Positions 1-64,000 of a stretch of 64,000 bases of DNA are shown here, in pieces. Below the pieces are notes generated by a model that had not been told where the DNA came from, made no database searches, and was given only the letters and a program-made list of their open reading frames with translations. The DNA is taken from the NCBI GenBank assembly GCA_016208085.1, contig JACQYT010000056.1, positions 1-64,000 of the forward strand, written 5' to 3'. The position numbers and the translations under genes are program-made. This DNA comes from Elusimicrobiota bacterium. Lineage in GTDB: Bacteria; Elusimicrobiota; Elusimicrobia; Elusimicrobiales; UBA9959. The first letter of the stretch is position 1; the number at the start of each line of letters is the position of its first letter.

Positions 1-163
1 GGAAGTGGAAGACATCGTTATAGATGCCTTTGTCGCTTCCATGGAATATAAACCCGGGGAGATGCCGAAGTTGGAGTGCTTATGTGGCGAAACCCTGCTA
101 TATAATCCCATGAAGAGTCCGCCCGAAGGGCGTTAATTTATCTAAAATCTGGGTTACATCCGC

Positions 164-781
164 GTGCATAACGGCCGCGGGCTGCTCTACGAGGTGACCG
201 TGGACGGCGAAACCCTGGACGGCATAGCCGGGCGTTTTAAAAGCAAGGACGCGGACCTGGCGGCTTTTAAGATCGGGATAGTCAGGGAAAACGGCCTGCC
301 GCCTTCCGCCCTGCTTGCGCCGCACAAGTTTAAAAAAGGCGATCGTCTTCAGCTCCCCGGCGTCTATATCAATCTGGACGCCTACCGCCTGCCGTTCAAC
401 GGCGGCGAGATACGGATAAGCTCCAGTTTCGGGATGCGTTATCACCCGATCCTTAAACACAGGATCTTTCACAAAGGCTGCGACATCCCCATGCCCAGCG
501 GCACGCCGGTCTATCCTTCCCGGTCGGGCACGGTGGTTTTCTCGGGCTGGAAGGAAGGCTACGGCTATACCGTTGAATTAAGGCATAAAGACGGCTCCAT
601 GGCGCGCTACGCACATCTCTCAAAAGCGCTGGTGGCGGCGGGCGCGGAAGTGCAAAAATCAAAGAGTATGCTGGGCCGCGTGGGCTCCAGCGGCCTGTCC
701 ACCGGCCCGCATCTCCATTTTGAGATAATAACGCCTTCCGGCAGGTCCATCAACCCGATGAAGAAGCTGGGCAGAAGGTAG
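164..781 (+). CDS. M23-family peptidase (LytM/peptidoglycan endopeptidase-like) with LysM-like N-terminal part; GTG start; no visible signal peptide
   Basis: ORF with FGMRYHPI...H.G.DI...GTPV...GTVVFSGW..GYGYTVELRH..G....YAHLS...GxxGSSGLSTGPHLHFEI, typical of M23 peptidases. Confidence 0.9.
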   Translation: MHNGRGLLYEVTVDGETLDGIAGRFKSKDADLAAFKIGIVRENGLPPSALLAPHKFKKGDRLQLPGVYINLDAYRLPFNGGEIRISSSFGMRYHPILKHRIFHKGCDIPMPSGTPVYPSRSGTVVFSGWKEGYGYTVELRHKDGSMARYAHLSKALVAAGAEVQKSKSMLGRVGSSGLSTGPHLHFEIITPSGRSINPMKKLGRR

Positions 782-803
782 GGTAGAGGGGATGGGGATA
801 CTA

Positions 804-828
804 ACCCGTCCGCCTAAGGCGGACGGGT
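804..828. repeat. Odd-length palindrome ACCCGTCCGCCT-A-AGGCGGACGGGT downstream of the M23 gene (possible terminator)
   Basis: 12-nt perfect arms around a single central nucleotide. Confidence 0.7.
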
Positions 829-1036
829 GTTACGGGTTTTGAGTTTTAAGTTTTCTCCGCGCGACTAATTTCATAACTCTAAGTGAAACAGCGCCGAATG
901 CAAATATGATATAATTTAACACTATAGAATTTTCCTTTTTTTGGCAGCGTAGGTTCAACCACAAAAGGCACAGAAAGCGCAAAATAGCTGACTGGATTTC
1001 TGCCAACAGATCGCAGGAATAACAACTCTCTCATCT

Positions 1037-1104
1037 GTCATTCCCACATGTTGTAGGCGGGAATCCATAATCGGAAAAAGTCCGCCCGAAAGGCGTTAGT
1101 TTAT
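1037..1104. repeat. Intergenic repeats: CATTCCCAC...GGCGGGAATCCA inverted repeat followed by AGTCCGCCCGAAAGGCGTTAGTTTAT, which also occurs near 116-141
   Basis: Direct comparison of aGTCCGCCCGAAGGGCGTTAATTTAT (116-141) with the copy at 1079-1104. Confidence 0.6.
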
Positions 1105-1105
1105 T

Positions 1106-2648
1106 ATGAAAAAGATCGGATTATTTTTTCTCTCTTTTACGCTTTTGTTCGCGGCTCATCACGTTTCAATTTCCCTTGCTGAAAACAATAAAAATGCTTC
1201 TAACTCCCCCTGTACATCTGATTGCCGGAAAGCCGGTGATTCCGGCAAGAAACAATCCGTGACAAAGAGAATCTGTTCCTCCCTCGCCGGCATTCTTACA
1301 AATGAAATAGGAAAGACCACAAATAAGACAAAATCAGGCATTCTTAAAGGCGGTTTGAAATACGTCAACGAAGTATGCGATCGGGGTGGAACCCCGGATC
1401 TGGCAAAAATAACAAAAGGTCTTCCTGAGGAAGACAAGAAAAGGATTTCACAAAAAACAAGTTCGGCGCTTTTTGACGGCAAAGGGGATCTCCCAGACAA
1501 AGATTTAGATGTAAACTCCAACCAGACCGCGACTTTAACCGGCGCCGGCGGCTGGGTAACCGATTTAAAAACCTCTGAGCCGGACCTAAATAAAATCAGC
1601 CCCGTCACAGACTTCAGCCTGAGCGGCACAAAACTGTCCGGAGAAACTCCGGGCCAGGCGGCAACAAAACAATCCCCCAGTCTGTCGGCATCCGCTTCGT
1701 CGGCAAAATCCCTGGCCGCCGTTGCGTCCGCCGCAGAAAATCAACCGCCGGCTGAGGCAGGCACAATTGCACCATTTGATTTACAACGTAAATGTCCTAA
1801 ACCATGCTGGTGCGATAAAAACCTTTATGCAGATTACACGACTGATATAAAAGTGTGCGACAGTAAATGTGAGATATTATGCGAAGGGTATTCCACAGAC
1901 GGCGGGGCCGGCGGTTCCACTTTGGGTAAGTTAATAAAACGCTTCAGAGACTGGATGGCAAGTATTTATCACCGGCTTAAAGGCGACGAAAAGTGCGGCA
2001 AGGCCTGGCACGATCCGGATAAAACATGCTGCGCGAACGGAACAACAATTGTTACGCTGTGCGGCGGAAAGTGTTATGACCCCGTGACGGAATACTGCGA
2101 AAACGACACGATATGCGAGAACACGTGTTCGGCGGGGGTTATCAGCGCCTCCCCGGCTCCGACAAACGGCGAGGTCGCTGTCGGTATCAGGCGAAAAGGG
2201 AGGGCAATTTCAGTGGTTGTCAAGCAGTGGGCAATTAAAAGCTTCGTCAGATAATAAACAGGCTACTATTACAAGTGCGGATCCCGGCAAAATCACGGTC
2301 ACCTTCGGAAGCAAAACATGCAGTAAGTGCCGTACAAGCATCACTGTCGCTTTTGTCAAGGTGTTAACAATTATTGCCTATCCCACTTCTGTTAACACAG
2401 GTAAAACTATAAAATTTACGGTTACAACCGAACCGGCAGGGGCAGCTTACATGAACCTGGTGCGGCTGACTCCGATTGCGGTTGACCCCATCATAATGTC
2501 AGGCAGTTCCGTAGCGCTGACATCGAAATCTCTGGAAGAGGGGATCTTCATCTACCAAGTCAAAGCATGGATGGGAGTATTTGTGATGCATGCGACGGCA
2601 GGAGGAAGTGACAAAGGACAATCCTCCCAAATGCTATGGGTATTTTAA
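1106..2648 (+). pseudogene. Secreted Cys-rich hypothetical protein, apparently frameshifted near 2150-2200 (ORFs 1106-2254 and 2217-2648)
   Basis: Signal peptide MKKIGLFFLSFTLLFAAHHVSISLA; reading frame 0 upstream of 2217 gives SVSGEKGGQFQWLSSSGQLKASSDNKQATITSADPGKITVTF, which reads as one coherent domain. Confidence 0.6.
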
Positions 2649-2663
2649 TTGCGGCAGGGAATT

Positions 2664-3500
2664 ATGAATAAAAAAACAGCGATATCCGCGCTGATCAGTC
2701 TTGGGATAATAATGGCAGTATTGTTTGTTTTTAAAATATCTAGAACCTCGAAATACAACAACGAACTAAATGTAAAAATGGATTGTACGTTTGACAATGT
2801 TGATTTATTTGAAATTACCAGTCTGAGCAAGTGTGATGTATCCAGTAAATTAGCTATAGGAGTGGAAGTAAACTTTTCATTTGATGAAAGTCAGGATGGA
2901 AAAAGCCTGCGTTTTTCGCTAAAGGTTTCGTCCATGTCTAAGCGGGATATCCTGGATGAGATTATACGCAAGAACCCCGGATACAACTGGAAGGAAATAG
3001 ACGGCGTCGTTAGTATCCGGCCTTATCAGGCTGTGGGCGCACCCGTATCTCCGCTTGATATGACAATTTCCCGTTTTGAAGTGCATCAAACATCGCCTTT
3101 TTCTGCATTGGAATATCTGAGGCGGCTGGCAAATGAGAATAATATTCCGGTTACTACTCCTTTGTATGAGATAGCTGTAAAAAGAGGAACTAAGGTGCCG
3201 GATTCCGGAAAGCTGGAAAATCCGGGAGATTACGATCCTGAGCAACTAATAAGTGTGGTTATACCCCACGAGGTAAGTATCCGGGATTGCTTGAATGCGA
3301 TAGTTTTAGCTGCTCCGCCAGCGTATTGGAAAGCTATAAAATTCAAGGATAATAAAACAGCCTTATTTATAGACAGCTCCCGGCCCCGATATAGTCAGGG
3401 TAAAAACATGAAGCCATTTGCCTATGCCGACATTACGACCGGATTTAATTTTGTGCCGATAAAAGATGATCAATCAGTGCCTGCTTCGTCAACTCATTAA
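2664..3500 (+). CDS. Hypothetical membrane-anchored/secreted protein
   Basis: ORF with an N-terminal hydrophobic segment [26 protein letters not shown]. Confidence 0.6.
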
Positions 3501-3537
3501 GGTTATAAAGCTAATATCTTACTGGAGGACATACAGT

Positions 3538-3891
3538 ATGAAAGCCGATATCCATCCCAGATACAATTTATGCGAAGTGGCCTGCGTATGCGGCAACGCT
3601 TTCCAGACCCGCTCCACCAGGCCTGCTATAAAAGTGGAAATATGCAGCGTCTGTCATCCTTTCTACACCGGCAAGCAGAAATTGATAGATACGGCCGGCC
3701 GGGTGGAGAAATTCAATAAGAAGTTCTCCGCCACCGGCGGCAAGATGGTGACGCGCAAACCCAAGACCGCCGCGAAGACCTCTGTGACGCCCAAGCATAA
3801 GAAAAAAGTGCTTTCCTCCGCGCCCAGGGCAAAAACCGCCAAGGCGGCCAAAGCGGAGGCGAAAGCGGAAAAGAAAGCCGAAACCAAGTAG
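3538..3891 (+). CDS. rpmE: Ribosomal protein bL31 with a Lys/Ala-rich C-terminal extension
   Basis: [10 protein letters not shown]...CxC...STRP...[34 protein letters not shown]-like GGAGG upstream. Confidence 0.95.
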
Positions 3892-3902
3892 CGCCGTTTT
3901 CT

Positions 3903-3942
3903 AAAACAGGCAAATCATGTTTAACGGGTTTGCCTGTTTTTT
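3903..3942 (+). terminator. Rho-independent terminator after rpmE
   Basis: AAAACAGGCAAA ... GTTTGCCTGTTTTTT. Confidence 0.8.
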
Positions 3943-3990
3943 AGGGAGCGAATAACGCGAATTGATGTGTAATATTCGTGTTATTCGCTG

Positions 3991-5115
3991 TTGTTTGTTC
4001 GCATAATTCGCTGTCAATTTATGCATGGAAAAGAACTTGAGCGCATGACTGCCGAACTGGCCGATACCGAAGCGCGGCTGGCTTGCGGCGGGCTTGAGGC
4101 CAAAGAGATAGAGACCCTTTCGCGGAAACACTCCCGCCTTAAAACCGTTATTGACACCAAGCGGGAGCTGGACGCCGCCCGCGCCGAGCTCGCCCAAACC
4201 CAGGGCATGCTTACCGACACTGACCCCGCCCTGGCGGAACTGGCCCTGGCCGAATTCGGGCCGCTGAAGGCGAAAGCCGAAACCCTTGAGAAAAAGCTGG
4301 AACTGCTGATCTTGCCCCCGGACCCGCAGGACTCAAAAAATATTTTCATGGAAATACGCGCCGGCGTGGGCGGGGACGAATCCGCCCTCTTTGCGGCGGA
4401 CCTGCTCAGGATCTACACCAAATTCGCCGCTTCCATGGGCTGGAAAGCCGAATTGCGCGACCTAGCCTCTACCGGCCTTAAAGGCATAAAGAACGCCGTT
4501 CTGTACATAGAGGGCGCCAACGCCTACGCCTGGCTCAAATACGAGGGCGGCGTGCACCGCGTGCAGCGGGTGCCGCTGACCGAGGCCTCCGGCCGCGTAC
4601 ACACCTCAACCGTAACGGTGGCCATAATGCCGGAGACGGACGAGCTGGAAATAAAAATAGAAGCCAAAGACCTCAAAATAGACACCTACCGGGCCGGCGG
4701 CGCCGGCGGCCAGAACGTGAACAAGGTGGAGACCGCGGTCCGCATCACGCATCTTCCAAGCGGTATGGTGGCGGCTTGCCAGCAGGAGCGCTCCCAGGGA
4801 CAGAACAGGCAGAAAGCCATGCAACTGCTGGCGGCTAAGCTGGCCAGCGCCGCCATTGAATCACAGAACGCATCCCTGGCCGGCCAGCGGAAGAAGCAGG
4901 TCGGCACCGGCGGACGCTGCGAGAAAATAAGGACTTATAATTTTCCGCAAAGCCGCGTGACCGACCACCGCGTCCAGAGGTCCTGGCATAATATGGACGA
5001 GATAATGGAAGGCGGGATAAAAGGCATGCTTGAAGACGTGAAATTAAATATCGGCGGAAAAAAAGCCGATACCCGCTCAGCAGACCTTTCCGCCGAAGGT
5101 GAGAATGGCGAATAA
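3991..5115 (+). CDS. prfA: Peptide chain release factor 1 (start may be 4021)
   Basis: GGQ motif in [24 protein letters not shown]1-length ORF. Confidence 0.95.
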
Positions 5116-5971
5116 AGGCGGGGTCACGGCGAAGATTTTGCTGGCCGAGGGCACGGCGCGGCTTCGAGCCGCAGGAATAAGCGAGGCGGGGCTTAATTGC
5201 GCCTGGCTGCTGGCGTACGTGCTTGGAGACGACAGGCTTTCCCTGCTTGCCGACGGCGCGCGGCCGGTGCCGCCCCGGGCGGCCGGAAACTTTAAAAAAC
5301 TTTTGGCGCGCAAAGCCCGGGGCGAGCCGCTGGCTTATATACTCGGCTGGCAGCCTTTCTGCGGCCTGTCCCTGAAAGTGGATCGGCGGGTGCTGGTCCC
5401 TAGGCCGGAGACCGAAGAGCTAGTCGGCCTGGCAGCGGATTTTATACTTAAGAATCACAAGAACGGCGCGCCGGAGATACTTGATTTCGGCGCCGGTTCC
5501 GGCGCCATAGCGCTGGCGCTGGCTTTTCGTTTTCCCAAAGCCTCGGTCACGGCGGCTGAGAAATCAAAGGACGCTTTAGCCTGCGCCAAAGAAAATGCCG
5601 CTGCCCACGGCCTTGAAAGCCGGGTAAGATTTTTACGGGCCGCTTCACTTAAAGGCGCAAAAGGCCTTTTTGACGTGATAGTTTCAAATCCCCCTTATAT
5701 CCCCACTACGGTCATACCAGGGCTGGATAAAGAGGCGCTGTCCGAGCCTTTCCTCGCTTTGGACGGCGGCGCTGACGGGCTTAAAGTGGTCAGGCCCATA
5801 ATACGCCAGGCGCCGGAAGCGCTTAAAAAGGGCGGAGCGCTGTTCCTTGAGCTGGGAGACGCCCAGGCGCCTCAGGCGTTTAAGCTGTTTAACGGCCGGT
5901 TCTGGCGGGAAAAAAAACTTTTCAGTGATTTGAACGGAAAGAAGAGATTTATGCGCGCCGTGAAAAAATAA
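5099..5971 (+). CDS. prmC: Release factor glutamine methyltransferase
   Basis: NPPYIP motif, [22 protein letters not shown]; overlaps the prfA end. Confidence 0.93.
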
Positions 5972-5984
5972 AAAAATTCTGTTC

Positions 5985-6085
5985 CTGACCAGTGAAGCAA
6001 ATTTGCCGGGCGGTTATTGGAAAAATCTATTGGTAGAGGTTGGTAAACAGGCGAACGGAAATCCGTCCGCCTTAGGCGGACGGAT
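5985..6085 (+). repeat. ~100-bp dispersed element (copy 1) ending in hairpin ATCCGTCCGCCT-T-AGGCGGACGGAT that abuts the murA start codon
   Basis: Shares CTGACC...GGTAgaGGTTggtaaACAgGCGAACGGA...hairpin with the copies at 56275, 58825, 54456(-) and 46850(-). Confidence 0.75.
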
Positions 6086-7408
6086 ATGGATAATTTTATA
6101 ATACACGGTTCAAAATCTTTGCGCGGCGAGGTGAAGATAAGCGGATCCAAAAACGCGGCGCTGCCGATACTTGCCGCCACCATGCTTACGCGGGAAAAAT
6201 GCGAGATACGGAACGTCCCCGACCTGATGGACATCAAATCCACTTTTGAACTGCTTAATTATATGGGCAAAAAATGTTTTTTCGGATTCAACGTTTTCAG
6301 CGTGGAGGAAGCTTCGGCCCTGAAACAGCACGCCCCCTACGACATGGTCAGGAAGATGCGCGCGTCGGTGCTGGTGGCGGGGCCGCTGCTGGCGAGATTT
6401 AAAAAAGTCAGGTTCTCGCTGCCCGGCGGCTGTTCAATAGGAGTGCGGCCCATAGACATACATCTTGAGGCTTTCCAGAAACTGGGGGCCCAAGTGTCTT
6501 ATGAACGGGGCGATGTAATAGTGAGCGCCGCGAAACTTAAAAGCGCCCGGCTGAAGTTCCGTTTCCCCAGCGTCGGCGCCACCGAGAACCTGATGATGTG
6601 CGCCGCGCTGATAAAAGGGACCACCGTGCTTGAAAACTGCGCCCGGGAGCCGGAGATCGCCGACCTTGCCGGGGCGCTCCGTTGCATGGGAGCCGTTGTG
6701 GAAGGGGAAGGCGCCGCCACAATAAAAATATGCGGCAGGGACGCTTTGAAAGGGCTTAAATATTCCGTCATGCCGGACAGGATAGAGACAGGCACCTTTA
6801 TGCTGATAGCCGCCGCGGCCGGAGGCAAACTCAAACTTTTAAACACCGATCTCAGGCTGGTGGAAGCTGTCACGCGCGGGCTTAAAAAAGCCGGGGTAAA
6901 GATTTCCACCGCCTGCCCGCCAGAAGCCCAACCAACGCCGGTTCGGGAATTTGGCAGGCGGGCCGCGCCAAAGCTCCGCTGGGGGGGGATAACCGTGGAA
7001 GCCAACGGATGCAGGCCGGCGCCGATCGGCGTGGCGACCAAACCCTATCCCGGATTTCCCACGGACCTGCAGGCACCCTGGATGGCGTTTATGGCGCGCG
7101 CCAGAGGTGAAAGCCTGATACACGAAGCGATCTTTGAGAACAGGTTCATACATGCCGCCGAACTTATGCGCATGGGCGCCGATATTACCGTCACCGACCG
7201 GAAAGCCGTCGTCAGAGGCGTCAAACGGCTTCTGGGCGCCCCGGTAATGGCCTCGGACATCAGGGCAGGAGCCGCGCTTATAGTGGCCGCGGCCGCGGCC
7301 AGGGGGATAACGGTGATCAAAAGGGTCTATCATATAGACCGGGGCTATGAAAAAATAGAGGACAAGCTCCGTTTGGCGGGCATGAGGATAGAAAGGGTAA
7401 AAGCATAG
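6086..7408 (+). CDS. murA: UDP-N-acetylglucosamine 1-carboxyvinyltransferase, with a probable in-frame insert around 6905-6985
   Basis: GSKNAALPILAATML, PGGCSIGVRPIDIHL, TKPYPGFPTDLQ. Confidence 0.95.
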   Translation: MDNFIIHGSKSLRGEVKISGSKNAALPILAATMLTREKCEIRNVPDLMDIKSTFELLNYMGKKCFFGFNVFSVEEASALKQHAPYDMVRKMRASVLVAGPLLARFKKVRFSLPGGCSIGVRPIDIHLEAFQKLGAQVSYERGDVIVSAAKLKSARLKFRFPSVGATENLMMCAALIKGTTVLENCAREPEIADLAGALRCMGAVVEGEGAATIKICGRDALKGLKYSVMPDRIETGTFMLIAAAAGGKLKLLNTDLRLVEAVTRGLKKAGVKISTACPPEAQPTPVREFGRRAAPKLRWGGITVEANGCRPAPIGVATKPYPGFPTDLQAPWMAFMARARGESLIHEAIFENRFIHAAELMRMGADITVTDRKAVVRGVKRLLGAPVMASDIRAGAALIVAAAAARGITVIKRVYHIDRGYEKIEDKLRLAGMRIERVKA

Positions 7409-7420
7409 CCGTAAAACGGC

Positions 7421-7507
7421 TGCCGTAAGCCTTAAGCCATAGGCCGTAGGCAGAAAAATAAAAAGCCAAGCTCTTCTGCATACGGCTTATGGCGTATAGC
7501 CTATGGC
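7421..7507. repeat. Heptad-periodic imperfect inverted repeat (GCCGTAA/GCCTTAA/GCCATAG/GCCGTAG ... ATACGGC/TTATGGC/GTATAGC/CTATGGC) between murA and folC
   Basis: 7-nt periodicity on both arms; a related GCCATAAGCCATAAGC lies at about 14881. Confidence 0.75.
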
Positions 7508-7513
7508 AATAAA

Positions 7514-8842
7514 TTGCAGAGCAAACTGATGACTTTTGAAGAGGCGGGAAAAATACTGGCGGACAGGCAGAATTTCGTGAAGAAAAACGGCCTTGCGCGG
7601 GTTTTTGCCTGTCTTTCCAGGCTTGGCGATCCCCATGAAAAAATAAAGACGATACACGTGACCGGGACCAACGGCAAAGGGTCGGTATGCGCGCTTTTTG
7701 ATTCGGTGCTCCGCTCTGCCGGCTACAAGACGGGGCTTTTTATCAGCCCGCATCTGATAAGCCTGACGGAGCGCATATGTGTGAGCGGTTCCGAGATAAG
7801 CCAGGAAGAGTTTGCCGGCGCCTTTGAGGAGGTGTTCAAGGCCGGGCCGAACTTGAGTTTTTTTGAGCTGCTGACATGCATGGCGTTTTTATATTTTGAA
7901 AGGGCCGGGACCGAGATAGCCGTAATAGAAGTGGGCATAGGCGGGCGTTATGACACCACCAATGTGCTGGCGCGTCCCGAACTCTCCGTCATAACTTCGG
8001 TGGATTACGACCATGAAAAATACCTGGGCGGCACCATTGCCGAAATAGCCGGCCAGAAAGCCGGCATCATCAAGAAGGGCTGCGTGTGCCTGGCGGCGCT
8101 GCTCCCGGAGGAGGCCAGGGGGCCGGTTATGAAAGAGGCGCAGGAAAAACCGGCCCCGGTACATTTTATGGCGTCGGCCTTCGACATAACCGGTTACGAC
8201 TGGAAGAGCGGCATGATGACGCTTAAAAACAAGAAAACCGGAACCGTGTTCAAACTGGGCATAATAGGCGCCACGCAAAATTCCAACGCCACGCTGGTTT
8301 ATGAGGGCGTCGGTATTCTGAACAGCGCCGGATTTAAAATAAGCCAGGAACATATAGCCGAAGGCTTCGCCCGGGTCAACTGGCCGGGACGGTTTCAGAT
8401 CGTAAGCGCTTCCCGGCCGGGGACACACCTTGCTGCAAGGTGTGTCCCCTATATCCTGGACGGCGCCCATAACGTGGAGGCTGTAAGGTCTTTTACGCGC
8501 ACTTTTGAGGCCTCGCCCTTTAAAACGGCTGATACGGCTTTTGTCATAGGTATTTTAAACGACAAGAACTATGCCGCGATACTGCGGCTGCTCGCCCCTT
8601 ACGCGGCCAGGGCGGTATTCACCATGCCGCAATCGGAAAGGGCGGTAAGCCCCTACGCGCTGGCTGATGAGTTTTCAAAGATCAGACCGGACGCGGAGAT
8701 AGAGGCGCAGGAAGATATAGAAGCGGCCCTGGTCTCGGCTGGCAGGTCCGGCGTAGTGGCGGTGCTGGGTTCGTTCTATCTTGTAGGCTCGGCGCTGGAA
8801 ATTTTGAAGCAGCGGCGTATTGTCGGAGGCGTGGATGTGTAG
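7514..8842 (+). CDS. folC: Folylpolyglutamate synthase/dihydrofolate synthase, with a palindromic in-frame insert at 8419-8449
   Basis: VTGTNGKGSVCALF, ILDGAHN. Confidence 0.93.
   Translation: MQSKLMTFEEAGKILADRQNFVKKNGLARVFACLSRLGDPHEKIKTIHVTGTNGKGSVCALFDSVLRSAGYKTGLFISPHLISLTERICVSGSEISQEEFAGAFEEVFKAGPNLSFFELLTCMAFLYFERAGTEIAVIEVGIGGRYDTTNVLARPELSVITSVDYDHEKYLGGTIAEIAGQKAGIIKKGCVCLAALLPEEARGPVMKEAQEKPAPVHFMASAFDITGYDWKSGMMTLKNKKTGTVFKLGIIGATQNSNATLVYEGVGILNSAGFKISQEHIAEGFARVNWPGRFQIVSASRPGTHLAARCVPYILDGAHNVEAVRSFTRTFEASPFKTADTAFVIGILNDKNYAAILRLLAPYAARAVFTMPQSERAVSPYALADEFSKIRPDAEIEAQEDIEAALVSAGRSGVVAVLGSFYLVGSALEILKQRRIVGGVDV
8419..8449. repeat. Perfect palindrome GGGGACACACCTTGC-T-GCAAGGTGTGTCCCC inside folC
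   Basis: 15-nt arms with a 1-nt centre, encoding RPGTHLAARCVPY just before the ILDGAHN motif. Confidence 0.95.
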
Positions 8843-8939
8843 AGGTATGGCTGCATAGAAGAAGGAATTCTTTTTCCGAACATCTAAATTGCTGCGCATC
8901 CAAACTGCCATGCGTCTTACTTTATCAAAAGGAGTTGAT

Positions 8940-9881
8940 ATGAACGGCATCGGAATAGACATAGGCGGCACCAATACCAAGATAATCGTCATAAACGGTT
9001 ATGGCCGGCTTTTACACGCGGAAAGATTTCACACCCTGGGCGAAAACGGTTACGGCGAGTTTATAAAAAGGCTGCTGGACCGGGTCAAGCGGCTTAAAAA
9101 TATCTGGGAGCCGGTTTCTGTCGGCATAGGCGCAGCCGGGGATGTGGACCCGCAAAAAGGCCTGATACGGTTTTCGCCGAACCTGGAGAAGTGGCACAAC
9201 GCCGCCATAACGTGCCCGCTTAAAAAACTGACCGGGCTCCCCTGTACGCTTGAAAACGACGCCAATATGGCCGCCTGGGGCGCTTATGTGCTGGAACTGA
9301 AGAGAAAATACGCCAACGTGCTCACCATAACGCTCGGCACGGGCATAGGCGGGGGCTTGATCCTGGACGGCAAACTTTATCACGGGGCCACCGGCTCGGC
9401 CGGCGAAATAGGCCATAACAAAATACAACCGGGCGGCGAGCGCTGCCACTGCGGGGCGCAAGGATGCCTGGAAGCCTACTGCGGCAGTTACGCCATAATA
9501 CGCGACGCGCGCAAAGCCATAAAGAGTCCGGAAGCTTTTGTGAAGAAATACGCCGCTCCGGGCCGTGAAAGGCTTAACACCATCTGCCTGACAAGGGCCG
9601 CGGACCGGGGGCATAAGACGGCGCTGCGCATATGGCGCGAGCTGGGCGCCAATCTCGGGAGGGGACTGGCCGACGCCATACTTCTCTTTAACCCGGACTG
9701 CGTGCTGCTGACGGGGGGGGTGTCAAAAGCCTGGCGGCACTTTATCGGCCCGCTTAAAAAAGTGTTCGAAGCTCAGCAGATAGCGACGCCTTTTCAAAAG
9801 GTCCGGCTTCGGGTGGCTAAGAACGCGGATCTGGGAGTGTTCGGGGCGGCGCTGCTGGGCATGGAGCTCAGGAAAAAGTAA
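8940..9881 (+). CDS. ROK-family sugar kinase (glucokinase-like)
   Basis: GIDIGGTNTK, GTGIGGGLILDG, ROK zinc motif CHCGAQGCLEAY. Confidence 0.93.
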   Translation: MNGIGIDIGGTNTKIIVINGYGRLLHAERFHTLGENGYGEFIKRLLDRVKRLKNIWEPVSVGIGAAGDVDPQKGLIRFSPNLEKWHNAAITCPLKKLTGLPCTLENDANMAAWGAYVLELKRKYANVLTITLGTGIGGGLILDGKLYHGATGSAGEIGHNKIQPGGERCHCGAQGCLEAYCGSYAIIRDARKAIKSPEAFVKKYAAPGRERLNTICLTRAADRGHKTALRIWRELGANLGRGLADAILLFNPDCVLLTGGVSKAWRHFIGPLKKVFEAQQIATPFQKVRLRVAKNADLGVFGAALLGMELRKK

Positions 9882-9949
9882 CGGCACAAAGCGGTAAAAC
9901 GATATAACTGGGCGCTATAGGAATTTCATTTTTTGGCTTTTTGCGTTGT

Positions 9950-10035
9950 TGTAGCGGCGGATGTGAATGGGCGTTGCAATGTAGCGGCGGATGTAAGTCC
10001 GCGTCAGAAAAGGGCGATTTACATCGCCCGCTACA
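9950..10035. repeat. Cloverleaf-type TGTAGCGG...CCGCTACA element (full copy 9980-10035) preceded by a partial tandem copy (9950-9979)
   Basis: TGTAGCGGCGGATGTAAGTCCGC...GGGCGATTTACATCGCCCGCTACA. Confidence 0.8.
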
Positions 10036-10066
10036 TTTTGTGGCTAAATTTTACAAGCGGATATTC

Positions 10067-12163
10067 ATGGAAATTCCGGGCATTTCAAAATATTTCATCG
10101 TCGCGGCCTATATCTGGGCTTTGACGGCTTCAGCGGCCGGGGCTTACGAACTGCCGGCGGCCACAGGCGCGCACCGGGTGGCATTCTCGTCCGAGGAAGG
10201 CGACTTTAACGAATATACCAGGGTGATAAATCTTAAAGGTTCCGTGCAGCTTGACGAGTTGGACGAAGAAGATAAAGTGATCAGGACCATAAAAGGCAGG
10301 AACCTGAGCATTGATGTCGCGAGCAGGACTATCCAGGTGCCGGGAGATTTCGTCATGGATTCCGATTCCGGCGCTGTTTACGGCAAGAGCGGAATGTTCG
10401 ACTACTACGGCGAAACCGGGTACATAAACGAGGGGCGGTTCACTTACAAAAACTTCGTTTTTTTCGGCAAAAAAGTGGAACTGGGAAAAAAACGCTACCT
10501 TTATAAAAAAGCCACCATCACCACGTGCGACGAGAACCCGCCCCATTACCAGATAAAGGCTTCCAGGATCTACCTGTCGCCGGGCCGGTATTTCCTGGCG
10601 TACAATACGCTGTTTTATATCGGCAAAGCGCCTGTTTTTTATTTCCCGGTCCTTTATAAGCCTCTTGTCGGCGGCACTCCGTTCATCAGCAGCTTCTCTC
10701 CGGGCGCGGACGGGCGCAACGGCGCCTACGTCAAGTCCAATTATATTTTCAGGTTCAGTCCCTCTACCAAGGGTAAATTGTTCCTGGATTATTTTTCCAA
10801 AAAAGGCTTCGGCATCGGCGCGGAATTCGATTATCAGAAGAAAGAAAAAAACATCACCAACCTGTCCGTCTACCGGATACGCGAATACGGCGCCGGCAAT
10901 GACCGCTGGGGCGCGAACGGCGGTTCCTGGCACATGCTGAGCCGTTTCAATGAAACGGACCGCGGCGCTTATTACAGTCAGATTTTTTTCAGGGCGCTTT
11001 CGGACCCCCAATTTAATAACGACTTTTTCAGGTCCAACCCGTTCGCCGTAAGCCCGGATAAACAGGCGAGCCTCGCGTTCACCAGGAAATCCAACTCCAC
11101 GATCACGCGCCTGAGTTTTGACGGGAAATACGCCCGCACGCCGGACTTGAAGCATTTTTATAAATCCTATGAATCGGCCCCGCGGCTGGATTTCCAGACC
11201 GTGCCCTTCAAGCTGGGTAAGACCCCTTTTTTACACGCTTTTAACGGGTACTTTGCAAGCGCCAGGGAAACGGAACTCCCTTATTACCAGAAGAAAGGCC
11301 AGGGCGTGTGGACGGTTTCCCAAACGGCGCCGCTGGCGCGCAATGTAATCTTTTTCCCTTCGGTCTTTTACGATGCCCGGGTGTTCGTCGCGACCGGCGC
11401 CATGACGTCGGACCTGTGGGTGGGAAGATACGGGACCAGTCTTAATCTGCGCTATGACCGGTTGTGGGGGGCGTTCGATCTGCGCTACTTATACACCGGG
11501 CGGCTCTCCGCCAATAAACTTGCAAAGGACCGGAACGCCGCCGACAAGGGGGAAGAGGTAAGCTCGCTGTCGCCGGAGTTGTTCGTGATGCCCGGCTACA
11601 ACGCTTATTTCAAAGTCAATACGTCCTATAAACTGCGCAACTCCGCGCGCGGAAGTTTCGCGGACCATCTGTCCACGATGACCGTCGAATATTATTATGC
11701 GCCGCGCAAAAACCTGGATATATATCTGCAGGATTCCTACAGCTTCGCCAAAGGCAACCTGAGCTTCGTGGCCCAGGTGAATTCCGGCGGCGCCCAAAAT
11801 TATGTGGGGCTGGGACTGGCCGGTTACAGGCCCCAGCCCGGCGCCCTTGTTTTCAACCAGACCTTCGGGTTTAGAGTGCCGTGGGCGGACTCCTGGCGGG
11901 CCGAGGCGGTACTGCGCTATAAATTCGTGCATAAAGCAGGGCTGAATTTCACCGATTTTTATTTCTTTGAGAAAAGCCTGATACTCTACAAGGATTTCCA
12001 CGATTTCCGCACCCGCTGGGATTTCAGGGTGCGCAGGGGCGTCAAAGAGTTCTCTTTCCTTGTGAGTCTCAAGATGAACGACCCGGCCAGGAACGACGCT
12101 CTTGAGGAATCGTCCAGGAACTACTGGCATCCCTGGCGCAAGGCCGGACAGATAAGGGATTAG
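10067..12163 (+). CDS. lptD: LPS-assembly protein LptD-like (OstA domain plus barrel)
   Basis: OstA-like N-terminus; YKKATITTCDENPPHYQIKASRIYLSPGRY...NTLFYIGKAPVFYFPVLYKPL. Confidence 0.85.
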   Translation: MEIPGISKYFIVAAYIWALTASAAGAYELPAATGAHRVAFSSEEGDFNEYTRVINLKGSVQLDELDEEDKVIRTIKGRNLSIDVASRTIQVPGDFVMDSDSGAVYGKSGMFDYYGETGYINEGRFTYKNFVFFGKKVELGKKRYLYKKATITTCDENPPHYQIKASRIYLSPGRYFLAYNTLFYIGKAPVFYFPVLYKPLVGGTPFISSFSPGADGRNGAYVKSNYIFRFSPSTKGKLFLDYFSKKGFGIGAEFDYQKKEKNITNLSVYRIREYGAGNDRWGANGGSWHMLSRFNETDRGAYYSQIFFRALSDPQFNNDFFRSNPFAVSPDKQASLAFTRKSNSTITRLSFDGKYARTPDLKHFYKSYESAPRLDFQTVPFKLGKTPFLHAFNGYFASARETELPYYQKKGQGVWTVSQTAPLARNVIFFPSVFYDARVFVATGAMTSDLWVGRYGTSLNLRYDRLWGAFDLRYLYTGRLSANKLAKDRNAADKGEEVSSLSPELFVMPGYNAYFKVNTSYKLRNSARGSFADHLSTMTVEYYYAPRKNLDIYLQDSYSFAKGNLSFVAQVNSGGAQNYVGLGLAGYRPQPGALVFNQTFGFRVPWADSWRAEAVLRYKFVHKAGLNFTDFYFFEKSLILYKDFHDFRTRWDFRVRRGVKEFSFLVSLKMNDPARNDALEESSRNYWHPWRKAGQIRD

Positions 12164-12263
12164 GCTAAAGATGGACGGCACATTTGCGTGAAACTCTTGA
12201 CTTGTCCTTCGGATTTCTATAAAGTTGTTGGGTTACGGAGATTAGCTGCTTTAGGAGGAAGAA

Positions 12264-12824
12264 GTGACTGACATCGAATTCAATAAAAAAAAACTGGAGT
12301 ACACCGCCGCTCAAGAAATGCTGTGTCACTATGATTCCCTGAATTGGCAAATAGGAGCGGCGCTTATCGCCGCCACGGTTATTCTTACCGGCCTCGCGCT
12401 TTAAAAAGATGTTATTGAACTGATTCGTGCTAATGGTAGCTGTTTGGTCATTTGGGCAATTCCTTTGTTTTCGTTTTTAATTCTTTCGACTTGGTTCCTG
12501 TGGTTTAGTCGGCATCGAAACCTGTATAACTTGCGCAACGAGACCCTGCACCGTCTGGAGATAGAACTTGGCATGTTTCACTACCTGCGAGTAGTCGAAG
12601 CGGATTTATCAAACGAACCATCTTCTTCCGAGAACGCTGAATTACTCGCAAAATTACATGCGGCAAAACGTGCTGCCGGCTATGCCGATAGCAATAAGAA
12701 TAGTGGTTTTACACCTTTCTATCCCCAGGGCGGATTGTCAAAACTTTCCGGCTTCCATCTTGCCTTGGTATTAACTATTGGCATTCCATTTTTTCAGGCG
12801 TTTTTAATATGGTTGTTTTGTTAA
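12264..12824 (+). pseudogene. Small membrane protein interrupted by an in-frame TAA (12402-12404)
   Basis: GTG start 12264 with AGGAGGA upstream; same frame continues KDVIELIRANGSCLVIWAIPLFSF... after the TAA to 12824. Confidence 0.65.
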
Positions 12825-13357
12825 GGGTGATTTAAGAAATGGTTTTACCGGTTTAAACTCGATTTAAAGGCAGTCGGCAAAGGAAGATGTAACCGATTCA
12901 ATATCTCCGGAACTTTTTATAATTCCGCATAGCAGTATTTATTTCACGTCGCAGACTTACCACCACCTTACAAGATTGTTCTCATTCCTTTTTTAGCGCC
13001 TGTTCCCGCTTATCTTCAAACTATATTCTTTGCCGTGTACGGTTCCAGGTTCATTTTTTAGACCCGACACACTGCATATATTTATAGGCTTCCCGAACAA
13101 AGTGGGAAGGCCGCGTCTGTACAGGGGCTAAAGAGTTATATTTTCTGGCAGCTTTGAAACTGAGAATCCACGCGGTGAAAGACGGTTTTGGCTCTGACTC
13201 AGGGATATTATAGGTCACTGGCGAAAAGTGGTGAAGTAAAACGCTCTGGCAGTCTGAGAGTCAGTGAGTTGACTTTAAAAATCTGTGACTCTAAGACCCT
13301 AGACTTTTCGTTTAAGCCCCAAAATGATAAACTATGTTTTTAAGGAGAATATCTATC

Positions 13358-14302
13358 ATGAAAAAACCTCTTTGGCTGGTTACGGGCGGGGCGGGTTTTA
13401 TTGGCTCCAATATAACGGAAGAACTGGTAAAAAGAGGGGAGCGGATACGTGTTTTTGACAATTTTTCAACCGGAAAAAAAGAAAATCTCGCGAATCTGTT
13501 GGATAAAATAGAGCTGATAAAGGGCGATATACGTCGGCCCGCTGATCTTAAAAAAGCGATGAAGGGCGTTAACTATGTTCTGCACCAGGCGGCCCTGCGT
13601 TCCGTTCCACGTTCGATCTATAATCCGGTTGACACCAACGAGGTTAATATTACCGGCACACTGAATGTTCTGTCAGCCGCCAAAGCGGCGGGTGTAAAAC
13701 GGCTGGTCTACGCTTCTTCAAGTTCGGCTTATGGCGATTGCGAGGCATTTCCCCAGAAAGAGAGCTTGAGCGCTTCCCCGCTCTCCCCTTACGCCGTGAG
13801 CAAGCTGGCGGCTGAAAACTATTGCATGGCGTTTACGTGCACATATGGCTTTGAAACCGTGTCGCTGCGCTATTTCAATGTGTTCGGACCCAGACAAAAC
13901 CCGGAATCAAAGTATTCGGCTGTCATTCCCAAGTTTATGGAACACGCGCTGAAAGACACGCCGCTTGAAATACACTGGGACGGCCGCCAGTCAAGGGACT
14001 TTACCTACGTGGCGAATGTGGTGGATGCGAATATAAAAGCGGCGCTGGCAGGGCCCAAGGCTCCGGGCGTTTACAATATAGCCGTGGGGTCAAATAACTC
14101 CCTGCTTGACATTGTTAGAGAGCTTGAGTCGTTAACGGGAAAAAAGCTTAAAAAAAACTTCCTCCCCAAGCGTACCTCCGACATACGCAAAACTTATGCG
14201 GATATTTCCAAAGCTAAAAAACACCTTGGATACAAACCCCTGGTCGGTTTTTCAAAAGGTATGGCACTTACTTGGGAATACTTTAAGACAAAATTTAGTT
14301 GA
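13358..14302 (+). CDS. NAD-dependent epimerase/dehydratase (extended SDR, UDP-glucose/GlcNAc 4-epimerase-like)
   Basis: TGGAGFIGSNI, YASSSSAYG, YAVSKLAAE, SLRYFNVFGPRQ. Confidence 0.92.
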   Translation: MKKPLWLVTGGAGFIGSNITEELVKRGERIRVFDNFSTGKKENLANLLDKIELIKGDIRRPADLKKAMKGVNYVLHQAALRSVPRSIYNPVDTNEVNITGTLNVLSAAKAAGVKRLVYASSSSAYGDCEAFPQKESLSASPLSPYAVSKLAAENYCMAFTCTYGFETVSLRYFNVFGPRQNPESKYSAVIPKFMEHALKDTPLEIHWDGRQSRDFTYVANVVDANIKAALAGPKAPGVYNIAVGSNNSLLDIVRELESLTGKKLKKNFLPKRTSDIRKTYADISKAKKHLGYKPLVGFSKGMALTWEYFKTKFS

Positions 14303-14312
14303 GGGGGGTATT

Positions 14313-14876
14313 ATGTTCTTGAATGTTTCTTCATCTTCGGGCTGGATAGAAGTCGTTTGCGGGAGCATGTTCTCCGGCAAGACCCAGGAACTTATCAGGC
14401 GGCTGAGGCTGGCCAATATCGCCCGGCAGAAAGTGCAGGTGTTTAATTCGCACTTGGACGTGCGCTACGGCAAAGAACACCTCGTTTCGCACGATAAGTC
14501 CATGCTCCCTTCGCGGCCGGTCAAGACGGCCAGGGACGTTCTTAAGGAAACAGACCACGACACACAGGTGGTGGGTATAGACGAAGCGCACTTTTTCGGG
14601 GAAGAGATAGTCGAAGTCTGCCAGAGGCTGGCTAATTCCGGCAAAAGGGTGATAGTCGCGGGCCTGGACCAGGACTACCGGGGAGAGCCTTTTGTCAATA
14701 TGGCCAGGCTGATGGCGGTGTCCGAGTCCGTCACAAAGAACCTGGCTATCTGCATGGTCTGCGGCAATCCCGCCCATTTCAGCCAGCGTCTGACCGACAG
14801 CGCCAAAAGAATAGAAGTGGGCTCAGGCGATAAATACGAGGCCCGTTGCCGGAAATGCTTCAAGCCGGAGAAGTAA
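14313..14876 (+). CDS. tdk: Thymidine kinase
   Basis: GSMFSGKTQELIRR, DEAHFF, DQDYRGEPF, Cys pairs CMVCG/CRKCF. Confidence 0.95.
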   Translation: MFLNVSSSSGWIEVVCGSMFSGKTQELIRRLRLANIARQKVQVFNSHLDVRYGKEHLVSHDKSMLPSRPVKTARDVLKETDHDTQVVGIDEAHFFGEEIVEVCQRLANSGKRVIVAGLDQDYRGEPFVNMARLMAVSESVTKNLAICMVCGNPAHFSQRLTDSAKRIEVGSGDKYEARCRKCFKPEK

Positions 14877-14929
14877 AAATGCCATAAGCCATAAGCGATC
14901 AAAATGGGTGTTTATAAAAGGCATTCAAT

Positions 14930-15430
14930 ATGTACATACCCAAAGACAGCAACACGCCGAAACTTTTCCCGGACTTTTTCCAACTGGGGGCCAGGTTCGA
15001 TCCTTCCAACCGCTGGCTGAAGCTAGCCGGGGTCATTCCGTGGGAGCGCCTTGATGAGTTCTATGGGCGCTATTTTTCCGAGACGGGCCGCCCGGCCAAG
15101 GATTCAAGGCTCGTCTGCGGTCTTTTTATTCTTAAGCAGCTCAAGAACCTTTCGGACGACGAGGCCGTCAACGAGTTCAAAGAAAATCCCTACGTGCAGG
15201 CGTTCTGCGGCTGCGAGTATTTCGTGACGGAGAACGCGCCGTCCGCCGGGCTCCTTTCGGAGCGCAGGAAGCGCCTGGGCGAGGATTTTTTCGATTATCT
15301 GGAAGGCGACGTAGCCAAAATCCTCCGCGAGCAGAAATTCATCCGAGCGAAACCCCGCCAGGAAAAGCCGGGCATCCTTGATTCCATCATCTCAAACATC
15401 CGAGACCTGTACAGAATCTTCCATCTCTGA
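14930..15430 (+). pseudogene. Truncated IS5/IS1182-like transposase N-terminal domain
   Basis: KDSRLVCGLFILKQLKNLSDDEAVNEFKENPYVQAFCGCEYF...RRKRLGEDF; ORF ends before any catalytic DDE region. Confidence 0.75.
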
Positions 15431-15512
15431 TACAGTCTCAAATTACACTACACTGGTCGCGGTGAAGACCGCTGATAGTATCAGGGCTTTTATTCTCATA
15501 GCAATTTTCGCT

Positions 15513-16490
15513 TTAGAACTGCATCCAGAAGCCGAAGCGGTGGACATTGCCCAAATCGCCGAACGGCAGGTAAGCGTAATCCACGCCCAGGCCCGACACT
15601 TTCAGCCCGAATCCGAGGCTTAAGCCCACTTCCAGCCCGAGATTGGCGCTGTCGTAGCCGAATTTATAACCGCCCCGCAGCGCGAAGGAATCCCTGAACC
15701 AGTATTCCGCGCCCGCCGACGGGTAGAATTTTTCGTCCACGAAGTACTGGTTCAGCTCCGCCACGAAGTTAAGGCGGGGCTGCGGCTTGTAAAGCATGCC
15801 GGCCCTTAAGCTGAAAGGCAGCGGGTCGGACTCCGAATCAAATTTCATCTTGCTGCCGAGGTTCGCCAGCGCCATGGAAAAGTTCACGCGCTCGGAAGCG
15901 TGATAGATGACGCCGGCGTCCACGGCCAGCGCGAAGGCGCTATCAGTGTCTATCGCGGACCTTATGAATTTAAGGCCGAAGCCCGCATCCAGCTTATCCA
16001 GGAAGTTGGGGAAGGCGTCCTTTTTGGCGTAAGCCAGCGACACGGCCAGATCATTGGAGCTGAAAGCGCCCAGCTCGGGCACCGTGCCGAGAGCGTCGCT
16101 CGCGCCCCGCCTTTCTATCCCGCCGACATTCATAAAAGTCGCGCCCAGCCCGAAGCGTTTGTCGGCCAGATTGCCGGCATATGAGAGATTCCCCATTTTG
16201 GCGTCCTGGAAATAAGAGGTGAAACCAAGACCCACTTCCTGCTTGTCAAACTGCGCCAGGCCCGCCGGGTTGACGAACACAGCGCCGGAATCGTCGGCCA
16301 GCGCGCTGAAGGCGCCGCCCATGGCTATGGCCCGGGGGCTCATGGCCACTTTAAGAAACGGGGCCGCGGTGGTGCCCGCGCCGGAGGCAAGGCAGGGTAG
16401 AGGGGAGAGGGTAGAGGGTAGAGTTAAAGCCAGAAACAAAAGAACAGCGGCTATTTTAACTTTCCCCGCCTCCTTTTTAAGTGAGTTCAT
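15513..16490 (-). CDS. PorV/UPF0164-like outer-membrane protein (paralog A)
   Basis: GAGTTAAPFLKVAMSPRAIAMGGAFSALADDSGAVFVNPAGLAQ; C-terminal barrel; internal Met (16490) gives signal peptide MNSLKKEAGKVKIAAVLLFLALTLPSTLSPLPCLASG. Confidence 0.85.
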   Translation of the reverse strand: MNSLKKEAGKVKIAAVLLFLALTLPSTLSPLPCLASGAGTTAAPFLKVAMSPRAIAMGGAFSALADDSGAVFVNPAGLAQFDKQEVGLGFTSYFQDAKMGNLSYAGNLADKRFGLGATFMNVGGIERRGASDALGTVPELGAFSSNDLAVSLAYAKKDAFPNFLDKLDAGFGLKFIRSAIDTDSAFALAVDAGVIYHASERVNFSMALANLGSKMKFDSESDPLPFSLRAGMLYKPQPRLNFVAELNQYFVDEKFYPSAGAEYWFRDSFALRGGYKFGYDSANLGLEVGLSLGFGLKVSGLGVDYAYLPFGDLGNVHRFGFWMQF

Positions 16491-16826
16491 CAATCCGGTA
16501 ATCATTTTAATCACCTCTCCAATATTAGAGTAAACAGACGCGTACACCGCCTCATTTACATAGCCCAAATCTTTCGCAAGCATCCATTGTGTTTCCAATT
16601 CAGCCGCTGAACCCATAGCCATTGACAGAAACTGGAGATATTCCGCCATATGGGTACGGCGGTATCCCTCGGCTATATTACTAGGAATGGAGAGGGAAGC
16701 TCTGCGCATTTGAGAAGTTAACCCGTAGAGTTCCGTTTTGGGAAAGGTATCAGTGGCCTTGTATACTTCAAGAACCAGCCGATACGCTTTTTTCCAGACC
16801 TTAAGTTCCTTGTAATCCCGAAGCAT
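16473..16826 (-). CDS. Four-helix-bundle / S23 (23S rRNA intervening-sequence protein family) domain, fused in frame to the PorV-like protein
   Basis: LKVWKKAYRLVLEVYKATDTFPKTELYGLTSQMRRASLSIPSNIAEGYRR...EYLQFLSMAMGSAAELETQ...LMNSLKK. Confidence 0.9.
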
Positions 16827-16844
16827 AACGCACCTTGCTATAGG

Positions 16845-16930
16845 GTAGAGGGTGCAGAAATAAGGAATTCCTTATAACTCTCCCCTCTACCCTAAACCCT
16901 CTCCCCTAAACCCTCTACCCTCTACCCTAC
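16845..16930. repeat. Heptad arrays GGGTAGA / CCCTCTA flanking an AAGGAATTCCTT centre
   Basis: tagggtagagggtgcagaaataaggaattccttataactctcccctctaccctaaaccctctcccctaaaccctctaccctctaccct. Confidence 0.85.
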
Positions 16931-17620
16931 TTTATTATCGCCAGTTTGTGGGCTTTATTGCCCAGCTTATTGCCGTTCAGATAGGTCAGCATGAAGTAAA
17001 CGCCGGACGCGCAGTCCGCGTTCTTGTCGTTCTTGCCGTCCCATTCCGAATAATATAAATAGCCGCCGGTCCTGTCGCCTTCGTCTAAAGTCCTGACCTT
17101 TTCTCCGGCCAGGTTGTAGATGACGAACTTCAGGCTGCCGGATCTGCCGGACGGCAGATGGTATTTGATTATCGTGCCGCGGGTATCATAACTGGAAGCC
17201 GAGAACGGGGGCGTGCCACCGGAAGTCCCGTCGGCGCTTATTGACACAGTTTTGCTCTTCAGGCTGAACGGATTGGGCATGTTATACACGTCAAACGCCG
17301 CGCCGGAGTAACTTACACCGGTGGGCGGCTTGGCCGTGAACACCGCGAACTGGCCGCTCTGCGAAGTGCTGGCGGCGGACGGCACATACCGCCCGTTCTG
17401 TACCGCGCTCATCTTGAAGCGCTTGCGGCCCAGCGGTGTATTGGCGCCGCCTGCGCCCTCGTAGGCGGAATCAAGGCCGGCTATGTCCACGGACACCACG
17501 CCCAGCATCGGGTCTATGGTGTAATTGCCGGGGATTTCTTTCCAGGAGCCGCTGGCGGAGTCATACTGGTATATTTTCAGCGAGCCGGAGTTCAGCGCCT
17601 TCGGGTTTTCCTTGTCGTAT
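16927..17620 (-). CDS. C-terminal part of giant protein A in another frame, ending in a FlgD-Ig/T9SS-type sorting-like domain (ORF 16927-17508 plus upstream frame)
   Basis: YNMPNPFSLKSK...IIKYHLPSGRSGSLKFVIYNLAGEKVRTL...YYSEWDGKNDKNADCASGVYFMLTYLNG...KLAIIK; upstream frame reads LKYDKENPKALNSGSLKIYQYDSASGSWKEI. Confidence 0.75.
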
Positions 17621-20600
17621 TTAAGCGTCCGCGTTGTCCAGGTTCATGTTATAGACCTCGGAAGCCATTATGTCCTTCAGCGCGCTCTCTATGGTCAGAT
17701 TGCCCTTGGCCGTCTTGACCGTGCGCACGTTGGGCAGCGCGCTGAAGAAACCGCCGACCAGATTGGAGAAGTCGGCGGTGCCGGAAAGGGTCGTGAGAGC
17801 GCCCGCGTCCAGCTCTATGCCTGAGTATTCCTCTTTTTCGGCGTCCATGCTGATTTCGCCGCCGGCTATGGCCTCGTCCTGGATGTACTGTTCGGTCCTA
17901 GCCTCGTTGGTCTTGTCGTAAAGAACGTATTTTTCCATCCTATTGTCGCCATCGCCCGCAGCCACATAGATCGTGTAGTATTGCTTGTTGCTTGAAACAG
18001 TAAACTGGCCATAATAACTGTTGTTGGGGCCGGGCACAAGCGCCATGCTGACCGCGCTGGTGGAGTCAAAGACTTTTCCGGGATTGTACTTGCACACCGG
18101 AGTCGCGACCAGTTGCTTGGGGCTCTTTATGATGACATCCACCTTGCTGGCGGAATCCGGCGATTTTCTCACCTTGACCATGATCTGCGGCGGAATATCC
18201 CTTAGCACTATATCGGCAATGACGGTATCGCCCTCAACGGCGTCTATATCCAGCGTTTCCGGCGTTTTGCCCTCGTAAAAAGCCGAGATCTTGTAGGTGT
18301 GGCCGGCTATGATTCCGGTAAGTTCGTAACTTCCGTTCTCGTCTGTCTGCGCTTCCAGCTTGGGTAGGTACGCGCCGGGGTCTTCCACGTTCATAGTCTC
18401 ATCGTAAGCCACTATCTTTATGCCGTCTTTCGTGGAAGGAGACGGGAACTTGCTAAGATATACCTTCCCCGTTATCCTGGACACCGAAGACAACAGATAG
18501 AACTTAAAACTGGCGGAGTCGTTTCCGGTGAGCGAGGTCTTCATGCCGGCCTTGACGAAGCCGTCCCGCGTCGCTTCCAGGCGGTAAATGCCGCTCGGTA
18601 GGTTGGCGAAGGAGAAATCCCCGGAAGAATCCGTTACGGTGAATTTCTCCACTGTCCTGTGTTTTAGATAGACTGTAACGTCTTCAAGCGCCTCGCCGGT
18701 CGCTGAACTCCTTACCACGCCGGTTATCTCGCCCACAAGAATATTTTGGCTGTCAAAGTCGAAATTATAAGACTCATTGGCCGGCAGCTCTATCTCCTTA
18801 GCCAGCGGCGGATAGTTGGGATTGGCGAACACAGCCGTGTATCTGCCCGGCGGCACGCCCCATATCAGGTACTTTAAAGGGTTGTCCTTGATGGCCTTTA
18901 TTATAAGCTCCTTGTTTTTACCGATAACGCCCTCCCAGAATCCCGGTAATGCCTTCTCATCCGGCAAGGCATGGCCAAAGCCCCGCAGATCGCCGGCAGT
19001 GTCATAGAGCATGACCGCCGGTATAAGCGGCACAATTTCGTCCTCAAAGTTGGCGAATATCCTTTCGTAATCCGGGTCAGTGAAGATGTTGATGCCTTTA
19101 ACCGATCCACTGATTTCGCCCTGGCCGACGGAGCCGAGTATGTATAGCGGTATCGGCTGTTCAAACGAGCCGAGGCCGGGATTGGAGTCGGATTTTTGCA
19201 CGGCGACGTTTTTCGCGCGGCCGATAAAGTTCGCGAACTGGTGATAGCTGATCTGCTCATTCTTGTCCTCTTTATCCCCGGGGTTATACCTGACCGTGAC
19301 CAGCAGGTAGAAGTCATACTGCCCCTGCGGCAGGTATTTTCTGTCCCAGCCGCCGGCTGCGGTATCATAATCAAAGGTGTATTTCGGCTCCTCAAAGAAC
19401 ATTTCGGTTATATTCCTCTGGTTCATCTGGAAACCGGAAGGCACGCCTATAACTTTATAACGCCATGTTTTCGTGGAGAGTTCCGGCAGGCCGAATATCT
19501 GCGGCTGGACCACAAGGCCGTCCTCAAGACGCAGTTTGATTTCCGTCGTTTTGCCAACGGCCACCACGACATCGTTCAATTCGGCCGGCGGCCAGCGGAA
19601 ACCGGCGCCCCTGGGTTGCACTTTTACGGTGTATTTGCCGGGAGCCAGGTTCGGGAATTCAAAACCCCCGTACTCATCCAGGCCGGTTCCCTGATAGACC
19701 TGCACATTCTGGCCGCCCGCTTCTATATCGGCCCAATATCCGGTCGGATCATTTTTGTCATCGGTGTAGCGGGGCTTGAAGCTGGTGCCGTCCGGCAGTT
19801 TTAGAACGCCTTTCAACGCGCCGGATTTAGTCAGCATAAAGTCCATTCTGGCCGTATCGGTGGATGACAGATTGACCTGGTCGTTGAAGGAGGAATCCTG
19901 CCCCCACTCCGTTGAATAGATCCTGCTCCAGTAGTCAACGCCGGTGGAAAGCGTCACGCTGTAAGTGGCGACATTCGTAATGAAAACCCCGGATATGGAG
20001 GCGAAGCCGAGCTTTTGATCGGCGCAACCGCCGTCGCATTGTTCCATGACCATGACGACCACCGGCGAGGAAGCATAGATTTCAAGCGGCGAGGCCTTGG
20101 TCACCGTGTAGGTGGTGATAAAGGCTATATCGCCGTAAAGCGTGCCGGCGGCGTTGGCGTCGGTGGAAGACATAATGTTGAATATGATGGAGCCGGCCGA
20201 TAGGCAGCTGCCGCCGGCATTAAGCGCCCAGGTCCGGCCGGCTTTGCATTGATTATTGAAGGGACTTAACGGCGCAACGGCTCCCTGTGAGGATATTACG
20301 ATCCTTACATCGTCGCTATTGTCCTTGGAGTTGTTGCCCCGGTTGAGCTCTCTCCAGACACCCATAAATTCCGCGTTTAAGCGCACATTGCCGTCGGTCA
20401 GGCCTTTTAAGGCAAATAAGCCGTCGGCGCCGGTGTTTACTTTCGCATCGCTCTCCATGCCGTTGTTGCCTAGGTAGGAATCGTCGCCGATGGAATACCC
20501 ATTCCAGTCGCCGTGGGCCATAACCCTGGCGTTCGGCAAGGGCGTGCCGTTATACTTCAGAATGCCGGTTAGGGTATACGTGGCAAGCTCCAGGACATAT

Positions 20601-23600
20601 TCCATGTAGATAGTCGCGCCCGCGCTGTCCGCGGAGAAATAATCCCAGGCGTTCCTGTAACCTGTTTTCCTTATCTCTATATTCCCCGTGCTTATGGGGA
20701 GGTTATAGAAAGAAACCCGGCCGTTTACATCGGTCATGTTCTCGTAGCTCGGCCCGCTGCAGCCGTCGGTTCCGCATATCTGCTGCGAGATCTCCACACG
20801 CACCCTGTCCAGCGGGGCGCCATCGGTGTTCCTGACCACGGCCTGGAAGGAAGGCGGCACTGTGGAGGCGTTCACGTCAAAGCCGGCCATGGAAATGGCG
20901 TTGGTCATATCCACAGTGTAGGTATTGGCGCTTGGGAAAGCCTTGTCCAGATAAATGGTTATCGCTTTATTCTTGCCGGGGATATTTATATTTACGCCGT
21001 AGACTCCGGCCGCGGCCGGAGGCACGTTATGGATGGGGAACGCCGTGTTCAGGGCCGTGGATTTACCTACGCCGTAAGCCGCTTTCTCGCTGGTCTTTGC
21101 ATAGAACACCTCGGCCATCGCATAATCGCCGCTCTCCATGCCGCCTGAGATCTCAATATTGAGGGTATAGGCGGTTTCAGCCGCGGGCTTTGGATAGAGC
21201 TTGTACTGCTTGGTGACGTCGTAGGTTGAAAGATTGACCATGAAGCTGCCGTAAGGGTCCATCATCTGGTCTTTTATGGTCGGCTTGTAGCCGGGCGTGG
21301 AGATGCCTATGAAATACTGGAAACCCGCCGGCAGACGCGCGGCATATTTGCCGTTTGAATCCGTGGTCCCTATTGAGATAAGCTCCGGATTCACGCCGCC
21401 GGTAGCATCAAAAGGCAGGATTATAAGGCCGGTACCTGCCATCGGGGTGGAGATGTCCGGCGCGGAAACGGAATTTATGAAGACTGTGAGCATCGGATTG
21501 GTATTTGAGAAAATCAGTTGTTTATAGCGGTAGATGCCGCAGCCGTTGTTGAAGCTTCCGCCCACATAAACAACGCCTAAAGAGTCCACCAGCACGTCAA
21601 AACCACTCTCGTATGAAGACCCCGAGGCGTTGAAAGTCCTGGTCCAGATGGTATCGCCGGCTGCGCTATATTTCCTTATAAAGAGATTCTCGCTCTGGTT
21701 AATGTCCCAGCGCGATTCCGAGCCGACCACATAAACGCCGCCTATGGCGTCTATCCCTATGCCGTAGCCTGCGTCATAATTGTTGCCGGGATCGTTATAG
21801 GTGCGCTGCCAGGCGTTATTCAGGGAGGAATCGTACTTAGCGACCAGTATATCATTGCCCTGCGTCGCAGAGTTATTGATACTGCCTGTGACATAAGCAT
21901 TGCCCAGGCCGTCGGCCGCCACGCCGTAACCATTATCCTGGCCGTTGGAACCTCCGTTTATGGTGGCCGATGAGATAAGTCCCAGATTATCATTGTATTT
22001 ACCCAGCCAGATATTGGCGTACTGACCCGTCTCCTCAACCGAACCGACCGCATAGACAACTACGGCCGTGGAATCAAAAACTATGTCCGTGCCTTCGTCA
22101 TAACCGTCTGTGCCGTTTATGGTAATTGAGCTTACAACCGCCCCGCTGGAAGAATTTATCATTCCGATGAATATATCCTGGTTCGCCCCGGGTTTCCTCA
22201 CGCTGCCGGCTATATAGAAATTGTCCGCGTTACCGGCCGCGATGCCGTAGCCATTGTCCTCATCGCCAGAATAATCGTAGGCCTTATACCACAGCCGGTT
22301 TCCGGCTGAATCGTATTTTATGACCAGGATATCCTGCTTGGTCGGCGAATCCCCCGCCCCTTTACTGCCGGTGACATAGATATTGCCCGCGCCGTCCAGC
22401 GCCAGGGCGCGTCCTTCCAGATTTTCATTGGGCGCGCCGCCGAAGAACTTTGTCCACTGCACGGATAGATCCGGGTTGTATTTCCTTAAGACTATGATGT
22501 TGACGCCGCCGACTGTAGCGCCGGCAGGGTCGGCCGTTATATTGCCTGCGGTATTGTCGTCCATGCCGGACCGATTGGCGACCGCGTAGATATAGCCGTT
22601 AGCGTCCCTGGCTATTTTATTTCTCCGGCCGTAAGTTTGATTGATAGTGAACACCTTGCTGTCGGGGTATATGGCTGCGCTGTCGGAAACCCCGGGTGTG
22701 CTGGCATAAGAAGAAGCCGGGGTTGTGGAGACCTCTGTTACCGTATCACCGTAGGGTTTATACCAGGCCCTGAAATAATAAAGCGGCGAAATGCTCCCCC
22801 CCGCGGCGTTTCTGCCAACGTCGAGGCTTGGAACAGCCAGAGTCTGGAAAGAGCCGCTCAGGACGGTCTGCGCGGTGACGCTTACCGTCTGCGCGTCAGC
22901 CGCGGACCAGGCCGCGTCCTGGAAAGTGCTGTACTGCACGTAATAGGTGGAACCCTTGGGCAGTTCCACCGGCATGGTCCAGTAAACCTCGGCGGAGGCC
23001 GCAATATTGCCGGGCCTGGCCAGCAGGTTGAAATAAGGCGGACTGAACTGATACAGGCCCGGGAAAGCGGCGATGGTAATACCCGCATAAACATTGCCGT
23101 CATTGCCGGCGATAACGGAGTGCGCGCGTTCATTTAAGGAATTGCCCGCGTCAAAAGTTTTGGCCCACACGGGATCAAGGGTAACCGGGTCCACTTTTGT
23201 CATGCGTATATTGTCGCCCTGGCTAATGTCACCGCGCGTTTCATAACCGGCCGTATAAATATAGCCGCCGGCATATGTTACGGCGAAGTTCATATCGCCG
23301 CCGTTGGCCACGCTGTTATAGGTGGAAGCGAGCACAAGCGCGCCGCTGGCGCCGTTGTCCTTATATTTGCCAAGCCAGGCGTCGCTGAAGGTCAACGCTT
23401 TAAGTCTGCCCGCCACATACACATTGCCGGAAGCGTCCGCGGCCACGCCGTAGCCGTTATTATCCTCATCCGCTAAGCCGTGATAAACGGCCCAGAATGT
23501 GGTCCCGTCGGCCAGGCTGTATTTATGCAGAAAAATATCGCTGTTGGTGGGAGACAGGCCTTTTTTGCCGGTTACATAAACCGCATCGCCGTACAAAGCG

Positions 23601-26008
23601 ATGCCTTTAGCCACATTACCGGCGCCGCCGACCCAGGGAAAAATGGAGGTCCAGACAACGGTACCCGTGGACGAGTATTTATTTAGCAGCGCGTTCCTCT
23701 TGGTTATTTCGGCAAATTCCTGACCGGCGGCGTAAACAGCCCCGTTGTTATCAACCGCCACAGCATAAAAAGCGTCAATGTCGTCTGCCAGGCCGCTATA
23801 GGTCCTGGACCAGGCGAGAGAGCCGTCGGAGTTTATTTTCGCCGCGAAAGCGTCAAAAACGGTCGGGCCGGGATTTTCTTCGCCCGCCACATACACATTG
23901 CCGGAAGCATCCGCTGTAAGCGCGTTTATCTTGTATTCAGCGCCGCCGGGACTGTTATAGAACCTGGTCCATAAAAGCTTCCCTGACGGATTATACTTCC
24001 TGACAGCATAACCATTATCCTTATTCAGCGAACCGCCGAAAGCCAGATAGCTATTACCCGCCGCGTCGCGCGCTATCGGCGCGTTCAGGGACAGGACGTC
24101 GGACATTGCATTCACCGAACTATCGGGCAAAGTTAAATTAACGTCGGAGAGATACGGGGTTTTGGCGGTGGAGGAGGAGATGTCGCCCACGGTCTGGAAA
24201 TTTATCCCGTTGGTTGATGTCCACACCGTAAAATAATAGACGGGGGAGGTGATATTGCCGGTTGCGTCACTTGAGGTTGGAAATCCGCCCAGCAGCTGGT
24301 TCTGGTAAGAACCTTTGGCGGCCTGGGTGGAGACGACTGTGTTGGTGGAGGCCTGGGGATCCCATGGACCGGTCGGAGATACGGAGGCCTGCGCGTAATA
24401 AGACGAGCCTTTGGGAAGATCCGTGGTGTAATTCCAGCTCAGGCCGACCGAGCCGGCATAAGGCCCCGGATAGACCGACAGTAAAGACAAAACAGGCTGC
24501 TCATAATAATAAACGCCCACAGATGCGCCGAATTGGCCGATGACATTGACCGCGCCGGCGCTGGAAACCCTGATGCCATAGCCCGCGTCAAACTCGCTCC
24601 CGCCGCTGTTGAACATCCTGAAATTAATGAACTGGCCGCGGGGGCCGTATTTCCCGACCCAGAGATTGCCGCCCCCCACATTGTCATACACCCGGCCGCT
24701 CACATAGACAGCGCCGAAATTATCCGTCGCCACCGCCCAACCGTAGTCATGGTCATTGGTCGGGGCATTATAGCTCCGGGTCCAGAGCGTATTGCCATTG
24801 GCATCGTATTTTCCGACCCAGATATTATTGCCCTGGCTTAAGTCATATCTATCCTCGCTGCCGGCCACCACGATATTGCCGATATTGTCAACAACCACGC
24901 CATAAGCCTCGTCATCGCCGTTGGAAGGGCTGTTATAGGTCCGGGTCCAAAGCTCGGCTCCGGCGGAATCGTATTTCCTTACCCAGATGTTTTTACCCTG
25001 CCCCAGGTCATTTCTATCCTCGCTGCCGGCCACAATGGCGTCTGATTTATCCACGGCCACGGCGAAGCCGAAATCATAGCCGTTGGCGGGGCTGTTATAA
25101 GTCCTGGACCAGAGCAGAGCGCCGCCGGCGTCATACTTCCCCAGCCAGATATCGGTATCGGAACCGTTAGATATGTAACCGGCCGCATACACATTGCCGG
25201 AGGCATCCACGGCCACGGCTAGGGCCTGGTCCACGCCGGGATTATGATATACCCTGTGCCATATCAGGTTGCCGGCCGCGTCGTACTTCTTCAAAAATAT
25301 ATTCTCATTGCCCAGCGGATCGGGCTCGCTGCCGGCCATATAAACGCCGGAAACGTCCACCGCCACAGCCCCGGCCGCGACATAAGCAGAATTGTTATAG
25401 AATCGTTCCCACATCAAAGTCTTGTCCGGAGAAAATCTGCGCAGCATGACGCCGCTGCCCGTGCTGGTCACCACATAGAGATTGCCGTCCTTATCTAAAG
25501 CTGGTTTAGACAGCCCTGTATTACCGTTAAATGAAACAAGAGCGGCCCCATCCGCCATGGAGGTAGTTAAAACCGTTGCCGGAGGGACATTAACCGAAGC
25601 CGACGAGGAAGAAACGCCGGGGGAGATGCCGGATGCGGCAGCCGAAGTGCCTACCCAGATATGGTAGTAATAACCCTCCGCCGGGAACTGGGCCGCGCCG
25701 TCGCGGCCGACATTGACGCCCGCGGTATAAAACACCGTAGAAGTAGATGCTGTTATGGGGCCTGTGGAAAAAACGATCTGCGCGTTAGCGGTACTCCAGC
25801 TGATGACCGCCGTATTGTATTGTATATACATTGTAGCGCCGGATGGAAGATTTTCATTATATGTCCAGGATAGCTTTACAAGCCCCGGCGAGGCATTGGG
25901 CGCCGCCTCAAAAGAGGTCACATCCGACGGCGCGGCGTCCGCCTTAAAACAAAAACCACCCGCCGGCACCAGCAGTAAAGCCAAAATTATATTTTTCAGT
26001 TTAAACAT
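17621..26008 (-). CDS. Giant secreted protein A: three Fn3-like plus SBBP/beta-propeller-like modules, then carboxypeptidase-regulatory-like domains; frameshifted relative to its sorting domain
   Basis: Signal peptide MFKLKNIILALLLVPAGGFCFKADA; repeated NIWVGKYDANGNTLWTRTYN...DYGWAVATDNFGAVYVSG units; C-half similar to 34252-39090. Confidence 0.85.
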   Translation of the reverse strand: MFKLKNIILALLLVPAGGFCFKADAAPSDVTSFEAAPNASPGLVKLSWTYNENLPSGATMYIQYNTAVISWSTANAQIVFSTGPITASTSTVFYTAGVNVGRDGAAQFPAEGYYYHIWVGTSAAASGISPGVSSSSASVNVPPATVLTTSMADGAALVSFNGNTGLSKPALDKDGNLYVVTSTGSGVMLRRFSPDKTLMWERFYNNSAYVAAGAVAVDVSGVYMAGSEPDPLGNENIFLKKYDAAGNLIWHRVYHNPGVDQALAVAVDASGNVYAAGYISNGSDTDIWLGKYDAGGALLWSRTYNSPANGYDFGFAVAVDKSDAIVAGSEDRNDLGQGKNIWVRKYDSAGAELWTRTYNSPSNGDDEAYGVVVDNIGNIVVAGSEDRYDLSQGNNIWVGKYDANGNTLWTRSYNAPTNDHDYGWAVATDNFGAVYVSGRVYDNVGGGNLWVGKYGPRGQFINFRMFNSGGSEFDAGYGIRVSSAGAVNVIGQFGASVGVYYYEQPVLSLLSVYPGPYAGSVGLSWNYTTDLPKGSSYYAQASVSPTGPWDPQASTNTVVSTQAAKGSYQNQLLGGFPTSSDATGNITSPVYYFTVWTSTNGINFQTVGDISSSTAKTPYLSDVNLTLPDSSVNAMSDVLSLNAPIARDAAGNSYLAFGGSLNKDNGYAVRKYNPSGKLLWTRFYNSPGGAEYKINALTADASGNVYVAGEENPGPTVFDAFAAKINSDGSLAWSRTYSGLADDIDAFYAVAVDNNGAVYAAGQEFAEITKRNALLNKYSSTGTVVWTSIFPWVGGAGNVAKGIALYGDAVYVTGKKGLSPTNSDIFLHKYSLADGTTFWAVYHGLADEDNNGYGVAADASGNVYVAGRLKALTFSDAWLGKYKDNGASGALVLASTYNSVANGGDMNFAVTYAGGYIYTAGYETRGDISQGDNIRMTKVDPVTLDPVWAKTFDAGNSLNERAHSVIAGNDGNVYAGITIAAFPGLYQFSPPYFNLLARPGNIAASAEVYWTMPVELPKGSTYYVQYSTFQDAAWSAADAQTVSVTAQTVLSGSFQTLAVPSLDVGRNAAGGSISPLYYFRAWYKPYGDTVTEVSTTPASSYASTPGVSDSAAIYPDSKVFTINQTYGRRNKIARDANGYIYAVANRSGMDDNTAGNITADPAGATVGGVNIIVLRKYNPDLSVQWTKFFGGAPNENLEGRALALDGAGNIYVTGSKGAGDSPTKQDILVIKYDSAGNRLWYKAYDYSGDEDNGYGIAAGNADNFYIAGSVRKPGANQDIFIGMINSSSGAVVSSITINGTDGYDEGTDIVFDSTAVVVYAVGSVEETGQYANIWLGKYNDNLGLISSATINGGSNGQDNGYGVAADGLGNAYVTGSINNSATQGNDILVAKYDSSLNNAWQRTYNDPGNNYDAGYGIGIDAIGGVYVVGSESRWDINQSENLFIRKYSAAGDTIWTRTFNASGSSYESGFDVLVDSLGVVYVGGSFNNGCGIYRYKQLIFSNTNPMLTVFINSVSAPDISTPMAGTGLIILPFDATGGVNPELISIGTTDSNGKYAARLPAGFQYFIGISTPGYKPTIKDQMMDPYGSFMVNLSTYDVTKQYKLYPKPAAETAYTLNIEISGGMESGDYAMAEVFYAKTSEKAAYGVGKSTALNTAFPIHNVPPAAAGVYGVNINIPGKNKAITIYLDKAFPSANTYTVDMTNAISMAGFDVNASTVPPSFQAVVRNTDGAPLDRVRVEISQQICGTDGCSGPSYENMTDVNGRVSFYNLPISTGNIEIRKTGYRNAWDYFSADSAGATIYMEYVLELATYTLTGILKYNGTPLPNARVMAHGDWNGYSIGDDSYLGNNGMESDAKVNTGADGLFALKGLTDGNVRLNAEFMGVWRELNRGNNSKDNSDDVRIVISSQGAVAPLSPFNNQCKAGRTWALNAGGSCLSAGSIIFNIMSSTDANAAGTLYGDIAFITTYTVTKASPLEIYASSPVVVMVMEQCDGGCADQKLGFASISGVFITNVATYSVTLSTGVDYWSRIYSTEWGQDSSFNDQVNLSSTDTARMDFMLTKSGALKGVLKLPDGTSFKPRYTDDKNDPTGYWADIEAGGQNVQVYQGTGLDEYGGFEFPNLAPGKYTVKVQPRGAGFRWPPAELNDVVVAVGKTTEIKLRLEDGLVVQPQIFGLPELSTKTWRYKVIGVPSGFQMNQRNITEMFFEEPKYTFDYDTAAGGWDRKYLPQGQYDFYLLVTVRYNPGDKEDKNEQISYHQFANFIGRAKNVAVQKSDSNPGLGSFEQPIPLYILGSVGQGEISGSVKGINIFTDPDYERIFANFEDEIVPLIPAVMLYDTAGDLRGFGHALPDEKALPGFWEGVIGKNKELIIKAIKDNPLKYLIWGVPPGRYTAVFANPNYPPLAKEIELPANESYNFDFDSQNILVGEITGVVRSSATGEALEDVTVYLKHRTVEKFTVTDSSGDFSFANLPSGIYRLEATRDGFVKAGMKTSLTGNDSASFKFYLLSSVSRITGKVYLSKFPSPSTKDGIKIVAYDETMNVEDPGAYLPKLEAQTDENGSYELTGIIAGHTYKISAFYEGKTPETLDIDAVEGDTVIADIVLRDIPPQIMVKVRKSPDSASKVDVIIKSPKQLVATPVCKYNPGKVFDSTSAVSMALVPGPNNSYYGQFTVSSNKQYYTIYVAAGDGDNRMEKYVLYDKTNEARTEQYIQDEAIAGGEISMDAEKEEYSGIELDAGALTTLSGTADFSNLVGGFFSALPNVRTVKTAKGNLTIESALKDIMASEVYNMNLDNADA

Positions 26009-26030
26009 ATTAATTATCTCCTTAAATACA

Positions 26031-26110
26031 GCAGGGTAGAGGGTAGAGGGTTTAGGGTATAGGGTAAGAAATTCCTCATTTCGGCGCACTCTACACTGCT
26101 ATACCTCTCC
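26031..26110. repeat. Heptad element GGGTAGAGGGTAGAGGGTTTAGGGTATAGGGTAAGAAATTCC...CTCTACACTGCTATACCTCTCCC
   Basis: 7-nt periodicity and inverted distal arm. Confidence 0.8.
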
Positions 26111-26124
26111 CTTTTCTTCATAGC

Positions 26125-26289
26125 CGTTGCTTGTGCTTGTGACTTAACATTAACATTCAGACGATTCCCAACAATCTCCTCTTTTTCTTCAAAACCGGCT
26201 TCTTCAAAAACCTGTTTCAGTATGCCCAGCTGCTTTGCGCTTTCCAGATACAGCTCCACGGCTTCAGTCAGGTTTTTTGGATTCTTCAA
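26125..26289 (-). pseudogene. HicB-like antitoxin C-terminal fragment; the ORF (26014-26289) continues into the heptad repeat
   Basis: NLTEAVELYLESAKQLGILKQVFEEAGFEEKE; tail FLPYTLNPLPSTLLYL is repeat-derived. Confidence 0.4.
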
Positions 26290-26653
26290 TATACTTCTCG
26301 GCTGCGCTTAGAAATTCTTTCGCGTTTTGCAGCGTCTGCGTGGCTTTCTTCTGATCTATTTCCGGCAGCAGCTCATAGTCGCAATTCTGCCTCAAGCCAA
26401 AAGCGTTGCTCAACATTTTTTGGAATTTTTTATCAAAAGCGCCGGTCTTGATAAACTCTTTGCCGAAATTGGAAATCACGCCCTTGTGTGAAGAAAACGA
26501 CAATCCCTTCGCCAGCAGCAAAGCTTCAGCGGCATAAAACATGGCATAATACGTTCTGGAAACGGCAATACGGCGCATTTCTCCCACGACAAGCATTTCA
26601 GCCGCTTTTATATCTTCCTGCGCTTTTTTCAACAGAATGCCTACCTCGCCCAT
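26264..26653 (-). CDS. HEPN-domain protein (partner of MNT)
   Basis: SRTYYAMFYAAEALLLAKGLSFSSHKGVISNFGKEFIKTG...LRQNCDYE. Confidence 0.85.
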   Translation of the reverse strand: MGEVGILLKKAQEDIKAAEMLVVGEMRRIAVSRTYYAMFYAAEALLLAKGLSFSSHKGVISNFGKEFIKTGAFDKKFQKMLSNAFGLRQNCDYELLPEIDQKKATQTLQNAKEFLSAAEKYIEESKKPD

Positions 26654-27099
26654 AAACTTACTCCTTCTTTCCGCACGTTGAGCAGCAACGGGGTCAGCCC
26701 GGCGGAATAATCCTCCTCCTTCTTGATAACGAATGAAATCAGGAGATCGTAATTATAATCCTCCATCACGGCGTTGACCAGTTCCGACACCTTGTCGAAT
26801 TCGGCGTTCCAATCGCGATAATCCCTGAGCATAACCATCACGTCTACGTCGGAATCTTCCGTGGCGTCGCCGCGCGCTTTTGAGCCGTACAGGATTACGC
26901 GGCTTAAGTTCGCGCCGTACAATTCCCTGAGCCCGCGGATAAGCTTGTCCACGGCCTTTTTCTCTCCGACGGTCAACCCGTTCGCGGTTTTCACAACATC
27001 TTCCTCATGCTTGTGACTTGCGGCCCACACAGCAGGCTTACGCTCGCCGATGCACTTGCCCGACTTAGACGGGCAAGTGTATACTTGGACGACTTCCAA
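26641..27099 (-). CDS. Minimal nucleotidyltransferase (MNT) domain protein; N-terminus of the ORF uncertain
   Basis: VILYGSKARGDATEDSDVDVMVML. Confidence 0.88.
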   Translation of the reverse strand: MEVVQVYTCPSKSGKCIGERKPAVWAASHKHEEDVVKTANGLTVGEKKAVDKLIRGLRELYGANLSRVILYGSKARGDATEDSDVDVMVMLRDYRDWNAEFDKVSELVNAVMEDYNYDLLISFVIKKEEDYSAGLTPLLLNVRKEGVSLWAR

Positions 27100-27121
27100 C
27101 AGCTCAAAGAACCTGTTTTCC

Positions 27122-28396
27122 TCAGAACTCCCATTCCACGCCGAACAGGTACGTGTTGGCGCGGTAGTTGTACCTGTAATTCGCTTCGTAGCGCATATTT
27201 GAGCTTGAGAGCTGGTAATTATAGCTTGCCCTGGCGAAAAACCTGCTCATCAACGGATAGCGCGCGGACAGGCTTGTCAGCCAGGTATCCTGTTTTATTT
27301 TATCGGGGCTGTAATTGCCGCTGATGTCCTGTTTGAATCTGCCGAGGTAATAAAGCCGCTTGTACGCGACCGAGAAACCGAACTGCGCCCCGTTCTTTAA
27401 ACCGAACGTGACCGCGGGCGCCACGCCCAGCTCAAAATAATCGTAATAATCCGGGATATACTTGGTCCTTGAGGAATCATAGGAATTCTGATTTGAGCTT
27501 AAGTACGCGACATGCGCCCTTGCGGAAAGCAGCAGGGGCTTCATATTCTGCGTGATCTTAAAACCGGCGTTCTGGACAAGGTCGGTCCTCTTATCGCTCT
27601 TAAAGTACGCCGAGCCGGCGGCCGGCTGCGTCACCAGAGCCTGGTCGCCGTAACTGCGGTAAATGAAATCGTAACCGGCAGTCAGCACAAGCGGTTCCGG
27701 GAACCAGGTATAGCCGAAAGCCAGCCTGTGGTTGACGTTATCCATCGTGTCGGCGCCGGCGTTCTGCGAAAGTTCGTTGAAAGTGGTGGTGTCTATAACG
27801 GTGGCCGACTGCGAAAGCAGGGTGCTGTAATTGGGATACTTGACGGAATAATAGTCATAAGACTCGGTGAACGTGCCGTGCGGGCGCTCCTGCTCGGCTT
27901 CAAAACCCAGCGAAAAAGTGGCGTAGTCAAAAAGGCCGTTCCCCCAGGTTTCGTCTTTCGTTTCCCTGATCAACGCTTTTGAGTATGAGACGCGCGGCTT
28001 GTACTTGTCAAAATCCCTGGTATAGACGTATTTAAGCGAGAAATCCATGCCCCGGCGCTCTCTGGTGAGCACCCCGCCGCCGGCCAGTTCCTGCACGTCC
28101 TGCGTGCCGCTGTAATAACCGGAAAAGACCGGGATAAGCTCGTGAGAATCGGATAATTTTACGACCGGGGAGATGAACGCGTCCCCCCTGGCCTGGAACG
28201 AAGCGGCCTCCGCGTCAAGGAAATACTTGCCGCCCAGCAGCGAAACGTCTATTACCGGGGTCAGTTTGACTTCAGCCTGAACAAAGGTAATGAGGTTGGA
28301 AGTAAGAAGTAAGAGGTAAGAAGTAAAAATAGTAAATTTTAAATATTTGATGCCTGGAGCCTTTATTGTTTTCATATTTTTGAAATTCCCGCGCAT
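27122..28396 (-). CDS. Outer-membrane beta-barrel protein (paralog A), surface lipoprotein/porin-like
   Basis: Signal peptide KYLKFTIFTSYLLLLTSNLITFVQA; alternating aromatic strands; C-terminal YLFGVEWEF; similar to 31858-33084. Confidence 0.75.
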   Translation of the reverse strand: MRGNFKNMKTIKAPGIKYLKFTIFTSYLLLLTSNLITFVQAEVKLTPVIDVSLLGGKYFLDAEAASFQARGDAFISPVVKLSDSHELIPVFSGYYSGTQDVQELAGGGVLTRERRGMDFSLKYVYTRDFDKYKPRVSYSKALIRETKDETWGNGLFDYATFSLGFEAEQERPHGTFTESYDYYSVKYPNYSTLLSQSATVIDTTTFNELSQNAGADTMDNVNHRLAFGYTWFPEPLVLTAGYDFIYRSYGDQALVTQPAAGSAYFKSDKRTDLVQNAGFKITQNMKPLLLSARAHVAYLSSNQNSYDSSRTKYIPDYYDYFELGVAPAVTFGLKNGAQFGFSVAYKRLYYLGRFKQDISGNYSPDKIKQDTWLTSLSARYPLMSRFFARASYNYQLSSSNMRYEANYRYNYRANTYLFGVEWEF

Positions 28397-28430
28397 TGTG
28401 CCTCCAAAAAATCCTGTTTATTATCCCATC

Positions 28431-28570
28431 TGTAGTTGCAAAGCTTGCTTTGCCTGTTTAGCAGAGTAAACTCTGCCACTACAGTCCGCCTAAGGCGGAC
28501 GACTAACACCTTGCCTTTCCCCTAGTGTAGCGTCCCGCAAATGGCTAGTTATTTGCGGGACGCTACACTA
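28431..28570. repeat. Cluster of three palindromic elements: cloverleaf (28431-28483), GTCCGCCT-A-AGGCGGAC (28484-28500), and 20-bp-arm hairpin TAGTGTAGCGTCCCGCAAAT...ATTTGCGGGACGCTACACTA (28523-28570)
   Basis: Inverted repeats read directly. Confidence 0.9.
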
Positions 28571-30013
28571 GAACCTTATCAGCCCGGCGTCTTTCAGCAG
28601 TTTGGCCGAGAATTCAAGGTCTATCTTCCTGCCGTTGAACAGTGAGCTGGTATATATCCTTTGAAAATTGAGCTTGTCGGTCACTGTGTCCATGCTCTCG
28701 CCGAGCCGAGTGGTCAGATCGCCGGTGGAAACTATATTGCCGTTGTCGAACAGCACAAAGTCCGCCGCCTGTATCCAGGTGCCGCCGGCATCGGCATAGG
28801 TATTCTTGGTCACCGTGTAGAAAGTGTCCTCGCCGGCGGGGAAAGCCAGGAGCCCTGTCGGGGCCGAGCCGCCCAGGTAGGACAGCTCGCCGGCCTGTAT
28901 GGTATTGTCCATATTGGCGTCGCTGAAAGACCAGAGCTTCTTGCCCATGCCGTCGTTCTCCGGGGCGAGGTCCCCGCCCTGGACGTAAAACGCGTAATCG
29001 GCGAAAAAATGCGTCCAGACGGAGGGATTTGCCGGATCATCGGCGATCATTTTGCCGCCTGTCGCGTCTTCCGTCACTTTGTCCAGCGTATTGGACATAA
29101 TGCTGTTCATCTCGGTGAGCTGCCACTGGGGCGCGGCGGCGCCTGCGGCGGTTATCATGTTGCGGGTGGCCAGGGAAAGATCGTCCGGCAGCGGATTGTC
29201 GAAAGTGAACAGTATCTTGCCGAAATCAAAGCGGTCCTTGCGCGTATTCAGCACTACGTACTTGAACTGATCCGCCGCCGGCCTTATGACGTATTCCTCC
29301 ATCCTGACGCGGTTGCCGAAAGCGTCTATGGCGACCTTCCTGTTCTGGAACTCGGCGGACTGTATCTCCGCCTGCGCGCCGGCTATCACGTCCTCTTTGG
29401 ACATCTCGTTATAGATCTCTTTTTTGGCGAGGAGTTTGGCGTCGCCGATGGAGGAATCCATATTGGAAGGCTGGTTCGGATTTCTTTGCGGCGGGCCCAC
29501 ATCCCCGCCCTTGTCTATCCTGGCGAACTCCCCGGCCCTGAGCAGGGCGCTGTGCCCGGCCGAGTCGCCCGTCAAAACGCTGCCGTCATAGACTTCCACC
29601 CTGGTATTTCCCTCCGCGTCCGCCGAGACCATGAAATCGGTGCCGCGCACCGCGCAGACGGCCGAGGGCGTCCTTACCTCGAATTTTTTTGAAAATTTCC
29701 TGACCCAGGAACGGATCCTGCCGACATAAAGACCGATGGAAACGCCCTCTTTCGTCTCGGAACTCATTTTGAAGGCCGAGAGCGGGGCGAGTTTCACTTT
29801 TGTGCCGTCGTCCATATAGATTTCCACCGTGGAGGCCCTGGCGGTCTTTACCTCATCGCCTTCGGAAAGGGTTATCCTGTCGTTCCCGACCCCGCCCCAG
29901 TTTTCCGTGCCGGTTTTTTTAATGTCCACCTGACCCCGCTGTTTGTGAAGATAAGCGGCGTTTGAAAAACCCGTGAGTACGAGAATTATCAGTAAAGGCA
30001 TTAGAGATCTCAT
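28568..30013 (-). CDS. FecR-domain secreted protein (paralog A)
   Basis: ITLSEGDEVKTARASTVEIYMDDGTKVKLAPLSAFKM...FEVRTPSAVCAVRGTDFMV; signal peptide MRSLMPLLIILVLTGFSNA. Confidence 0.85.
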   Translation of the reverse strand: MRSLMPLLIILVLTGFSNAAYLHKQRGQVDIKKTGTENWGGVGNDRITLSEGDEVKTARASTVEIYMDDGTKVKLAPLSAFKMSSETKEGVSIGLYVGRIRSWVRKFSKKFEVRTPSAVCAVRGTDFMVSADAEGNTRVEVYDGSVLTGDSAGHSALLRAGEFARIDKGGDVGPPQRNPNQPSNMDSSIGDAKLLAKKEIYNEMSKEDVIAGAQAEIQSAEFQNRKVAIDAFGNRVRMEEYVIRPAADQFKYVVLNTRKDRFDFGKILFTFDNPLPDDLSLATRNMITAAGAAAPQWQLTEMNSIMSNTLDKVTEDATGGKMIADDPANPSVWTHFFADYAFYVQGGDLAPENDGMGKKLWSFSDANMDNTIQAGELSYLGGSAPTGLLAFPAGEDTFYTVTKNTYADAGGTWIQAADFVLFDNGNIVSTGDLTTRLGESMDTVTDKLNFQRIYTSSLFNGRKIDLEFSAKLLKDAGLIRF

Positions 30014-30220
30014 AGGTTGAACTCCTAAATGTAATATAGGCTTTTGATTCTCCCCAGGGAAAGAAAAGCCGCGGGCTGACAATATACTAGAATTATAGCT
30101 ATCGGGGTGTTACAAGTCAATAGCAAACTGCTGTAACTTTGGATACAAAAAAATGGAAGGAAGTAAAGAGGCAGGGGAGCAAGGATGGCTCTCTTGTAAA
30201 AAGCCGCTTTTGGGTCCAAC

Positions 30221-30272
30221 TGTAGCGGCGGACGTCAGTCCGCTAAATAGGCGGCTTGCGTCGCCCGCTACA
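30221..30272. repeat. Cloverleaf TGTAGCGG...CCGCTACA element
   Basis: TGTAGCGGCGGACGTCAGTCCGCTAAATAGGCGGCTTGCGTCGCCCGCTACA. Confidence 0.85.
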
Positions 30273-30279
30273 AGCTATT

Positions 30280-31854
30280 TTAGTTAATGGCGAAGTCGCC
30301 CGCTGTGGTTGTGGCATCCTTCTTCTGCGTCAGTATTTCCGGGGCGAAGAGCACGTCAATGTTGCGGCCCTGGAACAGAGAGGAGTCTATGACCATTTCC
30401 AGGTTAAAGCTGCCTTTCTTTAGGAATGTCCCGGGCCCGGCGGAGCCGCTGATGCCAAGAATATCCCCTTCGTTGGAAACAAGCAACTTACGTGAGGAAA
30501 TGGAGGAGCCGTCCGCGTATACCGAATAAGCGAAAAAGTCCGCTTTCCCCGGTCCGCTCGGGAAGCTATTATATGCCGGCGTAAGGGCTTCCGGGTCTAT
30601 CGCGGCGTTATATAGTGTCGCGGTTCCTCCGGCATTTACATCGGCAATACTGGCTTGGTTTAGGGTAACCTGGTACATATTGCTTAGTACGCCCGCAACG
30701 TTCACTACTTTCTGAGTAAAGGTGAACTGGTTCGCGGTGGTGGAATTATAATCCTGTATCTGCTGGAACTGTGTGCGCTCGCCGCCCGGAACGCCAGGGC
30801 CGGAAAGTATCTGTTTATAGTCTATAGAGCCGGGATAATAGCGTGTGCCCGCTCCGTAGCCGGCGAAATTCACGGCGACAGGCTGGGTAAAATCTATCGT
30901 TTCTTTTATACTGTCCACCGTGTTGGTCAGGTAAACCTCAAAATATTTCATCCAGTTTGAGGGGGCGGTTTTTGAGAAATACATGCCGGCAATTATCTTC
31001 CCAACCTCGCTTATGTCGTCCGGTATTTTGGAATTGAACTGCTCTATCAGGTGGCCCCAGTCCAGGCGATTTTCCTCGGCGCGGCGGCTGAGGAACAGCA
31101 GTTTGAATTCCTTGTCGCTGGGACGCAGCAGGTATTCTTCAAGACGTACGCGGCGGCCGAAAGCGTCTATGGAATCCTTCCCAAGCTGGGACTCGTTAGC
31201 TTTGAGCTCACGGTTGCGCAGCTCTTCCAGCATGGTACGGGTACGCTCCCGGGCTGTCTCCTGGCGCACGGCCATGGGCCTGGCGGCATCGCCGGCGCGC
31301 TTGTCGCCGAGGGACATACCCTCCGGCTTTGACATGCCGTCCATAGCAATCTTTATCTTTTCCTCCGAGGAAACCACGGCCATATCGCCTTTGGAGTCGT
31401 TCACTTCTACCAGGCCTTCGGTAACGTTCATCTCGGTGCCGCCGTCCTTGCCTACCTCCATCTCAAACTCGGTGCCGCGCACGGCGCAGACCGCCGAGGG
31501 AGTGCGCACCTCAAGACGGCTTGAAAAATAGCCGGCCACCGCGGCTTTCAGTCTACCCAGCTTCAACCGGAAACCGGCCTTCTTCTTATTTGTCTCCTCA
31601 ACCAGGAAAATACTGCTGTTGCCCAGGGTGAATCGGGACCCGTCAGAAAAGAAAACCCCGGCCGTGGACTTATTGGAGGTCTTGATCTCCGAGCCCGCGG
31701 CAATCTTAACATTACTTTGCATCGCTTGCCAGGCGGAAGCCGGGGTAGCCCTAACATGAACTTCGCCATTTGGAACCAGCACTATATCCCGCGGCACAGC
31801 GCCGCAGGGAAAGGCCGCGAAAGAAACAAGTACAAGCGCGTAAAGGATTTTCAT
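30280..31854 (-). CDS. FecR-domain secreted protein (paralog B)
   Basis: KTSNKSTAGVFFSDGSRFTLGNSSIFLVEE...LEVRTPSAVCAVRGTEFEMEV. Confidence 0.85.
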   Translation of the reverse strand: MKILYALVLVSFAAFPCGAVPRDIVLVPNGEVHVRATPASAWQAMQSNVKIAAGSEIKTSNKSTAGVFFSDGSRFTLGNSSIFLVEETNKKKAGFRLKLGRLKAAVAGYFSSRLEVRTPSAVCAVRGTEFEMEVGKDGGTEMNVTEGLVEVNDSKGDMAVVSSEEKIKIAMDGMSKPEGMSLGDKRAGDAARPMAVRQETARERTRTMLEELRNRELKANESQLGKDSIDAFGRRVRLEEYLLRPSDKEFKLLFLSRRAEENRLDWGHLIEQFNSKIPDDISEVGKIIAGMYFSKTAPSNWMKYFEVYLTNTVDSIKETIDFTQPVAVNFAGYGAGTRYYPGSIDYKQILSGPGVPGGERTQFQQIQDYNSTTANQFTFTQKVVNVAGVLSNMYQVTLNQASIADVNAGGTATLYNAAIDPEALTPAYNSFPSGPGKADFFAYSVYADGSSISSRKLLVSNEGDILGISGSAGPGTFLKKGSFNLEMVIDSSLFQGRNIDVLFAPEILTQKKDATTTAGDFAIN

Positions 31855-31857
31855 GGT

Positions 31858-33084
31858 TTAAAACCTCCATTCCATACCCGCGAAATACATAAAACTCTCA
31901 TAGTTGTACCGGTAAACCTGCTCGTAACGGTTGTTGGAGCGCGAAGCCGCCCAGTTGCCCTGCAACTTCAGGTCAAGCGGGCGGGCGAGCGGGTAAACGG
32001 CTTCAAAGCTGAAGCTGTTGGAATACTGCGTCAGCTTCTTTGAGGTATAGGCGCCGTCGGACTTCTGCGCCGGCCTGCCGGAATAGCGCCGCATGGCGAT
32101 TTCATAACCCAGCCTGGCGATAAGGCCGGAACCGATGAAGGTGAACTGCGCGTTTGGCGCCAGGCGGGTCTCGAAATAGTTGTAGAAATCCCTTGTGAAC
32201 TTAAGGCGCGCGGGGTCTGTGTCCAGATGGCTCTGGTTGGAGAAAAGGTTAGCCAGCCCAAGGCGGACGCCCAGCGCCGGACGCACCCCGCCCAGCAGGT
32301 CCAGGTCGTTATAACGTTTAGAAAGCCCCGCGTTAAGCGCCTGGTAGGAGTCCGACCGCCTGGAGGAGAGATATTTGCCTTCGGAATTTATAACTTTCTG
32401 GTCCTGGTAGCCTATCATGGATACGGCCATAAAGATCTCGGCCTTTATGAAGCCGGGCAGGTCCAATTCATTGTCATATGAAATTTGGTTGGTAATGGTA
32501 TCCAGCGTGCGGCTGCCGGGATTTGGCGCCGCCAATTCCTGGCCGTACTGGCCGGCAAGCGTCTTAAAACGGGTATAGCGTGTATAAAAAATGTCCCAGG
32601 ACAACTGGTATATCCACGGGGCGGAAAGGCCGAGCCGCGTCTTGCGCTCAAGCGTGAGGCCCGCCTCGTAGCGGGTAAAGTCGTAAAGGCCTTTCCCCCA
32701 TTTTTCATCCTTGGTTTCGCGGAAAAGCTGGTTCTTTACCGCTGCCCTGGGCTTAAGGGAATAGCCGCCCTCGTAGCGCTTTATCCGTTTGAAGCCAAGC
32801 GAACTGTCCAGGCTCTGCTGGAAAAGAGTGCCGCCGCCGGCCAGTTCGTTCACCTGTTTAAAGCCGGTGTAGGCCGAGCGGGCGCTGATGAAAAAACCGG
32901 AGCTGGAGGAATAATTTTTGGCCAGCTGCGCGTCAAGAAAGCCGTAGCCGTTGAAAGCGCCTGACTGGTTCTCAAAGAAATACCGGCCCCCGAAAAGGTC
33001 CAGTTTTCCCATCAGTTCAAAACCTTTAGCGCCCGCCGTCCCGGCGGGCGCTAAAAGCAGTACTGCGAGTATTATTTTGTTCAA
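31858..33084 (-). CDS. Outer-membrane beta-barrel protein (paralog B)
   Basis: Signal peptide MNKIILAVLLLAPAGTAGA; C-terminal RYEQVYRYNYESFMYFAGMEWRF parallels paralog A. Confidence 0.75.
   Translation of the reverse strand: MNKIILAVLLLAPAGTAGAKGFELMGKLDLFGGRYFFENQSGAFNGYGFLDAQLAKNYSSSSGFFISARSAYTGFKQVNELAGGGTLFQQSLDSSLGFKRIKRYEGGYSLKPRAAVKNQLFRETKDEKWGKGLYDFTRYEAGLTLERKTRLGLSAPWIYQLSWDIFYTRYTRFKTLAGQYGQELAAPNPGSRTLDTITNQISYDNELDLPGFIKAEIFMAVSMIGYQDQKVINSEGKYLSSRRSDSYQALNAGLSKRYNDLDLLGGVRPALGVRLGLANLFSNQSHLDTDPARLKFTRDFYNYFETRLAPNAQFTFIGSGLIARLGYEIAMRRYSGRPAQKSDGAYTSKKLTQYSNSFSFEAVYPLARPLDLKLQGNWAASRSNNRYEQVYRYNYESFMYFAGMEWRF
33025..33055. repeat. Palindrome TTTAGCGCCCGCC-gtccc-GGCGGGCGCTAAA inside the OMP-B signal peptide coding region
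   Basis: 13-nt perfect arms, encoding LLAPAGTAGAK on the minus strand. Confidence 0.9.
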
Positions 33085-33157
33085 GATATTTCCCCGTCAG
33101 CGGTTAACCCGAAAGCTTCAGTTTAAATTGCTAACGATTTCAGCTGCAATTTTCGGG

Positions 33158-34078
33158 TTAAAAGTTAAAGCCCAGAGTCATCCTGTGAGTATCGCCAAGG
33201 TCGCCGAACGGTACGTAGGCGTAATCCAGCGCGAACCTGTCGAATTTCAGGCCGACTCCGGCGCCGAGACCCACCAGGCTGCTGCCCAGCTTATCGGCGC
33301 TGCGCCCGAACTGGTAACCAGCCCTGAAGGCGAAGTTCTTGTTCAGAAGGTATTCCGCGCCCAGGGCCAGGTAGATGCGCTCGTCGTTAGCCAGCCAGTC
33401 CAGTTCGGCGCCGGCGGCCAGTTTCCCGTCAAAGAAGCTGGTGGCCGCGCCGCCCTTGACGGCCAGGGGGAGCCTGTCCGGGCCTATGCTGCTGCCGAGG
33501 TTCTGCACCACGAAAGCTGCTGTCCAGGCGTTGTTAAGCTTATAGGAAGACCCGAGGTCCAGCGCCACAGCCTGGTCGGTCGCGGTGTCCAGCTTCTGCG
33601 AGATGTACTTCAGGTTTGCGCCCAGAGCCAGGCCGGGCCTTACTTCAGGCCTGGCGTAGGACAGCGTGAAAGCCATATTATCGTTGCTGAACCTGGAATC
33701 AGGGAGATCGCTGTCCCCGGCGCGCTTTTCTATATCGGAGACGGTCAGGTAGTTAAGGCCGGCGCCCACAACCCCCGAGCTCCCGCTGAGCGGGGCGGCA
33801 TAGACAAGCGCGCCCTGGGACTCGTCTATGAAAAGCATGCTGTAACTCGCGCTCAGGCTTTTCTGTTTTACCTCGGCCAGTTTGCCGGGGTTCCAGTTCG
33901 CGGCATTGGCGCCCTCGGTGATTACGCTGGCGGCGGAGCCGAGGGCTAGTTCCCTGGCCCCCACGCCCACTTTAAGGAAGCTTGCGCCGGTGGTACCCAC
34001 ACCCGCCGAGAACAAGGGTAGAGGGTAGAGGGTAGAGGGTAGAGCAAAACAAAACAACAGCATTAATACTTTAACCAT
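33158..34078 (-). CDS. PorV/UPF0164-like outer-membrane protein (paralog B)
   Basis: GVGTTGASFLKVGVGARELALGSAASVITEGANAANWNPGKLAEV; signal peptide MVKVLMLLFCFALPSTLYPLPLFSAG. Confidence 0.85.
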   Translation of the reverse strand: MVKVLMLLFCFALPSTLYPLPLFSAGVGTTGASFLKVGVGARELALGSAASVITEGANAANWNPGKLAEVKQKSLSASYSMLFIDESQGALVYAAPLSGSSGVVGAGLNYLTVSDIEKRAGDSDLPDSRFSNDNMAFTLSYARPEVRPGLALGANLKYISQKLDTATDQAVALDLGSSYKLNNAWTAAFVVQNLGSSIGPDRLPLAVKGGAATSFFDGKLAAGAELDWLANDERIYLALGAEYLLNKNFAFRAGYQFGRSADKLGSSLVGLGAGVGLKFDRFALDYAYVPFGDLGDTHRMTLGFNF

Positions 34079-34214
34079 GGGATTGTTGCCGGATTTTAGC
34101 GAAGAGATTAGTCCTGTTAACATACGCGCTACCTCCTGTTCTTTGTCATATATGTCTTTGAATTCGTCCTGGGAAACAAACCCCATGTTCTTGGATAAAA
34201 TAATCTTTCAGCAT
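34079..34214 (-). pseudogene. Internally deleted S23/four-helix-bundle remnant upstream of PorV-B
   Basis: ATG CTG AAA GAT TAT (MLKDY; compare MLRDY in the intact copy), then directly LSKNMGFVSQDEFKDIYDKEQEVARMLTGLISSLKS in another frame, matching the S23 C-terminus; heptads upstream. Confidence 0.7.
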
Positions 34215-34251
34215 AACTTTCCCTCTCCCCCTATACCCTATAACCTCTACC

Positions 34252-37200
34252 CTATTTAACCACAGCCATCTTAAAGGTGGCGTCTTTGCGGTCGGGCGAC
34301 TTGCCGGCCAGCTCCACTACGCCGTAATACACGCCGTTGGCGACTTCCTGCCCGCCCTTGTTAAGGCCGTCCCAGCCCACGTAGTTGTATTTACCGGCTT
34401 CAAAGGTTACGCTTATATCCTTTACCAGCTCGCCCGCCAGGGTATAGATGCGCACGTGGCCGGGGCCGCCGTTGCCGGCGGGCACTTCCACATGTATCAC
34501 CGTGCCGTTGACAGCGCCGGGCAGAGCGGCGCCGTGGTTATTGGATATCGCCTTATTTTTCAGGTTGAAGGGGTTCGGATAGTTGAACACCTTTATCTTG
34601 CTTCCGGAGAAAGCGTCTCCCGCTATGGAAGGCTTGATCACCGAGAAGGTGCCGGCGGAGCTGGAGTCCCCGCTGGGCCGCACCACGTATTCGCGGCCGT
34701 TGAAGGTGGAGAACTGGGGCGTATGCCTGCCGTTCTTTACCGCCAGCACCGAGGCCAGGCTCTTGAGCTTCACCTTGATCGTGCCCTTCACGGGGTTGAT
34801 AGTGGCCACGCCGGTAAGTGTTTCCCACTTGCCGGTGGTTTCGTTATAGCGGGCAATGCCCAGGTCATCCAGATCGGCAGCGCTCTTGTCGTAAGCCAGC
34901 GTTATGTCAAAACCCTTGTCGGGGTTTATGCTGACGCTTGAGATGGAAATGGTATAGAGGTCGCCGGCGAAAGCGTTCGCGCCCAGCGCCGCCACCTTGC
35001 CCGCCACGGAGGAGTCGTCCTTGTCCTCGCCTTTGAACGAGCAGGTCGGGACCGCCGCGGAAGAAACAGGCAGCGCTGCGCCGGGCGGGAAGGACAGGGC
35101 TGAAGCGTCGCCGCCGCTCTTATCCATGGCAGCCTCGTTGCTTCTGCGGCCATAGCCGTCGTCGGAGTCGTCGCCTATGATGGCGTTGTCTATCTGCTGG
35201 TCGGCGTTGCCCTTAAAGCCCTTGCCGAACAGCAACTCCCTTACCACCTGCTTGCCGGAGTAGGAGATAGCCACGGCCTGCAGGACGTAAGTCTTGCCGG
35301 TTATCAGCGCGGACAGCGGTATTTTACCGCTCAGCTCGCCGCTGGACAATTTAGTCAGCGTCATCGTTGAGATGGTTCCTGAACCGTAAGGCGATATGCT
35401 CCAGGTGGCGACGCCGGTCTTGAAGTCCTGAGGATTTAACACGGTGAACTCGTAGGCGTTCTCGCCCTTCCTGACGAATATCTCTATATCCAGGGGCTTG
35501 GTCAGCATTGTGAAGTCTATGCCGGCCGTGTTGCCGGTAGAAGCCGTCACCGACTGGCTCAGCGTATACTTGCCGGGGACTTTAAGGAATACTTTATAAG
35601 TATCCCCCGGCACAAGTCCGGTCAGCTTATAGGCGCCGTCCGAGCCGGTTTTAGTCTTAAGCAGCGGCAGGGGCTTGGTCGGGTTAAGGCCGTTATAAGT
35701 GTCGTTATAGGCCATTATCTGCGCTCCGGCCTGCACCTTGGCGAAGGGCAGCTTCTGTGAATACACGGTGCCGGTTATGGAGCCGCCGGCCAGCGTCAAC
35801 TGGAAGTTCTGCGCGTAAATATTGCTGCCCACAAGGTCCTTTTCGGCTTCGGCCAGGGCGTAGCCCGGAGCGGCGACCTTAATTTTCACAGTGCCTGCCG
35901 GCAGACCTTCGAACAGGTAGAGGCCGGCGGTGCTGGTCATGATCGTTTTAGTATCCAGGGCCTCGCCGGATATTTCCACGGGGATATTGCCCAAGACTAC
36001 GGTATTGGTGTCTTTCACAACGCCCCTGACCGTTGCGCCGGAACCCACAGCGGAGTCCAGGTTTATGTTCGCCGTGGTAGTGGAACCGTTGACTCCCACG
36101 CATATCTTCTTCTGGTAGGGAGGATAATTGGGCGTCGCGGCGACCGCCGTATAGCAGGCGGAAGGCACCAGGCCCCGTATTTCGTACACGAACGTAGGGG
36201 CGGAGTTGAGCAGATTTTTGAACGCGGCGTAGCTTTCGGCGAAAGCCAGGTCAAAATTCGCCACGTTGGCCGCTATAAAGTCTATAGGCGGCACCACTAT
36301 GCCGGCCGCTTTGAAAACGCCGTTGCCGTCATAGAGGGTGACTATCGGCAGGAATTCAAGGAACTTCTCAAAATCCCCTCCGCAGGCGTCATAATCGTTC
36401 TGGCGGAAGAAGTTGTTCGCCGTTACCTGGCCGGAGAGCGCGGCGTTGCCCCAGCCGGACATATCTGTGGTCGGAGTCAGGTTCACCAGCACGCCGTTCA
36501 CGGGAACGGTGCTGTTCCAGGTAACCGGAGAAACCAAAGACGTGGCATGGGCATTATCCACAATTACGTTCTTGCTGGAACTGAGCAGGACGAAATGAGG
36601 CACAGGGGCGTTTGGCACCGAGCCCTGGCTTATATCGCCGAAGTCGCCGCTGCGCATCAGGTAGAAGTCGTAAAGCGCCGGCGAGGGCACCCTGGCGGCG
36701 CAGAAGCCGGGGGCGGGCCAGCCCGGCCCGCAGGGACTGTTGTTGGCGCTGGAACTGGTGGCGAGGGAGTAATTGAACCGCATCTGGTCGTCACCGCCGC
36801 CGGTGAGCATTTTAATGATGGTTTCGCCCTTGAGCACGGAGCCGGCCGGCAGAGTTACCACACGGTAGCCGAGAATGGTATTCCAACCGCTGCCTATAAT
36901 CGTCCGATCCGGCACCTTGGTCTCGTCAAGCGCTATTCCGACATAATTGGCGTTGACCAGGTTGATATTCACTCCGGAAGTGACGCCGGCTGTAACGGTG
37001 ACCGTGGGCGCGGGGGAAGGCAGGGTATACTGCAGCGAGGTCATGCCGCTCACTTCCACATGGATCCTGTTGACCCCGGGAAGCGCCCCGTCTATAGTGA
37101 AGGAGCCGTCCTTCTGAACCTGGCCGCCGGCCCAGCCGTTATTGGCGTCGGCGTTCACCCATACCCACTGGTTGTTGGAGGGAGTGAACACGGTGCCGTC

Positions 37201-39090
37201 CGGTTTGTAGACGAAGCCTGTAATGGCGCCGGCCGGCACGAAGCTCATATCAACGGTTACCGTGCCGGTGGATCTCAGGCTGACATTGCTGTCCCCGTCG
37301 CCTGTCCTGGCGCGGCCCCAGTTCTTGGCGCGCACGTCCAGCCAGTAGGCCGCCCCGGTGGACACGGCTATGGTGTAATCATAGCTGAGGGCGTCGCTTG
37401 AGTTTATAATGGCGAAGTTCCCCTGGGCGTTGCAGCCGCCTTCGTTGCACTGGGGGTTCAACGTGATCATGATGGGATTTTCGGTAAGGTCGGCGAGGCT
37501 GCTGAATTTAAGCGCGCCCTTTACCAGCCCGGCCGCGTTGAGCCCGGTCTCCACCACCACGGTGATGGAAGAAAAGTTCAGGTTATTGCCCAGGTTGTCA
37601 AACACCTGCAGCGACGGCGTGGTGTTGGTATCCACGGTGATGCGGATGTCGTTGACGCCCGTGCCGCTGCAGTGGGCGTTGTTCCACTCCCAGTTGAAAC
37701 CGTCCTTGGCCGGGTCGTTCACCGGGGCGGGGCCGCTCGCGCTGTTCTGGGAGAACGGCGTCCAGATATTCAGCATGTAGTTGCCGCTGGGCAGCCCGTC
37801 AAGAAGGGCATAGCCGGTAGCGGAAACATTGACGTTCTTGTTGGCAAAACCTGGATTGGAGACATTATCCCCCCAGTTCGCGGTGGAGGTGCAGGCGGTC
37901 ACATTCCAGGCGGAACTGTCCGGATTAATGCCGACATTCGCGTTGGGTATGGCATAGCCGGAAGCGGATTTTACATAAACCGGTATCTTGCCGATGCTGG
38001 GCGGCACTTTATTGAGCTTTATTGCCACGTACTGCACCTGGCTTGAACTTATGTACACAAAGTCGTTTATGCCCTTGGGCGCCGCGCCGGTGCAGAGGTC
38101 CTGCTGGCCCAGGAGGGCGGGGCTTCTGTAGGGTTCGTAGCAGTCGCCGGGGCCGGCATCGCTCCAGGTGCAGCCGCCGTAGGCCTCGACGTAATAAGTG
38201 ACCCCGGGAGTCAGGCCGGTGAGCTGGAAGCGGCCGTTCTCGTCCACGCGCGACCAATTGCCGCCCACGCAGGACTGGATATTTATCCCGTTCCACGGGA
38301 TGGGGGTCCAGGCTGTGGTTTCGGTGCTGCGCACAATACCCTCAACGCTCACATTGGAGGCGGCATCGGTGTTGGTTACATTCGTATTGTCCATACGGGT
38401 GGGAGGGATAGGGATGGACTCTGCGAAGTCAAGTTTGGCAACCCCTGTATAGGAAATAACGGGAGTGCCTGAATTTAAGGCGGTCATTACATTGCGGCCG
38501 ATGCCGCGGCTAATTTCAGGGTCGTAAAGACCTATATTATAAGTATTGGCATCGGCATAAGGCACATTGTCCACAACCAGGGTGCCGTTGCCGGAACCGT
38601 CCGCCACCACAATACCCGAAGCGCCCTGCATCTGGGAGGCCATGTTATAAACGCCGCCGAAAAGCGCCTTATTGGCGGTAGCGCCGGTAAATTCCTGTAT
38701 AAGCCTGCCCACATCAGCCAGGCCCGAAGTTACGGTAAAGGTGGAAAAACGGGTAGCGCCGTTGGTCCAGACATACCTGTTGGGGTCGTATTCCGGGTTG
38801 TTGAACTGGTCGGAGATGGACGGGGAGTAGCCGTGCGAGCTGTAGTAGAGGTTGTAGCTTTTATTGTCCACCAGGATGAAAGAGATGTTGCCCGCGGCGT
38901 TAGTAAGTCCCAATTGCGTATGCGTCGAAGGGCCGTTTATGCCGAACTCTATTGCCGCCACGGTCACGCTGCCGACAGCGACACCGGCCTGGTTTTTCAC
39001 GTGAACATTCAGCGTGGTTGCCGCTGAAACGAAGCCCGCTGTAATAATCGCCACTGCCGCCGCCAGTATCAGTTTAGTGAATGAATGCAT
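34252..39090 (-). CDS. Giant secreted protein B: carboxypeptidase-regulatory-like/Ig-like repeats with a C-terminal FlgD-Ig/T9SS-type sorting-like domain
   Basis: Signal peptide MHSFTKLILAAAVAIITAGFVSA; FNYPNPFNLKNK...VRIYTLAGELVKDISVTFEAGKYNYVGWDGLNKGGQEVANGVYYGVVEL...KMAVVK. Confidence 0.85.
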   Translation of the reverse strand: MHSFTKLILAAAVAIITAGFVSAATTLNVHVKNQAGVAVGSVTVAAIEFGINGPSTHTQLGLTNAAGNISFILVDNKSYNLYYSSHGYSPSISDQFNNPEYDPNRYVWTNGATRFSTFTVTSGLADVGRLIQEFTGATANKALFGGVYNMASQMQGASGIVVADGSGNGTLVVDNVPYADANTYNIGLYDPEISRGIGRNVMTALNSGTPVISYTGVAKLDFAESIPIPPTRMDNTNVTNTDAASNVSVEGIVRSTETTAWTPIPWNGINIQSCVGGNWSRVDENGRFQLTGLTPGVTYYVEAYGGCTWSDAGPGDCYEPYRSPALLGQQDLCTGAAPKGINDFVYISSSQVQYVAIKLNKVPPSIGKIPVYVKSASGYAIPNANVGINPDSSAWNVTACTSTANWGDNVSNPGFANKNVNVSATGYALLDGLPSGNYMLNIWTPFSQNSASGPAPVNDPAKDGFNWEWNNAHCSGTGVNDIRITVDTNTTPSLQVFDNLGNNLNFSSITVVVETGLNAAGLVKGALKFSSLADLTENPIMITLNPQCNEGGCNAQGNFAIINSSDALSYDYTIAVSTGAAYWLDVRAKNWGRARTGDGDSNVSLRSTGTVTVDMSFVPAGAITGFVYKPDGTVFTPSNNQWVWVNADANNGWAGGQVQKDGSFTIDGALPGVNRIHVEVSGMTSLQYTLPSPAPTVTVTAGVTSGVNINLVNANYVGIALDETKVPDRTIIGSGWNTILGYRVVTLPAGSVLKGETIIKMLTGGGDDQMRFNYSLATSSSANNSPCGPGWPAPGFCAARVPSPALYDFYLMRSGDFGDISQGSVPNAPVPHFVLLSSSKNVIVDNAHATSLVSPVTWNSTVPVNGVLVNLTPTTDMSGWGNAALSGQVTANNFFRQNDYDACGGDFEKFLEFLPIVTLYDGNGVFKAAGIVVPPIDFIAANVANFDLAFAESYAAFKNLLNSAPTFVYEIRGLVPSACYTAVAATPNYPPYQKKICVGVNGSTTTANINLDSAVGSGATVRGVVKDTNTVVLGNIPVEISGEALDTKTIMTSTAGLYLFEGLPAGTVKIKVAAPGYALAEAEKDLVGSNIYAQNFQLTLAGGSITGTVYSQKLPFAKVQAGAQIMAYNDTYNGLNPTKPLPLLKTKTGSDGAYKLTGLVPGDTYKVFLKVPGKYTLSQSVTASTGNTAGIDFTMLTKPLDIEIFVRKGENAYEFTVLNPQDFKTGVATWSISPYGSGTISTMTLTKLSSGELSGKIPLSALITGKTYVLQAVAISYSGKQVVRELLFGKGFKGNADQQIDNAIIGDDSDDGYGRRSNEAAMDKSGGDASALSFPPGAALPVSSAAVPTCSFKGEDKDDSSVAGKVAALGANAFAGDLYTISISSVSINPDKGFDITLAYDKSAADLDDLGIARYNETTGKWETLTGVATINPVKGTIKVKLKSLASVLAVKNGRHTPQFSTFNGREYVVRPSGDSSSAGTFSVIKPSIAGDAFSGSKIKVFNYPNPFNLKNKAISNNHGAALPGAVNGTVIHVEVPAGNGGPGHVRIYTLAGELVKDISVTFEAGKYNYVGWDGLNKGGQEVANGVYYGVVELAGKSPDRKDATFKMAVVK

Positions 39091-39338
39091 AGTCCCTCCG
39101 TATTAAAAAATCCGCCTGGCCTAAAACCAGTGTGTTTGATAAAAATACCAAATAAGCTTACGGGATGTCAATGAAGCTGACGCGAAATCAAATGTAACTT
39201 TAGATACATTAGCGTAACGTACGCAAATGTCGATTTGTATTGACCTGCCTGCCTGCCGGCAGGCAACTTGATGAATAAAAATATCCAGGCAATTTTCGGG
39301 TTAGTTACACTACACTAACTACCTGCTTCATTACTTTT

Positions 39339-42300
39339 TCATTTGGTTATATTCTTAAAATATTCCTCTATAAGCTCTTTGCGGGAGGCGGGATAGCGCT
39401 CCCGGAGGGAATCCATGACTTTTTTGCGCAGGTCCCCGGACGGGACATAGTCGCCGGGTTTGGGCAGCCTGACCGGGGAAACGTTCATTCCGTCGGCGGA
39501 GCGCGCAAAAACCCCCGAAGGCCTGCCGCTTCCTGCGCTGCTGCCCTGCGCTTTTTTAAGGCTCTGGAGCATATTGTCCAGATCTTCGCCGCCAAGCTCC
39601 AGCTCTTCAAGGGCTTTCAATTGCGATGACACGGCCGGCCGTATCTCTTTGTCCGTCAGGGCCTGTGAGGCTTTGCGCATGTGGCCCCCGGCTTTTTCAA
39701 GCCTTTCCAGCAGTTTGGCCGCGAGTTCGCCTGAATAGCCCCCGTCTATCTTCGCGTAAAGTCCGCCGCTTTCCGCCTCTATTTCGTCCTGCCTTTTCGC
39801 GGCGGGCTCAAAAAATTCCAGCTCGGCCGGTTCAAGAAAGGCGGCGTCGGAGCCGAGCTTTGAAACCATTAGAAGGGCAAGGCTGAAGGATGAAGGATGA
39901 AGGATGAAGGATGAAGCGGTGGAAACAGAAACCGTTGCGTCATCGCCGTCCCCTCTACCCTCTACCTTCACCCCTCTACCCTGCTGTTGAAGAGCGGAGC
40001 TTTTTTTTAGTTCAAGTCCCGCTTTTTCTATCATGCTGCGCGCGTTTTCTATATTTTTGGCTCTTAAAAAGGACTGCGCCGAAGCGGCGGCGGAATACGC
40101 TTCAGGATTTTCGGCTTTATAAGCGGCAAGGCTGCCGACCAGGCCGTCTTGCAGCGCGGTAAGTTCATTGAACATGACGGCCTTCGCTTTTTCGGTCTTT
40201 AAAAACACGCTTTCTTCGAATTCTCTATTCGCCGACAGTTCCGCGCTTTGCGCCTCATAAAGGGCTTTCCACGCCTCGGCCAGTTCGCCGATTTTTGAAC
40301 TTTCAGCGCCGGCCCGGCTCTGTGCCGCTTCATGGTCAGAATATTCCTCCATGACGCGGCGCATCTGCGAAAGGGCCTCGGCCAGCTTTGCGGCCAGCTT
40401 TGCGGCCTTGCCGGCGTCTCTTTGGGCTATGGCGCGCGCCAGTTCGCCGGCCGTGCCGAGCGCGCTCCCGGCGGGCAGCGCGAAGGTCTTCCCCCCGTCG
40501 GCCGGCGGCGGCCTGTCTTTCAGCATCGCCTGTATGCGGGCCAGCTCCGAGGCGATCTTCGCCAGGGTCCTTTCCAGCTTTTTCCAGTCCGCGTCGCTGT
40601 CCGGCCCGCCGCCGGCCAGGGTCTCCGCCATGGCCTCCGTGTTCTGGGTCATGCTTTCAAACCCGAAAACGGCGGATCTTGCGCCTTCCCAACGAAGCAT
40701 GGCCTCCAATTCCCCGATGCCGGCGCCAAGCGCCCCGGACAGCTCTTTATGGGCTTTCAACGCTTGCGCGTTGCGGCCGGCCAGGGTTTCAGGCACGGCT
40801 TTTTCCAGAGCTGCGCGCGCGCCGTAACTTAACTCCCGTTCCACCAGGCCATAGCGCTCACGCGCGCCTTCGCCGGTGTAAGGGTCGCCGGCCAGGGTTT
40901 TGCCGAGGCGGCCGGCATCCAAAGCCAGGTCTTTCCACGCGGCGGACAGCCTGTCCATTTCCGTAGTGGAAAACGTTCCGGCGGAACTTTTCAACCTTTC
41001 TATTATTTCGTCTTCTTTTCCCTTGAGCGCGGCCGCGGACCTCCTGAGCGCTTCAAACCCGGCGTAGGCTGCCGCGTGGCGGGCGTCAAAATCCGTTACC
41101 TTTATATTTACAGGTTCGCTTTTGGCGCAAAGTCTGCCGGGAGCCCGGTCGCAGGCGCGGAGATAGAACTCCGCCCTGGCCCCGTCCGGCAGGTCGTATA
41201 GCTCCAAAGCCGCCTCGCCGGGAAACCGACGGACGGACGGCTCGGGAAAAGACCTGACGCTCCTTGAAAAAGAAAGTTCCGCGTCGGCCCGGCCGTTCAG
41301 GAACACCTTCCTTTCAAGGCCTAACTCCGCCAGGCCTATATCGTCCTCGGCTTCATAAACGGCTTTGAGCTCTTCCTGGGGCGCGGCCTCAAGAAGCGGG
41401 AACACCGGAGAAAGGAGCGTTATCAGCGGGGGCTCGTCTTCTTTAGCCTTGATGAGATGTATCCGGCCGCCGGAATTTTGCCCGCCTCCGGCGGAAAGGC
41501 CGCCCGCCGTTTTAAGCTCAAGCTGATAGCTGAGATCCTCAAAAACGGCGAACCGGGCGGCCAGCCGGCCGTCCGAAAGAGAGAGCGGTATTTTCAAGCC
41601 CGACCCGGCGAACACAACCCCGGCTGACTCCAGCTTTTGGGCGCAGGTCCCGGAAACGGACGCAAGACTGCCCTTCAGCGCTTCCGTTTCGGCCGGAAGA
41701 TAAGGATAATCCGTCTTCGGGGCGCCGGTATAGGCGGGCGGGAGGACCGAGAAAACCGGGTCTTTTAAAGAGGGGGCGTCCAACGCATTTACGCGGTATG
41801 CCGCGCTCTCCAGGCCCTTATAGCGGAACTTGTAAAAGAGGTCCTCGCTGAGATTTTCCACTTCATACGCGAACCGCCCGGGTCCCGCGGCCTGCATAAA
41901 ACCGCCGGCCCAGCCGCCGCCCGGATTTTTCAGAAAAAGCTCCGCCCCTCCCAAGCTTGCGGCCCCGGGCCGGGCGGACCGGCCGCCGTTTTTGAAAACA
42001 GCCTCTATTTTAAAAGCGCTTCCCCGGAGCAGGCCGGCATTTCCCGGACGTATCTCCATTATGCTTTCAAGCGGCGCCGCGGAAAAGGGGTGCAAAAGCC
42101 CGTAAAAAGCCTCCGGAGCGGTCCATGCAAAAAAACCGGCCGCGCAAAGCCCCGAGGCAAAAACGACCAGGCGTTTTTTGGCCGCCACCGCTCCAAAGGA
42201 CATAAAATCCGGCCGTTTTTCAAGCTTAAGCCGGGCCGCCGTGACCTCAAGGTGACGCTCTATGAAAGCGGAGGAAGCTCCCGGCGGACAGCCGCCGGCG

Positions 42301-42674
42301 GAAAGATCAAGCGCTGCGCGCAAATGCCTTTTTAAACCGGGCAGACGGCTCTCGACAACCCCGGAAAACCGCTCGAGACCGAACGACGGCAGGGACCTGA
42401 TAAAGGAGTTATAAAATCTGAAGACAAGATACAGGCCGGCCGAAACCGCAAAGACAAGCCTTTGCTCCCTGGACAGCTCAAAAAAAACCGCCGCCCCCAT
42501 GGCCGCGGCGCCAAGCCAAAAGCCGAGCCCCGCGCATTCAAGCAGCGCGCCGCAAAGCTTTGCGAGAATATACCGCGCGCGCCAGGCGTTCAACTTTTTT
42601 TTAATCTGTCGGGCCGGCATAAACACAGGGTTCCATCCTCCAGCCGCCAACTTGTTTTCCGCCGTTATTCCCAT
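39339..42674 (-). CDS. DUF4175-like large membrane protein with a heptad-repeat insert around 39880-39990
   Basis: N-terminal TM segments, long Ala/Lys/Glu-rich helical region; local FILHPSSFSLALL and GRGVKVEGRGDG segments encoded by heptads. Confidence 0.6.
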   Translation of the reverse strand: MGITAENKLAAGGWNPVFMPARQIKKKLNAWRARYILAKLCGALLECAGLGFWLGAAAMGAAVFFELSREQRLVFAVSAGLYLVFRFYNSFIRSLPSFGLERFSGVVESRLPGLKRHLRAALDLSAGGCPPGASSAFIERHLEVTAARLKLEKRPDFMSFGAVAAKKRLVVFASGLCAAGFFAWTAPEAFYGLLHPFSAAPLESIMEIRPGNAGLLRGSAFKIEAVFKNGGRSARPGAASLGGAELFLKNPGGGWAGGFMQAAGPGRFAYEVENLSEDLFYKFRYKGLESAAYRVNALDAPSLKDPVFSVLPPAYTGAPKTDYPYLPAETEALKGSLASVSGTCAQKLESAGVVFAGSGLKIPLSLSDGRLAARFAVFEDLSYQLELKTAGGLSAGGGQNSGGRIHLIKAKEDEPPLITLLSPVFPLLEAAPQEELKAVYEAEDDIGLAELGLERKVFLNGRADAELSFSRSVRSFPEPSVRRFPGEAALELYDLPDGARAEFYLRACDRAPGRLCAKSEPVNIKVTDFDARHAAAYAGFEALRRSAAALKGKEDEIIERLKSSAGTFSTTEMDRLSAAWKDLALDAGRLGKTLAGDPYTGEGARERYGLVERELSYGARAALEKAVPETLAGRNAQALKAHKELSGALGAGIGELEAMLRWEGARSAVFGFESMTQNTEAMAETLAGGGPDSDADWKKLERTLAKIASELARIQAMLKDRPPPADGGKTFALPAGSALGTAGELARAIAQRDAGKAAKLAAKLAEALSQMRRVMEEYSDHEAAQSRAGAESSKIGELAEAWKALYEAQSAELSANREFEESVFLKTEKAKAVMFNELTALQDGLVGSLAAYKAENPEAYSAAASAQSFLRAKNIENARSMIEKAGLELKKSSALQQQGRGVKVEGRGDGDDATVSVSTASSFILHPSSFSLALLMVSKLGSDAAFLEPAELEFFEPAAKRQDEIEAESGGLYAKIDGGYSGELAAKLLERLEKAGGHMRKASQALTDKEIRPAVSSQLKALEELELGGEDLDNMLQSLKKAQGSSAGSGRPSGVFARSADGMNVSPVRLPKPGDYVPSGDLRKKVMDSLRERYPASRKELIEEYFKNITK

Positions 42675-42727
42675 TATATAATTTCAAACGGCGTATAGAA
42701 CCGATATAAATGCTAAAATATTTATAA

Positions 42728-42990
42728 CTAAAAATTTTTGCCGCAAAAATTTTTACTATGCCCCGACCTGAAGAAAGGATAAAGGATTAGGGCTAAAGGC
42801 TAAAGGCCGGAATAATTTCTTTGTTTTTCCTTTATCCTTCAGCCTTCATCCTTTAGCCTTTTTTACGGCATAGCCTTGAGGGAGAAAGAAATTTCTCCCT
42901 CATCTCCCTGCCTGCCGGCAGGCAGGCGGCAAGGTGTTGAAGAAAACCCCGTGCCGGGTAGGATAAAATGTTGTCGGACAACATTTTATT
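42728..42990. repeat. Composite dispersed repeat, copy 1
   Basis: ctaaaaatttttgccgcaaaaattttta ... aaggataaagg...cctttatcctt ... caaggtgttgaagaaaaccccgtgccgggtaggataaaatgttgtcggacaacattttatt; matched at 60478-60784. Confidence 0.9.
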
Positions 42991-43040
42991 GAGAAAAGTT
43001 CAGCCATTCTGAATTCTGTCTGGCTAAGTAATAACCAAAT

Positions 43041-44003
43041 ATGCTGAAAACCCGCGGCCTGGACGAATCCCTCTCGCGCATCAACCGGGAAATCAACTCG
43101 CTTTTTGAAAGCGTGGACAAAACCGTTTACGACCATCGGAAAACCCCGTTCAATTTTATGGGCAAAGCGGTCAGAGCGCGTTTTACCCTGCTGCTGGGCG
43201 ACGCTCTGGGCCTGGAAAGGAACGCGGCGGAGAAGCTCTCGGCCGCGGCCGAGCTGGTACATACCGCTTCCCTGCTGCATGACGATTGCATAGACCAGGC
43301 CGAGCTCAGGCGGGGCCTGCTGACCCTTAATGAACGGCTGGGCCTTAACACCGCCATCCTGGTGGGAGATCTCGTCGTTTCTTTTGCGTTTGACTACGCG
43401 GCTAAGATCGCCCCGGAAATACCCGGCCACCTGATAAAAACGGTGCGCAGCATGACCGAAGGGGCTCTGCTGGAGGAAAACTTAAGGCATAAAAATATCA
43501 CGGCCGTGGAGGCGGAGCGCGTCATAGAGCTTAAGACCGGCGCGCTTTTCCGCTGGTGCGCGCTAAGCGCCTGCCACCTGGCGAAAAAACCGCAGCTCTA
43601 CGCCGCCTGCGGGGACATAGGCGTCGCCACCGGCCTGGCTTTCCAGATCATAGACGACGTGCTGGATATCGAAAGCGCGGCCTCCGAAACCGGCAAGGAC
43701 GTCCTTAAGGATCTCATTGAAGGCAGGACGACCCTGCCGCTTATCCTGGCCCTGGACGACGCCCGTTTCCGGACACCCATACGGGAAAGGCTGTCGGCCC
43801 TTAAAAACCAGAAGATCCGGGATCTGGCCCCGGCGCTTGAGATAGCCGCCGTAATAAAAGAAAACGGCTTTACCTCCCGGGCCAGGGCCCTGGCTCTTGA
43901 AAAAGCGCAAGGCTTGAAAGACGCGTTTGAAAACCTCCCTCACAGGGAGGAGGCCCTCGCTCTGAAAGCTTTCATCTGCGCGCTCGCGTCACGGAGGAAA
44001 TAA
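43041..44003 (+). CDS. Polyprenyl (trans-isoprenyl) diphosphate synthase
   Basis: LLHDDCIDQAELRRG and QIIDDVLDIE motifs. Confidence 0.93.
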   Translation: MLKTRGLDESLSRINREINSLFESVDKTVYDHRKTPFNFMGKAVRARFTLLLGDALGLERNAAEKLSAAAELVHTASLLHDDCIDQAELRRGLLTLNERLGLNTAILVGDLVVSFAFDYAAKIAPEIPGHLIKTVRSMTEGALLEENLRHKNITAVEAERVIELKTGALFRWCALSACHLAKKPQLYAACGDIGVATGLAFQIIDDVLDIESAASETGKDVLKDLIEGRTTLPLILALDDARFRTPIRERLSALKNQKIRDLAPALEIAAVIKENGFTSRARALALEKAQGLKDAFENLPHREEALALKAFICALASRRK

Positions 44004-44075
44004 TAAGGTCTGCTGCATTTTATTTGTATTGGCGCTGTTTTTTTTATAGATTATATCAATATAGCGATACGGAGG

Positions 44076-44627
44076 ATGATATTAATGCGAACAAAGACCT
44101 TGCTGATAAGCCTGCTCCCTGTTTTTATGGCGCTAACCGCTTTTTCCTGCAAAAAGAACGTCAAGACGGCGGACGCCGGAAAAATCGACATGACCGCGGA
44201 TACCGCCACCATACCGCCGCTTGACATTACCGAGAGCGCGGACACTTTAAGCGGCGAAAGCGACATCCGCGGCGGAGAATTCATCTCGCAGGAAACCATA
44301 CAGACCGTCCGTTTCGAGTTTGACCGCTACGCCCTTTCCGACGAAACCAGGACGGCCCTGCAGAAAAATGCCGCGACCCTTAAGATCCATAAAGACTGGC
44401 TGGTTAAGGTGGAAGGCCACTGCGACTCGCGCGGAACCATTGAGTACAACCTCGCCCTGGGCCAGAAAAGGGCGAAAGAAGTGCGGGACTATTATATCCG
44501 CCTTGGAGTGCCTGAATCTTCCCTGGGCACCATCTCATACGGCAAAGAAAAGCCCTTATGCGAAGAAGAGAGCGAGGCCTGCTGGGCCGATAACAGAAGA
44601 GCCGAAACCAGGGTGAAAGTGAAATGA
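44076..44627 (+). CDS. pal: Peptidoglycan-associated lipoprotein (OmpA/Pal)
   Basis: Lipobox ALTAFSC; VRFEFDRYAL...KVEGHCDSRGTIEYNLALGQKRAKEVRDYYI. Confidence 0.92.
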   Translation: MILMRTKTLLISLLPVFMALTAFSCKKNVKTADAGKIDMTADTATIPPLDITESADTLSGESDIRGGEFISQETIQTVRFEFDRYALSDETRTALQKNAATLKIHKDWLVKVEGHCDSRGTIEYNLALGQKRAKEVRDYYIRLGVPESSLGTISYGKEKPLCEEESEACWADNRRAETRVKVK

Positions 44628-45391
44628 GCGTGAAAAATATTTTAAAGACCTGCTCCGTCCTGCTCCTGCTTGTCCCCTTCTGGGGCTGCGTGGCCACGCA
44701 GCAGGACATGCTCCAGATGCAGAGCCAGATGGACGACCTGAACAACAACCTGAACAACATGCAGAAGAACCAGGCCGACCTGGCGCTTAAAATAGACCGC
44801 CTGTCCACCGACCTCAATGTTTTTTCGGAAAACATCAAGGACCTCTCCACCGCCATGGACCGACTCTCGCTCCGGCTTGACGATCTTGACGCGATGTTCA
44901 ACAAGCGGGTCAACGCCATCGGCGCCACCATAAAAAAACAGCAGGAGGAAGTCGAGACCGCCCTTTTGCCGGCTAAGCTCTACAACGACGCCTACAACGC
45001 TTTTTTGAACAACAACTTTGACGCGGCCGTAACGGGCTTCAAGGCCTACTTGGCCAAATTCCCGTCGGGCGATATGGCTGAAAGCTCGTATTTTCACCTG
45101 GGCGAATCGCTTTATCTCAGGGAAAGATGGCAGGACGCGGCCTTAAACTACGCCACCGTGCTGGACAAATATCCGAAATCCACAAGGATACCTTCAGCCA
45201 GACTTAAATACGCGCTGTCCATACTTAAATTCCCGGAGGACAAGAAACTTGAGGCTCTGAACTATCTTGAGTCTATCGTAAGGGATTACCCGAAATCGTC
45301 GGAAGCGCGGACCGCAAAAGATTACATCGCCAAATTAAAATCGCCCGGGAAGGAAAGTCCCAGACCCCAGCGCAGGACCCTGAAGAAATAA
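44624..45391 (+). CDS. Tol-Pal system protein YbgF/CpoB-like lipoprotein
   Basis: Lipobox FWGC; coiled coil plus TPR: YNDAYNAFLNNNFDAAVTGFKAYLAKFPSGDMAESSYFHLGESLY. Confidence 0.88.
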   Translation: MSVKNILKTCSVLLLLVPFWGCVATQQDMLQMQSQMDDLNNNLNNMQKNQADLALKIDRLSTDLNVFSENIKDLSTAMDRLSLRLDDLDAMFNKRVNAIGATIKKQQEEVETALLPAKLYNDAYNAFLNNNFDAAVTGFKAYLAKFPSGDMAESSYFHLGESLYLRERWQDAALNYATVLDKYPKSTRIPSARLKYALSILKFPEDKKLEALNYLESIVRDYPKSSEARTAKDYIAKLKSPGKESPRPQRRTLKK

Positions 45392-45403
45392 AAACATCAG
45401 TCC

Positions 45404-45451
45404 GAAGGCTGCCCGCCAAACAGCCCGGCGGGTACGCCTCCGGCGGAAAGG
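45404..45451. repeat. Intergenic copy of GAAGGCTGCCCGCCAAACAGCCCGGCGGGTACGCCTCCGGCGGAAAGG; the same element lies in frame in valS at 48424-48500
   Basis: Near-identical nucleotide match between the two sites. Confidence 0.9.
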
Positions 45452-45500
45452 ATGAGGCAAGAAGCAATTCAATACCTGCGCAGGCGCCGTATCAGGAGCT

Positions 45501-46850
45501 ATGCTCATCAGACGGCCTAAAACAAGGATTATTTTTCCATTCCTCCTCCCTCATCCCTCATCCCTCCGGTTAGGCTTCATAACGTTCCTGCTCTCCCTCA
45601 TAGCCGGCGCAGCCCGGGCCCAGGCCGACGTCTATATAGACGTCGCCGCCTCAAAAGAATTTAAGAAGACGGCTGTGGCGCTGGCCGAATTTCTGCCCGC
45701 TAGAGCGGAAAACCCGAAGGACCTGGGACTGGCCGAAGCTTTCCGCGCTATCATCCGCGCCGACCTGCTGTATTGCAGATATTTCGACCTCAAAGAAGAG
45801 CCTTTCAGCCCGGCGAACCTCTCCACGGGGCCGGCCGCCGTAAAATTCTGGAAGACGGCCGGCGCCGCGTATCTGGTAAGCGCCAAAGCCGCTCAAAGCG
45901 AAACCGTCTGGACTTTCAACGCGCGGCTCCACGATCTGGAAACCGGCAGAATAATCATGGAGAAATTTTACCAGGGCGAACCCCGCGCTTTAAGAAGAGC
46001 CGCCCATCTTTTTTCCGACGACGTCATCTTAAGGGTTACCGGCAGAAAGGGGCTGGCGCATTCAAAGCTGGCTTTTTCAAACAACTCCACCGGCTCAAAG
46101 GAGATATATATAGTGGATTATGACGGGGAAAATCTTATTCAGCTCACAAACGACCGTTCCATAGCTCTGCTTCCCCGCTGGTCCCAGGACGCCGCAAAGA
46201 TCTATTACACCACGTACCGCTACGGCAACCCGGACATGTTTGAGATAGACCTCAAAGCCGGCAAAATAAGGCCCTTCACCACTTTCCAGGGCCTCAACAT
46301 TCCGGGCGGTTTTTCCCCCGACGGCATAACCATGGTCATGACGCTGTCGCGCGGGGACGACCCGAATATCTACATGCTCAACGTAGTCACGAAGGGACTT
46401 GAGAAAATGCTGACCGCCTTCGGGGTCAGTTCAAGCCCGACCTACTCGCCTGACGGAAAACAGATAGCTTTCGTCTCAAACCGTTCAGGCGCCCCCCAGG
46501 TTCATGTCCTGGATCTTGAGACAAAAAAAACCAGAAAACTCACCCGCATGAACTGGTGCGACTCGCCGAACTGGTCGCCTTCGGGGGAATGGATAGTGTT
46601 CGCGGGCAGGGAAACCGCCAGAGAGACGCTGAACATTTTCCTGACCGACCTCAGCGGCCGGAGAAGGCGGCTTACCGACAAAGCCGGGAACAACGAGGAC
46701 CCGTCCTGGTCGCCCGACGGGCGGTTCATAGCTTTCACTTCGACGCGCCGGGGCCATAGAGAGCTTTTCGTAATGGACGCAGACGGCTCCGCCCCCCATC
46801 CCGTCACCGGCCTGAAAGGCAAAACCTACACCCCCAACTGGAGCCCGTAA
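45501..46850 (+). CDS. tolB: TolB translocation protein (PD40 beta-propeller)
   Basis: Repeated SPDGKQIAFVSNRSGAPQVHVLDLE / SPDGRFIAFTSTRRGHRELFVMD. Confidence 0.9.
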   Translation: MLIRRPKTRIIFPFLLPHPSSLRLGFITFLLSLIAGAARAQADVYIDVAASKEFKKTAVALAEFLPARAENPKDLGLAEAFRAIIRADLLYCRYFDLKEEPFSPANLSTGPAAVKFWKTAGAAYLVSAKAAQSETVWTFNARLHDLETGRIIMEKFYQGEPRALRRAAHLFSDDVILRVTGRKGLAHSKLAFSNNSTGSKEIYIVDYDGENLIQLTNDRSIALLPRWSQDAAKIYYTTYRYGNPDMFEIDLKAGKIRPFTTFQGLNIPGGFSPDGITMVMTLSRGDDPNIYMLNVVTKGLEKMLTAFGVSSSPTYSPDGKQIAFVSNRSGAPQVHVLDLETKKTRKLTRMNWCDSPNWSPSGEWIVFAGRETARETLNIFLTDLSGRRRRLTDKAGNNEDPSWSPDGRFIAFTSTRRGHRELFVMDADGSAPHPVTGLKGKTYTPNWSP

Positions 46851-46938
46851 CCCGAAAATCGCGGCGATTTTCGGGTCTTCGTTCGCCTCTCAAACAACTG
46901 GCATATTATGCAGCTGTTTCACATTATACCAGTGAAAT
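46850..46938 (-). repeat. ~100-bp dispersed element, reverse-orientation copy, with hairpin ACCCGAAAATCGC-G-GCGATTTTCGGGT
   Basis: Reverse complement reads TTCACTGGTATAAT...CCAGTTGTTTGAGAGGCGAACGAAGACCCGAAAATCGC... Confidence 0.75.
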
Positions 46939-46942
46939 AAAA

Positions 46943-46976
46943 GGCCCCGGCATAATTGCCGGGGCCGTTCTTTTTT
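46943..46976 (+). terminator. Rho-independent terminator downstream of tolB
   Basis: GGCCCCGGCATAATTGCCGGGGCC followed by TTCTTTTTT. Confidence 0.85.
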
Positions 46977-47011
46977 ACCCTTAACCCCTTGGTAACCCCC
47001 AAAGCCCTTCC

Positions 47012-47638
47012 CTATTGCAGGAAATCTCTGTCCGGCCAGTCGCCCGGAATGCCTTCAACCGAGATCAGCCGCGCATCTTCGTTTGAGGCGGCGCTCAGTT
47101 TCTGGAATGATTCCTTCAGTTCGGAGAGGGAGACATCGGAGCGTTTTATCTTCAGCAGCACCACGCCCGTCATCACCGCCATCGCCAGGGAGAGAGGCAG
47201 GATATATAGCCATGACATGGAGTGGAGTTTGAACAGCAGCGCCGCGCACAAAAACACCCAGAAGCTCAACAGAGCGCTTGCCCCGGAGAGGATGTAGGCT
47301 ATTATAAGGTAATACTCCTCGTTTTTGGGCAGCGAGAGCATTATTATGATGAGCGTTACGTGCAGCATCAGAAGATAGACGGCTCTCTCCACCCAGTTCT
47401 TCCAGCGGTCTTTTACGAACATAATAACGCCCCCGCGCCGGTCGCTTATTATCTCGGCATTCGCGTAATCCACCGAGATGGTCGCCGAGGCGAGCTGCGG
47501 TTCCTTGTCGCCGGGAGTCGGACTGTAATCAAAAACCTGGTCTTTGGCGGCCTGTCCGAACTGCGCCATCAGCGGGCGGGCGGTGATAAGGAAGCACGCC
47601 AAAAGAAGGCACAAAGGCACAGAGACACAGAGGCACAA
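47012..47638 (-). CDS. Hypothetical membrane protein; signal-peptide region repeat-encoded
   Basis: MCLCVSVPLCLLLACFLITARPLMAQ; several TM segments. Confidence 0.6.
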   Translation of the reverse strand: MCLCVSVPLCLLLACFLITARPLMAQFGQAAKDQVFDYSPTPGDKEPQLASATISVDYANAEIISDRRGGVIMFVKDRWKNWVERAVYLLMLHVTLIIIMLSLPKNEEYYLIIAYILSGASALLSFWVFLCAALLFKLHSMSWLYILPLSLAMAVMTGVVLLKIKRSDVSLSELKESFQKLSAASNEDARLISVEGIPGDWPDRDFLQ

Positions 47639-47949
47639 AGGCGGCCGCGCATCCGCGACTGGTGATCGGTGACAGTAGTTTTTTCTTCCAGTTTATAATA
47701 CTGAGTGGTTCCCGCCCTCAGTTTCGGCGTATAAAACTGCGCCTCTTTCAGTTTTTTTACCTCAACTTCCCGGGAGACGGCTTTTTTGGTCGTCTTGATA
47801 TTCGGTTTGACGCGGACCCTGTCCAAAAAATGCCAGTACGACGCCACAAAGCACGCGATAAAGCAGGCAATGGTGAAACCGTGCAAAAACCACGGCTCAC
47901 GGTCTCTTCTGATCCAGAATTTCTTGATCAGCGCCCTCAGGGTTTTCAT
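47569..47949 (-). CDS. Hypothetical membrane protein; C-terminus runs into the octamer repeat
   Basis: FLHGFTIACFIACFVASYWHFLDRVRVKPN; tail RLCASVSLCLCAFFW repeat-derived. Confidence 0.5.
   Translation of the reverse strand: MKTLRALIKKFWIRRDREPWFLHGFTIACFIACFVASYWHFLDRVRVKPNIKTTKKAVSREVEVKKLKEAQFYTPKLRAGTTQYYKLEEKTTVTDHQSRMRGRLCASVSLCLCAFFWRASLSPPAR
47606..47643. repeat. Octamer tandem GGCACAAA/GGCACAGA/GACACAGA/GGCACAAA
   Basis: 8-nt periodicity in aaggcacaaaggcacagagacacagaggcacaaagg. Confidence 0.85.
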
Positions 47950-50723
47950 GCCAGTTCCCTCAAGATCGTCTCAAGTCTCGCCAGTTTATTCTCCGCGTCC
48001 GCTTTGCGCGAGACGACCCTGTCCACTTCGGCTTTGGCGGCGCGGCTGATGAAATTCGGACTTTTCAGCTTTCCTTCGCAAAGGGCGAGATCCGAGCCGA
48101 GCCTGCCGGCCTCTTTTGCGATGCGCGCCTTTTCTTTTTCGAGGTCTATCATGCCTTCCAGCGGCACATAGATATTGAATGCGTCCGAAAGAGCCGAGGC
48201 CGCGCGCGCGGGCCTGGCCAGGTCCGGGGCTATTTCCAGACCTTCCGTCCTGGCCAGCCTTGAGATATAGCTTTCGTGCTTTTTAAGAAGTTCCAAAGCG
48301 TTCTTGTCCGCGGAAGTAATAAGGGTTTTGACGGTCCTGGCGGGCGGGATCTCGAACTCCGCGCGCAGCGTCCTTATCTGCGTGACAACGCCCATTATCT
48401 TTTTCATGGAGCTTTCGGCTTGTGAAGACTGAAGGCTGAAGGCTGAAGGCTGCCCGCCAAACAATCCGGCGGGTCCGCCTCCGGCGGAAAGGCTGAAGGG
48501 ATATTTTTCCTTCAAAAGAAACGGCTTGTCCGGGCTGGTATAAGCTTTAAGACCCGAGAACAGCTCTTCCGTGACGTAGGGCATGAACGGGTGCAGCGCT
48601 TTCAAAGTTCCGCCGAAGAGATGCAAAAGAATGCCCAGGGTAACGGCCTTATCAGCGGTTTCAAGCCTCGGCTTGGCCAGTTCCAGGTACCAGTCGCAGA
48701 AATCGTCCCAGAAAAACCTGTAAAGGACGCTGACGGCGTTCCCGATATCGTAGTCCGCCATGCAGGCCTTTACGTCGTCCAGGGCGCCGCCGTAGCGTTC
48801 AAGTATCCAGTCGTCGGCCAGGGTAAGCGCGCCTGAAGCCTTCAACGCTTTGAGCTGTTTTTCATCAAGGGAGGTTATGCCGGAATTTTCCGGCAGGTTC
48901 ATCATTATGAACCTGAATACGTTGTATATCTTGTTGACGAAGTTCCGTCCGCCTATGAGGGCCTCTTCCGAGAACGGGATGTCTTTGCCGCCCGCGGCCT
49001 GCGAAAGAATGGCGAACCGCATGGCGTCTGTGCCGTATTTGTCCGTCATGGAAAGCGGGTCTATGCCGTTGCCTAGGGATTTGGACATCTTTTTGCCGTG
49101 CCTGTCCCTGATGATGCCGTGCACGTAGACATAGCTGAAAGGCGGCCTGCCCATATGCTCTATGCCGCTCATGACCATGCGCGCCACCCACAGGTAAAGT
49201 ATCTCATAGCCGGTCACAAGGACCGAGGTCGGGTAGTAATAAGCCAGTTCCTCCGATCTTTGCGGCCAGCCGAAGACGGAAAACGGCCATAAAGCCGATG
49301 AAAACCATGTGTCCAGGACGTCGGGGTCCTGCACGAAGTCCGCGCCCCCGCAATCCGGGCACTTTGGGGGTTTCGCGAACGAAACCGCCGGCTTTGCCCC
49401 GCCTTTGAACGAGACTCTTGAAAGTTCTCCCGCCGCCGAAAACCTCAAGGCCGCCGAAGAACAGGTTTTGCAGTACCAGACCGGGATGCGGTGGCCCCAC
49501 CAGATCTGACGGGAGATGCACCAGTCCTGGATATTCTTCAGCCATTCTATGAAAGGCTTTTTCCAGGAAGAGGGATAAAATTTCACCTCTTCGCTTTCGG
49601 CCGCTTTTATCGCCGGCGCGGCCAGGTCTTTCATCTTCACGAACCATTGCTCGGAGACCAGCGGTTCTATGTGTTGATGACAGCGCTCGCATTTGTTGAC
49701 GGAATGCCTGTAGTGCTCTTCTTTCTCCAGGAATTCCCCGGCCTTGAGGTCTTCCACTATCTCTTTCCTGGCCGCCTGTGCGTTTTTGCCGCGGTATTTC
49801 TCCGGGCAATTGACCATTCTCCCGGTAAAATCTATGACCCTTATGAACTGAAGTCCGTGCCGCCGGCCTATTTCAAAGTCCGCCGGGTCGTGGGCCGGGG
49901 TGACCTTAACCGCCCCCGTGCCGAAAGTCTTGTCCACAACGCTCTCGGCTATCACCGGTATGACGCGGCCGGCAAGCGGGAGCTTCAGCTTCCCGCCTAT
50001 CAGCGTTTTATACCTGTCGTCTTCGGGATTTACGGCCACGGCGGTGTCGCCGAGCATGGTTTCGGGCCGCGTGGTGGCCACCGTAAGGCCTTTTGACCCG
50101 TCCGCCGCCGGGTAATGGATATGCCAGAGCTTGGATTTTTCCTCTTCGTACTCCACTTCAATGTCGGAGAGCGCGGTGCCGCAGCGCGTGCACCAGTTTA
50201 TCATCCTTTCGCCCCTGTAGATCAAGCCTTTCTTCCACAGGGCGCTGAAAGCCTCAAAAACGGCCGTTGCGCGCTTAGCGTCCATGGTGAAGCGTACATT
50301 GGCCTTGCCGGTGTCCAGGGCGCAGCCGAGCTTCCTGAGCTGGTTTAAGATGGTGTCGCCGCAAACCCAGTACCAAGCCCACATCCGTTCAAGGAATTTT
50401 TCCCTGCCCAGGTCTTCCTTGGTCCTGCCTTCGGTTTTAAGCATCTTCTCCATCACGTTTTGCGTGGCTATGCCGCCGTGATCGGTGCCAGGCACCCAGT
50501 AAGCCTCTTTGCCGGTCATGCGCTCGTAACGCACCAGCGAATCCTGTAAAATGTTGTTCAGGGCGTGGCCCATATGCAGCGCCCCGGTGATGTTCGGCGG
50601 GGGGATCACTATGACAAAAGGTTTCCTGCCCTTGTCGGCCGCGGAAATAAAAAGTTTTTCCTTCTGCCAGATTTCGGACCATTTGTCCTCTACCGGCCCG
50701 GGGTCATAAGTTTTTGGAAGCAT
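47946..50723 (-). CDS. valS: Valyl-tRNA synthetase with an in-frame repeat insert at 48424-48500
   Basis: PPPNITGALHMGHALN, KMSKSLGNGIDPL, WCISRQIWWGHRIPVWY. Confidence 0.96.
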   Translation of the reverse strand: MLPKTYDPGPVEDKWSEIWQKEKLFISAADKGRKPFVIVIPPPNITGALHMGHALNNILQDSLVRYERMTGKEAYWVPGTDHGGIATQNVMEKMLKTEGRTKEDLGREKFLERMWAWYWVCGDTILNQLRKLGCALDTGKANVRFTMDAKRATAVFEAFSALWKKGLIYRGERMINWCTRCGTALSDIEVEYEEEKSKLWHIHYPAADGSKGLTVATTRPETMLGDTAVAVNPEDDRYKTLIGGKLKLPLAGRVIPVIAESVVDKTFGTGAVKVTPAHDPADFEIGRRHGLQFIRVIDFTGRMVNCPEKYRGKNAQAARKEIVEDLKAGEFLEKEEHYRHSVNKCERCHQHIEPLVSEQWFVKMKDLAAPAIKAAESEEVKFYPSSWKKPFIEWLKNIQDWCISRQIWWGHRIPVWYCKTCSSAALRFSAAGELSRVSFKGGAKPAVSFAKPPKCPDCGGADFVQDPDVLDTWFSSALWPFSVFGWPQRSEELAYYYPTSVLVTGYEILYLWVARMVMSGIEHMGRPPFSYVYVHGIIRDRHGKKMSKSLGNGIDPLSMTDKYGTDAMRFAILSQAAGGKDIPFSEEALIGGRNFVNKIYNVFRFIMMNLPENSGITSLDEKQLKALKASGALTLADDWILERYGGALDDVKACMADYDIGNAVSVLYRFFWDDFCDWYLELAKPRLETADKAVTLGILLHLFGGTLKALHPFMPYVTEELFSGLKAYTSPDKPFLLKEKYPFSLSAGGGPAGLFGGQPSAFSLQSSQAESSMKKIMGVVTQIRTLRAEFEIPPARTVKTLITSADKNALELLKKHESYISRLARTEGLEIAPDLARPARAASALSDAFNIYVPLEGMIDLEKEKARIAKEAGRLGSDLALCEGKLKSPNFISRAAKAEVDRVVSRKADAENKLARLETILRELA

Positions 50724-50741
50724 TATGCCTCTTTTGAAAGT

Positions 50742-50793
50742 TGTAGCGGGCGACGTAAGTCGCCTATTTGGCGGACTGACATCCGCCGCTACA
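50742..50793. repeat. Cloverleaf TGTAGCGG...CCGCTACA element (inverted relative to 30221-30272)
   Basis: TGTAGCGGGCGACGTAAGTCGCCTATTTGGCGGACTGACATCCGCCGCTACA. Confidence 0.87.
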
Positions 50794-50882
50794 CCAGTTG
50801 CTAACTGTCTAATCCCCCTCTTTCCTCCTTTTCATAAAGGGGGAGGAAGGGGGATTTTATTGTTTCGACCGGATGTGAAAAG

Positions 50883-51989
50883 CTATACGAATTCTCTGAA
50901 AACCGCGTTCGAGAGATAAAGACATTTCTGATTTATCTTTACACGCCTGCCCGAAACCTCCAGCAGCCCTCTGGCGGACAGTGCGTTTATCTCTTCCCTA
51001 AATTCTATAAATATACCGTCCGGCAATACAATTCCGTCTGTTTTGCGCAATCCGAGCCACACGCGCTCGGCGTTTCTCTGAGCGGGGGTCAGGGTTTCGC
51101 AATACGCCCTGGCCGGCCCGCCGGCGTCCCCCGCGGTCCTTATGTACTCGCCCAGGTTCGCGGTATTACCCCAACGTTGTCCGGCTCTGTGCGAAGCGGC
51201 CGCGGTCCCCAGGCCGATATAGTCGCCCTGCTCCCAATAATTGAGGTTGTGAAGAGATTCTTTGCCGGGTTTGGCGAAGTTAGAAATCTCATAATGCCTG
51301 AAGCCGGCTTTTTTAAGGAGCGGCAGGGCTTCTTCATACATGCCGGCGGCCGTCTCCGGCGCTTCCCTGACGCCGAGCGTTGAAAAAACCGTCCCCTCGT
51401 GCACTTCAAGGGCGTAGAACGAGACATGCTCCGGCCCAAGCGTTAAGACTTTGTTCAGGCTTTGCCTGAAATCTTCACGGCTTTGGCCCGGCAGGCCTGT
51501 CATCAGGTCTATGTTTATATTGTCAAAGCCCGAGCGCCTTAGAAAACCTAAAGCTTTTAAAAAGTCCTCAAAAACCGCCGGGCGGCCCAATTTTTTAAGC
51601 AGCGCGTTCTGCGCGGCCTCCAGGCCGAGGCTTACCCTGGTTATACCGGCGGCCTTGAGCAGGCCGGCTTTTTGAAGCGTAAGACTTTCGGGGTTGGCCT
51701 CAAAAGTTGCCTCTTTCAGGTCTTTTATGCGGCCGAAACTTTTTTCCACCAGCGAAAACAACTCCTTAAGCCGGGCCGGGGGGAGGAAGCTGGGGGTTCC
51801 GCCGCCTATATAAAGGGTGTCCGGACGGTTGGACAGCGAGGCGGCTTTTCGCCCGGCATATAACCCTGCTTCCAGCTTTAACGCTTCAATATAAGGGCCT
51901 ATCAGGTCCGTTCTGCCGGCGCTGGAGGTAAAATCGCAATAATGGCATCTGCTTGCGCAGAAGGGAATGTGAACGTATAAGCCATGCAT
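50883..51989 (-). CDS. hemW: Radical SAM heme chaperone HemW-like protein
   Basis: YVHIPFCASRCHYCDFTS; YIGGGTPSFL; GLPGQSREDFRQSL. Confidence 0.9.
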   Translation of the reverse strand: MHGLYVHIPFCASRCHYCDFTSSAGRTDLIGPYIEALKLEAGLYAGRKAASLSNRPDTLYIGGGTPSFLPPARLKELFSLVEKSFGRIKDLKEATFEANPESLTLQKAGLLKAAGITRVSLGLEAAQNALLKKLGRPAVFEDFLKALGFLRRSGFDNINIDLMTGLPGQSREDFRQSLNKVLTLGPEHVSFYALEVHEGTVFSTLGVREAPETAAGMYEEALPLLKKAGFRHYEISNFAKPGKESLHNLNYWEQGDYIGLGTAAASHRAGQRWGNTANLGEYIRTAGDAGGPARAYCETLTPAQRNAERVWLGLRKTDGIVLPDGIFIEFREEINALSARGLLEVSGRRVKINQKCLYLSNAVFREFV

Positions 51990-52004
51990 AGCGGGGAGAA
52001 GGAT

Positions 52005-52112
52005 AAAGGATGAAGGCTAAAGGCTTAAGGAAGAGGAAGACGGGAAAAAATGTGGGGAACAAATATACCGCCTTTATCCTTCAGCCTTAAGCCTTTATCC
52101 TTTCCGCCTGCT
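52005..52112. repeat. Heptad hairpin element between hemW and slipin (aaggataaaggatgaaggctaaaggcttaagg ... cctttatccttcagccttaagcctttatccttt)
   Basis: Inverted arms built of AAGGATA/AAGGCTA/AAGGCTT-type heptads. Confidence 0.85.
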
Positions 52113-52857
52113 AGTTCTGGTTCTTCTTCATGAACATCTGTATCAGGTCTATCGGCACCGGGAAGATGATGGTGGAGTTCTTTTCAATGGATATTTCAGC
52201 CAGCGTCTGCAGATAGCGCAGCTGTACGGCCACGGGCTGGGTGTTCATGATCTGGGCCGCGTCAGCCAGTTTCTGCGAGGCCTGAAATTCGCCTTCGGCG
52301 TGGATAACCTTGGCCCGCCTTTCCCTTTCCGCCTCGGCCTGTTTCGCTATGGCTCTTTGCATTTCCTGCGGAAGGTCCACGTTCTTGACTTCAACGCTGG
52401 AGATCTTTATGCCCCAGGGCTCGGTATGCAGGTCAAGTATCTCCTGGAGGTTTTTGTTTATCTTGTCGCGGTTGGCAAGCAGATCGTCCAGTTCCTGCTG
52501 GCCCAGCACGCTCCTGAGCGTGGTCTGCGCCAGCTGGCTGGTGGCGTACATATAGTTTTCCACGTTCAGCACGGCGGTCTGCGGGTTGACCACCCTGAAA
52601 TAAATGACCGCATTGACCTTCACCGAGATGTTGTCGCGGGTAATAACGTCCTGCGGCGGCACATCCAGCACCACTACACGGGTGCTCATCCTGAACATCT
52701 GCTGTATGCCGGGGATAAGGATTATCAGGCCCGGGCCTTTAACGCCGGTGAAGCGGCCGAACGTGAGGATCACACCCCGCTCGTACTCGTTAAGTATCTT
52801 GATGCTCGTGAAAACTATGATAACCGCAATTATTATCAACGGAGTCATACCGATCAT
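52111..52857 (-). CDS. Slipin/stomatin-like SPFH protein
   Basis: [69 protein letters not shown]. Confidence 0.93.
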
Positions 52858-53044
52858 TTAACCCTCCTTTTAAACCTTAATTTTCCGGCCGAAATCCGCC
52901 CCGGAAAAACTGCGCCAAGTTAAGTCTAGCAAAAGAAAGCGACAGAGCGCAACTTTCCGTTATTTTCCACAGCCCGCCTTGTCGCGCTTTTTCTAATTAT
53001 GTATATTAAGATTGGTTCATTCGTAAAAAGTCATTTTGCCGTTC

Positions 53045-53102
53045 TGTAGCGGGCGAATTACTATTCGCCTCTATTGGGCGGGATAGTAATCCCGCCGCTA
53101 CA
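53045..53102. repeat. Cloverleaf TGTAGCGG...CCGCTACA element
   Basis: TGTAGCGGGCGAATTACTATTCGCC...GGCGGGATAGTAATCCCGCCGCTACA. Confidence 0.83.
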
Positions 53103-53144
53103 ATTTTCCGGAATGCGGACTTTTTACGGGAGAGTCAAGATTGC

Positions 53145-54458
53145 ATGATTTTAGGGATAGGAACCGACTTCATCGAGGTTTCCCGGGTCCAAAGGCTTCA
53201 AAGAAATAATATGGCTTTCGCCGACACTGTCCGAGAGGAGTATCAGAAAGAGCTTGAGAGCTTGAGGAGCGCCGGCATGTTCAAGGTCGAGCGCTTCATC
53301 CATTCCGCGCAGGCCGCCGACATCGAAGTGGAATTCCCGGCGGGTTCGGCGCCCAAAAAAGTCATCAATATGTGCGCCAATAATTACCTTGGGCTCTCCA
53401 GCCATCCCGAGGTCGTCAAGGCCGCGCACGACGGCATGGACAGGCGCGGCTACGGGATGTCCTCGGTGCGCTTCATCTGCGGCACACAGGACATACATAA
53501 GGAGCTGGAAAAGCGCATGACGGAGTTCCTCGGTACCGAGGACACCATCCTGTTTGCGTCCTGCATGGACGCCAACGCCGGGGTCTTCGAGGCTATTCTC
53601 GGCGAAGCCGACGCGATCATCTCCGACCGCCTGGTCCACGCTTCCATCATAGACGGCATCAGGCTGTGCAAGGCGCAGCGCGACATCTTCAACCATACCG
53701 ACATGAAAGACCTGGAGGCCAAGCTCCGCCTTCATTGCGGCAGACGTCGTAAGATCGTAGTCACGGACGGCGTTTTCTCTATGGACGGCGACACGCCCCC
53801 GCTGGACGAGATGGTTGTCCTGTGCGAAAAGTACGGCGCGCTGCTCTTCGTTGACGATTCCCATTCCACCGGCTTTATCGGCAAGACGGGCCGTGGCACG
53901 CACGAAAAATACGGCGTCGTAGGCAAAATAGATGTCATAACCACCACTTTCGGCAAGGCCCTCGGCGGCGCCTCGGGCGGCTGCGTCTCGGGCCGCAGGG
54001 AACTTGTGGAGATGTGCCGGCAGAAGGCCCGCCCGTACCTGTTCTCCAATACGATTGCGCCTGTGGTGGTGGCGGGAGCGCTGCGGGTGTTGGACATTCT
54101 TTCCCGGAGCACGGAGCGCCGCGACAAGCTGGAGAGCAATTCCGCCTATTGGCGCAAGGGCCTGACCGAAGCCGGCTTTGTGCTCAAAGAGGGCGACACC
54201 CCGATCGTTCCGGTCATGCTGTTCAACGCGAAGCTCGCCCAGGATTTCTCCCGCGACCTCTTTGACGAGGGGATATACGCGATAGGCTTCTTCTTCCCGG
54301 TGGTTCCCAATGGCCAGGCCCGCATCCGCACGCAGCTTTCGGCCGCGCACGAGACGCACCATCTGGATAAGGCCCTTACCGCCTTTATCAAGGTAGGTAA
54401 AAAATACGGGATACCGGGCAAGACCAGGGAAGAGATCATCGCCAGGTACGGCGCTTAA
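53145..54458 (+). CDS. kbl: Glycine C-acetyltransferase / 2-amino-3-ketobutyrate CoA ligase (alpha-oxoamine synthase) with a 22-aa AcpS-like N-terminal leader; native start probably 53211
   Basis: MCANNYLGLSSHPEV, VFSMDGDTPPLDEM, TTTFGKALGGASGG; leader MILGIGTDFIEVSRVQRLQ resembles holo-ACP synthase. Confidence 0.92.
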   Translation: MILGIGTDFIEVSRVQRLQRNNMAFADTVREEYQKELESLRSAGMFKVERFIHSAQAADIEVEFPAGSAPKKVINMCANNYLGLSSHPEVVKAAHDGMDRRGYGMSSVRFICGTQDIHKELEKRMTEFLGTEDTILFASCMDANAGVFEAILGEADAIISDRLVHASIIDGIRLCKAQRDIFNHTDMKDLEAKLRLHCGRRRKIVVTDGVFSMDGDTPPLDEMVVLCEKYGALLFVDDSHSTGFIGKTGRGTHEKYGVVGKIDVITTTFGKALGGASGGCVSGRRELVEMCRQKARPYLFSNTIAPVVVAGALRVLDILSRSTERRDKLESNSAYWRKGLTEAGFVLKEGDTPIVPVMLFNAKLAQDFSRDLFDEGIYAIGFFFPVVPNGQARIRTQLSAAHETHHLDKALTAFIKVGKKYGIPGKTREEIIARYGA

Positions 54459-54570
54459 AAAAATGTCCGCCTCAGGCAGACATTTTTTTAATATTCGTTC
54501 GCCTGCTTGCCGGCTTCGGCCGATAGATTTTACCAGTGAACGCCTGTTAATTTTAGTATTGCCGATCAGG
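54456..54570 (-). repeat. ~100-bp dispersed element (reverse copy); its hairpin AAAAAAATGTCCGCCTcAGGCaGACATTTTTTT is also the kbl terminator
   Basis: Reverse complement reads CTGATCGGCAATACTAAAATTAACAGGCGTTCACTGGTAAAATCTAT...GGCGAACGAATATT...hairpin. Confidence 0.75.
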
Positions 54571-54625
54571 AAAGAAACTAAAAAACCCTCCTTTTAGCAA
54601 AGGGGGAAGAAGGGGAATTTGAATA

Positions 54626-56119
54626 ATGCCTTACGCTGTTTTTGCTGTTTATCTGCTGACGTTGGTGGGAATAACCATATACACCGCAAAGAGATCGCGG
54701 AATTCTTCCGATTTTATTTTAGGCGGCAAGCAGATCTCCGGAGTGTCGCTGGCCCTGTCCGAGAGGGCGACGGGGGAGTCGGCCTGGCTGTTACTGGGGC
54801 TGACGGGCGAAGCTTACCTGCTGGGCCTGCAGACCTTCTGGATCGCGCTGGGCTGCGTCGTCGGCATAATTTTCATCTGGTTCGTGATGGGCGAACGGCT
54901 GCAAATGGAGCGGGAAAGGACCGGCGCGCTGACGATTTCAAGCCTGCTCTCCAAAAAATTCCCCGGTTCTGAAAAAGTTATCGGGACTCTTTCGGCTTCC
55001 ATCATCGTGTTTTTCTTTTTGTTCTACGTGGAGGCACAGTTCTACGGCGGCGGCAAGGTCCTCTACGATACTTTCGGCCTGAACCCGCTGTGGGGCGTGG
55101 TCGCCGGCTCGCTGATAGTCGTCCTCTACTGCATGATAGGCGGGTTCATCACCGTCGTCTTCACCGACGTCTTCCAGGCGATACTGATGATAATCACGCT
55201 GATCCTTCTGCCGGTCATACTGATGTATATCGCGGCTTCAAAAGACATACACCTCGCGCAGGCGATAATGAAAGCGGGGACGGAATTTAGCTCGCTGACG
55301 GCCGGGAAGGAGGGGATGGCGGGCTTCCTGCTGGCTTTGAGCGGCATGAGCTGGGCGCTGGGCTATACCGGCCAGCCGCAGCTCTTGACCAGGATGATGG
55401 CCATCAGGGATAAAAAAGAAGTCACGGCCGCCAAATGGGTGGCAGCAGGCTGGACAGTGCTGGCCTACGGCGGGGCCCTGATGATAGGCCTTCTGGGCTA
55501 CGCTTTCGCCCAGAACGGCGTTCTCCCGGCGCAATCCCTGGCCAAGCTGTCCGACACTAAGGCCAACGGCTGCGAGCTGATACTGCCCGTGCTTATAAAT
55601 TTCTTCGTGACGCCGGTCGTCGGCGGCGTGCTGCTCTGCGGCGCCATCTCCGCGATGATGTCCACTGCTTCCTCCGAGATCATCGTAAGCTCCTCGTCGG
55701 TCACGGAAGACATCTACGGCGCTTTTTCAAAGAAGCAGATGACCCCGAAGCAATCCCTCCGGTTTAACAGGTGGGTAACGCTGGCTTTCGGCCTGGCCGC
55801 GTTCATAATGGCGCTGACGGTCAAGGATTCCGTCTACGGGCTTGTCTCTTACGCGTGGTCGGGCATAGGCTCTTCGTTCGGCCCGGCGCTGCTCTTATTG
55901 CTGTACTGGAAAAAGTTCTCCCGCGCCGGCGTCATAGCCTCGCTTATCAGCGGCACCGCCGGCACGATAATCTGGAAAACCTGGCTGGTGGGCCCAAGCG
56001 GCGGCATCTCGGAGCGCCTCGCCAGTTTCGTCTTCGCTTTCCTGATGGCCGTCCTGTTCTCGTACCTGTTCCCTGAAAAGAGCGAAGCGCCCGCCGAAGC
56101 GCGACCTTATTTTATTTAA
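54626..56119 (+). CDS. Sodium:solute symporter (SSS family, PutP-like)
   Basis: DFILGGKQISGVSLALSERATGESAWLLLGLTGEAY; GYTGQPQLLTRMMAIRD; about 12-13 TM segments. Confidence 0.9.
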   Translation: MPYAVFAVYLLTLVGITIYTAKRSRNSSDFILGGKQISGVSLALSERATGESAWLLLGLTGEAYLLGLQTFWIALGCVVGIIFIWFVMGERLQMERERTGALTISSLLSKKFPGSEKVIGTLSASIIVFFFLFYVEAQFYGGGKVLYDTFGLNPLWGVVAGSLIVVLYCMIGGFITVVFTDVFQAILMIITLILLPVILMYIAASKDIHLAQAIMKAGTEFSSLTAGKEGMAGFLLALSGMSWALGYTGQPQLLTRMMAIRDKKEVTAAKWVAAGWTVLAYGGALMIGLLGYAFAQNGVLPAQSLAKLSDTKANGCELILPVLINFFVTPVVGGVLLCGAISAMMSTASSEIIVSSSSVTEDIYGAFSKKQMTPKQSLRFNRWVTLAFGLAAFIMALTVKDSVYGLVSYAWSGIGSSFGPALLLLLYWKKFSRAGVIASLISGTAGTIIWKTWLVGPSGGISERLASFVFAFLMAVLFSYLFPEKSEAPAEARPYFI

Positions 56120-56274
56120 TCTTACAATGCAATAGCCTCTACCCCTCTTTTGGAAAGAGGGGAGGGGAAGATTTTTGCAAAGAAAATTAACGACGAGGCG
56201 GGGACCGGATAATAGTTTAAATTTTGTATTATATAAGTGGTTTCAAGGCCGGTTCTCTAAATGAAGTTTTCGCT

Positions 56275-56377
56275 CTGACCGGCGTGACGGAATTCACCGG
56301 CGTGTGCCGGTGAAATACAAAGCTGAAGTCGTCTGACAGGCGAACGGACACCCGTCCGCCTCAAGGCGCGGACGGGT
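56275..56377 (+). repeat. ~100-bp dispersed element; hairpin ACCCGTCCGCC...GGCGcGGACGGGT ends 1 nt before the nusB ATG
   Basis: CTGACCGGCGTGACGGAATTCACCGGCG...TCTGACAGGCGAACGGACACCCGTCCGCC. Confidence 0.78.
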
Positions 56378-56378
56378 T

Positions 56379-58930
<2,552 letters not shown>

Positions 58931-60430
58931 ATGGATAAAACCGCGTATCTCAGCGTTTACGACAAGACCGGCATCGTGGATTTTGCCCGCGGGCTGGAAA
59001 GCCTCGGTTTTGAGATCTACGCCTCCGGCTCCACTTTCAAGCTCCTCCGGGAATCGGAAATAGAGGCGGAAGATATACGCTACTCGCCGCCGGTCCCGGT
59101 TTCTATCCTCAAAGCCTTGTCCGGCCGCTCCGGCGTCCTTTCGGAAAACGGGGTGGAAGTGCCCGGGCCTTATATCGTGGCCGCCAACCTCTACCCGATA
59201 GCCAATATCGTGGGGCAGGAAGAATTCGCCATAGAGGAACTGTCCAATTACCTGGATCAGGCCAACGCCGCAGTCCTGCGCGCGGCCGCCAAAGATTTTG
59301 AAAATGTGATAACGCTCTGCCGGCCCCAGGATTACGGGCCGGTCCTTGAGGCGCTTAGAACGGCGGGGGGGCTTGAGCCCGCCAACAAGCGGCAGCTCGC
59401 CGCCCAGGCCTGGCAGTACCTGGCGGCCTACGACGCCACCGTCGCGCAGTATCTTTCCGAGACGCGGGACCTGCTGGGCGAAGAAGTGGTGATGAGCCTT
59501 AAGAAAGTCATGGAGCTCGCTTACGGCGAAAACCGCCATCAGAAAGCGGCTTTTTATGCCCTGAGCGGCGCCAGGCCGCGCGGCCTTAACGCGGCCCGGA
59601 TACTTTCCGGCGGGCAATTCAACCTGAACCATTATCTGGACCTGAACATGGCCTTTGAACTGGCCGCTGAATTCGAGGAGCCGGTTTGCGTCATTTCAAA
59701 ACATGCCAGGCCGGCCGGCGTCTGCGCGGCCGTAAAGCCGGTAGATTGCTTCAGGGGCGCTTTCAAAGCCGATCCCGCCGGGGCGGCGGGCGGCACGGCC
59801 GCCTTCAACCGCCAGGTGGACGAAGAAACGGCCCGGGCGCTGAAAGAGGTTTTTATTGAAACCGTAATGGCACCGGATTACGGCAAGGAAGCCCTGGCGC
59901 TGCTGCGCGCCAAGGAAGGCCTGAAGGTCATCGCCCTGCCGGCCCCGGTCCTTTCCCCCAGAGAGGTGGAGCTTTATTCCGTGGCCGGCGGGCTGCTGAT
60001 AGAGTCCAAGGACCAGGAAGTGCTGGGCGCGGAGCTGCAATGCGTTACCAGGCGCAAGCCGTCCGATGAGGAATTGCGTTCCCTCAAGCTGGCCTGGAAG
60101 ATTTCAAAATACGCCAAAACCTACGCCGTGGCGCTGGCATCCGGCGGGACTTCGGTTGCCCTGGGCGCGGCGGAAAGCTCCACCTATGACGCGGTCCGGA
60201 GCGCGGTTTTAAAGCTTAAGGATAAGCATCCGATCCTGGAAGGCAAGGCGCCGCTGGTGATGGCCTGCGACGCGGCGCTGCCGCTGAAGACACTGGAGGC
60301 GGCGCTGGCGGCGGGGATAAGCGCGGTGATACAGCCGGGGGGCTGGCGGGAAGACCTGGTCTGCGCCCAGTTCTGCGACTTAAAAAACATCGCGATGGTC
60401 CTGACCGGCGTAAGGCACTTCAAACACTGA
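58931..60430 (+). CDS. purH: Bifunctional AICAR transformylase/IMP cyclohydrolase PurH (or close homolog)
   Basis: LSVYDKTGIVDFARGLESLGFEIYASGST; ELAYGENRHQKAAFY; DAALPLKTLEAALAAGISAVIQPGG. Confidence 0.9.
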   Translation: MDKTAYLSVYDKTGIVDFARGLESLGFEIYASGSTFKLLRESEIEAEDIRYSPPVPVSILKALSGRSGVLSENGVEVPGPYIVAANLYPIANIVGQEEFAIEELSNYLDQANAAVLRAAAKDFENVITLCRPQDYGPVLEALRTAGGLEPANKRQLAAQAWQYLAAYDATVAQYLSETRDLLGEEVVMSLKKVMELAYGENRHQKAAFYALSGARPRGLNAARILSGGQFNLNHYLDLNMAFELAAEFEEPVCVISKHARPAGVCAAVKPVDCFRGAFKADPAGAAGGTAAFNRQVDEETARALKEVFIETVMAPDYGKEALALLRAKEGLKVIALPAPVLSPREVELYSVAGGLLIESKDQEVLGAELQCVTRRKPSDEELRSLKLAWKISKYAKTYAVALASGGTSVALGAAESSTYDAVRSAVLKLKDKHPILEGKAPLVMACDAALPLKTLEAALAAGISAVIQPGGWREDLVCAQFCDLKNIAMVLTGVRHFKH

Positions 60431-60477
60431 TTATTCGTTTTCACGGGCGAGATCGGCTTTTTCAAGGAGCTGGTTGA

Positions 60478-60784
60478 CTAAAAATTTTTGCAGCAAAAAT
60501 TTTTATCATGCCCCGCCCTAAAGAAAGGATAAAGGATCAGGGATCAGGGATAAAGGATAAAGGCCGGAATAATCTCTTTGTTTTTCCTTCATCCTTCAGC
60601 CTTTATCCTTTAGCCTTTCTTCGGGCGGGGTAACCTTGGGGCAAGAGGGAGTTTGAGGGAGAAATAAATTTCTCCCTCCTCCTGTTGGATACAGTTGAAT
60701 TGTGTCGCTTCGCTCCACCCCGGCAAGGTGTTGAAGAAAACCCCGCGCCGGGTAGGATAAAATGTTGTCGGACAACATTTTATT
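60478..60784. repeat. Composite dispersed repeat, copy 2
   Basis: Shared blocks with 42728-42990, including aaggtgttgaagaaaaccccgcgccgggtaggataaaatgttgtcggacaacattttatt. Confidence 0.9.
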
Positions 60785-61747
60785 GTCTTTACCAGCAGGA
60801 CCGCCGACACGGGCTTTTTCAAAATCTTGATGTTGTGCCGGAAAGCGAATATCTCTATGAGCGAACGGAATAACAATATGGTTCCCCGGCAGGCGCAATC
60901 CGGCGGGAGCTGTGATCTCTCCGCGCCTGACCCGCAGGGTTTTCCGGCCGGACAATATTTTTTCCGTTTCCCGGCCGATCAGGGATTTAGGGCCGCCAAG
61001 TCCTTTATAGGCGATGATAAAGCCTCCATCCATTGTCCGGCATCGGCCGTTCAGGATCGCGAAAAGGAATTTATCCCAGAAAACTATCGGTTTTGACAGC
61101 ATTGTTTTGCGGGAGGCCGCTGTCAGGGGCATATAGCGCTTCATCACGTCATATATCAGCTTCCCCTTTTTCACCGTCTCCGCGCATAGGTAGGAGCAGG
61201 GATGCCACGGTATTATGGATTCGCGGTCCATACCCTGGTTCAATTTAGAAAAAGCCGCGTATTTCAGTCTGTCCTCCGGGCGGATAAGGCGGGAATAATA
61301 ATTGAAGACATTATTCATCCAGAACGGGAAAGTCGTTCCCGCGGGCGAGCGGGCGTATATGTGCCGTATCAGGTCTTCATTTCCGCGCCGGAGGTTCCAC
61401 TCTATGTAGGATCTGACGCAGCATTCGGGATAATCAAGCGCGATTCCCCATTCAAGAGACAGCACGTTCCTATAGGCTTTTTTGGCTGCTTCCAGTTTTT
61501 TGGCGCTCCTGCCTATAAGCACGCACGTTATCGGGACGTTGCCGACGTTCTTGTTGTTGCCCAGGTCCACCTTCTTCAGCTTCAGGTCGGCGCACAGCCT
61601 GTCTAAAAGCCGGGCGTCCCCGGCACCGCGCACGCTGGTGTAAACCAGTGATTTTACTCCGGCTGCCAGGCTTGCCAGGTCGTTGAACTGCAGCCCGGGG
61701 CAGCGGGGCCTGTTCATATTGTCGGAAAGGTGTTTGCCTATGTCCAT
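60596..61747 (-). CDS. Conserved hypothetical with Cys motifs (possibly DUF483-like); last ~60 residues derive from the composite repeat
   Basis: LEWGIALDYPECCVRSYIEWN...WHPCSYLCAET; tail DNKMLSDNILSYPARGFLQHLAG... is repeat sequence. Confidence 0.6.
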   Translation of the reverse strand: MDIGKHLSDNMNRPRCPGLQFNDLASLAAGVKSLVYTSVRGAGDARLLDRLCADLKLKKVDLGNNKNVGNVPITCVLIGRSAKKLEAAKKAYRNVLSLEWGIALDYPECCVRSYIEWNLRRGNEDLIRHIYARSPAGTTFPFWMNNVFNYYSRLIRPEDRLKYAAFSKLNQGMDRESIIPWHPCSYLCAETVKKGKLIYDVMKRYMPLTAASRKTMLSKPIVFWDKFLFAILNGRCRTMDGGFIIAYKGLGGPKSLIGRETEKILSGRKTLRVRRGEITAPAGLRLPGNHIVIPFAHRDIRFPAQHQDFEKARVGGPAGKDNKMLSDNILSYPARGFLQHLAGVERSDTIQLYPTGGGRNLFLPQTPSCPKVTPPEERLKDKG

Positions 61748-61762
61748 TTGAGATATTGTACG

Positions 61763-63139
61763 TTATTTCACCTGCACGCTTATATATTTCCCTTCGCCGT
61801 TGCGCTCCAGATCAAACAGCACGCCTTCGGATAAATTCGCCGCGCCGAAAACCGCCGGCATCTCGGCGGCCGAAGTTATCCCGTTACGATTCACCGCTTT
61901 TATCACGTCTGCGCGGCGCAGGTAGCCGAACAGCCTGGAGTCGCCGCTTATCCGGTCCACGATCGCGCCTCCTTCTTCAAAACGCAGTTCCAGCCCTTCC
62001 CAGGCGCAGGCTGATTTCCGGGGTTCCAGATCCGCCCTTTTACTCCGGCCCGCCGTATAAACCACGTCCGCATTTTCCGCCGGACGTTCGGCAAGCGTTA
62101 TTTTTTCTTTTTTCTTCAGCCCTTTGCTGATGAGAGTCAGTTCTATCACGTCGCCGGGGCGCCTGGTATAGGTTCTGTAAAAAAGGTCGTCCTCCGCCTC
62201 AAGGGGCTCTCCATCGCATTCCGTTATGACGTCGCCCCTGACTATGGCGGCCTCATAAGCGGGCGAACCTTTGGCGACCGCGTTCACGAGTCCGCCGGAA
62301 ACGATATCAAGCCCGAGCCCGGCCGCCATGACCGAGTCCAGCGCCACGACGGAAACGCCGAGCCAGCCCCGTTTCACTTTTCTGCCGGCCACCAGATCGG
62401 CAAGAACCCGTTTTATTTCCGCGGCGGGTATGGCGAACCCGACGCCGGCGAAAGCCCCCGACGGCGAAAAAATGGCCGCGTTAACGCCTATTACCCGCCC
62501 GTCCAGATTCAGCAGCGGCCCGCCGGAATTGCCCCGGTTTATGGCTGCGTCGGTCTGTATGAGCTTTTCGTATTTGCGCCCCCCCACTTTCATGCCGGCG
62601 TTCAACGCGGAGATTATGCCGGAAGTAACCGTCTGCCTGAATCCGAACGGGTAGCCCACGGCCAGCGCGAAATCCCCGACTTTTACCTTGTCCGAGTAAT
62701 CGAGTTCCAGATACGGGAATTTATCCCGCGACTTTATCTTCAGGACGGCCAGGTCCAGCGCGGGATCGCCGCCGGCGACGGACGCCATGTAGGTTTTTTC
62801 CTTTCCGTTCGCGTCCGCGAGCGAGACGCGGATGCGGGACGCGCCTTCCACCACGTGATAATTGGTCAGAATATGGCCTTCGGGATCTATTATGAACCCG
62901 GAGCCCGCTCCCTGGACGTCATAGCTGTAAGTCCGCTCCCTGGGCACGACGTAGCCGAAAAAAAATTCAGGTTCTATGAAGGTCTCGGATTCCTCCCGTA
63001 CGACCTTTAAGGCTACCACGGCCGGTTTGGCCCTGGCGGCGACTTCGTTGAAAACCCGCTGGACCTTAAAGGCTTCATCCTGGGCTCCGGCGGCCGCGCA
63101 GATAAAAAGCGCGAGAGACGCGAAAACTGTTTTTTTCAT
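61763..63139 (-). CDS. HtrA/DegP-like S1C serine protease with PDZ domain
   Basis: GSGFIIDPEGHILTNYHVVEGA, DAAINRGNSGGPLLNLDGRVIGVNAAIF, PDZ. Confidence 0.93.
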   Translation of the reverse strand: MKKTVFASLALFICAAAGAQDEAFKVQRVFNEVAARAKPAVVALKVVREESETFIEPEFFFGYVVPRERTYSYDVQGAGSGFIIDPEGHILTNYHVVEGASRIRVSLADANGKEKTYMASVAGGDPALDLAVLKIKSRDKFPYLELDYSDKVKVGDFALAVGYPFGFRQTVTSGIISALNAGMKVGGRKYEKLIQTDAAINRGNSGGPLLNLDGRVIGVNAAIFSPSGAFAGVGFAIPAAEIKRVLADLVAGRKVKRGWLGVSVVALDSVMAAGLGLDIVSGGLVNAVAKGSPAYEAAIVRGDVITECDGEPLEAEDDLFYRTYTRRPGDVIELTLISKGLKKKEKITLAERPAENADVVYTAGRSKRADLEPRKSACAWEGLELRFEEGGAIVDRISGDSRLFGYLRRADVIKAVNRNGITSAAEMPAVFGAANLSEGVLFDLERNGEGKYISVQVK

Positions 63140-63316
63140 ATGCGGTTCCTCCGTTGAAAATATATAAATTGCTGAATATCCCCGTCAAGGCTGTAGGCTG
63201 ACGGAAAGCGGGGGGAAGCGCGAAAATACTTATAATTATACGGGAAAAATTTGGTAAATTATAGTTAAGGCGATTAGGCAACTGTAGCGTCCCTAACGCT
63301 TCTTTACATTATGGCT

Positions 63317-63370
63317 TGTAGCCGCAGAGCTTGCTCTGCTATTGGCGGCAAAGCAAGCTTTGCCGCTACA
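63317..63370. repeat. Cloverleaf TGTAGCcg...ccGCTACA element with swapped inner hairpins
   Basis: TGTAGCCGCAGAGCTTGCTCTGCTATTGGCGGCAAAGCAAGCTTTGCCGCTACA. Confidence 0.85.
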
Positions 63371-63463
63371 CACAAAACAGAATCGAATATCAAGAGATTT
63401 ATGAGACACAGTTGGGCAATATAGGAAAAAGCTGAAATAGCAGGCTGGTTTTCCGGGTTAATT

Positions 63464-63856
63464 ATGACAGATGAACTTAACTTACCGCCCTCCAGCGACA
63501 AAGCCTGGCTGCTTGTAAAAAGCCCGGCCGCTGTTTTCGTGTGCTGGACCTGGAACAGGGCTAAGACAGAAGCGTTTGAAACAGCGTCTTATGAACCCGA
63601 GGTCCTGGTGAAGCTCGTTTCATGCGAGGACAAAACCCCGGCGGCCGAGGCCGAAGTACGCTGGGATGCGGGCAAGGTCTATTTGAAACCTCCGGCCGAA
63701 GGCGGGACCTGCTCGGCTGCGGTGTACGCCAGGAAAAAAGACGGCGGCCGGGAAAAGCTGCTGGAGAGCAATACCGTCACGTTGCCTGTTTCCGGCCCCC
63801 GGGGCGGAGTCTCTTCGGGGTATGCCAGCGCGGAGTTTATCAGGAGGATGGGATGA
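63464..63856 (+). CDS. DUF4912-like domain protein
   Basis: KAWLLVKSPAAVFVCWTWNRAKTEAFE...; adjacent to a GH57-like gene. Confidence 0.5.
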   Translation: MTDELNLPPSSDKAWLLVKSPAAVFVCWTWNRAKTEAFETASYEPEVLVKLVSCEDKTPAAEAEVRWDAGKVYLKPPAEGGTCSAAVYARKKDGGREKLLESNTVTLPVSGPRGGVSSGYASAEFIRRMG

Positions 63857-64000
63857 GTTCCAAAGGCTCCCTGCTTTTTTTGCTGCACGCGCATCTTCCT
63901 TATGTCAATCATCCGGAACACGCGGATTTCCTGGAAGAGAACTGGTTCTTTGAAGGCGTGGTGGAAACCTATATCCCGCTTATTTCCATGCTTGAGGGCC
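63853..64000 (+). CDS. GH57-family (1,4-alpha-glucan branching enzyme/DUF1957-like) N-terminus, truncated by window end
   Basis: MSSKGSLLFLLHAHLPYVNHPEHADFLEENWFFEGVVETYIPLISMLEG; GGAGGATGGG RBS. Confidence 0.85.
   Translation, partial: MSSKGSLLFLLHAHLPYVNHPEHADFLEENWFFEGVVETYIPLISMLEG

Follow-up and report, generated by a model that had tools for sequence, protein, structure and literature searches.

Three genes in the 64,000-nt stretch of Elusimicrobiota DNA analyzed here (the window), murA, nusB, and purH, are each preceded by the same sequence element, which ends in a hairpin at the start codon. This arrangement raises the question of whether the element, here called E1, is a leader that serves these genes or a repeat that has come to lie in front of them. 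The original prediction described it as a mobile 5′ leader that could control translation or create leaderless mRNAs. Direct reading confirmed three plus-strand copies sharing the described core. At murA, the core (5982 to 6059; profile match of 54 bits) is followed by the right hairpin ATCCGTCCGCCT-T-AGGCGGACGGAT (6061 to 6085), which ends 0 nt before the ATG at 6086. At nusB, the core (56271 to 56349; profile match of 50 bits) is followed by a hairpin (56350 to 56377) ending 1 nt before the ATG at 56379. At purH, the core (58820 to 58899; DNA match of 144 bits) is followed by ACCCGAAAATCGC-G-GCGATTTTCGGGT (58901 to 58927), ending 3 nt before the ATG at 58931; in this copy an extra, separate hairpin, GGTCGGAAAATTGC-GGCAATTTTCCGACC, adjoins the left side of the core. 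The products were assigned by Pfam as EPSP_synthase (murA), NusB, and AICARFT/MGS (purH). Nearly all murA genes of relatives begin at the equivalent ATG, as do the nusB and purH orthologues of the sister species G001, and the three start codons therefore stand. No room is left for a Shine-Dalgarno (SD) sequence between hairpin and ATG at any of the three genes, though the genome does use SDs (5- to 7-nt matches at 164 of 641 starts versus 27 at random sites).

The list of copies was nevertheless incomplete, since two reversed copies in the window had been overlooked. One has its core at 54493 to 54573 on the minus strand (profile match of 62 bits), and its right hairpin (54457 to 54489) overlaps the stop codon (54456 to 54458) of an aminotransferase gene (53145 to 54458). 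The other is a weak, degraded core remnant (minus strand, 46876 to 46952; 12.6 bits), whose right hairpin, CCCGAAAATCGC-G-GCGATTTTCGGG (46851 to 46875), directly follows the stop of a PD40 beta-propeller gene (45501 to 46850). Thus, each minus-strand copy has its right hairpin on the stop of the plus-strand gene that precedes it.

E1 has a left end that varies and is often truncated, followed by a conserved core of ~80 nt (CCTGACCGGCGATGCRAATTTTACAGGCGTTCATTGGTAAAAC...GGCTATAGTTGTTTGACAGGCGAACGA) and then by an exchangeable right hairpin. Right-hairpin loops were 8 nt or shorter in 48 of 55 copies; 26 of these 48 hairpins were perfect and 18 carried one mismatch. The arms belonged to several unrelated types (e.g., CCCGAAAATTGC, CCCGTCCGCTC, CCAAAAAAGCG, and AAAAAAATGTCTGCC), with changes in one arm compensated in the other, bearing out the proposal that the terminal hairpin is exchangeable. 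A related loop of ~46 nt (GGATATTTTTATTCGTCAAGTT...) was common to four copies, and three further long-loop hairpin calls were partial or unrelated. The left end is ragged: most copies are shorter than the fullest ones, and some start within the core. The fullest copies have a degenerate left hairpin (TTAACCYGAAAGTTTCAGTTGGAACTGATTTTTTTCGGG), and in these copies only, the outer ends resemble an inverted repeat (TTAACCYGAAA / TTTTCGGGTTA). No conserved RNA fold was found for the core (consensus fold of −0.42 kcal/mol with 3 pairs), folds of single consensus sequences varied from subtype to subtype, and an Rfam search of the window returned no match. We therefore rejected a structured cis-regulatory RNA of the Rfam type; conservation of the core in sequence without a conserved fold points to a DNA element.

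Genome-wide searches showed E1 to be a dispersed repeat of ~120 to 150 bases with ~69 copies in one Elusimicrobiota genome. A sequence-only model built from 46 copies returned 69 matches in this genome (G000), whose own copies the model contains by construction. With strict filters, which distant forms may escape, the same model matched once in the sister species (G001) and once, weakly, in each of G024 and G041; the 57 other relatives gave no match. Direct DNA search gave the same contrast between G000 and its relatives, and the pattern RACARGCGAACGR, a 13-nt stretch of the core, matched 35 times in G000 versus 0 times in a reversed control. Exact E1 patterns had no match in collections of genome contigs and viral contigs, from which records of G000 itself are possibly absent, and a literature search on Elusimicrobia repeats found nothing relevant. 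The closest named genome is the Elusimicrobia metagenome-assembled genome JAHJSU01, whose murA is 86% identical in the best segment. Copies of E1 differ by up to ~25%, so its activity may be old. In G024, which belongs to another genus, a weak E1-like match (locus L338, G024:C5:12302-12390) is followed by a long-loop hairpin like the 46-nt loop of some E1 copies; it is possibly an older form of E1.

We then asked how the right end of E1 is placed relative to genes. The gene calls came from a home-made program based on codon usage, which makes individual starts approximate; stop codons are independent of the choice of start. The right neighbor was antisense in 31 of the 55 copies read, and 25 of these 31 have the hairpin end on that gene's stop codon; the others lie at −22 or at 80 nt or more, with none at 1 to 79 nt from the stop. 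The right neighbor was in sense orientation in 23 of 55 copies, with the E1 end 4 nt or less from the start codon in 10 of the 23; the genes so abutted have unrelated functions. Overall, 32 of 44 right ends were no more than 4 nt from a gene edge, compared to 9.9 expected under uniform placement in the available spacer; only 4 of 44 left ends were as close. The distance analysis thus revealed that right ends strongly favor gene edges, both stops and starts. The outcome named as refuting the original prediction, no preference for start codons, was therefore only half borne out, although start codons are not the rule (10/23 starts versus 25/31 antisense stops). The abutted stops were TAA in 21 of 25 cases, compared to 284 of 633 genome-wide (P = 7 × 10−5), and TTA was common on the right flank of E1. 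Several families have hairpins that start at offset 0 from the stop codon (39/71). The abutment of E1 at gene edges is one-ended and base precise, sharper than in the descriptions of REP elements that we found.

Comparison with the sister species supported the view that E1 is a dispersed element. Ten orthologous loci had usable flanks, and E1 was missing from G001 at all ten. Seven of these G001 loci carried a different inverted-repeat insertion (e.g., AAGGCTAAAGGATAAAGG..., AAGTCTAGAGTC..., or CAGTAATCAGTAACCGG...), and two looked like near-empty sites (C45:51541 and C52) without a clean target duplication. For a simple insertion at TA or TTA with duplication, the flanks are suggestive, but the empty sites are not clean. 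The G001 nusB leader contains a small palindrome, and what may be a remnant of E1 lies upstream of the site. At both stop-abutting loci that could be compared between the species, the stop codon is at its native position. At murA and nusB, G000 lacks the ATG-adjacent sequence of G001, including the AGGGAG-like SD of murA. Since E1 is absent from the other relatives, the comparison favors insertion in G000. Separately, the nusB leaders of several relatives (L086 to L097) share a recurrent motif, GGTTCT(C/T)T, mostly right behind an AT-rich stretch resembling TATCATATA; here the motif is kept upstream of E1 at nusB (window positions ~56200 to 56260).

These genomes contain other repeat families as well. 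A second family, E2, is a hairpin chain of ~166 bp (AAAAATTTTTGCGGCAAAAATTTTT - CCCCGCCCTTTAGGGCGGGG - GAGGGGGAAAGAAATTTCCCCCTC - CGGCACGGGG..CCCCGTGCCG - TAAAATGTTG..CAACATTTTA) found in the window at 42730 to 42988 and ~60619 to 60782 and elsewhere at C31:46956, C52:7254-7416, and C3:22999. An E2 profile gave 51 matches in 824 kb of G000 and none in ~770 kb of the sister species, and some E2 ends abut stop or start codons. Compared to L175, the E2 copy in C52 (L326 region, reverse position 30406) is a near-clean insertion one base before a start codon, where the sister species has GGTTTTAAATGAAC. Word-like inverted repeats (GGGTAGAGGGTATAGGG..., AAGGCTAAAGGATAAAGG..., and AAGTCTAAAGTC...) occupy intergenic gaps of both G000 and G001, often from the stop codon on (e.g., L071, L068, and L077; window positions near 16926 and 60595); in G001, some are flanked by CCCGAAAA-type hairpins, the same as those of E1. 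At L135 (C40), a Y1 transposase gene lies amid TAGCGGCGGATGTAAATCCGC / GGCGATTTACATCGCCCGCTACA palindromes; gene and palindromes resemble a REP/RAYT pair and are separate from E1.

Among known systems, E1 is closest to REP/BIME and MITE-like repeats. Like REP/BIME (PMC3733652), E1 is a high-copy intergenic palindromic element near the 3′ ends of open reading frames (ORFs), as the antisense stops attest, and in both, termini can supply a stop codon and the palindromes can be paired around a spacer. Unlike REPs, which carry a GTAG/CGTC tag at one end of a 20- to 40-bp palindrome, E1 is 120 to 150 bp long with a conserved directional core, uses TAA, has no such tag in its right-hairpin arms, and shows no linkage to the Y1 genes identified (two Y1_Tnp loci, neither with an E1 match). 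E1 resembles prokaryotic MITEs in being short, nonautonomous, dispersed, and intergenic, and its fullest copies, though not the others, have outer ends suggestive of an inverted repeat; it differs in its ragged left end and strong right-end hairpin and in having no autonomous parent found and no confirmed target-site duplication. The intergenic TAACTGA repeats of Beggiatoaceae and others likewise lie a few nucleotides from start codons, mostly without an SD (PMC4679880), but these are tandem heptamers, whereas E1 is hairpin ended and more often found on stop codons in antisense. Because the tests for the REP tag and RAYT association failed and MITE status is not demonstrable, E1 is best described as a variant of the general REP/MITE kind, placed in neither family.

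What, then, does E1 do where it abuts a start codon? The predicted cost of opening positions −18 to +12 was 20.1, 17.9, and 19.2 kcal/mol for murA, nusB, and purH, respectively, compared to 7.1, 10.5, and 10.1 kcal/mol for the G001 orthologues and to a median of 9.5 kcal/mol (90th percentile, 15.6) for 150 genes of G000. Start-abutting E1 is probably part of the mRNA, forming a 5′ leader with a hairpin that would hide the ribosome site, and this occlusion may reduce translation or make it conditional as an incidental effect of the element. A side effect on translation is therefore plausible where E1 forms the leader, and initiation should be impaired if the leader is transcribed in full and escapes processing. 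As murA, nusB, and purH are presumably needed, processing, coupling, or use of an internal start may come into play. In this respect the original prediction was partly upheld: E1 is the immediate leader at these genes and is predicted to be costly to open. A role specific to leaders was not borne out. The reading that E1 is a functional 5′ leader, with the start-abutting hairpin regulating downstream translation or being cut to yield leaderless mRNAs, draws on the flush fit to the ATG of three essential-type genes, the lack of SD space, and the rise in predicted opening cost over the sister species. Against it, start-abutting copies number only 10 of 55, the boundary copies lying mostly antisense past stops; the target genes are functionally unrelated; 4 of the 10 start-abutting copies have near-ordinary opening costs (9.8 to 12.8 kcal/mol); and the core has neither a conserved fold nor an Rfam match. 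We regard this reading as doubtful, and E1 looks like a mobile genomic repeat rather than a purpose-built switch for murA, nusB, and purH.

The explanation that we favor, and consider probable, is that E1 is a nonautonomous dispersed DNA repeat that multiplied in one Elusimicrobiota species, mobilized in trans and anchored by one end at gene edges. We infer that an enzyme supplied in trans would move the copies by acting on the right end, joining it beside TTA-like sites; gene-breaking insertions would then be lost, leaving the surviving copies at the edges of coding sequences. Counting against this account, the flush fit to stop and start codons is closer than would be expected if selection against gene disruption acted alone, no clean target-site duplication was seen, and neither a mobilizing enzyme nor an autonomous parent was found at 21 transposase or reverse transcriptase loci of G000 (13 DDE_Tnp_1, 3 DDE_3, 2 Y1, and 3 RVT_1), at all of which E1 was absent. 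It is unlikely, though the least so among the alternatives, that an unknown mobilization process in this lineage attaches elements unrelated to one another (E1, E2, and the word-type inverted repeats) by a single hairpin end to the exact stop or start edge of coding sequence. Less likely again is co-option of E1 as a 3′-end element, in which the post-stop hairpin acts as a transcription terminator or shields the 3′ end of the mRNA and is hence kept flush with stops. The abutted antisense stops and the several hairpin families beginning directly after stops suit this idea, as do reports that REPs within 15 nt of a stop affect translation (PMC12306157), but it leaves the start-abutting copies unexplained. 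Moreover, a T-rich 9-mer follows the hairpin in just 12 of 55 copies in sense and 5 of 55 in antisense, which led us to reject a standard intrinsic terminator. Ranking below even the functional leader, and thus least probable, is a REP/BIME element moved by a RAYT-type Y1 transposase of this genome. Two Y1_Tnp genes are present, and REP termini elsewhere give flanking ORFs their stop codons (PMC3733652), but the E1 consensus has no GTAG or CGTC, E1 is found at neither Y1 locus, and the Y1 gene on C40 has its own palindrome family (TAGCGGCGGATGTAAATCCGC).

The base-precise, one-ended fit of E1 to stop and start codons raises a specific question of how targets are chosen. Within one species, a mobile-type repeat can come to occupy the leaders of central genes (murA, nusB, and purH), displacing the ribosome site kept by the sister species, and a hairpin ahead of a start codon need not be a riboregulator.
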